Below, piece after piece: positions 1 to 37,030 of a DNA stretch of 37,030 nt. Made by a program: the position numbers and the translations under genes. The stretch comes from an uncultured Fidelibacterota bacterium (GTDB lineage: Bacteria > Fidelibacterota > Marinisomatia > Marinisomatales > TCS55). The stretch covers positions 1-37,030 of the forward strand of contig CAJXWT010000013.1 of the NCBI GenBank assembly GCA_913062595.1, in the 5' to 3' direction. A model generated the notes under the pieces. That model saw only the letters and a list, made by a program, of their open reading frames with translations, searched no databases and was not told the DNA's origin. Positions within the stretch are counted from its first letter, which is position 1, and every line of letters starts with the position of its first letter.

Positions 1-2
1 GT

Positions 3-2651
3 GATTTTAATGATAAAAGGGAAGGTTTGCAGAATGATATAATTATTTGGAAAGAGCAGTCGCGGTCAGCAATTATTTCAATGGACCGTTTGGTAGTAGA
101 ACAAGACAAGATTAACAAAAGGAAAAATGAGCTACAACATCATTTATTTGATTATAAAAAGGTAATCAGAGGGTTACAGCCAAAGATTGATTCGTACTTG
201 AATTCATACAAAGAAAAGCAATTCGCTTTTGAAGCAATTGACAATGAATTAAAAGAAATGCAAACGGTGTTGGATTCGATGCAGGATAAGCGTTGGGATT
301 TACTGCAAAAATTGTCCGATAAAAAGTCATTGTTTGACCGTACAAATACAATAATCCAAGAAAAGACGGATAATATTTCTCTTTTAGAGGAAAGAATATT
401 AGATCTTGAAAAGGACTTCCAGTCCATTACCAAACAGATCGAAATCAATAAGAACACTAAAACTAGTATTTCGGAAAAATTAGAGAAAAATAAGAATCGG
501 CTAAACAAGAAGACTGACGAATTAGAAAAACTACAGCATGAAAAACAACAAATAGATATACAGGAACACAAAGTATCTGTGTGGATGAAATCCCTCAAAT
601 CAAAATGCCGTTTTTACGAGAAATTATTGATATCGAGAGAAGGTTATCCAAACGGCGTAAAGGATGTCTTGGAAAATAAGGATCAATACAAAGGCGTTCT
701 AGGTACTGTAGGCGATTTACTTAAGGTAGGTGATTCGATAGCACCTATGATAGAAAGTGCTTTAGGAGAATATGCTAAATGTATTGTTGTTAAAGACCGC
801 AATACTGCCATTAATATAATGGATATAGCACGTAAACGAAATGCTGGAAAATTAATGATAATACCATTAAAAGATATTCCTGATGATAAACCAAATACAG
901 CGAATCTAAAAAGTGATGACAACATTATCGGTCGGGCGGTTGACTTAGTAAAAACAACAGATTCAATAAGGCCATTGTCCAGATTTTTACTAGGCAACAT
1001 TCTGCTGGTAAAAGATCTAAAGGTCGGGATAAAAGATAATTCACTGAATAACTGGGATCTAGTTGATGAGAAGGGCACTTTTTCGATTAGAGGTATGATC
1101 ATAAATAATTCCAATGGTAATAATGAAGCAGGATTAATTGGTCGAAAAGAAAATATAAAAATTATAAAACGAGATATTATAAATCAGAAAATTCAATTTC
1201 AAAAATTACAAATGCAGTCTGCAAAACTCGAGAAGTATATTGAGAAAGCAAAACAAGATTCAGTTCATTTAGATAATCAAGTCGAAGAATTATCCAATGG
1301 CTTGGCGGAAATTGATGGATATCTCGTCCGAGAAGGATTTCAACAGAGTCAATTTACTGAATCGATAGTCGCGGTGAAGAAATTAATCAAGGAAAATGAG
1401 CAAGAAATCAGAAGGCAGTTACTTTTGATTAAAACTCTAAAATCAGAACTTGCAAATGAAGAACAAATACTCAACAAACATGCAAAAGAACAGACCAAAA
1501 AAAGTGATGACTTAATAAAATTCCAATCTAAAAGAGATCAATTGCATCAAAATGCACAGGATCTTCGCATAGAGTGCCTTAATCTTGAAGGTCAAAGAGA
1601 AAATGTAATATTTCAGCAGCGAACGGCGGAAGATTTAATTAAAGAATTTTCATCTCGAAAATCAGAAATTGATAAGGAAATGACCCAGTTAAAAAGTCAG
1701 GATAAGGATTTGAAAAAATCTATTCAGTCAGCTGAAAATAAATTATCAGAGATTAATGGCCTAGTAAATAAGCAAGAATCAATTCTAAGTCTGAAACAGG
1801 AAACAGCAAATGACTCCTACCGGCAGATTGAAGAAATACAAGCACAAATCAGGTCAGAGCAGAAAAATCGGGAAGCATTGCTGGAAGAATTAAAACAGTG
1901 TGAATTAAAAATCGCTGATTTTGAACAGCGAATTAATTTTGTAAATGAGCGAATCAAAGATCGATATGATACAGAAATATCTGATAATATGATTGTAGAT
2001 GAGTCAGAAAGTGAATTAAATGTTGCCATTGCGCGAACTGAAAGAAGTATTGAAAATATTGGCCCGATAAATATGGCCGTACAGGCTGAATATGAAGAAG
2101 AAAGTAGCCGCTTATTGATGTTAAGTGAACAGCGTGACGACTTAATAGAAGCTGAGAGGAATTTACTGGATACAATTCAAAAAATTGATTCTATTGCTCG
2201 AGAGAAATTTCAAAGTACATTTGAAAATATTCGCGGGAATTTCGAAAAGTTATTTGGGATGTTTTTTGAGGGTGGGCGTGGATCCTTGAAACTTGAAGGA
2301 GACCCGGATCCTCTTGAAGCTAATATTGGTATAAATGCACAGCCGCCAGGGAAGCGAAATCGGTCACTGCGCCAACTTTCAGCTGGAGAGAAAGCACTAA
2401 CTGCAATAGCATTATTGTTTTCAATATATCAGGTAAAACCAAGTCCTTATTGTATTCTCGATGAAGTTGATGCGCCGCTTGATGATGTAAACATAGGAAA
2501 ATTTACACGCGTTCTCAGTAATTTTTCAGGTGATACCCAATTCATAGTAGTGACGCATAATAAACTTACTATGGAGTCAGCGAACTTCCTTTACGGTGTC
2601 ACCATGGAAAAGCAAGGTATTTCGCAACTCGTTTCTGTTAAATTGGAATAA
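3..2651 (+). CDS. smc: Chromosome segregation protein SMC, C-terminal part (5' end cut by window)
   Basis: SMC is the ATPase core of the bacterial condensin that organises and separates sister chromosomes. The reading frame is open from base 3, so the N-terminal ATPase half (Walker A) lies outside the window. What remains starts in coiled coil, followed by the hinge (about residues 210-330 of the visible part, with GYPNGVKDVL and GVLGTVGDL), a long second coiled coil rich in Lys, Glu and Gln, and the C-terminal ATPase lobe. That lobe carries the ABC signature LSAGEKALTAIALLF (about residue 780) and the Walker B region YCILDEVDAPLDD. The signature reads LSAGE where LSGGE is usual, a tolerated variant. 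Identity is secure. A TTG at base 27 is internal and is not the true start. yebC follows after a 25-base gap. Confidence 0.97.
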   Translation, partial: DFNDKREGLQNDIIIWKEQSRSAIISMDRLVVEQDKINKRKNELQHHLFDYKKVIRGLQPKIDSYLNSYKEKQFAFEAIDNELKEMQTVLDSMQDKRWDLLQKLSDKKSLFDRTNTIIQEKTDNISLLEERILDLEKDFQSITKQIEINKNTKTSISEKLEKNKNRLNKKTDELEKLQHEKQQIDIQEHKVSVWMKSLKSKCRFYEKLLISREGYPNGVKDVLENKDQYKGVLGTVGDLLKVGDSIAPMIESALGEYAKCIVVKDRNTAINIMDIARKRNAGKLMIIPLKDIPDDKPNTANLKSDDNIIGRAVDLVKTTDSIRPLSRFLLGNILLVKDLKVGIKDNSLNNWDLVDEKGTFSIRGMIINNSNGNNEAGLIGRKENIKIIKRDIINQKIQFQKLQMQSAKLEKYIEKAKQDSVHLDNQVEELSNGLAEIDGYLVREGFQQSQFTESIVAVKKLIKENEQEIRRQLLLIKTLKSELANEEQILNKHAKEQTKKSDDLIKFQSKRDQLHQNAQDLRIECLNLEGQRENVIFQQRTAEDLIKEFSSRKSEIDKEMTQLKSQDKDLKKSIQSAENKLSEINGLVNKQESILSLKQETANDSYRQIEEIQAQIRSEQKNREALLEELKQCELKIADFEQRINFVNERIKDRYDTEISDNMIVDESESELNVAIARTERSIENIGPINMAVQAEYEEESSRLLMLSEQRDDLIEAERNLLDTIQKIDSIAREKFQSTFENIRGNFEKLFGMFFEGGRGSLKLEGDPDPLEANIGINAQPPGKRNRSLRQLSAGEKALTAIALLFSIYQVKPSPYCILDEVDAPLDDVNIGKFTRVLSNFSGDTQFIVVTHNKLTMESANFLYGVTMEKQGISQLVSVKLE

Positions 2652-2676
2652 ATCAAAAATTTTCTAACCTCTGCGT

Positions 2677-3402
2677 ATGTCCGGACATAGTAAATGGTCC
2701 ACCATTAAACGTAAAAAAGCCGCGGTTGATGCGAAGCGCGGTAAAATTTTTACCACCCTAATAAAGGAAATAACAATAACTGCACGTGCTGGCGGAGGCG
2801 ACCCGGATTCAAATCCGCGATTACGACACGCCATTAGTAGTGCCCGTGATGCGAATATGCCACAGGATAATATCAAAAAAGCAATTATGAAAGGGACGGG
2901 AGAACTTCCAGGAACAACTTATGAAGAGTGTACATATGAAGGATTTGGTCCTGGTGGTGTAGCGATATTTATGGAAGTATTAACAGATAATAAAAATAGA
3001 ACTGTAGCAGATATTAGACACCTGATCACAAAATACGGAGGTAACCTTGGTGAAAATGGAAGTGTCGCGTGGATGTTTGATAAAAAGGGCCAGATTATAT
3101 TAACAAGAGATAATCAAGATAAAGACACACTTTTTGAAGCCGCAATTGATGCGGGTGCCGAGGATTTTGAAGCAGTTGATAATGCATTTATTGTAACAAC
3201 AGATCCTGCAGAGATTATGTCTGTCCGCAGTGCCTTAGAAAATAAGGGATATTATGTTGAATCTTCCAAGGTTGAAATGCTGCCAAAAAATTTACACAAA
3301 ATTGATGATGAAAAATCGAAGAAAGCTATATCGCTATTGGATGAAATTGAGGATCATAATGATATTAAATCAGTTTACACGAATTTTGAACCAGCAGGTT
3401 GA
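2677..3402 (+). CDS. yebC: YebC/PmpR-family protein (TACO1 homologue)
   Basis: The family signature MSGHSKWSTIKRKKAAVDAKRGK opens the protein and fixes the ATG. GGDPDSNPRLR, the following helix and YEGFGPGG are also typical. The 241-residue length is normal. Members bind DNA as transcriptional regulators or, in more recent work, help ribosomes through difficult sequences such as proline runs, as TACO1 does in mitochondria. The sequence cannot tell which role applies here. The gene sits directly before ruvC (3-base gap), the classic yebC-ruvC-ruvA order, so it is probably in one operon with the Holliday-junction genes. No Shine-Dalgarno site is visible upstream of the ATG. Confidence 0.95.
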   Translation: MSGHSKWSTIKRKKAAVDAKRGKIFTTLIKEITITARAGGGDPDSNPRLRHAISSARDANMPQDNIKKAIMKGTGELPGTTYEECTYEGFGPGGVAIFMEVLTDNKNRTVADIRHLITKYGGNLGENGSVAWMFDKKGQIILTRDNQDKDTLFEAAIDAGAEDFEAVDNAFIVTTDPAEIMSVRSALENKGYYVESSKVEMLPKNLHKIDDEKSKKAISLLDEIEDHNDIKSVYTNFEPAG

Positions 3403-3405
3403 TTT

Positions 3406-3882
3406 ATGCGCGTAATTGGTGTTGATCCAGGCCTTGTGGTGACAGGATTCGGGATTATTGATAAAAAAGATAATACGATCTCAGCTCACAGTTATGGAAC
3501 AATTCGTCCACCGAAGGGTGTGCAATTAGCGGATAGATTAGGCTATCTGTTTGATGAAATAACTGTCTTAATCGATAAGTACAAGCCAGAAATCCTGGCA
3601 ATAGAAGATACTTTTTATCATAAGAATTTTAAATCCGCTATGGTGCTAGGGCAAGCCAGAGGAACGATTATCCTTGCCGGTTTTAGGCAGAATATACCAT
3701 GTGTGGAATACGCCCCAAAAAAAATTAAACAATCTGTGGTAGGTAATGGCAATGCAAGTAAAGAGCAAGTGCAATATATGGTGAAAAATATTTTGCATTT
3801 AGATAAACTGCCTACACCTTTGGACTCGTCAGATGCATTGGCAATAGGGTTGTGTTATTTAAACCAGAATCGTTGGTCTTAA
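3406..3882 (+). CDS. ruvC: Crossover junction endodeoxyribonuclease RuvC
   Basis: RuvC cuts Holliday junctions symmetrically in the last step of homologous recombination. The RNase H-like fold is evident from MRVIGVDPGL at the start. The four acidic catalytic positions appear to be present: Asp7, Glu67 in LAIEDTFYH, and Asp140 and Asp143 in LDSSDALAIGLC. At 158 residues it is slightly shorter than the usual 165-175, the difference being a short C-terminus. It begins 3 bases after yebC and ends 3 bases before ruvA, consistent with one transcript. Identity is secure. Confidence 0.96.
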   Translation: MRVIGVDPGLVVTGFGIIDKKDNTISAHSYGTIRPPKGVQLADRLGYLFDEITVLIDKYKPEILAIEDTFYHKNFKSAMVLGQARGTIILAGFRQNIPCVEYAPKKIKQSVVGNGNASKEQVQYMVKNILHLDKLPTPLDSSDALAIGLCYLNQNRWS

Positions 3883-3885
3883 ATT

Positions 3886-4482
3886 TTGATTGATTCCATA
3901 AAAGGAACACTAGTTAAAAAGAACCCTACTTCAGTCATAGTTGATGTTGGTGGAATAAGGTTGGGGATTCCTATTACGCTAGCGACTTTTGAGAAAATTC
4001 CTAATCCCAACCAGCCTGTCGAATTATTGACTTATTTACATGTGCGAGAAGACATTATGGTATTGTACGGCTTTTATGATGATCATGAACGGGATGTATT
4101 CATGCAACTCAATTCAATTAGTGGAATTGGTCCAAGATCTGCTATGAATATTCTTTCGGGCACAGATCCCATAGAGTTCAAGAAAAAAATAATTGATAGT
4201 GATGTTGCATCACTGACGTCAATCCCAGGCATAGGGACAAAGACTGCAAAAAGAATAATTGTGGAATTGAAAGATAAATTCACTGATCAAGACACGGGTA
4301 GTGATTTGGATTTTCTATTGGTATCTGATGATAAGGATAAGATTGATGATGTGATGAAAGTATTAGTTTCACTAGGATACAAACGCAGTGCAATTAACCA
4401 AGTTATCAAAAAATTAGTTACTGAGGATGGCCTTGATGACAATATAGAGGATATAATAAAAGGGGCCCTGAAACTATTGTGA
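3886..4482 (+). CDS. ruvA: Holliday junction DNA helicase subunit RuvA
   Basis: RuvA binds the four-way junction and loads RuvB for branch migration. The protein has the N-terminal OB fold (MIDSIKGTLVKK, then a conserved YLHVREDIMVLYGF stretch near residues 55-70). Two helix-hairpin-helix motifs follow (SISGIGPRSAMNIL and SIPGIGTKTAKRII), then a flexible acidic linker and the small C-terminal domain that contacts RuvB (VMKVLVSLGYKR). The 198-residue length is normal. The start is TTG at 3886, chosen because it gives the standard N-terminus. ruvB is not downstream; see the 16-codon ORF at 4479. Confidence 0.96.
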   Translation: MIDSIKGTLVKKNPTSVIVDVGGIRLGIPITLATFEKIPNPNQPVELLTYLHVREDIMVLYGFYDDHERDVFMQLNSISGIGPRSAMNILSGTDPIEFKKKIIDSDVASLTSIPGIGTKTAKRIIVELKDKFTDQDTGSDLDFLLVSDDKDKIDDVMKVLVSLGYKRSAINQVIKKLVTEDGLDDNIEDIIKGALKLL

Positions 4483-4529
4483 GTGACGATCCAGATAAAC
4501 TCGACCTATCTTTCATCTATATTGATTAA
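4479..4529 (+). CDS. Possible 16-codon ORF overlapping the ruvA stop
   Basis: A GTG overlaps the ruvA stop as GTGA and opens a frame reading (M)SDDPDKLDLSFIYID before TAA. The four-base overlap is the geometry of translationally coupled genes, and ruvB commonly sits at this spot. The N-terminus SDDP slightly resembles some RuvB starts, but there is no conserved RuvB motif and the frame ends at once. It could be a relic of a lost ruvB, a coupling peptide, or chance. I cannot support any function. Confidence 0.15.
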   Translation: MSDDPDKLDLSFIYID

Positions 4530-4565
4530 TTATTATTTACAATTCCATTGTTAAATGGACGCATT

Positions 4566-5651
4566 ATGAAGCATACTATTCTTTATGACAAACATATTGG
4601 CTTTAATGCAAAAATGGTCCCATTTGCAGAGTTTTCAATGCCGTTGCAATACACCGGTATAACTGATGAACATAATGGGGTAAGAACATCTGTTGGCGTA
4701 TTTGATGTAAGTCATATGGGAGAATTCACAATATCTGGTAATGATGCTGAAAATTTTCTGCAATTATTGACAACCAATGATATTAAAAAATTAGCTATTG
4801 GTCAGGCCCAGTATTCAACAATGTGTTTAGAGAATGGTGGAATAATTGATGATCTGGTCATTTATCGCTTTGATGATCATTATATGATGGTGGTAAATGC
4901 AGCAAATATTGAAAGTGATTTTCAGTGGATTTCAAATAAAATAAAAGGAGATGTTACTTTAAGGGATATCAGTGATGAAACCAATCTGATTGCAGTCCAG
5001 GGTCCAAAATCTGGTGGACTACTCCATGGAATTACTGACCATAATTTATCCAAATTAAAATTCTATCACTTTATTGAGACTAATGTTGCTGGTTATCCAG
5101 TAGTTTTGTCAAGGACGGGATATACAGGTGAACTTGGTTTTGAAATATATGGGAATGATGAGTCAATTCTAGCTATATGGGATAAATTATTTGATACACA
5201 AGAGCTGCAGGTATTACCAATAGGTTTGGGTGCCAGAGATACACTCCGGATGGAAATGAAATATACGCTGTACGGTATGGATATAGATCGAGGGACGACA
5301 CCTATTGAGGCAGGGTTGAGATGGATCACGAAGTTTGACAAAGGTGCATTTATTGGCCGGCAATCTTTAATGGATGAAAATATTGAGTATAAAAAAAGAT
5401 TGGTTTGCTTTGAAATGATGGAACGGGCGGTTCCCCGACATAATTATGATATCTTTGTAAATGAAAAACAGATTGGAATGGTTACAAGTGGTACCCAATC
5501 ACCATCTTTGAACAAAGGAATAGGTTTGGGCTATGTAGAAATAGAATATGCGAACCCGGGCACCAAAATAGATATCGATATTCGTGGTCGCAAAAAGTCT
5601 GCAATTATCATGAAACCGCCTTTATACAAGCAAGGTACAGTGAATTTATAG
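4566..5651 (+). CDS. gcvT: Aminomethyltransferase, glycine cleavage system T protein
   Basis: The T protein takes the aminomethyl group from lipoylated H protein and gives 5,10-methylene-tetrahydrofolate and ammonia. Typical features are MPLQYTGITDEHNGVR near the N-terminus, VGVFDVSHMGEF (about residue 45), the folate-pocket stretch LSRTGYTGELGFEIY (about residue 180), GARDTLRMEMKYTLYG and GFVTSG-like GMVTSGTQSPSLNKGIGLGYV. I chose ATG 4566 (361 residues, the usual length) over the TTG 18 bases upstream, because MKHTILYDKH matches family starts. Genes for P, H and L proteins are not in the window, so the system must be completed elsewhere. It is separated from ruvA by 83 bases and may have its own promoter, though none is obvious. 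Confidence 0.95.
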   Translation: MKHTILYDKHIGFNAKMVPFAEFSMPLQYTGITDEHNGVRTSVGVFDVSHMGEFTISGNDAENFLQLLTTNDIKKLAIGQAQYSTMCLENGGIIDDLVIYRFDDHYMMVVNAANIESDFQWISNKIKGDVTLRDISDETNLIAVQGPKSGGLLHGITDHNLSKLKFYHFIETNVAGYPVVLSRTGYTGELGFEIYGNDESILAIWDKLFDTQELQVLPIGLGARDTLRMEMKYTLYGMDIDRGTTPIEAGLRWITKFDKGAFIGRQSLMDENIEYKKRLVCFEMMERAVPRHNYDIFVNEKQIGMVTSGTQSPSLNKGIGLGYVEIEYANPGTKIDIDIRGRKKSAIIMKPPLYKQGTVNL

Positions 5652-5681
5652 CCCGGATATGATATCTTAGTCATTTAAATA

Positions 5682-6677
5682 ATGCGGAAAGCCAAGAATA
5701 GTAAAAGTAGAACGATCTTTGTAACGGGTGGTGCGGGATTTATCGGATCTCATCTCATTGATAATTTGCTTAAAAAGAGTGATAATATTGTAAGCATAGA
5801 CAATTTGAATGAGTTCTATAACCCCAATATCAAGAAGCTAAATCAGGTTAATCATTATGAGTATGATCATTACGAATTTTATAAAGGAGATATTCTTGAT
5901 GAAGGTCTTGTAAAATCAATTTTCAAAAAACACGATATTGAAATAGTCATTCATTTAGCAGCCATGGCTGGAGTGCGGCCATCAATAAGCAACCCCTCAA
6001 TCTATACAGAAGTGAATATAATAGGTACTCGTATCCTTCTAGACGCCATGGTAGAATCAAATGTAGAAAGATTGATTTTTGCTTCATCTTCATCGGTCTA
6101 CGGAAACAATAAGAAAATTCCATTCTATGAAGATGACTCTGTTGATCGCCCAATTTCACCTTACGCAGCGACAAAAAAAATGGGTGAACTTCTCTGCCAT
6201 ACTTATCATCATATTTATGAGCTAAATATTTCTTTGTTGCGCTTTTTTACTGTTTACGGCCCACGACAACGTCCTGAAATGGCAATACATCAGTTTGTAC
6301 GAAATGCATTAAATGGCGAACCAATAATTGTTTTTGGCGATGGCTCGACAGCAAGAGATTATACTTACATAGATGATATAATTGATGGTATAATTCAATC
6401 TATCGAATTTGATGATCGATATATGATTTACAACCTCGGAAATTCTGAACCAATCAAATTATCAAACCTCATCTTAATAATCGCCGAAGCAACAGGTACC
6501 GACCCTATTTTTGAATATCAAGAAATTCCACAGGGTGATGTATTACAGACTTATGCAGACATTAATCGTGCAAAGAACAATTTAGGGTACGATCCAAAAA
6601 CAGGAATACGGGATGGTATTTCTAAGTTTGTAAAATGGTATATATCAATGAAAAATACTCATGAGGATGTTTACTGA
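5682..6677 (+). CDS. NAD-dependent sugar epimerase, UDP-glucuronate 4-epimerase-like
   Basis: This extended short-chain dehydrogenase has the Rossmann motif TGGAGFIGSHL (about residues 15-25). Its catalytic set is the Ser/Thr region SSSSVYG and YAATK (the Tyr-x3-Lys pair, about residue 160). The run FFTVYGPRQRPEMAIHQF is characteristic of the CapI/UDP-glucuronate 4-epimerase group, which makes UDP-galacturonate for surface polysaccharide. The 331-residue length fits. A UDP-glucose/galactose-type or other UDP-sugar substrate is not excluded. The stop overlaps the ftsK start as TGATG, so translation of the two is probably coupled. It begins a run of envelope genes, consistent with a role in capsule or LPS sugar supply. 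Confidence 0.85.
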   Translation: MRKAKNSKSRTIFVTGGAGFIGSHLIDNLLKKSDNIVSIDNLNEFYNPNIKKLNQVNHYEYDHYEFYKGDILDEGLVKSIFKKHDIEIVIHLAAMAGVRPSISNPSIYTEVNIIGTRILLDAMVESNVERLIFASSSSVYGNNKKIPFYEDDSVDRPISPYAATKKMGELLCHTYHHIYELNISLLRFFTVYGPRQRPEMAIHQFVRNALNGEPIIVFGDGSTARDYTYIDDIIDGIIQSIEFDDRYMIYNLGNSEPIKLSNLILIIAEATGTDPIFEYQEIPQGDVLQTYADINRAKNNLGYDPKTGIRDGISKFVKWYISMKNTHEDVY

Positions 6678-9112
6678 TGAAAGAACGTCGCCTTGAGATA
6701 CTAGGTATCCTATGTATGGCTACTTCATTTCTAGCGCTTATCAGTATGGTGGGCTACAATCCATATGAAGATCCCGGGATATCCCCCAATGTAAAGGTTG
6801 AAAACCCCATGGGAATTCTGGGAGTCTTTATAGCTTATTTTTTCATCAAATTTTCTTTTGGTTACAGCTCATTTTTACTACCTGTATTAGGTAGTGTTTG
6901 GGGGTGGTGGTTTTTTAGTAAAAGGGAAGCATCTATACTTAGTCGAATTAGCGGATATTTACTAGGTGCGATGCTATTAATATCCGTTACCTTGGGATTG
7001 TTTGAAATTGGTATGTATTCCAGTTCGGGAATTGAATTTAATTACAGTGGGTTAATCGGTGGTAATCTAGCCAATTTTTTAGTGAGCTTTTTTGGAATGA
7101 TCGGTTCTTCGATAATTGTGCTGACAAGTTGGCTTCTATTGATACGAGGATACTTTTCATGGAGCTTTTATGGGCCATTTGATTCTTTAACAAATTTCAT
7201 TAAGAAAAAACAGGAAGACCGAAAATTGGTTTCGGTTGAACAAGAGTCCGAAAAAGAAAAACGTCGCCATACAAAGGATTTGATACGAAAAATTGAAGAA
7301 AAACAAAAAGATGAGCAGGTAATTCTTGAAAGATATAAAGAAGTTGCTGTTGATGATAATTCTGAAATTGAGGATGTAGATATTGACTCAAAACCAACAC
7401 AAGAGTCAGTTGAAGAAGGGATCAACGACCCTGCTGTACCTTCAGAGTCTTTCTCAGCGCCTACTCCAGAAAATGATCAAGTTTTACAGGAAGGGTACTC
7501 TGATGAAACTCCAGAATCGTACGGAATTGAAGAAGTCCAACAGGATAAGCAAGCCACCGAGTCTTTAGAACCGATTGATGAAGATATTGAAGTCGGTGAA
7601 ATTGTTATGGAAGAGGAAGTAAATATAGACGAATTAGAAGCCAGAAAAGCCCCTAAGAGAAAATATCAACTACCCAGTAGTGATTTACTAGAGATGCCTG
7701 TTAAAGTACTGGATGGTATGTCTAAGGATGAACTGGTAGACAGGGCGAACTTTCTGACCCTAAGTCTGGAAACTTTCGGTGTAGTAGGCAAGGTTGTTAA
7801 TGTAAGTCCAGGACCCGTTATTACCTTATTTGAGGTAGAACCAGCAGAGGGTGTAAGGGTTAACAAATTTGTGCAATTATCTGATGATTTAGCTAGAGTT
7901 ATGGAAGCTAGTCGGGTACGTGTAATCGCGCCAATACCAGGTAAATCATCTGTGGGAATTGAAATTCCTAATCGAAATCCAGATACGGTCTTTTTTCGAT
8001 CCATTATAAATTCTGAAAAGTTCGCTGAATCAGATACTGAATTGACTCTTGCAATAGGGAAAACAACTTCTGGTGAAATTTCTACTTTAAACTTGGCTAA
8101 GATGCCCCATTTACTGATCGCTGGCACTACTGGTTCTGGAAAGTCCGTTTGTTTAAACACCATTATTTGCAGTCTGCTTTACCACGCGAATCCAGATGAA
8201 TTGAAATTTGTTATTATTGATCCAAAAAAAGTTGAGATGACTCTTTATAATGGATTAAAAGGTTATCACCTGTTGAGCATGGAAGATTTTGATGAATCAA
8301 TTGTGACAAAGCCTGAAAACGCAACCTTAGCGCTTCGAGCTGTTGAAAAAGAAATGGGTCGGAGATATGATATCTTAGCGGATGCAGTTGTACGCAATAT
8401 CCAAGAATATAATAGTAAGATGGAAGCTGAGGGCGAACCAATAATGCCATATATCGTTGTGGTGGTGGATGAATTAGCTGATTTAATGATGCTAAATGCC
8501 AAGGAAGTAGAACAACCAATAGCACGTCTAGCGCAATTAGCGCGCGCTGTTGGAATTCATCTGGTAATCGCCACACAAAGGCCTTCAGTGGATGTTATAA
8601 CTGGCCTTATAAAGGCGAACTTTCCTTCTAGAATTGCATTTCAGGTAGCGAGTAGAATCGATTCACGAGTGATTATTGATATGTCTGGCGCGGAGAAACT
8701 CATAGGTAGAGGGGATATGCTATATCTAGGGTCTGGGTCCTCTGAACCGGTGAGATTGCATAATGCTTTTCTTTCTATTGGTGAAATAGAAGCAATTATG
8801 GGTCATATAAAGTCCCAGCCTCAGACTGATGAACTTGTGTTGGAATCAGTAAGAGAACAAACAACTTTGGATGTTGATTCAGGAGAAACTGGTGAGGGCG
8901 AAGACGAATTATTGAATGAAGCAATCAAACTTGTGATCATTCACCAGCAGGGTTCAATATCACTAATTCAGCGCCGTATGAAGGTGGGTTATTCCCGCGC
9001 AGCCCGATTAATTGACCGTATGGAACAACTTGGTATAGTTGGGCCATTTACGGGCAGTAAGGCACGTGAAGTAATGGTTGATGAAACCTATATGCAGATG
9101 ATTGACGATTAA
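6677..9112 (+). CDS. ftsK: DNA translocase FtsK
   Basis: FtsK anchors at the division septum and pumps chromosome ends apart, activating XerCD at dif. The N-terminal about 165 residues hold four hydrophobic segments (for example ATSFLALISMVG and SSIIVLTSWLLLI). A charged, acidic linker rich in Glu and Asp runs to about residue 330. The alpha/beta motor has Walker A GTTGSGKS (about residue 483) and Walker B IVVVVDELADLMM (about residue 595). The C-terminal gamma winged helix is evident from AIKLVIIHQQGSISLIQRRMKVGYSRAARLIDRMEQLGIVGPF, the DNA-reading part, from about residue 745. The 811-residue length is normal for non-enteric FtsK. Whether dif/KOPS sites are nearby was not established. Confidence 0.97.
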   Translation: MKERRLEILGILCMATSFLALISMVGYNPYEDPGISPNVKVENPMGILGVFIAYFFIKFSFGYSSFLLPVLGSVWGWWFFSKREASILSRISGYLLGAMLLISVTLGLFEIGMYSSSGIEFNYSGLIGGNLANFLVSFFGMIGSSIIVLTSWLLLIRGYFSWSFYGPFDSLTNFIKKKQEDRKLVSVEQESEKEKRRHTKDLIRKIEEKQKDEQVILERYKEVAVDDNSEIEDVDIDSKPTQESVEEGINDPAVPSESFSAPTPENDQVLQEGYSDETPESYGIEEVQQDKQATESLEPIDEDIEVGEIVMEEEVNIDELEARKAPKRKYQLPSSDLLEMPVKVLDGMSKDELVDRANFLTLSLETFGVVGKVVNVSPGPVITLFEVEPAEGVRVNKFVQLSDDLARVMEASRVRVIAPIPGKSSVGIEIPNRNPDTVFFRSIINSEKFAESDTELTLAIGKTTSGEISTLNLAKMPHLLIAGTTGSGKSVCLNTIICSLLYHANPDELKFVIIDPKKVEMTLYNGLKGYHLLSMEDFDESIVTKPENATLALRAVEKEMGRRYDILADAVVRNIQEYNSKMEAEGEPIMPYIVVVVDELADLMMLNAKEVEQPIARLAQLARAVGIHLVIATQRPSVDVITGLIKANFPSRIAFQVASRIDSRVIIDMSGAEKLIGRGDMLYLGSGSSEPVRLHNAFLSIGEIEAIMGHIKSQPQTDELVLESVREQTTLDVDSGETGEGEDELLNEAIKLVIIHQQGSISLIQRRMKVGYSRAARLIDRMEQLGIVGPFTGSKAREVMVDETYMQMIDD

Positions 9113-9119
9113 TTAATAC

Positions 9120-9719
9120 ATGACTTCTAGTTTATTGGTAATCCTTTTTATGGTGATGCCGCTTCAAAAGGATACAAACCAAAAATACCTTGATTATTTA
9201 TCTAGCGCATTGACTAACCACAACGGCGTTGAAATGAAAATTAAATGGTCGCAGGTTGATGGTGAAAATGTATGGAGTGAAGTTGGTGTAATTGAATTGC
9301 TTGGAAATAATAAATATTTTCTCAGTACAAACGAGCAATCTATAAAAGTTGATAACGATCTGATTATAACATATTACAAAACGGATGAAAGTAAAATAAT
9401 CTATGATACAATGATTGATGGCAGTTATGATATTTTTGATTTTTTATCGGGCAACTTTTCTGGTTTTACCATCAATAATTCCAGCGCTAATAGGGAGACA
9501 ATTCAGCTGGATTACACATTAAATGAGCTGTACATATCTGGAAAGATATGGATAAAACAGAAAACATTTAAACCTGTAAAGTTTACTATTGGACAGAACC
9601 CAAACAGGCCCGAACAATATATTGAAGTTGAAATAACAGACTATCAACCAATATTAGGAAATTCTCAATTTGATTTATTTGCACCAAAAGCGAAAGAGAT
9701 AATTGATCTACGTGAATAG
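9120..9719 (+). CDS. lolA: LolA-like outer-membrane lipoprotein carrier
   Basis: LolA ferries lipoproteins across the periplasm from LolCDE to the outer membrane, implying a diderm envelope. The start ATG is the first possible one, because an in-frame stop lies 6 bases upstream. The N-terminus SSLLVILFMVMPL is a short hydrophobic export signal with no positive charges, unusual but plausible. The rest has the repeated antiparallel-strand pattern of LolA, with YDIFDFLSGNF, then LYISGKIWIKQKTFKPVKFTI and FDLFAPKAKEI at the end. The position directly after ftsK matches the ftsK-lolA pairing seen in many bacteria. Sequence similarity by eye is moderate, so the assignment rests partly on context. 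Confidence 0.8.
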   Translation: MTSSLLVILFMVMPLQKDTNQKYLDYLSSALTNHNGVEMKIKWSQVDGENVWSEVGVIELLGNNKYFLSTNEQSIKVDNDLIITYYKTDESKIIYDTMIDGSYDIFDFLSGNFSGFTINNSSANRETIQLDYTLNELYISGKIWIKQKTFKPVKFTIGQNPNRPEQYIEVEITDYQPILGNSQFDLFAPKAKEIIDLRE

Positions 9720-10707
9720 AACTATCAAACTATTTGTAGGAATTATTATTAGTGCTTTTGGGCTTTATTATGCGTTCAAGCAGGTCAATTTTGGGGAATT
9801 ATGGATAAGCATAAAGAATGTGAATATTATTTTGATCCTCCTAGCTGTTTTTATTCTAGTTTTGAGCAATGTCATAAGAGCCTGGCGGTGGCAAATTTTA
9901 GTTAAACCAATAAAAGATGTTTCATTTGATCCTGCTTTTTCGTCAATAATGATTGGATATTTCGGGAATTCTGTTCTGCCGTTTCGAATGGGAGAATTTT
10001 TACGGGCGTATGTTGTGGCAAATAAAACATCCTTAACTGCTTCAACAGCATTTGGTACAATTGTTATCGAGAGGATACTTGATTTTGTTGGATTATCAGC
10101 AGTAATTCTTCTTATCATGACAGTATACCCACTAAAATCAATAGGTGGCTTTATTATTATTGGAGTAATTGTATTTTCATTAACTGCATTTATTTTTATC
10201 TTTTTATTTAGTGAAGTCAAATCGACTTTATTAGTAAAAATAGAAAAATCATCGTTATTGCGAATTGGGCTTTTGCGTAAAATATTACTTTTTGTAAAGA
10301 ACTTTTTGGATGGTGCTACTACAATTAGAGCAACAAATAAATTGGGAATAATATTGTTATATACGGTAATTATTTGGATTATGTATTACTGTTCAACCTA
10401 TTTGGCTACGATTGCTACCGGCATTGAACTAGAATGGTTTGGAATCGGTGTCTTACTAATATCCACTACCTTGGCAATATCGGTACCTGCAGCACCAGGC
10501 TATGTTGGTACATATCATGCAGCAGCTGTATATATACTTACGAATTTATTTGATGTGGGTAGGATAGATGCACAAGCCGCAGCCATAATACTTCATGCCG
10601 TAGGTACTATTCCAATAGTGATTATTGGCGCAGGGTATTTTCTAAATAGTTCAGTGAATTTTAAGGATATTAAGGATCAAGGATTATCACAAAATGAGGA
10701 AATATAA
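9712..10707 (+). CDS. YbhN/UPF0104-family membrane protein (lysylphosphatidylglycerol synthase TM-like, flippase-like)
   Basis: A polytopic membrane protein with about eight hydrophobic segments. Family marks are NVIRAWRWQIL (about residue 60), the run NSVLPFRMGEFLRAY (about residue 90), TIVIERILDFVG, and the late motif SVPAAPGYVGTYHAA. This is the transmembrane part of MprF-like proteins without the soluble lysyl-transferase domain. Members are thought to flip or bind lipids or glycolipids; the substrate is unknown here. Start choice: GTG 9712 gives MNRTIKLFVG; TTG 9703 would add three residues. Either way it overlaps the lolA end, and its own end overlaps the next gene by 14 bases. Confidence 0.85.
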   Translation: MNRTIKLFVGIIISAFGLYYAFKQVNFGELWISIKNVNIILILLAVFILVLSNVIRAWRWQILVKPIKDVSFDPAFSSIMIGYFGNSVLPFRMGEFLRAYVVANKTSLTASTAFGTIVIERILDFVGLSAVILLIMTVYPLKSIGGFIIIGVIVFSLTAFIFIFLFSEVKSTLLVKIEKSSLLRIGLLRKILLFVKNFLDGATTIRATNKLGIILLYTVIIWIMYYCSTYLATIATGIELEWFGIGVLLISTTLAISVPAAPGYVGTYHAAAVYILTNLFDVGRIDAQAAAIILHAVGTIPIVIIGAGYFLNSSVNFKDIKDQGLSQNEEI

Positions 10708-11233
10708 TACAATTTTTCTCGATCGGGACGGCACATTAAACCCAGATCCTGGTTACATATCTTCTTTAGATCAATTTGAGTTCTATGATTTTACTATTCC
10801 TGCTTTACAGCGATTAGCACATTCTGGGAACAGGTTTTGTATTGTCACAAACCAGTCAGGTGTATCACGTAGTCTAATTGACCAAGATGATTTAAATAAA
10901 ATTCATGATTACATAAAAAACGAATTTTTCAAATATTCAATTCCATTGCTTGATATATATATTTGTACCGACCACCCAGAGAACGCATCAAATCGAAGAA
11001 AACCTGGTTCTGGCATGTTTTTAGAGGCAGCAAATGACCATTCTATTAATTTGAGTGAATCGTTGATGATCGGGGATTCTGTGCATGATATTAAGTCTGG
11101 CAATAATCTTAACATGGATACGGTATTAGTGTTATCAGGGCGTGGTAAGGATACTATCAAAGATAGTCCAGATGTTGAACCGACTGTAGCAGTTAATGAT
11201 TTACAGGGTGCGGCAGATTGGATATTGGAATGA
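10694..11233 (+). CDS. HAD-family phosphatase of the GmhB/HisB-N type with a degenerate zinc loop
   Basis: The HAD motifs are complete: FLDRDGTLN with the nucleophile Asp and acid/base Asp (motif I), IVTNQSG (motif II), the RKPGSGM lysine region (motif III), and MIGDSVHDIKSG (motif IV). This arrangement and the 179-residue length fit D-glycero-D-manno-heptose-1,7-bisphosphate 7-phosphatase or histidinol phosphatase. These enzymes usually carry a Cys-x-His...Cys-x-Cys zinc loop. Here the loop reads CTDHPENASNRRKP, with one Cys and no Cys-x-Cys, so the metal site is lost and the substrate is uncertain. Setting among envelope genes favours a heptose or other sugar bisphosphate. The stop overlaps the ddl start as ATGA. 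Confidence 0.8.
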   Translation: MRKYNTIFLDRDGTLNPDPGYISSLDQFEFYDFTIPALQRLAHSGNRFCIVTNQSGVSRSLIDQDDLNKIHDYIKNEFFKYSIPLLDIYICTDHPENASNRRKPGSGMFLEAANDHSINLSESLMIGDSVHDIKSGNNLNMDTVLVLSGRGKDTIKDSPDVEPTVAVNDLQGAADWILE

Positions 11234-12138
11234 TAAAACCAAATAAAATAGCGGTCTTAATGGGTGGCCCAGGAGAGGAAAGGGAAATTTCCCTACAATC
11301 CGGTAAAGCAATACAGTTAGCGCTTGAAGCTATCGGTTATAATGTTTTGGGTATTACCATGGAAAATAAACTGGGTGATATTATTTCTGATTTGCATTCT
11401 GTCGACTTAGTATTTTTGGGCCTGCATGGTAGCATTGGTGAAAATGGAACGATCCAAGGATTTTTGGAATCCTTAGGCTTAAAATACACTGGATCAGATC
11501 CATTATCATCTGCAATATGTATGGATAAGAATATTAGTAAAATTATTGCTAGAGGTAGTAAAGTGAATACACCTGACTGGAAAATCGTTACAAGGGATCA
11601 AAATCTTAGTGAGGATAATTCTGAATTTCCACTAGTTACTAAACCAAATGATCAAGGAAGTACTGTGGGCTTAACAATCGTACATGATGAATCTGAACTT
11701 GGTCCAGCATTGAATTTAGCTTATAATTACAGTTCTAGTGTAATGGTAGAACAATTTATCAAGGGTAGGGAATTAACAGTTACATTGATAGGTGGCAAGG
11801 CTTTGCCAGTATGTGAGATTATTCCTTCTCATGAACTTTATGATTATGAATGCAAATATACATCAGGTATGAGTAAGTACGTATGTCCGGCAGATATTGA
11901 ACTAGATCTAACGAAAAGAATCCAGGAAATAACAGAAAGATTATTTGATGTGTTGAAATGCAGACATTATTCTCGAGCTGATTTTCGGATGGATCATGAA
12001 GATAATTTATGGTTCTTAGAAATGAATACATTGCCAGGTATGACGGATACTAGTTTGGCTCCTATGACTGCAAAAGCAGCAGGATTATCTTTCAATGATT
12101 TAATTGAATGTATAGTTCTTCAAGCATGGAGTGAATGA
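11230..12138 (+). CDS. ddl: D-alanine--D-alanine ligase
   Basis: Ddl joins two D-alanines with ATP for the peptidoglycan stem peptide. The ATP-grasp enzyme shows the N-terminal MGGPGEEREISLQSG, GLHGSIGENGTIQG (about residue 75), KPNDQGSTVGLTIV for nucleotide binding, VEQFIKGRELTVTLIGG, and the metal-binding end LEMNTLPGMTDTSLAPM. With the ATG at 11230 it is 302 residues, typical of the short DdlB type; a TTG 12 bases upstream is in frame but less likely. It overlaps both neighbours by four bases (ATGA at each side), a strong sign of coupled translation in an envelope operon. Confidence 0.96.
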   Translation: MIKPNKIAVLMGGPGEEREISLQSGKAIQLALEAIGYNVLGITMENKLGDIISDLHSVDLVFLGLHGSIGENGTIQGFLESLGLKYTGSDPLSSAICMDKNISKIIARGSKVNTPDWKIVTRDQNLSEDNSEFPLVTKPNDQGSTVGLTIVHDESELGPALNLAYNYSSSVMVEQFIKGRELTVTLIGGKALPVCEIIPSHELYDYECKYTSGMSKYVCPADIELDLTKRIQEITERLFDVLKCRHYSRADFRMDHEDNLWFLEMNTLPGMTDTSLAPMTAKAAGLSFNDLIECIVLQAWSE

Positions 12139-12665
12139 TGGAAAAATGGATTGCAGTATACACGAAATCTCGTCACGAAAAAGTAGTGATCCAGGAATTA
12201 GAAAAGAATGATATTGAGGCCTATTGCCCAATACTTAAAGAACGCCGGCAGTGGAGCGATAGAAAACGGTGGGTGGAATTCCCGTTATTTCGCAGTTATG
12301 TGTTTGCAAAAATTGAATTGAAGAATAGTTTATATATTTTACAGACAATAGGTGTACATCATATTGTCAAATTTCAGGGCAATATTTCTACCATACCCGA
12401 TGGAATAATACAAAATATAAAAAGTATGATCGATGGAGGCTTTACGGTTGAACAGGTTGAATACTTTGTTAAAGGCGATGAAGTAAAAGTTGTAGATGGC
12501 CCATTGAAGGGCATGGAGGGTATCGTTGTAAAGGTAAAAAATGAAAATAAATTAGTTTTAAAAGTTGCGGAAATTCAGCAGGCTATAGCTGTGCAAATTC
12601 ACCCTGGATATCTAAAACCAAAGAAAAAGCATGTCAACCCGATTCTACAACACAATAAACCGTAA
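12135..12665 (+). CDS. NusG-family transcription antitermination factor, UpxY/RfaH-like paralog
   Basis: The NGN domain is recognisable from WIAVYTKSRHEKVVIQELEKN, followed by KERRQWSDRKRWVEFPLFRSYVFAKI, wording typical of UpxY and RfaH-like specialised NusG proteins rather than housekeeping NusG. A C-terminal KOW motif follows (KGDEVKVVDGPLKGMEGIVV, about residues 115-135). UpxY proteins let RNA polymerase read through long polysaccharide operons; RfaH does likewise. Here it lies between ddl and cysS and not at the head of a capsule operon, so its target is elsewhere or is the envelope run itself. Two adjacent ATGs (12135, 12138) can start it. Its last 35 bases overlap the start of cysS. Confidence 0.85.
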   Translation: MMEKWIAVYTKSRHEKVVIQELEKNDIEAYCPILKERRQWSDRKRWVEFPLFRSYVFAKIELKNSLYILQTIGVHHIVKFQGNISTIPDGIIQNIKSMIDGGFTVEQVEYFVKGDEVKVVDGPLKGMEGIVVKVKNENKLVLKVAEIQQAIAVQIHPGYLKPKKKHVNPILQHNKP

Positions 12666-14019
12666 AAAAGTCGAATTTGAACCGATTACGCCGGGGACGG
12701 TAAAACTTTATACCTGCGGTCCCACCGTATACGATACAGCACATATTGGCAATTTTCGTACTTTTATTTTTGAAGACCTATTGAAACGATTTTTGGTATT
12801 TAAGGGATATGAAGTGTATCACGTTATGAATATAACGGATGTAGATGATAAGACTATAAAACGTGCAATTACAGAAGAAATTACGATTAATGAATTGACG
12901 TTAAAATACACTGAGGAGTTCATGAATGACATTAAATCATTGAAAATCCTGCCTGCTGATAAATACCCTCGGGCAACTGATCATATTGATGAAATGATAA
13001 AAATGATTCAAGCGCTTGAAGAAAATGGATATGCCTATGAGACGGAAGATCATTCGGTATATTTTCGTTTGGATGCATATGATTCCTACGGCCAGCTTAC
13101 CCAAATTGATTTGACTCAACAGCGTGTTAATGAGAGAATTATTAATGATGAATATTCTAAAGATAATCCTCAAGATTTTGCTTTATGGAAAGCCCGGGAC
13201 GATGATGATGGAAAAATATATTGGGAATCGCCCTGGGGACGTGGTCGTCCTGGATGGCATATTGAATGCTCAGCGATGTCAATAAAATACTTAGGGAATC
13301 ATTTTGATATCCATTGTGGTGGTGTGGATAACATTTTTCCCCATCATGAAAATGAAATAGCCCAATCAGTATCCGCGACACAAGAGCCATTTGTGAACTA
13401 CTGGATGCACTCAGAGTATCTGCAAATTCATGGCGATAAAATGAGTAAAACACTTGGAAATTATTATAAAATATCGGATTTAATATCTGAAGGTTTTACG
13501 GCGGAAGAAATACGATTTACTTTGCTGAATGCACACTATCGGTCAAAATTGGATTTTTCATTAAAACAAAAACAAGAAGCTAGAACGACCATACAGCGAA
13601 TTACAGATTTTCAACAGCGATTATTGGAATTAAAGGATAGTAGCGAAACTGAGAGTTCAATACCTGATGAATTTGAAGAATTTGTCGCAGCTCTTGACGA
13701 TGATTTAGATACACCAAAAGCATTTGCTATATTTTTTGGCTGGATAAGATCGATGAATAAACTACTTGATAGAGGAGAGTTTAAGTTTAGTCAGATAAAT
13801 GGTGGGCTTGATTTTATTGATAAATTTGACGATCTATTTGCCATAATTCCTGATGCAGAAAGCATTCCTCAGAATATATACGATTTGATAAAAAAACGTG
13901 AAAAGGCCCGTTTAAAACAAGACTGGAAAACAGCGGATAAAATACGAAATCAATTGTATCAGGAAGGATGGTTAGTCGCAGACAGTCCTAGCGGTCCTAA
14001 AGTTAGATCAAAGAAATAG
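12631..14019 (+). CDS. cysS: Cysteinyl-tRNA synthetase
   Basis: Class I synthetase that charges tRNA-Cys. Seen are the zinc Cys in LYTCGPTVYD, the HIGH motif as AHIGNFRTF, the Zn-site pair WHIECSAMS and IHCGGVDNIFPHHENE, and the KMSKS loop as KMSKTLGNYYK, with Thr in the last position. The C-terminal anticodon-binding helices end at REKARLKQDWKTADKIRNQLYQEGW, the usual endpoint. Length (462) is normal. ATG 12631 gives STRFYNTINRKKVEF, which matches other CysRS starts and lies inside the upstream NusG-like gene, so a 35-base overlap is real unless the start is later. The next 186 bases to the tRNA cluster contain no gene. Confidence 0.97.
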   Translation: MSTRFYNTINRKKVEFEPITPGTVKLYTCGPTVYDTAHIGNFRTFIFEDLLKRFLVFKGYEVYHVMNITDVDDKTIKRAITEEITINELTLKYTEEFMNDIKSLKILPADKYPRATDHIDEMIKMIQALEENGYAYETEDHSVYFRLDAYDSYGQLTQIDLTQQRVNERIINDEYSKDNPQDFALWKARDDDDGKIYWESPWGRGRPGWHIECSAMSIKYLGNHFDIHCGGVDNIFPHHENEIAQSVSATQEPFVNYWMHSEYLQIHGDKMSKTLGNYYKISDLISEGFTAEEIRFTLLNAHYRSKLDFSLKQKQEARTTIQRITDFQQRLLELKDSSETESSIPDEFEEFVAALDDDLDTPKAFAIFFGWIRSMNKLLDRGEFKFSQINGGLDFIDKFDDLFAIIPDAESIPQNIYDLIKKREKARLKQDWKTADKIRNQLYQEGWLVADSPSGPKVRSKK

Positions 14020-14087
14020 CCTCATTAATCCACATTTCTCTACAGTTTAAAGTAAGAAAAATATTATTTATCATGCCGATAAATGCT

Positions 14088-14117
14088 TTGTTGTTAAATA
14101 TATTACTAATACTTTTC
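14088..14117 (+). promoter_or_regulatory. Possible promoter ahead of the tRNA-tuf-S10 cluster
   Basis: A TTG at 14088-14090 is followed after 19 bases by TACTTTTC (14110-14117), one base away from the Bacteroidetes-type -7 box TAnnTTTG. It is the best candidate in the 186-base gene-free gap (14020-14205) between cysS and the tRNAs, where a strong promoter is expected. Without mapped transcripts it is weakly supported. Confidence 0.25.
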
Positions 14118-14128
14118 GCGGCTATTCT

Positions 14129-14152
14129 CGCATCGTAATTATAGACGATGCG
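14129..14152 (+). terminator. Perfect 8-bp hairpin between cysS and the tRNA cluster (terminator or leader structure)
   Basis: The arms CGCATCGT (14129-14136) and ACGATGCG (14145-14152) are perfect inverted repeats around an 8-base loop. The following TTTGTAGTATTT is a poor T-tract. It could be a weak terminator for cysS or a structure in the untranslated leader of the tRNA transcript, downstream of the possible promoter at 14088. A palindromic protein-binding site is also possible. Confidence 0.4.
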
Positions 14153-14205
14153 TTTGTAGTATTTAGCGGGTGGGACGAGATTTTGCAAATTTGAACCTTT
14201 TTTTT

Positions 14206-14278
14206 GCCGGTGTAGCTCAGCTGGTAGAGCGTCTGATTTGTAATCAGATGGTCGGGGGTTCGAGTCCCTTCGCCGGCT
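14206..14278 (+). tRNA. tRNA-Thr, anticodon TGT
   Basis: The cloverleaf folds by eye: acceptor arms GCCGGTG and CGCCGGC, the D stem GCTC/GAGC, anticodon stem TCTGA/TCAGA with loop TTTGTAA (anticodon TGT, reads ACA), and T loop TTCGAGT. It is 73 bases with discriminator T and no encoded CCA. A run of eight T (14198-14205) sits directly before it. It is the first of four tRNA genes. Confidence 0.97.
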
Positions 14279-14315
14279 CTACAAAATTGCTCTTTTAAAA
14301 TTGAAGATGTCTGTT

Positions 14316-14398
14316 GGGGAGATGGCCGAGCGGTCAATGGCAGCAGACTGTAAATCTGCCGGCGTACGCCTACGGAGGTTCGAATCCTTCTCTCCCCA
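14316..14398 (+). tRNA. tRNA-Tyr, anticodon GTA
   Basis: A class II tRNA of 83 bases with a long variable arm. Acceptor arms are GGGGAGA and TCTCCCC; the anticodon stem GCAGA/TCTGC encloses loop CTGTAAA (anticodon GTA), and the T loop is TTCGAAT. The discriminator is A and CCA is not encoded. It is separated from the preceding tRNA-Thr by 37 bases. Confidence 0.97.
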
Positions 14399-14404
14399 CG
14401 TTAC

Positions 14405-14475
14405 GCGGGTGTAGTTCAATGGTAGAACACCAGCCTTCCAAGCTGGTTACGTGAGTTCGATTCTCATTACCCGCT
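14405..14475 (+). tRNA. tRNA-Gly, anticodon TCC
   Basis: A 71-base cloverleaf with acceptor arms GCGGGTG and TACCCGC, D stem GTTC/GAAC, anticodon stem CCAGC/GCTGG with loop CTTCCAA (anticodon TCC, reads GGA), and T loop TTCGATT. Discriminator T, no encoded CCA. It starts 6 bases after tRNA-Tyr, so the two must be cut from one precursor. Confidence 0.97.
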
Positions 14476-14484
14476 CTAGTGAAC

Positions 14485-14557
14485 GCCTGCGTAGCTCAGT
14501 CGGTAGAGCGCTTCCTTGGTAAGGAAGAGGTCACCGGTTCAAGTCCGGTCGTAGGCT
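14485..14557 (+). tRNA. tRNA-Thr, anticodon GGT
   Basis: A 73-base cloverleaf with acceptor arms GCCTGCG and CGTAGGC, anticodon stem CTTCC/GGAAG and loop TTGGTAA (anticodon GGT, reads ACC and ACT), T loop TTCAAGT, discriminator T. It completes the Thr-Tyr-Gly-Thr order known ahead of tufB in many bacteria and is 50 bases from the tuf start, consistent with a shared tRNA-mRNA transcript. Confidence 0.97.
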
Positions 14558-14607
14558 CGATGAAAAAGTTTTTTGAAGATTTATATTAATTAAAGAGAAA
14601 GAATAAA

Positions 14608-15798
14608 ATGTCAAAAGCGAAATTTGAGCGAACGAAGCCGCATGTAAACATTGGCACTATAGGCCATGTTGATCATGGTAAGACGACGTTGACAGCTGCG
14701 ATCACGCTAACTCTGAGTGCCCATGGTTTAAGTGAGGTACGATCATTTGATAGTATTGATAATGCGCCAGAAGAGCGTGAGCGTGGTATTACGATTCAGA
14801 CATCGCATGTAGAGTATGAAACAGAGAACCGTCACTATGCCCATGTAGATTGCCCTGGTCACGCGGATTATATTAAGAATATGATCACTGGTGCAGCGCA
14901 GATGGATGGTGCAGTATTAGTGGTGAGCGCTGCAGATGGTCCGATGCCTCAGACTCGTGAGCACGTATTATTGGCTCGTCAGGTAAATGTGCCCAGTATG
15001 GTTGTATTTATGAACAAGACGGATCAGGTAGATGACCCTGAACTGATTGAATTGGTGGAAATGGAACTGCGCGATTTGCTGAATGAGTATGATTTTCCTG
15101 GTGATGATACGCCGATTATTAAGGGCAGTGCATTAGAGGCATTAAATAATTCTAGTGATGAAGGCGCGACGCAATGCATTACTGAGTTAATGGCAGCTTG
15201 CGATTCTTTTATACCGGAGCCTAAACGTGACGTAGATCGTCCTTTCCTGATGCCCGTGGAGGATGTATTTAGTATTACGGGTCGTGGGACAGTTGGTACT
15301 GGTCGAATAGAGAGAGGCATTATTAATGTTGGTGATGAAGTCGATATTATCGGTATGGATGCCCATGATAAGTCGGTTGTGACTGGCGTAGAGATGTTCC
15401 GTAAGATCCTTGATCAGGGTCAAGCTGGTGATAATGCTGGTTTACTACTTCGCGGTGTTGATAAGGATAATTTGAAGCGCGGTCAGGTAGTTGCCAAGCC
15501 AGGCAGTATAACGCCTCATACAAAGTTTAAGGCGAATGTATATGTATTGAAGAAAGATGAGGGTGGTCGTCATACGCCATTTTTCAATGGCTATCGTCCG
15601 CAGTTTTATTTTCGTACGACAGATGTGACCGGCGTGGTAACGTTGCCTGAGGGTACGGAGATGGTAATGCCGGGAGATAATGTGGAGATGGATGTGGAAT
15701 TGATTACCAGTATAGCGATGGATAAGGAATTGCGATTTGCGATTCGAGAAGGTGGTCGGACTGTCGGTGCTGGTGTGGTTACTGAAATTAAGGAATAA
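14608..15798 (+). CDS. tuf: Elongation factor Tu
   Basis: EF-Tu delivers aminoacyl-tRNA to the ribosome with GTP. G motifs are G1 GHVDHGKT (residues 18-25), G2 RGIT (about 60), G3 DCPGH (about 80), G4 NKTD (about 135) and G5 as GSAL (about 173); the beta-barrel domains 2 and 3 follow through [13 protein letters not shown]. Length 396 is normal. Codon use differs from the ribosomal genes beside it: I count 15 AAG to 4 AAA for lysine, against about 3 to 12 in rplW. This may mean extreme expression or separate ancestry. rpsJ begins 9 bases later, so tuf is the joint between the tRNA cluster and the S10 cluster. Confidence 0.98.
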
Positions 15799-15807
15799 GA
15801 GTAAGAT

Positions 15808-16116
15808 TTGGCTAGCCAGGTAATAAGAATTAGTTTAAAAGCATACGACCATTCTCTATTGGATAAATCCACTGAAAAGATCGTTAGAACTGCAAAATCC
15901 ACTGGAGCAGTAATATCTGGTCCGATACCCCTACCAACACGAAGAACTGTTTATACAGTCTTGCGCTCACCGTTTGTAAATAAAAAATCGCGAGAACAAT
16001 TTCAGACAAAAATTCACAAGCGTATAGTGGATATTCTTAATTCGACACCAAAAACAGTTGAATCTCTAATGAAATTAGATTTACCTGCGGGTGTAGACAT
16101 TGAGATTAAGGTGTAA
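15808..16116 (+). CDS. rpsJ: 30S ribosomal protein S10
   Basis: S10 is a small-subunit head protein and also part of NusB-NusE antitermination complexes. Its 102 residues include [14 protein letters not shown] and [25 protein letters not shown], both highly conserved. The start is TTG at 15808, giving [10 protein letters not shown]. With only 9 bases from tuf there is no room for the long S10 leader that binds L4 in enterobacteria, so that feedback loop is absent or uses another site. Confidence 0.97.
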
Positions 16117-16118
16117 TA

Positions 16119-16736
16119 ATGCGTGGATTAATAGCTAAAAAATTAGGTATGACGCAAGTGTTTGACGATGGTGGCTTGGTGGTGCCTGTCACAATTATTG
16201 AGGCAGGTCCATGCATGGTAACGCAGATTAAAACTGTAGAAAATGATGGATATGATGCTGTCCAGGTTGGATATGGAGACAAAAAGGATAAGCATACGAC
16301 CAAACCAATGAAAGGCCATTATAAAAAAGCAAGTTTGTCGCCAAAAGATGTGCTAGCGGAATTTGATACAATACCAGGTTATGACTACAAAATGGGTCAG
16401 GTGTTTGATGCTTCATTATTTCGCGAGGGCGATATCGTTAACGTAACGGGTACATCAAAAGGGCGTGGTTTTTCAGGTGTAATAAAGCGCCATGGCTTTT
16501 CAAAAGGTCCGGTCACACATGGTCAACGTGAGTATTTAAGAGCGCCTGGTTCTATTGGTCAAGCTTCTGATCCGTCAAGGGTTTTTAAAGGTATGCGTAT
16601 GGCAGGTCAATATGGAAATAAAAAGAAAACAATTGAGAATCTCAGTGTGGTAAAAGTTGACCTAGATAATAATCAGCTGTTTTTGAAGGGGGCTATCCCC
16701 GGCGCCAATAATGGGATTGTAATTATTAAAAAGTAA
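16119..16736 (+). CDS. rplC: 50S ribosomal protein L3
   Basis: L3 helps to start large-subunit assembly and reaches the peptidyl-transferase centre. Recognised by MRGLIAKKLGMTQVF, GTSKGRGFSGVIKRHGF and RAPGSIGQASDPSRVFKG. The loop glutamine in SIGQ is the residue methylated by PrmB in other bacteria. Length 205 is usual. The ATG is 2 bases after the rpsJ stop. Confidence 0.97.
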   Translation: MRGLIAKKLGMTQVFDDGGLVVPVTIIEAGPCMVTQIKTVENDGYDAVQVGYGDKKDKHTTKPMKGHYKKASLSPKDVLAEFDTIPGYDYKMGQVFDASLFREGDIVNVTGTSKGRGFSGVIKRHGFSKGPVTHGQREYLRAPGSIGQASDPSRVFKGMRMAGQYGNKKKTIENLSVVKVDLDNNQLFLKGAIPGANNGIVIIKK

Positions 16737-16738
16737 TA

Positions 16739-17368
16739 ATGGAACTAGAAGTAGTAAAAGTAAACGGTAATAAGGCATCAAAAATAAAAGTTGACGCATC
16801 AGTTTTTAGTGTAAAGCCTAATAAGGATGCCGTATATAGAGCAGTTTTATCTGAGATGGCAAATAGCCGCCAAGGCACTCATGGCAGTAAGTCCAGAGGG
16901 ATGGTGCGTGGCGGAGGCAGAAAACCATGGAGACAAAAAGGCAGAGGTGTCGCACGCGCTGGCACAATTCGCTCGCCTCTTTGGCGCGGAGGTGGCACAG
17001 TATTTGGTCCACAGCCACATCAATACGAATATAAATTACCAAAAAAAATCAAGCGTTTAGCGCGTCGGTCTATATTATCCGAGAAATTGCAAAATGAACA
17101 AATTATTGTGTTAAATGAATTCGGCATTGATGAACCAAAAACAAAGAAGATAAAAGAACTTTTGGTCAATCTGGATATACAAGAAAATAAAATTTTAATA
17201 TTAACGGGTGATCTAACTGATGATTTGATTTTATCGATGAGAAATATACCAAATATAGCTTTATTAGATGCTATGACGGCGAGCACATATGACCTTCTTG
17301 ACTCCGATATAATTTTATTCGACCAGAAAGGGTTAAAAATGCTAAATGATGGATTGGCGGACAAATAA
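16739..17368 (+). CDS. rplD: 50S ribosomal protein L4
   Basis: L4 binds 23S rRNA and lines the exit tunnel with a long basic loop, here about residues 45-90 (MVRGGGRKPWRQKGRGVARAG and GTVFGPQPHQYEY). In enterobacteria L4 also represses its own operon, but no S10 leader is seen here. Length 209 is typical. The stop overlaps the rplW start by one base. Confidence 0.96.
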   Translation: MELEVVKVNGNKASKIKVDASVFSVKPNKDAVYRAVLSEMANSRQGTHGSKSRGMVRGGGRKPWRQKGRGVARAGTIRSPLWRGGGTVFGPQPHQYEYKLPKKIKRLARRSILSEKLQNEQIIVLNEFGIDEPKTKKIKELLVNLDIQENKILILTGDLTDDLILSMRNIPNIALLDAMTASTYDLLDSDIILFDQKGLKMLNDGLADK

Positions 17369-17691
17369 TGGCAAATTATAATTCTATAATTATCCGACCG
17401 TTATTCACCGAAAAAATGAGTCAATTAGAAGAAATTGAACGAAAATATGCTTTCCAGGTTAAATCATCCTCGAATAAAATTGAAATTAAGTCTGCAGTAG
17501 AGCAAAAGTTTGATGTTAAAGTAGAGAAAGTTGCTACAATGAATCGGCAGGGTAAATTGAAAGAGATGACCATGAAAAGTGGTGGTCGTACGATCCGTAC
17601 GCGGGGGAAAAGATCAGGTTGGAAAAAGGCTATAATTACGTTAAAAGAGGGTTATAGCATTGATCTAATTAGAGGTGAGTCTGGAGTCTAA
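17368..17691 (+). CDS. rplW: 50S ribosomal protein L23
   Basis: L23 sits at the tunnel exit and docks trigger factor and SRP. Seen are IIIRPLFTEKMSQLEE at the start, FQVKSSSNKIEIKSAVEQ-like core, and GGRTIRTRGKRSGWKKAIITL. Length 107 is slightly longer than E. coli L23 and is common outside the proteobacteria. rplB starts 3 bases later. Confidence 0.95.
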   Translation: MANYNSIIIRPLFTEKMSQLEEIERKYAFQVKSSSNKIEIKSAVEQKFDVKVEKVATMNRQGKLKEMTMKSGGRTIRTRGKRSGWKKAIITLKEGYSIDLIRGESGV

Positions 17692-17694
17692 TCG

Positions 17695-18519
17695 ATGGGT
17701 ATAAGGACTATAAAGCCTACTACATCAGGTAATCGCTTTGCTACGCGATCTGATTTTGTGGAGATCACCGCTACACAACCAGAGAAAAAGCTTACCAAAG
17801 CACTAAGAAAATCTGGTGGAAGGAATAACAAAGGACGTATAACAGTGCGCCATCGTGGTGGCGGCCATCGTCGCAGATATCGTATAATTGATTTTAAAAG
17901 AAATAAAACTGATATAGTAGCTACAGTTGCAACCATCGAATATGACCCGAATCGTTCGGCAAATATTGCCTTATTACATTATGCAGATGGTGAGAAAAGA
18001 TATATATTATCACCATCTAGACTAAAAGTTGGTGATCAGGTTGTTTCTTCGCCTTCTGCAAAACTAAAAATTGGTAATGCATTACACTTAAAGAATATCC
18101 CCACAGGTTTGACTGTTCACAATGTTGAAATGACTCCCGGTAGAGGTGGTCAAATGGTTCGCTCAGCGGGGACTGGTGCGCAGGTGATGGCACATGATGG
18201 TGGTTTTACAACGTTAAAATTACCTTCTGGCGAAATAAGATTAGTTCGGTCAGAGTGTTATGCAGTAATTGGTGAAGTCGGTAATAAATCACACGAGCAA
18301 ATTGTTAGCGGAAAAGCAGGTCGAACACGTTGGCTAGGGCGTAGGCCATCGGTCAGAGGCGTAGCAATGAATCCAGTTGACCACCCAATGGGTGGAGGTG
18401 AGGGTAAATCATCTGGTGGAAGACATCCGTGTACACCTTGGGGTAAACCGACGAAGGGTTACAAGACACGTAAGCGCAATAAAAAATCAAATGCTCACAT
18501 AGTGAAGCGGAGAAAATAG
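17695..18519 (+). CDS. rplB: 50S ribosomal protein L2
   Basis: L2 bridges the subunits and supports the peptidyl-transferase centre. Marks are [45 protein letters not shown] and [20 protein letters not shown]. The His of the VDHP motif implicated in activity is present; the second His of the E. coli DHPH motif is Met, a form I associate with Bacteroidetes and relatives. Length 274 is standard. rpsS follows with no gap. Confidence 0.97.
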
Positions 18520-18789
18520 ATGGCCCGGTCATTAAAAAAAGGTCCGTATGTTGATCAAAAACTGGAGAAAAAGTTGATTGCCATGAAGGATAGTAAAAAG
18601 AAAAAGGTCATCAAAACATGGTCACGGCGATCTATGGTTACACCTGATTTTGTTGGACATACTATTGCGGTGCATAATGGAAATAAATTCATCCCGGTTT
18701 TCATATCAGAGAATATGGTTGGTCATAAACTTGGTGAATTTGCTCCAACTCGTACATTTAGAATGCATTCTGGTGATAGAAAGAGTTGA
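18520..18789 (+). CDS. rpsS: 30S ribosomal protein S19
   Basis: S19 is in the small-subunit head next to S13. The 89 residues open with [19 protein letters not shown] and contain the conserved [22 protein letters not shown] and [14 protein letters not shown]. The ATG directly follows the rplB stop. Its own stop TGA lies 2 bases before the rplV ATG. Confidence 0.97.
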
Positions 18790-18791
18790 GT

Positions 18792-19145
18792 ATGAAAGCG
18801 AAGTCTATAAGTAAGTATATAAGACAGTCTCCCAGAAAAATACGTATTGTTTTGGATGAAATCAGAGGGAAGCGTGTGGGTAATGCTTTAGATTACCTTC
18901 ATTTCTCTCCTCTAAAGGCATCACACGTTATTGAGAAAACGGTTCATTCAGCTGTAGCAAATTTGATGCAAGCAAATGAGGATTCAAATATGGAACCTGA
19001 TTCATTAATTATAAAAGAGGCATATGCTAACGGTGGTCCATTCCTAAAACGATTTCGTGCTGCATCTATGGGCAGAATATCTAGGCTAAATAAACCAACA
19101 AGCCATTTGACCATTGTGGTGAGTGACGAATCACAGGGGATGTAA
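18792..19145 (+). CDS. rplV: 50S ribosomal protein L22
   Basis: L22 extends a beta-hairpin into the exit tunnel. [24 protein letters not shown] at the N-terminus and [28 protein letters not shown] at the C-terminus are diagnostic. ATG 18792 (117 residues) is preferred to a TTG 6 bases earlier that overlaps the rpsS stop. Confidence 0.95.
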
Positions 19146-19146
19146 T

Positions 19147-19776
19147 TTGGGTCAAAAGACACATCCAATAGGGTTCCGACTTTCAGTTAATAAGAATTGG
19201 AGGTCTAATTGGTATGCTGGTGCAAATTTTCCAAGCGAATTGGAAGAAGATGTGAAAATAAGGAAATACTTGAATCATCGTCTTCCAAATGCAGGAATAT
19301 CAAGAGTTGAGATAGGAAGAACTAGTAAGGTTGTAACCGTAACAATCTTTACTGCTCGTCCTGGAATCGTAATTGGAAAAGGTGGTGAGGAAGTAACAAG
19401 ACTCAAAGCAGAGGTAGCGCAACTGACTGAAAAAGAAGTGCAAATAAATATATCGGAAATCAAGAGGCCAGAACTAGACGCTGCACTTGTAGGCGCAAAT
19501 ATAGCACATCAATTGATAAAGAAAATATCCTATCGGCGTGTTGTGAGTAAAGCTATACAGGCTACAATGCGAATGGGTGCTCAGGGCATAAGGGTAAACG
19601 TAGCTGGACGACTTGGTGGGTCCGAAATTGCAAGGAGCGAAAAGTTTGCTGATGGAAGAATTCCTTTACATACCATACGTGCAGATATTGATTATGCGCT
19701 CACTGAAGCACGCACAAAATATGGGATCATAGGAATAAAAGTTTGGATTTGTTTAGGAACACAAAAGAATGCTTGA
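19147..19776 (+). CDS. rpsC: 30S ribosomal protein S3
   Basis: S3 lies at the mRNA entry and contributes to helicase activity. The TTG at 19147 gives the standard [13 protein letters not shown] start; an earlier in-frame start would intrude on rplV. The KH domain is visible as [16 protein letters not shown] (about residue 75), and the second domain as [19 protein letters not shown] and [15 protein letters not shown]. At 209 residues it lacks the long basic tail of some S3 proteins. It overlaps rplP by 8 bases. Confidence 0.96.
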
Positions 19777-20182
19777 GCCGAAAAAAGTAAAATTCCGTCG
19801 ACACCATCGTGGCAATAGAAAAGGGATGGCTAGTCGCGGGAGTCATGTCGCTTTTGGAAGCTATGGTTTAAAAGCTACAGAGGCAGGCTGGATTACAGCG
19901 CGACAGATTGAATCTGCCCGGATAACGATTTCCAGGATAGTCCGTAAAACGGGGAAAATGTGGATTCGAATATTTCCGGATAAACCTATAACTAAAAAAC
20001 CTGCTGAAACACGGATGGGCAAAGGAAAAGGGTCTCCCGAATATTGGGTGGCAGTTGTGAAACCTGGACGAATATTATTCGAAGTTGAAGGAGTGAGCAA
20101 ACAAGAAGCTGAAGAAGGATTTCGTAATGCGGGGCATAAACTACCGATTAAAACAAGGTTTGCTGTACGGAGGGACAGTTAA
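19769..20182 (+). CDS. rplP: 50S ribosomal protein L16
   Basis: L16 helps to position tRNA in the A site. The 137 residues begin [15 protein letters not shown] and include [22 protein letters not shown] and the loop [22 protein letters not shown]. The start lies within the last codons of rpsC (8-base overlap), a sign of translational coupling. Confidence 0.96.
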
Positions 20183-20187
20183 ACATT

Positions 20188-20406
20188 ATGAGAAAAAGTG
20201 AATTAACTGAAATGACAGTTTCCGAATTGGCAACAAAATTACAAGATGACTTAGAATCCTTGCAAAATTTTCGTTTTCAGAAGGCTCTACAGCAATTAGA
20301 GAACCCCATACAGATTAAGCATGTTAAAAAGGAAATTGCACATGTGAAAACATTACTAAAAGAATACGAACTAGGTATACGTACGGAAGGAGGGGGTAAC
20401 TCTTAA
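20188..20406 (+). CDS. rpmC: 50S ribosomal protein L29
   Basis: L29 is a small helical protein beside L23 at the tunnel exit. Its 72 residues read as two long helices, with SELTEMTVSELATKLQDDLESL and then NPIQIKHVKKEIAHVKTLL, the usual family pattern. The short Gly-rich tail (TEGGGNS) is unremarkable. One base separates it from rpsQ. Confidence 0.93.
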   Translation: MRKSELTEMTVSELATKLQDDLESLQNFRFQKALQQLENPIQIKHVKKEIAHVKTLLKEYELGIRTEGGGNS

Positions 20407-20407
20407 A

Positions 20408-20656
20408 GTGTCGGATACGCGTAAAAGACAAAAATTGATGGGTGAAATTGTAAGCGACAAAATGGATAAAACTGTTGTCGTAAAGGTTACTAAAAAGGTT
20501 CCCCATCCGGTATATGGTAAATATGTGAAACGATCGAAGAAATATCTTGCCCACTTGGGTTCAGTTGATGCAAAAGCAGGTAATATTGTTGAAATATCAG
20601 CTATTCCTCCTAAAAGTAAAAATAAACGTTGGCAAGTAAGTAAGGTTCTTAGGTAA
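20408..20656 (+). CDS. rpsQ: 30S ribosomal protein S17
   Basis: S17 is a primary 16S rRNA binder with an OB fold. DTRKRQKLMGEIVSDKMDKTVVV and HPVYGKYVKRSKKYLAH are conserved. The start is GTG at 20408, preceded by GGAGGGGG within the rpmC end, a usable Shine-Dalgarno site. Length 82 is normal. Confidence 0.95.
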   Translation: MSDTRKRQKLMGEIVSDKMDKTVVVKVTKKVPHPVYGKYVKRSKKYLAHLGSVDAKAGNIVEISAIPPKSKNKRWQVSKVLR

Positions 20657-20679
20657 ACAATTAGATTTGGATAAATTTT

Positions 20680-21048
20680 ATGATACAACAAGAAACAAGA
20701 CTAAAGGTTGCAGACAATTCCGGAGCGAAAGAGGTTTTGTGCTTCAAAATCTTAGGCGGTTCTAAGCGTCGCTATGCTTCTATAGGTGATTTAATCGTGG
20801 TTACGGTAAAAAATGCTATTCCTGGTGGCACGGTAAAAAAGGGTGATGTAACCCGCGCAGTTGTTGTTCGCACTAGAAAAGAAGTAAGACGTAGGGATGG
20901 TTCATACATTAGATTTGATGATAATGCTGCAGTATTATTAACGAGCGCAGGAGAACCAAGAGGTACTAGAATTTTCGGACCTGTCGCTCGAGAATTGCGT
21001 GATAGTGGTTATATGAAAATTGTATCAATGGCCCCGGAGGTAATGTAA
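20680..21048 (+). CDS. rplN: 50S ribosomal protein L14
   Basis: L14 forms an intersubunit bridge and is the docking site of RsfS. The 122 residues begin [18 protein letters not shown] and carry [16 protein letters not shown] and [20 protein letters not shown], all highly conserved. There is a 23-base spacer after rpsQ, the longest in this part of the cluster. Its stop overlaps the rplX ATG. Confidence 0.97.
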
Positions 21049-21356
21049 TGCGCATTCGTAAAGGAATGATAGTTCGTGTAATTAAAGGTAATCACAAAGG
21101 TTCAGAAGGAAAGATACTTTTCGTTTTTCCTAAGGATAACAAAGCTATAGTTGAAGGTGTGAATTTTATTAAACGGGCAGTACGTCCTACTCAAGGTAAT
21201 CCCAGTGGCGGATATACAGAAAAAGAAGCACCAATCCACTTATCAAATCTTATGCTAGTTCAAAAAGGTCAAACTACCCGCATAGGCTTTAAAGTACTTG
21301 ACGATGGATCAAAAGTGAGGATCGGTAAAAAGACCGGCGAAGAAATTGAGTTATAA
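21048..21356 (+). CDS. rplX: 50S ribosomal protein L24
   Basis: L24 is an early assembly protein with a KOW motif, here [22 protein letters not shown] at residues 5-26. [21 protein letters not shown] and [12 protein letters not shown] are typical. Length 102 is normal. The ATG overlaps the rplN stop by one base. Confidence 0.95.
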
Positions 21357-21358
21357 TT

Positions 21359-22015
21359 ATGGCGAAAGAACGTAAAACAGTTAAGAATAAAGATAGCAAG
21401 ACTAAAAAGAAAACTATGCAGTCAAAAGCTGTTGGCTATATACCAAATTTACAAAACAGATATTTAAACGAGGTAATACCCAGTTTGACAAAAAGATTTA
21501 GTTATAAGAATATCATGGAAGTCCCCAAGCTAACCACGATATCGATAAATATGGGTGTTGGTGACGCAAAATTGAATCCAAAAGCTCTTGAAAGTGCAGT
21601 TGATGAGCTTACAATGATTTCTGGCCAAAAGCCTGTAGTTACTCTTTCAAAAAAAGATATTTCAAATTTTAAGGTTCGTAAAGGATTTCCTGTTGGTTGT
21701 AAAGTGACAATGCGCGGCAAAAGAATGTATGAATTTTTAGAACGTTTAATAGCTGTGGCCTTGCCCAGAACAAGGGATTTTAGGGGACTTTCATTCAAAT
21801 CTTTCGATAGGAGAGGTAATTTTAATTTTGGTGTAAAAGAGCAAATAATTTTCACTGAAATTAATTATGACAAGATTGATAGTATACGAGGTATGGATAT
21901 TAATATTACCACTACCGCGACTAGCGATGATGAGGCCTATTGGCTGCTAAAAGAATTTGGATTTCCTTTAATGGACAAGCCCCGAAAATCAGAAGAAACT
22001 ATTGAGGCGGCCTAA
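21359..22015 (+). CDS. rplE: 50S ribosomal protein L5, with N-terminal basic extension
   Basis: L5 binds 5S rRNA and touches P-site tRNA. The core runs from [17 protein letters not shown] through [35 protein letters not shown] and [16 protein letters not shown]. At 218 residues it exceeds the usual about 180: an N-terminal stretch of about 20 residues very rich in Lys and Thr precedes the core, and about a dozen extra residues follow it. An in-frame ATG at 21416 would remove the N-terminal stretch, so part of the extension may be a mis-chosen start. MAKERK after a 2-base gap looks a natural beginning. Confidence 0.93.
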
Positions 22016-22200
22016 TGGCTAAAAAATCTTTAATATATAAATGCAAAAGAAAACCGAAATTCTCAACAAGGGGTTACAATCGGTGTTTCAACTGTGGACG
22101 TCCTGCTGGGTTTATGCGGAAATTTGGTTTATGTAGGATTTGTTTCCGAGAAATGGCCTTAAAAGGTGAAATACCTGGTGTAACAAAAGCGAGTTGGTAG
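22015..22200 (+). CDS. rpsN: 30S ribosomal protein S14, zinc-binding type (S14Z)
   Basis: The 61-residue short form of S14, with a zinc ribbon of two Cys-x2-Cys pairs in [22 protein letters not shown]. It completes the small-subunit head beside S10 and S3. The presence of the zinc form implies either no zinc-free paralog or one elsewhere under Zur-type control. The ATG overlaps the rplE stop by one base. Confidence 0.96.
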
Positions 22201-22214
22201 AGGAGAAATGTGAT

Positions 22215-22613
22215 ATGACAATGACCGATCCTACAGCAGATTTACTCACTCGTATTCGTAATGGACAAGCTGTTAATAAGCGCTGGGTCGATGTTCCTTC
22301 TTCAAAAATGAAAAAACGAATTGTATTTATTCTTAAAGAAGAAAACTATATAGAAGATTTCTTGTTCATTAAAGATGGTTTCATTGAATTCATTCGAATA
22401 TTCCTCAAATATGATTATCAAGGTAAACCTGTAATTACCAGAATAAACAGGATCAGTAAGCCAGGGTATCGAGTTTATGTAGAATGTTCAAAAATACCTC
22501 GTGTACTTGATGGTCTTGGTATCTCAATACTATCTACTTCAAAAGGTGTGATTTCAAACAAAGTTGCTAAAAAATTAGGGGTCGGCGGCGAAGTTATATG
22601 TAATGTATGGTAA
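22215..22613 (+). CDS. rpsH: 30S ribosomal protein S8
   Basis: S8 binds 16S rRNA helix 21 and represses the spc operon in E. coli. ATG 22215 gives TMTDPTADLLTRIRNG, the standard beginning, and has AGGAG at 22201-22205 at 9-base spacing; an earlier in-frame start is spurious. GYRVYVECSKIPRVLDGLGISILSTSKGVISN is the C-terminal signature. Length 132 is normal. Confidence 0.95.
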   Translation: MTMTDPTADLLTRIRNGQAVNKRWVDVPSSKMKKRIVFILKEENYIEDFLFIKDGFIEFIRIFLKYDYQGKPVITRINRISKPGYRVYVECSKIPRVLDGLGISILSTSKGVISNKVAKKLGVGGEVICNVW

Positions 22614-22617
22614 TTGA

Positions 22618-23163
22618 ATGTCAAGAATAGGAAAACAACCAATTTCAATACCTGAAGGTGTCAATATAGATGTCAAGGAAAACTTGGTAACTGTGAAAGG
22701 GCCAAAGGGTTCTATGGACATCGATTTTCATAAAGATATGGTTTTGCATGTTGAAGATGGTTTTTTAAGTGTTACAAGACCATCTGATAATCGTGGCCAT
22801 CGATCCTTGCATGGTACGACCCGCATGATCTTGTATAACGGTATTATTGGTGTTTTAGATGGATTTGAAAAAGAACTGGAAATTCATGGAATTGGGTATC
22901 AAGCAAAAGTGCAGGGTAATCGATTAATACTTACTTTAGGATTTTCTCATGAAATTCATTTTGATCCCCCTGAAGGAATTTCAATAACAGCAAATCGTAC
23001 CGAAATAAAAGTATCTGGCATTGACAAGCAGTTAGTTGGTGAAGTCTCTGCCAAGATTAGGTCATTTAGGAAGCCTGAGCCATATAAAGGAAAAGGCATT
23101 CGTTATAAAGGTGAGTATGTTAGATCCAAGCAAGGAAAGACTGTTGGTGGAGGTGAAGATTGA
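22618..23163 (+). CDS. rplF: 50S ribosomal protein L6
   Basis: L6 stabilises the factor-binding stalk base. SRIGKQPISIPEGVNI at the start, RSLHGTTRMILYNGIIGV in the middle, and KPEPYKGKGIRYKGEYVRSKQGKTVG at the end are diagnostic. Length 181 is normal. The final codons overlap the TTG start of rplR by four bases (TTGA). Confidence 0.96.
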   Translation: MSRIGKQPISIPEGVNIDVKENLVTVKGPKGSMDIDFHKDMVLHVEDGFLSVTRPSDNRGHRSLHGTTRMILYNGIIGVLDGFEKELEIHGIGYQAKVQGNRLILTLGFSHEIHFDPPEGISITANRTEIKVSGIDKQLVGEVSAKIRSFRKPEPYKGKGIRYKGEYVRSKQGKTVGGGED

Positions 23164-23531
23164 GCAAGTTAACAAAAATAAAAGCCAGGACTTTGCGTCG
23201 CAGAAACCGCAGTAAGCGCAAAATTAACGAATTGCCTGATTGCCCCAGACTGGTGGTAAGTCGCAGTTTAAAAAATATACAAGCTCAGATAATTGATGAT
23301 TTAACTGGTAAAACACTAGTAGCTGTCTCATCCTCTGACAAAAGTATTAGAGCTGATATTGATAAGGCGAGCGATAAGACTGAGCAAAGTAAAATTGTTG
23401 GGGCGGCAATTGCAAAGAAAGCCAAAGAAAAGAAAATTAAAGAAGTTTGGTTTGATCGAAATGGTTACCCTTATATAGGTCGCGTTCGGGCAATGGCTGA
23501 TACGGCGCGGAAAACAGGGTTAAAATTTTAG
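23160..23531 (+). CDS. rplR: 50S ribosomal protein L18
   Basis: L18 carries 5S rRNA with L5. The basic N-terminus (RTLRRRNRSKRKINE), then CPRLVVSRSLKNIQAQIIDD, IVGAAIAKKAKEKKIKEVWFDRNGYPYIGRVRAMAD are conserved. Length 123 is normal. The start is TTG at 23160, inside the rplF stop. Confidence 0.95.
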   Translation: MSKLTKIKARTLRRRNRSKRKINELPDCPRLVVSRSLKNIQAQIIDDLTGKTLVAVSSSDKSIRADIDKASDKTEQSKIVGAAIAKKAKEKKIKEVWFDRNGYPYIGRVRAMADTARKTGLKF

Positions 23532-23545
23532 TATAGGAGAAAAAG

Positions 23546-24049
23546 TTGCCAATAATTAATCCAGCAGAATTAGACCTTAAAGAAGAAGCAGTTGTACGTA
23601 TCAATCGTGTTGCAAAGGTCACGTCTAGAGGTAAAAGATTTAGTTTCTCTACTATAGTTGTCGTTGGTGATGGTATGGGTCATGTCGGTGTTGGACTAGG
23701 CAAGGCTAATGAAGTTATATCTAGTATTACAAAAGCTAAGGATAAAGCAAAACGGAATATCTTCAAATCGACTATCATTAATGGTACTATTCCCCATAAA
23801 ATTGTTGGTAAGTATGGAGCCAGTAGGGTTTTATTAAAACCTGCTGCACCAGGTACGGGAATTATTGCTGGTGCTCCAGTGCGTGCCGTAATGGAACAAG
23901 TTGGCGTAAATAATATTCTGACTAAAAGATATGGATCTAGTAATCCTATGAATATTGTTCGGGCGACAATTAATGCACTTGAGAATTTGCAGGATGCTGT
24001 TAATATTGCAAATAAGCGTGGTATAAAAGTAAAAGATGTATTCAGCTGA
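23546..24049 (+). CDS. rpsE: 30S ribosomal protein S5
   Basis: S5 acts in decoding accuracy and at the mRNA entry. The TTG at 23546 is backed by AGGAG at 23535-23539 with 6-base spacing. Marks are VVRINRVAKVTSRGKRFSFS, VVGDGMGHVGVGLGKANEV and PAAPGTGIIAGAPVRAVMEQVG. Length 167 is normal. Confidence 0.96.
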   Translation: MPIINPAELDLKEEAVVRINRVAKVTSRGKRFSFSTIVVVGDGMGHVGVGLGKANEVISSITKAKDKAKRNIFKSTIINGTIPHKIVGKYGASRVLLKPAAPGTGIIAGAPVRAVMEQVGVNNILTKRYGSSNPMNIVRATINALENLQDAVNIANKRGIKVKDVFS

Positions 24050-24050
24050 T

Positions 24051-24245
24051 ATGGTCAAAACAAAACAAAATACGCTGAAAATTACGCAGGTTAAGAGCAG
24101 GATTGGCTATAAGAAAAAAGCAAAAGCCACGTTGGATGCGATGGGTATAAAAAAAATGAATCAAACTGTAGAATTGCCCGATAATCCAGCTATAAGGGGC
24201 ATGATAAAAAAAATTGAATATCTTGTTAGAGTAGAAGATAAATAA
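24051..24245 (+). CDS. rpmD: 50S ribosomal protein L30
   Basis: L30 is a small, non-universal large-subunit protein. The 64 residues show LKITQVKSRIGYKKKAKATLDAMGIKKMNQTVELPDN and end with IEYLVRVED, the usual pattern. I chose ATG 24051, just after the rpsE stop, over an in-frame ATG at 24036 inside rpsE. Its stop overlaps the rplO ATG. Confidence 0.93.
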   Translation: MVKTKQNTLKITQVKSRIGYKKKAKATLDAMGIKKMNQTVELPDNPAIRGMIKKIEYLVRVEDK

Positions 24246-24685
24246 TGAAACTACATTCTTTAAAGCCAAGTATCGGTGCGACTCAGAGTAAAAAACGGTC
24301 TGGTCGGGGACATGGCTCAGGGCTAGGGCGTACAGCCGGCAGAGGTGAAAAAGGATACCATGCCAGAAGTGGTAGCAAAAACCGTTCATGGTTTGAAGGT
24401 GGACAAATGCCGATCCATAGACGTTTACCTAAAAGAGGTTTTTCTAATTCTCTATTTCGTAAGACATATCAGGTGGTGAACCTACAAGCCATTAATGAGC
24501 TTGGTTTAGAGACCGTAGATGCACAAATATTGCATGAAAAAGGATTGGTGCGATCTGCTTTGCAACCAATCAAAATTTTGGGTGATGGTAATATCGAAAG
24601 TTCTGTAAAAGTCACAGCTAGTTGCTTTAGCAAATCAGCAAAAGAAAAGATTGAACAGGCGGGAGGTAGTATCGAAGTCCAGTGA
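24245..24685 (+). CDS. rplO: 50S ribosomal protein L15
   Basis: L15 is a late assembly protein. The glycine- and arginine-rich N-terminal arm (KKRSGRGHGSGLGRTAGRGEKG), FEGGQMPIHRRLPKRGFSN, and the globular end ILGDGNIESSVKVTASCFSKSAKEKIEQAGG are diagnostic. Length 146 is normal. The last codon overlaps the GTG of secY. Confidence 0.96.
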   Translation: MKLHSLKPSIGATQSKKRSGRGHGSGLGRTAGRGEKGYHARSGSKNRSWFEGGQMPIHRRLPKRGFSNSLFRKTYQVVNLQAINELGLETVDAQILHEKGLVRSALQPIKILGDGNIESSVKVTASCFSKSAKEKIEQAGGSIEVQ

Positions 24686-26016
24686 TTGAAAAAATAAAAA
24701 ATATGTTCAATATACCTGAGCTTAGAGGGAGAATTTTATTCACTTTCGGCGTACTAATCGTAGTTCGCGCGGGAGCGCATATTCCAATTCCAGGAATTAA
24801 CAGTGATGCATTATTGGATGCATTTCGGGCAATGCAAAGTCAAAATACACTTTTAGGGTTATTTAATATGTTTGCGGGTGGAGCGTTCCAAAAAGCCACA
24901 CTTTTTGCATTAGGCATTATGCCATATATAACTACTTCGATTATTTTTCAATTAATGGGTAGCGTGGTCCCTTATTTTCAACGATTACAGAAAGAAGGCG
25001 AAGAAGGAAGGAAGAAGTTAACCCAGTTGACAAGGTATGGCACGGTAGGTATCTCAATTTTGCAAGCATACAGCATTACAATTTTCCTGGAATCAATGAC
25101 ATCAAGTAACGGCATAGCAGTCGTTACAGACCCAGGCATTGGATTTAAATTTGTTGCTATGGTAAGTATAGTGACGGGGACTATGCTCTTAATGTGGCTC
25201 GGTGAAAGGATTACTGAAAGGGGAATTGGCAATGGAATCTCTCTTATAATAATGGTAGGAATTGTATCGGTACTTCCGAGTGTAATATTGAGTGAGATTA
25301 CTCAAATAAGAGCTGGTCTCCGAGGAATTCTATCAGAAGTGATATTACTTGGAATCATGTTTGTAATTATCGCATTTGTCGTTCGACTTACTCAAGGTAC
25401 AAGGAAAATTCCCGTGCAGTATGCGAAACGTGTTGTTGGACGTAAGATCTATGGTGGGCAAGCGACGCATATACCATTACGTGTGAATACGGCAGGCGTA
25501 ATGCCAATAATTTTTGCACAATCAGTAATGTTTATACCAAGTACAATCGCAATGTTTTTTCCTGAAAGCCAATTCATGCAAGGTTTAACACGCTGGTTTT
25601 CGTTCGACCATCTATTCTACTGGACTGTATTTGGTTTAACGATAATATTTTTTACATATTTTTATACGGCAATAGCATTTGATCCTGTTCAGGTTTCATC
25701 AAATATCAAGCAGCATGGTGGCTTCATCCCTGGCGTGCGTCCCGGAAAAAAGACAGCCGAATATATTGACAATATTTTGACAAGAGTGACCCTTCCAGGT
25801 TCAATTTTTCTCGCTGGAGTAGCAGTTTTCCCATTTGTGTTGATGAACGTAATGAATGTAGGATACGACCTTGCCTCTTTCTTCGGTGGTACGAGCCTAT
25901 TGATTATTGTAGGTGTTGCCCTAGATACATTGCAACAGATTGAATCACATCTACTTATGCGGCATTATGACGGTTTTCTTTCCAAAGGAAAGATTCGGGG
26001 CAGGAGACGTATGTAA
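24682..26016 (+). CDS. secY: Preprotein translocase subunit SecY
   Basis: SecY is the channel of the general secretion machinery in the inner membrane. Ten hydrophobic segments can be followed. Diagnostic stretches are RAGAHIPIPGIN (about residue 30), LGIMPYITTSIIFQLM, GNGISLIIMVGIV, LRVNTAGVMPIIFAQS and KQHGGFIPGVRPGKKTAEY. Length 444 is standard. The start is GTG at 24682, overlapping the rplO stop. adk, often found next, is absent: map follows directly with a one-base overlap. Confidence 0.97.
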   Translation: MIEKIKNMFNIPELRGRILFTFGVLIVVRAGAHIPIPGINSDALLDAFRAMQSQNTLLGLFNMFAGGAFQKATLFALGIMPYITTSIIFQLMGSVVPYFQRLQKEGEEGRKKLTQLTRYGTVGISILQAYSITIFLESMTSSNGIAVVTDPGIGFKFVAMVSIVTGTMLLMWLGERITERGIGNGISLIIMVGIVSVLPSVILSEITQIRAGLRGILSEVILLGIMFVIIAFVVRLTQGTRKIPVQYAKRVVGRKIYGGQATHIPLRVNTAGVMPIIFAQSVMFIPSTIAMFFPESQFMQGLTRWFSFDHLFYWTVFGLTIIFFTYFYTAIAFDPVQVSSNIKQHGGFIPGVRPGKKTAEYIDNILTRVTLPGSIFLAGVAVFPFVLMNVMNVGYDLASFFGGTSLLIIVGVALDTLQQIESHLLMRHYDGFLSKGKIRGRRRM

Positions 26017-26774
26017 TGGTCAGGGTGAGAACACGAAGAGAAATCGAACTTATTGCAGAAAGCGCTCAGATTGTTGCTGATACGCTCGATATGCTTTCAA
26101 CCAAAGTAACTAGTGGCGTATCATTATTGGAACTGGATGCGCAAGCTGAGGAATTTATTCGTTCTCGTAACGCTCGTCCAGCGTTTAAAGGATATATGGG
26201 ATTTCCAGCCACATTATGTATTTCTGTAGATGACGAAGTTGTACATGGTATTCCTTCTAATAGTAAACTTTCAGAGGGTCAAATCGTTGGAATCGATTGT
26301 GGTGCGGAAAAGAACGGATACTATGGTGATTCAGCGCGTACATTTGCCGTTGGTAATATTAGTGATAATAACCGAGACTTAATGTTAACCACAGAAAAAG
26401 CGCTTGCGCTTGGTATTGAACAGGCAAAGCCCGGTAATCATGTGTCGGACATCGGTCATGCGATCCAATCTTTTGTAGAACCTAAAGGTTTTTCTATCGT
26501 ACGTGAATTGGTTGGGCATGGCATTGGTACGCAACTGCATGAAGATCCTCAGGTTCCGAATTACGGAGTTCCGGGTATGGGTGGTGAATTAAAAGAAGGC
26601 ATGTGTCTTGCAATTGAGCCGATGATAAACTGTGGGCGGAAAGAAGTTTACACTGCTGAAGATGGTTGGACTATTAAAACAAAAGATGGCTATAATTCAG
26701 CGCACTTTGAACATACAATAGCTATTCGTGAAAATGGTGCGGAAATTTTATCAAGGAGTCAATTAAATGGCTAA
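26016..26774 (+). CDS. map: Methionine aminopeptidase, type I
   Basis: The enzyme removes the initiator Met from new proteins. All five metal ligands are seen: the two Asp in [19 protein letters not shown], the His in [18 protein letters not shown], the Glu in AIEPMINCG and the Glu in HFEHTIAI. Length 252 is normal. Placement between secY and infA is common. The end overlaps the infA start by 8 bases. Confidence 0.97.
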
Positions 26775-26994
26775 AGAAAAGCCTATTACCATTGATGGTG
26801 TGATCACAGAAACTTTACCTAGTGCTATGTTTAGGGTTGAAGTTGAAATTGGTGGTGAAAAACATGAGGTTTTAGCGCACGTATCAGGAAAAATGAGAAT
26901 GCATTACATTAAAATTCTTCCCGGTGATGTCGTAACCTTGGAAATATCACCATATGATCTGAACCGTGGAAGAATTGTTTATCGACAAAAATAA
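26767..26994 (+). CDS. infA: Translation initiation factor IF-1
   Basis: IF-1 covers the A site during initiation. The OB-fold protein shows [56 protein letters not shown], matching the family throughout. Length 75 is slightly longer than usual through the first few residues. AGGAG at 26754-26758 precedes the ATG. Confidence 0.96.
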
Positions 26995-26995
26995 G

Positions 26996-27109
26996 ATGAA
27001 AGTAAGACCGTCAGTAAAAAAGATGTGCCCAAAATGTAAAATCATAAAACGTAAAGGTGTTGTGCGAGTGATATGCGACAACCCTAAGCATAAACAAAGA
27101 CAGGGGTAG
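26996..27109 (+). CDS. rpmJ: 50S ribosomal protein L36, zinc-binding type
   Basis: A 37-residue protein beginning [20 protein letters not shown] and ending [11 protein letters not shown]. The zinc ligands Cys11, Cys14, Cys27 and His32 are all present, so this is the C+ form. The ATG lies 1 base after the infA stop, and rpsM starts 9 bases downstream with AGGAG between them. Confidence 0.95.
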
Positions 27110-27118
27110 GAGAATACT

Positions 27119-27514
27119 GTGGCAAGAATTGCAGGTATAGATATTCCCCGAGATAAAAAAGTACCTTATTCCTTAAGGTATATTTACGGAATTGGATTAA
27201 CCACTGCACAAAATATTTGTGATAAAGCTAAAATTAGTCATGATAAACGAGTGAAAGATCTGACTGAAAAACAGGTAGTGGCGATTCGTGAAGCCATAAC
27301 CAAAATGGAGTTGGTGATTGAAGGTGACCAGAGATCTGAGGTTGCCATGAATATTAAACGTTTGCGTGATATTGGCAGCTATAAGGGAGTACGTCATCGT
27401 AGGGGTTTGCCAGTAAATGGTCAGCGAACAAAAACAAATGCACGCACAAGAAAAGGTAGAAAGAAGACTGTTGGTATGGGTAAAAAGGTTTTAGAAAAGG
27501 TAAAAAGGTATTAG
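27119..27514 (+). CDS. rpsM: 30S ribosomal protein S13
   Basis: S13 contacts tRNA and forms head bridges with the large subunit. The GTG start gives [47 protein letters not shown] near the end is diagnostic. Length 131 exceeds E. coli S13 by a basic tail ([11 protein letters not shown]). That tail and the stop are part of a 20-base tandem repeat (27479-27518). AGGAG at 27108-27112 gives a good ribosome site. Confidence 0.96.
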
Positions 27515-27518
27515 AAAA
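27479..27518 (+). repeat. Tandem 20-base repeat spanning the rpsM stop codon
   Basis: Bases 27479-27498 and 27499-27518 are direct copies (GGTAAAAAGGTTTTAGAAAA and GGTAAAAAGGTATTAGAAAA) that differ at one position. Since 20 is not a multiple of 3, the second copy is read in another frame and supplies the stop TAG. It looks like a slippage duplication that altered the tail of S13. Confidence 0.85.
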
Positions 27519-27532
27519 GAAGGGATAATTGA

Positions 27533-27925
27533 TTGGCTAAACCAAAACAAAAGAAGAAATCAAGGAAAAAAAAGGTCACTGACCCAAGGGGAGTTGCAAA
27601 TATCAAAGCTACTTTTAATAACACTCACATATCAGTTTCAGACAAATTTGGAAATGTAATTGCCTGGGCAACAGCGGGTACGTCAGGGTTTAAAGGTTCT
27701 CGTAAGAATACATCGTATGCAGCTACAATTGCAGCTGAAAATGTAGCTAAGGAAGTAATTGCCAAAGGAATGACGACAATAGATGTTCGAGTAAAAGGAC
27801 CTGGCTCTGGTAGAGAATCAGCTGTGAGGTCGCTTGCAGCAGCAGGACTCGTAATAAAATCTATAAAAGATGTCACGCCGTTACCGCATAATGGTTGTAG
27901 ACCACCTAAAAGAAGACGGGTATAG
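27533..27925 (+). CDS. rpsK: 30S ribosomal protein S11
   Basis: S11 lies on the platform near the mRNA exit. [39 protein letters not shown] and [15 protein letters not shown] are highly conserved. The start is TTG at 27533 with AGGGA upstream. Length 130 is normal, with a lysine-rich N-terminal arm. Confidence 0.96.
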
Positions 27926-27940
27926 TACGGAGGATAATTA

Positions 27941-28558
27941 ATGGCAAAGTTAAAAACACCTCGCGGGAAACTTGTTAGGAAATTTGGTGAAAATATTTTT
28001 GGTAATGGAAAATTTGATCGCTTATTGAATCGTAAACCATATTCGCCAGGCCAGCACGGTCAAACTCGACGGAGAAGGCCATCTAATTATGGAGTTCAAT
28101 TACGTGAAAAACAGAAAATAAAAATAATGTATGGTTTGTTGGAAAAACAATTTAGAGCTTACTTTGCGAAAGCAGAAAAAATGAAAGGTGAAACAGGTCC
28201 TAACCTAATGCAACTACTTGAAAGAAGGCTGGATAATGTTGTTTATAGGTTAGGTTTTGCATCTACCAGACCACAAGCAAGACAATTAGTCAACCATGCA
28301 CATTTTTTAGTTAATAATACAAAGGTTAATATACCCAGCTATTTGGTCAAACCTGGCGACAAGATAAAAGTACGCGATCGTAGTAAAAAATTAGATGTTT
28401 TATTGGATTCAGTTCGACGGATCAAAGGTGACCTTGATTTACCATGGCTCGAACTGGATAAGGCAAAGTTAACCGGTACTTTTATGGATATACCGGCACG
28501 AGAAGATATGGGCGTGATAGCTAATGAACAGCTCATAGTAGAATTGTATTCAAAATAA
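27941..28558 (+). CDS. rpsD: 30S ribosomal protein S4, zinc-free type
   Basis: S4 nucleates 16S assembly and helps decoding. GGAGG at 27929-27933 precedes the ATG. KPYSPGQHGQTRRRRPSNYGVQLREKQK, LERRLDNVVYRLGFASTRPQARQLVNHAHFLVN (the S4 RNA-binding domain), and the C-terminus WLELDKAKLTGTFMDIP are diagnostic. The N-terminus lacks the Cys cluster of zinc-binding S4 forms. Length 205 is normal. Confidence 0.96.
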   Translation: MAKLKTPRGKLVRKFGENIFGNGKFDRLLNRKPYSPGQHGQTRRRRPSNYGVQLREKQKIKIMYGLLEKQFRAYFAKAEKMKGETGPNLMQLLERRLDNVVYRLGFASTRPQARQLVNHAHFLVNNTKVNIPSYLVKPGDKIKVRDRSKKLDVLLDSVRRIKGDLDLPWLELDKAKLTGTFMDIPAREDMGVIANEQLIVELYSK

Positions 28559-28580
28559 TAAAATAAAGGGTAAAAGTTAA

Positions 28581-29552
28581 ATGGCTAAGAAACTCGACCT
28601 TAACATAAAAGTTGATGAAAAGAATCTTACTGATACATTTGGTAAGTTTATGGTGCAACCCTTGGAACGGGGATATGGCATAACAATTGGTAATGCATTA
28701 CGGCGCGTACTGCTTACTTGCATACCTGGAGCAGCAATCACTAATGCAAAATTTGATGGTGTGTTGCACGAGTTCTCAACTATCGAGGGCGTAAAAGATG
28801 ATGTATCAGATATAATACAAAACTTAAAAGGTGTGCGTTTTAAGCTAGATGAAAACGACCCTGAAAAGATATCTATGAAACTGGTAGGTCCTTGCAAATT
28901 CACTTCTAATGATATACAAAAAGAATGTGGTGAATTTAAGGTTTTAAATAAAAAGCATTACATTACAGAAGTCAATGAAGGTACCACGTTAAACATGGAA
29001 TTAAAGATCGGAGTAGGTAAAGGATACGCTCCATCAGAATCTAACGAACTGCCAAATGCGCCGTTGGGCACGATAGCTATCGATAGCATATTCAATCCAG
29101 TTACAAAGGTAAATTATAATGTAACACCAGTACCGGGTGCGAAAGCCACAATTGAACTTCTTACAATAGAGGTAAGCACGGATGGATCAATTACGCCACA
29201 GGATGCTGTCAGTTATTCTTCCAGTGTACTAATTGAACAGCTGCGAATTGTAGAATCAATTAGTAAACCTGAAGTACTTGAAATATCAGAACCTATTAGC
29301 GAAGAAGTATTGGAAATCCGCAAATTGTTGAATTTGACCATAGATGAAATGGAACTTTCGGTACGTAGTCATAATTGTTTACAAGCTGCGGGCATCAAGT
29401 TCATTTACGAATTGGTCAGTAAAGAAGAGAATGAAATGCTGAAATACAAGAATTTTGGTCGCAAATCACTAACTGAATTGGTAGAAAAATTAGATCAAAT
29501 GGGTCTTAGTTTTGGTATGGAAGTCGATAAATACTTAAAGGAAGAAGCATAA
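28581..29552 (+). CDS. rpoA: DNA-directed RNA polymerase subunit alpha
   Basis: The alpha dimer is the scaffold for polymerase assembly. The N-terminal domain carries FMVQPLERGYGITIGNALRRVLL (about residues 23-45), GVKDDVSDIIQNLKGV and the RLEVESISKP-like region. The C-terminal domain from about residue 250 (LSVRSHNCLQAAGIKFIYELV and NFGRKSLTELVEKLDQMGLSF) binds UP elements and activators. Length 323 is normal. Confidence 0.97.
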   Translation: MAKKLDLNIKVDEKNLTDTFGKFMVQPLERGYGITIGNALRRVLLTCIPGAAITNAKFDGVLHEFSTIEGVKDDVSDIIQNLKGVRFKLDENDPEKISMKLVGPCKFTSNDIQKECGEFKVLNKKHYITEVNEGTTLNMELKIGVGKGYAPSESNELPNAPLGTIAIDSIFNPVTKVNYNVTPVPGAKATIELLTIEVSTDGSITPQDAVSYSSSVLIEQLRIVESISKPEVLEISEPISEEVLEIRKLLNLTIDEMELSVRSHNCLQAAGIKFIYELVSKEENEMLKYKNFGRKSLTELVEKLDQMGLSFGMEVDKYLKEEA

Positions 29553-29556
29553 TATA

Positions 29557-29970
29557 GTGCGACATCGAAAAAAAGGTAAGAAACTGGGCGTGAATCCAAG
29601 CCATCGACGCGCTTTGTTAGCTAACTTGGCTGAGAATTTAATAATTCATAAACGCATTAAAACAACGGATGCGAGAGCCAAAGAGCTGCGCCGTTATATT
29701 GAACCTCTCGTAACCAAAGCAAAAAAGGGTGATCTGAACTCGATTCGCATGATCACAAAGAAAATACGTCATAAGGATGTCCTAAATATATTATTAAATA
29801 ACATTGCTCCATTATATGATGATAGAAATGGTGGGTACACGCGCATAATAAAACTTGGTTTTAGAGATAATGATCGCGCATCTATATCACTAATTGAATT
29901 TGTAGATATGGAAGGTACCAAAAAGATTGAAGGAACACCCGTCTCAAAAGAAATACAAGAGACAGAGTGA
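29557..29970 (+). CDS. rplQ: 50S ribosomal protein L17
   Basis: L17 is near the tunnel exit. GTG at 29557 gives RHRKKGKKLGVNPSHRRALLANLAENLI, followed by RIKTTDARAKELRRYIEPLV and GGYTRIIKLGFRDNDRASISLIEFV, the standard sequence. At 137 residues it has an acidic C-terminal tail beyond the common core (about 120). It is the last gene of the alpha cluster, with an intrinsic terminator 47 bases later. Confidence 0.96.
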   Translation: MRHRKKGKKLGVNPSHRRALLANLAENLIIHKRIKTTDARAKELRRYIEPLVTKAKKGDLNSIRMITKKIRHKDVLNILLNNIAPLYDDRNGGYTRIIKLGFRDNDRASISLIEFVDMEGTKKIEGTPVSKEIQETE

Positions 29971-29998
29971 AAATCATATTAGTTTAGCATTAAAAAAT

Positions 29999-31186
29999 TT
30001 GAATCGTGTCTTATTGAGGGCAATCATTTTGATTGCCCTTCTTTTTATTTCAATATCACACCACAATCTTATAGCTGGTGAAGGCGATGTAGTACCACCA
30101 TTAGATCATAGATGTATATGGGTTACCCGTGATGTTTTGAAGTCAAAAAGGACCATAGATGAAATGGTCAATTTTGCGATTGAAAAAAACATTAATCACC
30201 TATTTGTACAGATAAGAGGTCGAGGAGATTCTTTTTATGAATCCGAATTAATTCCTCGAAGTCAAATACTGAGTGAAGGTGAGTTTGATCCACTGGCATA
30301 TTTACTGGATACAGCGAAGGGTAAAGGAATTAAAATTCACGCCTGGGTAAACGTCTATGTTTTATGGTCAAGTAAATCATTACCTAACCATGAGCGACAT
30401 ATTTTACATATGCGGCAGGAATGGTTGGATACTACACAAGAATGGCCAGTGGATGTTGAAAAACAATTGAACATGGTAACAGTTAATAATAATGGTAGCG
30501 AGGGATTATTTCTTTCCCCAAACCACCCAGATGTGAATGGATACTTAATTAAAGTATTTCGAGAATTAATTACCAATTATGATATCGATGGCTTGCATCT
30601 GGATTATATCCGCTATCAGGACGCAGAGTATGGTAGGAATCCGTATGCAATTGCCCGATTTAAAAACGAATCAGGAAATGATCCTGGTCCGTGGTTTCTA
30701 GAGATGGAACGCAGTACAATTGCTAGTCCTAGATTAATAGGCAATATGAAACGGTGGAATAATTTCAAACGCAAAGCAGTCACTTCTTTGGTCAAGGATA
30801 CACGAACATTGGTTAATGAAGTACGACCAGATTGCATAATATCTGCTGCAGTGAAACCTAATCTATATGTTGCCAGAGAGCGGTATTTTCAGGAATGGAA
30901 TGTCTGGCTTGCAGCGGGTTATATGGATTGGATAGTTCCGATGAATTATTCACCCAAGATGCGTGAATTTGCAAGAAATATTGATGTTATAAATGATAAT
31001 TTGCCAAAAAAATACCGTGATAAAATAATTATGGGAATTGCGCTCTATAACCAGGAACCAAGTGAAGCGGCTGAGAAAATAAAATTTTCACGTTTAAGAC
31101 AATTTCCCGGTATATCTGTATTTTCATACAATTTAATGATCAAAGATCCTCGCTATTCTTCAGCACTTGATCAAGAAAACTATTAA
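29999..31186 (+). CDS. Exported glycosidase-like protein (GHL10/DUF187 family)
   Basis: From RCIWVTRDVLKSK the sequence follows the (beta/alpha)-barrel of GHL10 proteins: HLFVQIRGRGDSFYESELIP, KGIKIHAWVNVYVLW, DIDGLHLDYIRYQD with its acidic pair, and MDWIVPMNYSP. The family includes putative polysaccharide or peptidoglycan hydrolases; the substrate here is unknown. No ATG fits: the first in-frame one (30164) would cut off the first strand. TTG 29999 gives MNRVLLR plus AIILIALLFISIS, a good signal peptide, hence exported. TTG 30014 or 29927 (overlapping rplQ) are alternatives. Start choice is the main doubt. The terminator at 30017 falls inside the signal-peptide codons, which is odd. Confidence 0.8.
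   Translation: MNRVLLRAIILIALLFISISHHNLIAGEGDVVPPLDHRCIWVTRDVLKSKRTIDEMVNFAIEKNINHLFVQIRGRGDSFYESELIPRSQILSEGEFDPLAYLLDTAKGKGIKIHAWVNVYVLWSSKSLPNHERHILHMRQEWLDTTQEWPVDVEKQLNMVTVNNNGSEGLFLSPNHPDVNGYLIKVFRELITNYDIDGLHLDYIRYQDAEYGRNPYAIARFKNESGNDPGPWFLEMERSTIASPRLIGNMKRWNNFKRKAVTSLVKDTRTLVNEVRPDCIISAAVKPNLYVARERYFQEWNVWLAAGYMDWIVPMNYSPKMREFARNIDVINDNLPKKYRDKIIMGIALYNQEPSEAAEKIKFSRLRQFPGISVFSYNLMIKDPRYSSALDQENY
30017..30050 (+). terminator. Intrinsic terminator of the S10-spc-alpha cluster
   Basis: The arms AGGGCAATCA (30017-30026) and TGATTGCCCT (30030-30039) match perfectly over 10 bp around the 3-base loop TTT, and are followed by TCTTTTTATTT. This is a textbook Rho-independent terminator on the + strand, 47 bases after the rplQ stop. 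It also lies within the open frame of the next gene, where it encodes the hydrophobic core of the signal peptide. Confidence 0.9.
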
Positions 31187-31202
31187 TAGTATAGTCATTC
31201 TC

Positions 31203-31234
31203 TTGCTTACGTTTGAAAAGCATAGATAAATTTG
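31203..31234 (+). promoter_or_regulatory. Candidate promoter for hutUI, Bacteroidetes style
   Basis: TTG at 31203-31205 is followed after 21 bases by TAAATTTG (31227-31234), an exact match to TAnnTTTG, the -7 box known from Bacteroidetes. It ends 24 bases before the hutU ATG, in the 72-base gap after the glycosidase-like gene. No Shine-Dalgarno site is present. The match could be chance in AT-rich DNA. Confidence 0.4.
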
Positions 31235-31258
31235 AAAACGGTTAATTAAAACACTTAA

Positions 31259-32908
31259 ATGGATAAAATAATTCAAGCTCCGCAAGGCAATCATTTAAGC
31301 TGCAAAAATTGGCAGATTGAAGCACCTTATCGCATGATCCAAAATAATTTGAATCCTGAAGTGGCAGAAGATCCTAAAAATTTAATTGTTTATGGTGGAA
31401 AAGGAAAAGCAGCCCGTAATTGGGATTGTTATAATGCGATTATTGAATCTCTTGAAAAATTAAATGAAGATGAAACGTTATTAATTCAATCAGGTAAGCC
31501 GGTTGGGGTTGTCAGAACTCATGAAACTGCTCCACGTGTTTTAATAGCTAATTCAAATCTCGTTCCTGAATGGGCGAATTGGGACCATTTTAATGAGTTG
31601 GATAAACGAGGGTTAATGATGTACGGACAGATGACTGCTGGATCCTGGATCTATATTGGAACACAGGGAATATTACAGGGAACATATGAAACGTTTGCAG
31701 CAGCTGCTAAACAGCATTTCAATAATGATTTATCTGGTAAATTTGTTTTGACTGCTGGTCTGGGTGGTATGGGTGGTGCCCAACCCCTGGCTGTAACTAT
31801 GAATCATGGCGTCATTCTAACCATAGAGATTGATCCTAAACGAATAGAAAGGCGTTTATCAACGAATTACCTTGAAGTAGTTACAGAATCTCTCGATGAG
31901 GCCATAAATATGGTTCAGGACGCGGTAAACAGTAAAAATCCATTATCTATCGGTTTGCTGGGAAATGCTGCTGATATAGTACCAAAAATAGCCAAAATGG
32001 GTATAATTCCTGATCTGGTTACAGACCAAACATCTGCGCATGATGAATTAGATGGCTATATACCAAACGGTGGTACATATCAGGAAGCACTTAGGATGCG
32101 TAAATCTAATCCAGATAAATATGTGCAGGAAAGTTACCGAGCAATGGCTGAACATTGTCGGGGAATACTAACATTAATGAAAAAAGGCGCTATTTGTTTT
32201 GATTATGGCAATAATCTAAGAGGGCAGGCAAAAAAAGCGGGTGTTAAGAATGCGTTTGATTTTCCTGGTTTTGTACCAGCTTACGTACGACCATTATTCT
32301 GCGAAGGGAAAGGCCCATTTCGGTGGGTAGCATTGTCAGGCGACCCGGAAGACATTTTTAAAACTGATGACAAAGTAATTGAACTTTTTCCTGAGGATAA
32401 AACACTGGTACGGTGGATTGGACTTGCCCGTGATAAAGTCCAATTTCAAGGGCTACCTGCCAGAATTTGTTGGCTTAACTATATGCAACGCTCAAAATTT
32501 GGTGTGGAACTAAATAAAATGGTTGCTAGCGGTGAACTATCGGCTCCTGTAGTCATTGGCAGGGATCATCTTGATACTGGTTCAGTTGCATCACCATATC
32601 GCGAAACTGAGGCAATGAAAGACGGTTCTGACGCAGTTGCAGATTGGCCATTACTAAATGCTCTTTTGAACACAGCAAGCGGCGCCACCTGGGTGTCAAT
32701 TCACCATGGAGGCGGAGTAGGTATGGGATTGGCTATACATGCTGGTCAAGTAATTTGTGCTGATGGTAGACCCGAAATGGAAAAACGCATTGAGCGCGTA
32801 CTGAGTAATGATCCTGGACTTGGCATATTGCGACATGCTGACGCTGGATATGAAGATGCAATTTCCAATGCAAACAAATGGGATCTAGAAATCCCCATGA
32901 GTAACTAA
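31259..32908 (+). CDS. hutU: Urocanate hydratase
   Basis: Urocanase converts urocanate to imidazolone propionate, step two of histidine breakdown, using tightly bound NAD+. The NAD site is seen as [15 protein letters not shown] (about residue 165); [43 protein letters not shown], the active-site region [18 protein letters not shown] and [20 protein letters not shown] are family signatures. Length 549 is standard. hutI follows 7 bases later. hutH and the later steps are not in the window. Confidence 0.97.
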
Positions 32909-32915
32909 TAGTTCC

Positions 32916-34121
32916 GTGCTAAACCTTACTAATATAGGACTTCTAGCAACTTATAATTCTAATACCTGTGCACTCGAGCGAACACATGACTGTACAATTA
33001 ATATTGATGATGGAATTATTACTGATATAAATGGTGCGGACGTTAGTCGGAGAAAATCCATTGATTGTAAAGGAAAACTTATCACTCCGGGTTTTGTGGA
33101 TGCACATACACACCCAGTATTTGTCGATGGTAGAGAAAATGAATTTATGAAGAGGCTGGCAGGTGTTTCCTACCAAGAGATAGCAAAACAGGGTGGCGGA
33201 ATCAATGCCAGCATATCAGCTGTTCGCAATGCCACTGAAATTGAATTATATGACCGCGTAATTAAACGTATGGATAAATTTATCGAGATGGGCACAACCA
33301 CGTTGGAAGCAAAAAGCGGTTATGGATTGGATACTGAATCGGAGTTGAAATCGCTACGGGTATTGGATCGTGTAAACAGTGCACATGCAATTGATATTGT
33401 TTCCACGTTTCTTGGCGCGCATGCAATTCCACCAGAATTCAATGGTGATCCAAAAGGTTATTTCACTTTATTATGCAAAGAAATGATTCCAGCTGTAGCT
33501 GAACAGGGAATTGCAAAATTTTGTGATGTTTTCTGCGAGGAAGGCTATTTTAATGTAAATGATAGTCGCATAATCCTTCAAACTGCTGCGCGGTACAATC
33601 TAATTCCTCGTATACATGCAGATGAATTCACAGATTCCGGAGCAGCGGGTTTGGCTGCAGAGATAGGAGCTATTTCCGCAGATCATTTAATGGCAGTAAG
33701 TGACCAGGGTATAAAGGATATGGCAAATGCTGGAGTTATGGCAATTTTACTACCTGGAACAACTTTCTTCTTAGGTGATCATTCATATGCACCCGCACGT
33801 AAATTGATTAATGCAGGTATTGATGTTGCACTGGCAACTGATTTTAATCCTGGAAGCTGCCATATCCAATCAATGCCATTTATAATCAGCCTGGCCTGTC
33901 TTTATTTAGATTTAACAATAGATGAAGCATTAAAAGCTGCTACCTGGACTGGCGCATGCGCTCTCAATGTAGAAGAAAATGTTGGGTCAATAGAGGTTGG
34001 TAAAAAAGCTGATTTGATTATTTGGGACCTAGATACCCCAGAAGAAATTCCTTATAACATGACCTCTGTCCCAATACAAAATGTAATTAAGAATGGCAAT
34101 TTAGTTATAAGCCTTGATTAG
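32916..34121 (+). CDS. hutI: Imidazolonepropionase
   Basis: HutI opens the imidazolone ring to N-formimino-glutamate, step three of histidine breakdown. It is an amidohydrolase with metal ligands in GFVDAHTHPVFVDGRENEF, the His in IHADEF and DHLMAV, and the Asp in ATDFNPGSC. AKSGYGLD, AHAIPPEF and CDVFCEEGYF are diagnostic. Length 401 is normal. The start is GTG at 32916. Together with hutU it is a two-gene operon; no ftcD or hutG follows. Confidence 0.96.
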   Translation: MLNLTNIGLLATYNSNTCALERTHDCTINIDDGIITDINGADVSRRKSIDCKGKLITPGFVDAHTHPVFVDGRENEFMKRLAGVSYQEIAKQGGGINASISAVRNATEIELYDRVIKRMDKFIEMGTTTLEAKSGYGLDTESELKSLRVLDRVNSAHAIDIVSTFLGAHAIPPEFNGDPKGYFTLLCKEMIPAVAEQGIAKFCDVFCEEGYFNVNDSRIILQTAARYNLIPRIHADEFTDSGAAGLAAEIGAISADHLMAVSDQGIKDMANAGVMAILLPGTTFFLGDHSYAPARKLINAGIDVALATDFNPGSCHIQSMPFIISLACLYLDLTIDEALKAATWTGACALNVEENVGSIEVGKKADLIIWDLDTPEEIPYNMTSVPIQNVIKNGNLVISLD

Positions 34122-34169
34122 GAATAGTTATGCCTGTAAACTCTCCGCTTAATTATAAAAATAAGGACA

Positions 34170-34625
34170 GTGAGAACCATAAATAAGCTACTTTTAGTCC
34201 TTTTTATTGCCATAACTGGCTCTGAAGTATTATTTGCAAATTATGCATTTTACCGACGGGTGACTTCTACATGTAAATCCTATCATGTTGAAGTTTCCTC
34301 AGGTGAAATGTCACTTTCAGCTGACAACAAAAACTTTGCAATAAATCTTATAAGTAGACGAAATAATTTTGAAATGATAATGCTTGTGGGATTTGCTGCA
34401 GCCGGTAAAGCAATAATTCATCAAAAACATTTGCAAGGAACAATAAGTAATTATAATCCTGTTATCCCGGGTCAAGTACATGTAGTTGTTACTGTACCTA
34501 TGGGTCGGGATAAAACTATATTTTCTGCAGAAGCAAATGCTTTGTTGGTTCAGGAATTAGCAGATGGATCGCTTGATTCAGCTGATTTTATGAGAAAAAT
34601 AAAAGATTCAATTCAAACACTATAA
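34170..34625 (+). CDS. Unrecognised exported protein, 151 residues
   Basis: I do not recognise this protein. The GTG start gives INKLLLVLFIAITGSEVLFA, a likely signal peptide cut near residue 24, so the mature about 127 residues should be outside the cytoplasm. The mature part has alternating strand-like and polar stretches: AFYRRVTSTCKSYHVEV, a segment with FEMIMLVGFAAAGKAII, then PGQVHVVVTVPMGRDKTIF and a charged helix-like end (DFMRKIKDSIQTL). There is one Cys in the mature region. AAGGA lies only 2 bases before the GTG, a poor spacing, so the exact start is unsure. It precedes a small DUF350-like gene by 9 bases and may be its partner. Confidence 0.7.
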   Translation: MRTINKLLLVLFIAITGSEVLFANYAFYRRVTSTCKSYHVEVSSGEMSLSADNKNFAINLISRRNNFEMIMLVGFAAAGKAIIHQKHLQGTISNYNPVIPGQVHVVVTVPMGRDKTIFSAEANALLVQELADGSLDSADFMRKIKDSIQTL

Positions 34626-34634
34626 GGAGGTATT

Positions 34635-34871
34635 ATGTTAGACCCAACTAGTTTTTCTGGTTTACTTGCTGAATATGGACGGGCCATTGGTTGGTCCATT
34701 ACTGCTGCCATTGGCTTTTCATTTGGTGTCGGTTTAGCAATCAAAGTATTTGATTGGTTATCTACTGATATTGAGGAATGGGAAGAAATAAAAAAAGGGA
34801 ATATGGGCGTTGCTTATATCTTTGTTGCCCTTATTGTAATGGTTGGTGTTTTAGTTTATAAAGTGATTTAA
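34635..34871 (+). CDS. Small DUF350-like two-helix membrane protein
   Basis: Seventy-eight residues with two hydrophobic segments, GWSITAAIGFSFGVGLAIKVF (about 18-38) and VAYIFVALIVMVGVLVYKVI (58-78). The stretch between them, DWLSTDIEEWEEIKKGNMGVA, resembles the conserved region of DUF350/YjfL proteins (acidic, then KKGN), which usually have about twice as many helices. AAGGAGG at 34624-34630 with a 4-base gap to the ATG gives strong support that it is translated. Function unknown. A terminator follows at 34894. Confidence 0.75.
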   Translation: MLDPTSFSGLLAEYGRAIGWSITAAIGFSFGVGLAIKVFDWLSTDIEEWEEIKKGNMGVAYIFVALIVMVGVLVYKVI

Positions 34872-34893
34872 ACTGAGTAAACTATATACGGTT

Positions 34894-34919
34894 AAAGGGG
34901 CTCATAATGAGCCCTTTTT
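34894..34919 (+). terminator. Intrinsic terminator between convergent genes
   Basis: GGGCTCA (34898-34904) and TGAGCCC (34908-34914) form a 7-bp stem around TAA, extended by three A/T or G/T pairs, and followed by TTTTTG. It ends transcription after the DUF350-like gene. On the other strand the hairpin is followed by TTTAACCG, a weaker T-tract, so it may also act for the convergent gene that ends at 34923. Confidence 0.85.
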
Positions 34920-34922
34920 GTT

Positions 34923-36404
34923 TTATACTAAAATAAGTACGATAATAATTCCTGATATAGTATTCAGAAAATTTACCATATCATTATCCACTAGGTACAG
35001 ACCAGATACGTGCATAGATGGTAGATTACAATGTTTTCTATTTTCAGTGATATTTTTGCATTTTGTACATTGGAAAGTTGCTTGAATTGAACCTCCTAGT
35101 AATGAATCAACCAGACCGCCAGCAGTACCTGTAAAAATTATAATACCTAGAAGTGATGCTGGTAAACCTAATTGCACACCTGTGATACCAATTACTGATG
35201 CACCTAAAACTGATCCTAATATTCCCAGTAATGATATGCCCCCAGACGTACCCTTTATTACTGATTTTAATTTGGTAATATGAATTGGATCCCAGGGGCT
35301 TAATAATCCTATTTCGCTTGCCCATGTATCAGCTGTGGCGGCAGCAATTGCTGCCAGATATAGGATAAATAGTTGGTCATTCGGAGAGTAAAAGTTTATT
35401 ACGGATATAATAGTAGCAGCGCCACCATTTGCTAAAACCTGGATGATATCTCGCTGTGAACCCTTTTGTAAAGTATTTTCTGTTTTTGGGAGTTTTGAAA
35501 GTGCAGATGATAGAATGAAAAATGTAAGGATCGGTACAATCCACATAAAACCACCGGCACCAAAAATAATATTTCCCATTACATAAGCAGAAAGGACTCC
35601 ACTTTTGCTAAGCGATTTGAATTTGTAGGCACCATAGAATACAATTGCCGATGCAAAGGCCCAAATCAGTAGATGGTTAAGTGTACCATGGGTATAATTG
35701 ATCAAAAATAAATCATAGCTTAAGGCGGTCATTATGGGCACAGAAAAGTTGTCAGATCCGCGACTACTGCCAGCCTCTGACAAGGTCGCTATCATTGCTA
35801 CGAAGCCACTTGTACCAATCAAAATAGGCAGAGGAATAAAAAAAGCTGCGCCAAATAACCAAGCAAATAAGTCTGTTCCAATGTATATAATCATGAAACT
35901 GGACAGGAACATACCCAGGCATCCTTCAATTGATTTGATATCATCCCAGATCCGGAAGTTCCTTGGCTGTGGTTTGCGTTCACCAATAACCGCAGCGATT
36001 GTATCGGAAAAAGTCATGATTAACATAGATAGAATTAAGGTGATGGGTTTTTCCCACCAAAATAGCGCTAAAATAAGAAATGCAATGGGGAAATACACCG
36101 TCCCATAGCTGGCTCTATCTGTTGAATGCATCCCCTTGAACTTCTCCGTCTTCAGTGCAAGAGCATTAACAAAAATAAAGACGCCCGCCAAAAAGACTGG
36201 TGGTATATTTGATTTGAATATAAATGGACAAGCTGATACTAGTGTACCCACGATTAGATGGACCAGTTTCCGGCTCGATTCCGGACTCCATTTCAGCATT
36301 GATCGCGCAACCTCACTGATTCCTATTAAAATAAAAATGAATATGAAGAAAAGAACAAAAGTGTACCATTCATTAATAAAAGGCTGCCATATAGGTAGTT
36401 GCAT
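34923..36404 (-). CDS. Fusion of a phytol-kinase-like (VTE5/dolichol-kinase) domain with a DUF92 (VTE6-like) domain
   Basis: A 493-residue membrane protein of two parts. Residues 1-230 resemble CTP-dependent lipid kinases: RKLVHLIVG (45-53), FSDTIAAVIGERK (132-144), KSIEGCLG (157-164) and EAGSSRGSDNFSVP (210-223). Residues 240-493 match DUF92/TMEM19: ATADTWASEIG (356-366), KGTSGGISLLG (384-394) and the Cys pair and HC in FQCTKCKNITENRKHC (445-459). In plants VTE5 makes phytyl phosphate and VTE6 (DUF92) adds the second phosphate. The fusion therefore suggests one protein that turns a prenyl alcohol into the diphosphate. The alcohol used is not known. It is the only minus-strand gene and faces away from ppk2. 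Confidence 0.85.
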   Translation of the reverse strand: MQLPIWQPFINEWYTFVLFFIFIFILIGISEVARSMLKWSPESSRKLVHLIVGTLVSACPFIFKSNIPPVFLAGVFIFVNALALKTEKFKGMHSTDRASYGTVYFPIAFLILALFWWEKPITLILSMLIMTFSDTIAAVIGERKPQPRNFRIWDDIKSIEGCLGMFLSSFMIIYIGTDLFAWLFGAAFFIPLPILIGTSGFVAMIATLSEAGSSRGSDNFSVPIMTALSYDLFLINYTHGTLNHLLIWAFASAIVFYGAYKFKSLSKSGVLSAYVMGNIIFGAGGFMWIVPILTFFILSSALSKLPKTENTLQKGSQRDIIQVLANGGAATIISVINFYSPNDQLFILYLAAIAAATADTWASEIGLLSPWDPIHITKLKSVIKGTSGGISLLGILGSVLGASVIGITGVQLGLPASLLGIIIFTGTAGGLVDSLLGGSIQATFQCTKCKNITENRKHCNLPSMHVSGLYLVDNDMVNFLNTISGIIIVLILV

Positions 36405-36463
36405 GGCAGTAAACTAAGATTGGCGTGTAATGAAAACACAGAATTGATTTATCGAGTAAGGTA

Positions 36464-36485
36464 TTCCTGAATTGTCGCTCAGGAA
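36464..36485 (+). repeat. Inverted repeat overlapping the ppk2 promoter -35 region
   Basis: TTCCTGA (36464-36470) and TCAGGAA (36479-36485) are perfect 7-bp arms around an 8-base spacer. It covers the -35 hexamer of the promoter proposed below, which is what an operator would do. A chance hairpin is also possible, and no regulator is identified. Confidence 0.4.
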
Positions 36486-36500
36486 ATTTTCGTTTATATT
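36472..36500 (+). promoter_or_regulatory. Candidate sigma-70-like promoter for the PPK2 gene
   Basis: TTGTCG (36472-36477) and TATATT (36495-36500) are 17 bases apart, the ideal spacing. The ppk2 ATG is 45 bases downstream of the -10. The region 36405-36545 is the divergent gap between the minus-strand fusion gene and ppk2, and no clear promoter for the minus gene is seen in it. Confidence 0.45.
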
Positions 36501-36545
36501 ATGGCTACCAAATCAAATAGTGAACTGGGGGAAAGGTGTAAATAA

Positions 36546-37030
36546 ATGAAATATAATGAAGAAATTGAAATACTGCAGATTGAGTTACTTAAAATGCAGT
36601 CCCATGTCAAAAAACATGGCAGACGGATAGCGCTCATCTTTGAGGGTCGTGACGCTGCTGGTAAAGGTGGCACTTTAAAACGGATAACTGAAAATTTGAA
36701 TCCCCGCGGTGCACGAGTTGTCGCACTTGAGAAGCCAAGTGATAGAGAAAAAACACAATGGTATTTCCAACGCTATGTTACCCATCTTCCCGCTGGTGGA
36801 GAATTAGTGCTTTTTGACAGGAGTTGGTATAATAGAGCAATGGTTGAACCAGTCATGGGTTATTGCACGGATGAGCAACATAAACGATTCTTGAAGTATG
36901 CCACAATGTTTGAAGAACTATTGGTCAGGAGTGGTATTCAATTATTCAAGTTTTATTTTTCTGTTTCTAAGAAAGAGCAGGAAAACCGTTTTAAATCACG
37001 CGAAACTGACCCGTTAAAGCAGTATAAGCT
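36546..37030 (+). CDS. ppk2: Polyphosphate kinase 2 (PPK2), 5' part
   Basis: PPK2 moves phosphate between polyphosphate and nucleotides. The visible 161 residues include the N-terminal helix EEIEILQIELLKMQ, Walker A FEGRDAAGKGG (about residues 37-47), the conserved ITENLNPRGARVVALEKPS, WYFQRYVTHLPAGGELVLFDRSWYNRAMVEPVMGYCTDEQ (the Walker B part), and KFYFSVSKKEQ. The wording is nearest the ADP/GDP-phosphorylating class (Pseudomonas PPK2 type), but the class is not certain from a fragment. The gene runs off the window end. GGGGGAAAGG lies before the ATG. Confidence 0.93.
   Translation, partial: MKYNEEIEILQIELLKMQSHVKKHGRRIALIFEGRDAAGKGGTLKRITENLNPRGARVVALEKPSDREKTQWYFQRYVTHLPAGGELVLFDRSWYNRAMVEPVMGYCTDEQHKRFLKYATMFEELLVRSGIQLFKFYFSVSKKEQENRFKSRETDPLKQYK

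Follow-up and report, generated by a model that had tools for sequence, protein, structure and literature searches.

The rplQ-GHL10 junction in the window

The window, which is the whole stretch of 37,030 nucleotides that was analyzed, carries an alpha ribosomal operon with the gene order rpsM-rpsK-rpsD-rpoA-rplQ. The rplQ stop codon occupies positions 29968 to 29970, and the next ORF encodes a protein that we assigned to the GHL10 family (Table 1). This assignment is based on matches to PF02638 (E = 2.5e-34; 119.3 bits, with a curated cutoff of 27.9) and PF13200 (E = 4.8e-7) and on a profile match to Cwp19 (5oq2; E = 4e-23); a search of NCBIfam returned no match. In tblastn searches, rplQ was found immediately 5' of GHL10 in relatives with 52 to 99% identity.

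The two genes are joined by a perfect 10-bp hairpin (positions 30017 to 30039; AGGGCAATCA-TTT-TGATTGCCCT) that is followed by the T-tract CTTTTTATTT. If the outer G-T pair is counted, the stem comprises 11 pairs with a loop of 3 nucleotides (arms GAGGGCAATCA-TTT-TGATTGCCCTT), and hairpin and T-tract together cover positions 30016 to 30050. The element thus has the form of an intrinsic terminator, namely, a stable GC-containing hairpin with a T-tract directly 3' of it. RNA folding of the hairpin gave -16.1 kcal/mol (z = -5.8 with respect to dinucleotide shuffles), and none of 200 shuffles folded equally well. To obtain a genome background for the hairpin score, both strands of 1.57 Mb of the same genome were scanned. 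Only 28 sites scored as high as the junction hairpin or higher: 25 were intergenic or partly in an ORF, 1 was opposite an ORF, and 2 were early in a same-strand ORF, namely, the rplQ-GHL10 junction and recX. An Rfam search at the junction revealed no known family and only two subthreshold chance matches. An outer imperfect repeat (30006 to 30017 and 30050 to 30061) resembles an outer stem but is changed in the relative L031 and was treated as chance. Elsewhere in the window, a strong conventional hairpin with a T-rich tail (AAAGGGGCTCATAATGAGCCCTTTT TGTTTT; 34894 to 34918) lies between the ORF at 34170 to 34625 and the convergent ORF at 34923 to 36404, and it is plausibly the shared terminator of both.

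TABLE 1 Features of the rplQ-GHL10 junction (positions in the window)
Feature	Position	Strand	Basis
rplQ (ribosomal protein L17), last gene of the alpha operon	29557..29970	+	ORF list; tblastn
TTG, one of two starts named by the sequence-only reading; unlikely	29999..30001	+	TCG in L031, CCG in L034
TTG, likeliest GHL10 start, adjoins 5' base of stem	30014..30016	+	Kept in L031 and L034
Putative terminator hairpin, reads R-A-I-I-L-I-A-L	30016..30040	+	Fold; synonymous null; covariation
T-tract CTTTTTATTT, reads L-F-I of the hydrophobic core	30041..30050	+	T-rich in relatives too
Predicted signal peptide MRAIILIALLFISISHHNLIA, cleavage before GEGD	30014..30076	+	Sequence, hydropathy; cleavage site inferred by eye
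Predicted exported glycosyl hydrolase-like protein of the GHL10 family	30014..31186	+	PF02638, PF13200, Cwp19 5oq2

An earlier sequence-only reading of this DNA had placed the hairpin and T-tract inside the GHL10 frame, where they would encode the hydrophobic core of a signal peptide, and had noted that no ATG, GTG, or TTG between the hairpin and the domain could serve as an alternative start without loss of the first strand. All three statements were confirmed: the frame is open across the element, hairpin and T-tract read RAIILIALLFISIS, and none of these codons occurs in that interval of the window. The same reading left the start codon between TTG 29999 and TTG 30014, and the window offers only TTG starts upstream of the domain. 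In the two nearest relatives, L031 and L034, the first of these codons is replaced by TCG and CCG, respectively, which makes it an unlikely start, whereas the second is kept in both; the position equivalent to TTG 30014 is TTG in L025, L027, and L028 and ATG in L059. Since only TTG 30014 is conserved, it is the more likely start, and the likely precursor is MRAIILIALLFISISHHNLIA-GEGD, beginning at the codon that adjoins the stem. A parallel for a TTG start is found in the same genome, where a lipoprotein gene 3' of a glutaredoxin gene has TTG at the position at which four congeners have ATG. L031 (JACAFS010000078.1) is titled as a Thaumarchaeota MAG; it carries a bacterial rplQ-GHL10 junction with a GHL10 protein 83% identical to that of the window, and the contig is evidently mis-binned or mislabeled Neomarinimicrobiota.

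Conservation and translation of the hairpin in Neomarinimicrobiota

Relatives with assigned names put the genome of the window, a MAG, in Candidatus Neomarinimicrobiota (SAR406), a marine phylum. The order rplQ-GHL10 is kept throughout the sampled members, and we compiled 144 distinct junctions from this phylum; the loci are related, and the counts given below are not independent. For each locus, 400 synonymous recodings with the same residues were generated, and the best hairpin-plus-T in the interval was compared. An in-frame hairpin with a T-tract was present in 132 of the 144 junctions, in each case above the synonymous null at p ≤ 0.05 and often above all recodings, with a mean score of 38.6 versus 24.5 in the null. 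This test is conservative because the protein was held fixed although the protein itself tracked the hairpin. The T count was 7 or 8 in 127 junctions, and the 12 junctions that lacked a significant hairpin by score comprise some real losses as well as some hairpins that the scan did not detect owing to long loops or mismatches. The putative overlap of terminator and signal peptide is not limited to the genome of the window.

Covariation was analyzed in a set of 98 distinct hairpins with a common register. In this set, 92.4% of the cells were paired, compared to 77% when shuffled and 35 to 62% when slid. Two-sided changes were observed at 10 of the 11 stem pairs and amounted to 209 cells (65 in shuffles); compensatory change in the stem, the test of a selected structure, was thus found. 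On a tree of RplQ and the GHL10 domain, independent arm changes summed over five pairs went in the same direction approximately 13 times and in opposite directions approximately 0.1 times, with no single pair reaching 0.05. The same signal is visible in the residues facing each other across the arms, which were RA..AL (48), KA..AF (32), KT..VF (4), RA..AF (3), RV..TL (2), and KV..TF (2), with no instance of KA..AL. Arginine in the 5' arm pairs with leucine in the 3' arm, lysine pairs with phenylalanine, and the change from alanine to valine goes with that from alanine to threonine; in genus g34, one stem pair occurs as GC, GU, and AU (L140 to L143). The amino acids of the predicted signal peptide covary as base-pair partners. 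As to hydrophobicity, the 15 residues counted from the hairpin have a mean hydropathy of +1.9 (132 loci), with R or K preceding the core.

Several features indicate how this region is read. (i) The GHL10 frame is open across each of the 132 hairpins, and at least 124 of these share a single codon register. (ii) The distance from the hairpin to the first tryptophan of the domain falls into ten length classes, from 53 to 86 nt, all of which are 2 mod 3. (iii) An in-frame start upstream of the hairpin exists at 130 of the 132 loci, with ATG among the candidates at 60; L193 and L200, which have the hairpin, contain no ATG, GTG, or TTG in frame near the junction. (iv) In the clade L070 to L084, an ATG approximately 17 to 20 nt 5' of the stem yields MILRYLKAGIIPAFF... 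as the N-terminus. (v) In one family, the same type of hairpin is read in another frame (K-G-S-L-K-R-L-P-F) at L068, L069, L199, and L200; the hairpin therefore outlasted a change of reading register.

These data bear on the alternative that the protein starts 3' of the hairpin, the terminator being ordinary noncoding DNA that happens to be open. Such an arrangement holds in outgroup phyla (L087, L102, and L266 to L268), and at Shigella flexneri gluQ-rs, one of the two AUG codons that might start the gene lies within the terminator, the other being 27 nt downstream (PMC3542578). In Neomarinimicrobiota, however, the interval between hairpin and domain is devoid of any ATG, GTG, or TTG at 66 of the 132 loci, and only 22 have a start there that leaves at least 15 residues. 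Both the codon register and the 3n spacing are conserved, and the clades with an upstream ATG (L070 to L084, L029, L043, and L049) require that ATG for the signal peptide. A start after the hairpin is already refuted for most clades, and we regard it as very improbable as a general explanation.

Separation of the two functions

Each function is also found alone. Searches of two genomes of family f13 (L382 and L383) did not reveal GHL10; in both, a very similar hairpin-T of the type GGGCAAC..GTTGCCC TTTTT stands in noncoding DNA after rplQ, and the element is therefore considered the operon's own terminator. In genus g23, five loci (L155, L157, L159, L160, and L164) have lost the hairpin and kept the hydrophobic N-terminus. 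Other phyla commonly have the terminator between rplQ and the ATG of GHL10 (L087, L102, L266 to L268, and L277). According to the sequence-only reading, relatives that lack the hairpin or have it outside the open frame would speak against the overlap. Such relatives do occur. They are confined to one derived genus, to genomes that lack GHL10, and to other phyla, and they therefore indicate that the functions are separable and not that the overlap is accidental. By these comparisons, the region is shown to be coding, the hairpin to be under selection at the RNA or DNA level, and the two constraints to be separable.

The possibility that the hairpin is a by-product of conserved signal-peptide codons can be assessed on the same grounds. 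T-rich codons and R-A..A-L repeats favor pairing, and the hairpins of the null, given their mean score, are not negligible. Nevertheless, the synonymous null was beaten at 132 of the 144 loci, the residues of both arms change together, the hairpin also occurs in a different register, genus g23 has the signal peptide without the hairpin, and the hairpin is kept where GHL10 was not found. A signal peptide that alone forces the hairpin is ruled out by the synonymous null and genus g23, and the by-product reading is, in our judgment, the least probable of all those considered here.

Covariation, codon register, the ATG-start relatives, and the controls that retain only one function strongly support the central claim of the sequence-only reading, namely, that a single stretch of DNA would act as terminator and also encode the signal peptide. 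Terminator-shaped DNA and export signal appear to have been conserved together while the sequence changed, as if one piece had been selected twice. The simplest history would be that an ancestral intergenic terminator was absorbed into coding sequence. Two further groups were noted. In the Gemmatimonadota-type loci L090, L243, and L274, a post-rplQ terminator lies in frame near the GHL10 domain, with a GTGA stop/start overlap; this overlap possibly had an independent origin or is older than the phylum. In the small genomes of family f15 (L384 to L390; 0.8 to 1.0 Mb), GHL10 was not detected, rplQ is not directly followed by a hairpin-T, and the frames 3' of rplQ look like an opposing gene.

Probable readthrough and other putative embedded terminators

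The junctions carry a conserved putative terminator on the same strand between the rplQ stop codon and the GHL10 domain, which is the arrangement of a readthrough-dosed gene. We consider it probable that the alpha-operon terminator was absorbed into the GHL10 coding sequence, is translated as a signal peptide, and allows GHL10 to be made by limited readthrough. The individual steps would be as follows. (i) Hairpin and T-tract act as the intrinsic terminator of the alpha ribosomal operon, a role suggested by their form, covariation, and position. (ii) GHL10 of Neomarinimicrobiota would start at or just 5' of the hairpin, so that the terminator is translated. (iii) The translated terminator would provide the signal peptide with its charged residue and hydrophobic core; since a T-tract reads Phe or Leu in any frame, a terminator is a ready-made signal-peptide core. 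(iv) The majority of the alpha-operon transcripts would stop at the hairpin, and the readthrough minority would carry GHL10, so that the envelope hydrolase would be held at a small, constant proportion of ribosomal-operon transcription. (v) Readthrough may be increased by a ribosome that initiates at the codon next to the stem. A GHL10 promoter inside rplQ is possible; the hairpin would still be in the path, but the tie to ribosomal-operon output would be weaker.

Upstream mRNA can be stabilized by stem-loops, and a GC stem would sit in the early coding region of GHL10. The stem-loop might thus serve mainly in the processing or 3'-end protection of rplQ mRNA, or regulate GHL10 translation, rather than terminate transcription. 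We find this improbable: nearly all loci have a T-tract 3' of the stem, which is required for termination and not for stability.

The overlap itself might also be regulatory. In such a translation-coupled switch, ribosomes starting beside the hairpin would block its folding, and GHL10 would be transcribed only if promptly translated. At most loci, the start codon lies 0 to 35 nt 5' of the stem, close enough for an initiating ribosome to reach it. In Streptococcus gallolyticus pil1, readthrough increases when the terminator is translated (PMC3894217), and translation controls termination within the Bacillus subtilis bmrB leader ORF (PMC4191407). However, the spacing between start and stem varies, many of the starts are weak TTG or GTG codons, and RNA polymerase would reach the T-tract only tens of nucleotides past the exposed start, leaving little time for initiation. 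A switch of this kind is conceivable, and we hold it to be rather unlikely.

Probable dosing by readthrough at the rplQ-GHL10 junction has precedents. Escherichia coli recX is expressed past the recA terminator with approximately 10% readthrough, and S. flexneri gluQ-rs has no separate promoter and is expressed through readthrough of the dksA terminator (PMC3542578). As may be the case for GHL10, the downstream gene is reached by readthrough of an upstream intrinsic terminator, but the recX and gluQ-rs terminators were described as preceding the gene or lying at its extreme 5' end, whereas the GHL10 element would consist of translated, functional codons across a phylum. The bmrB leader likewise has an intrinsic terminator inside a translated frame; it is short and regulatory, contains an antiterminator, and senses antibiotics, whereas here the frame is that of the exported enzyme itself. 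In the pil1 leader, mutation showed that translation into and through the terminator hairpin prevents termination (PMC3894217). The GHL10 frame also runs through a hairpin, with a corresponding effect only a possibility; pil1, in contrast, involves a separate leader peptide with phase-variable repeats, and its terminator encodes no signal peptide. A literature search, limited to open-access articles and hence weak evidence, retrieved no paper in which a terminator also serves as a signal peptide. The rplQ-GHL10 junction would represent a form of the readthrough-dosed gene in which the terminator is translated as a signal peptide and kept phylum-wide.

E. coli DigH, which belongs to the GHL10 family, is an envelope glycosyl hydrolase. 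It is a peptidoglycan hydrolase that acts at cell separation (PMC12288456), and low, growth-linked expression would make sense for such an enzyme.

Other genes of the same genome have similar elements. Directly after recA, recX contains a strong terminator-like element (AGCGTCTTCGG-tattt-CCGAAGACGTT TTTTTTTCT; L249:14625-14651, G000:C4:14625-14651) within the codons of SVFGISEDVFF, a conserved stretch near the N-terminus. Of 30 order-level relatives, 27 have a hairpin at almost the same site that exceeds the synonymous null (p ≤ 0.05), and the predicted architecture of recA-recX is the same as that of rplQ-GHL10. A weaker third case is the hairpin AAAAGTCCC..GGGACTTTT GTTTTTT after the glutaredoxin gene (L288:8330-8354, minus strand, G000:C2), which encodes a lipoprotein signal peptide (KKSLLLGLLFFHISC) and is kept in four congeners, all with an ATG start. 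A further hairpin, AGGACCAATA-ctgt-TATTGGTCCT (L256:11355-11378), lies in the signal peptide of another ORF (RGPILLLVLLLSVSLSA) and has a poor T-tract. Since the recX and glutaredoxin-lipoprotein cases join rplQ-GHL10, this lineage may habitually place terminators inside the coding sequence of the following gene. A tentative extension is that first-codon terminators are a recurring gene-dosing device of Neomarinimicrobiota at these three junctions, in which translation would feed back on readthrough and terminators would seed signal peptides.

A number of implications would follow. (i) The junction would be a deeply conserved case of a short DNA selected at once as transcription terminator and as protein, with residues that covary since their codons pair. 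(ii) It would provide a route from a noncoding element to a functional targeting peptide, by way of the Phe and Leu that a T-tract gives in every frame. (iii) Exported proteins of this kind will be misannotated wherever a gene caller steers clear of terminators or shortens the start. (iv) The junctions constitute a natural, phylum-wide series in which the effect of translation on terminator readthrough becomes testable.
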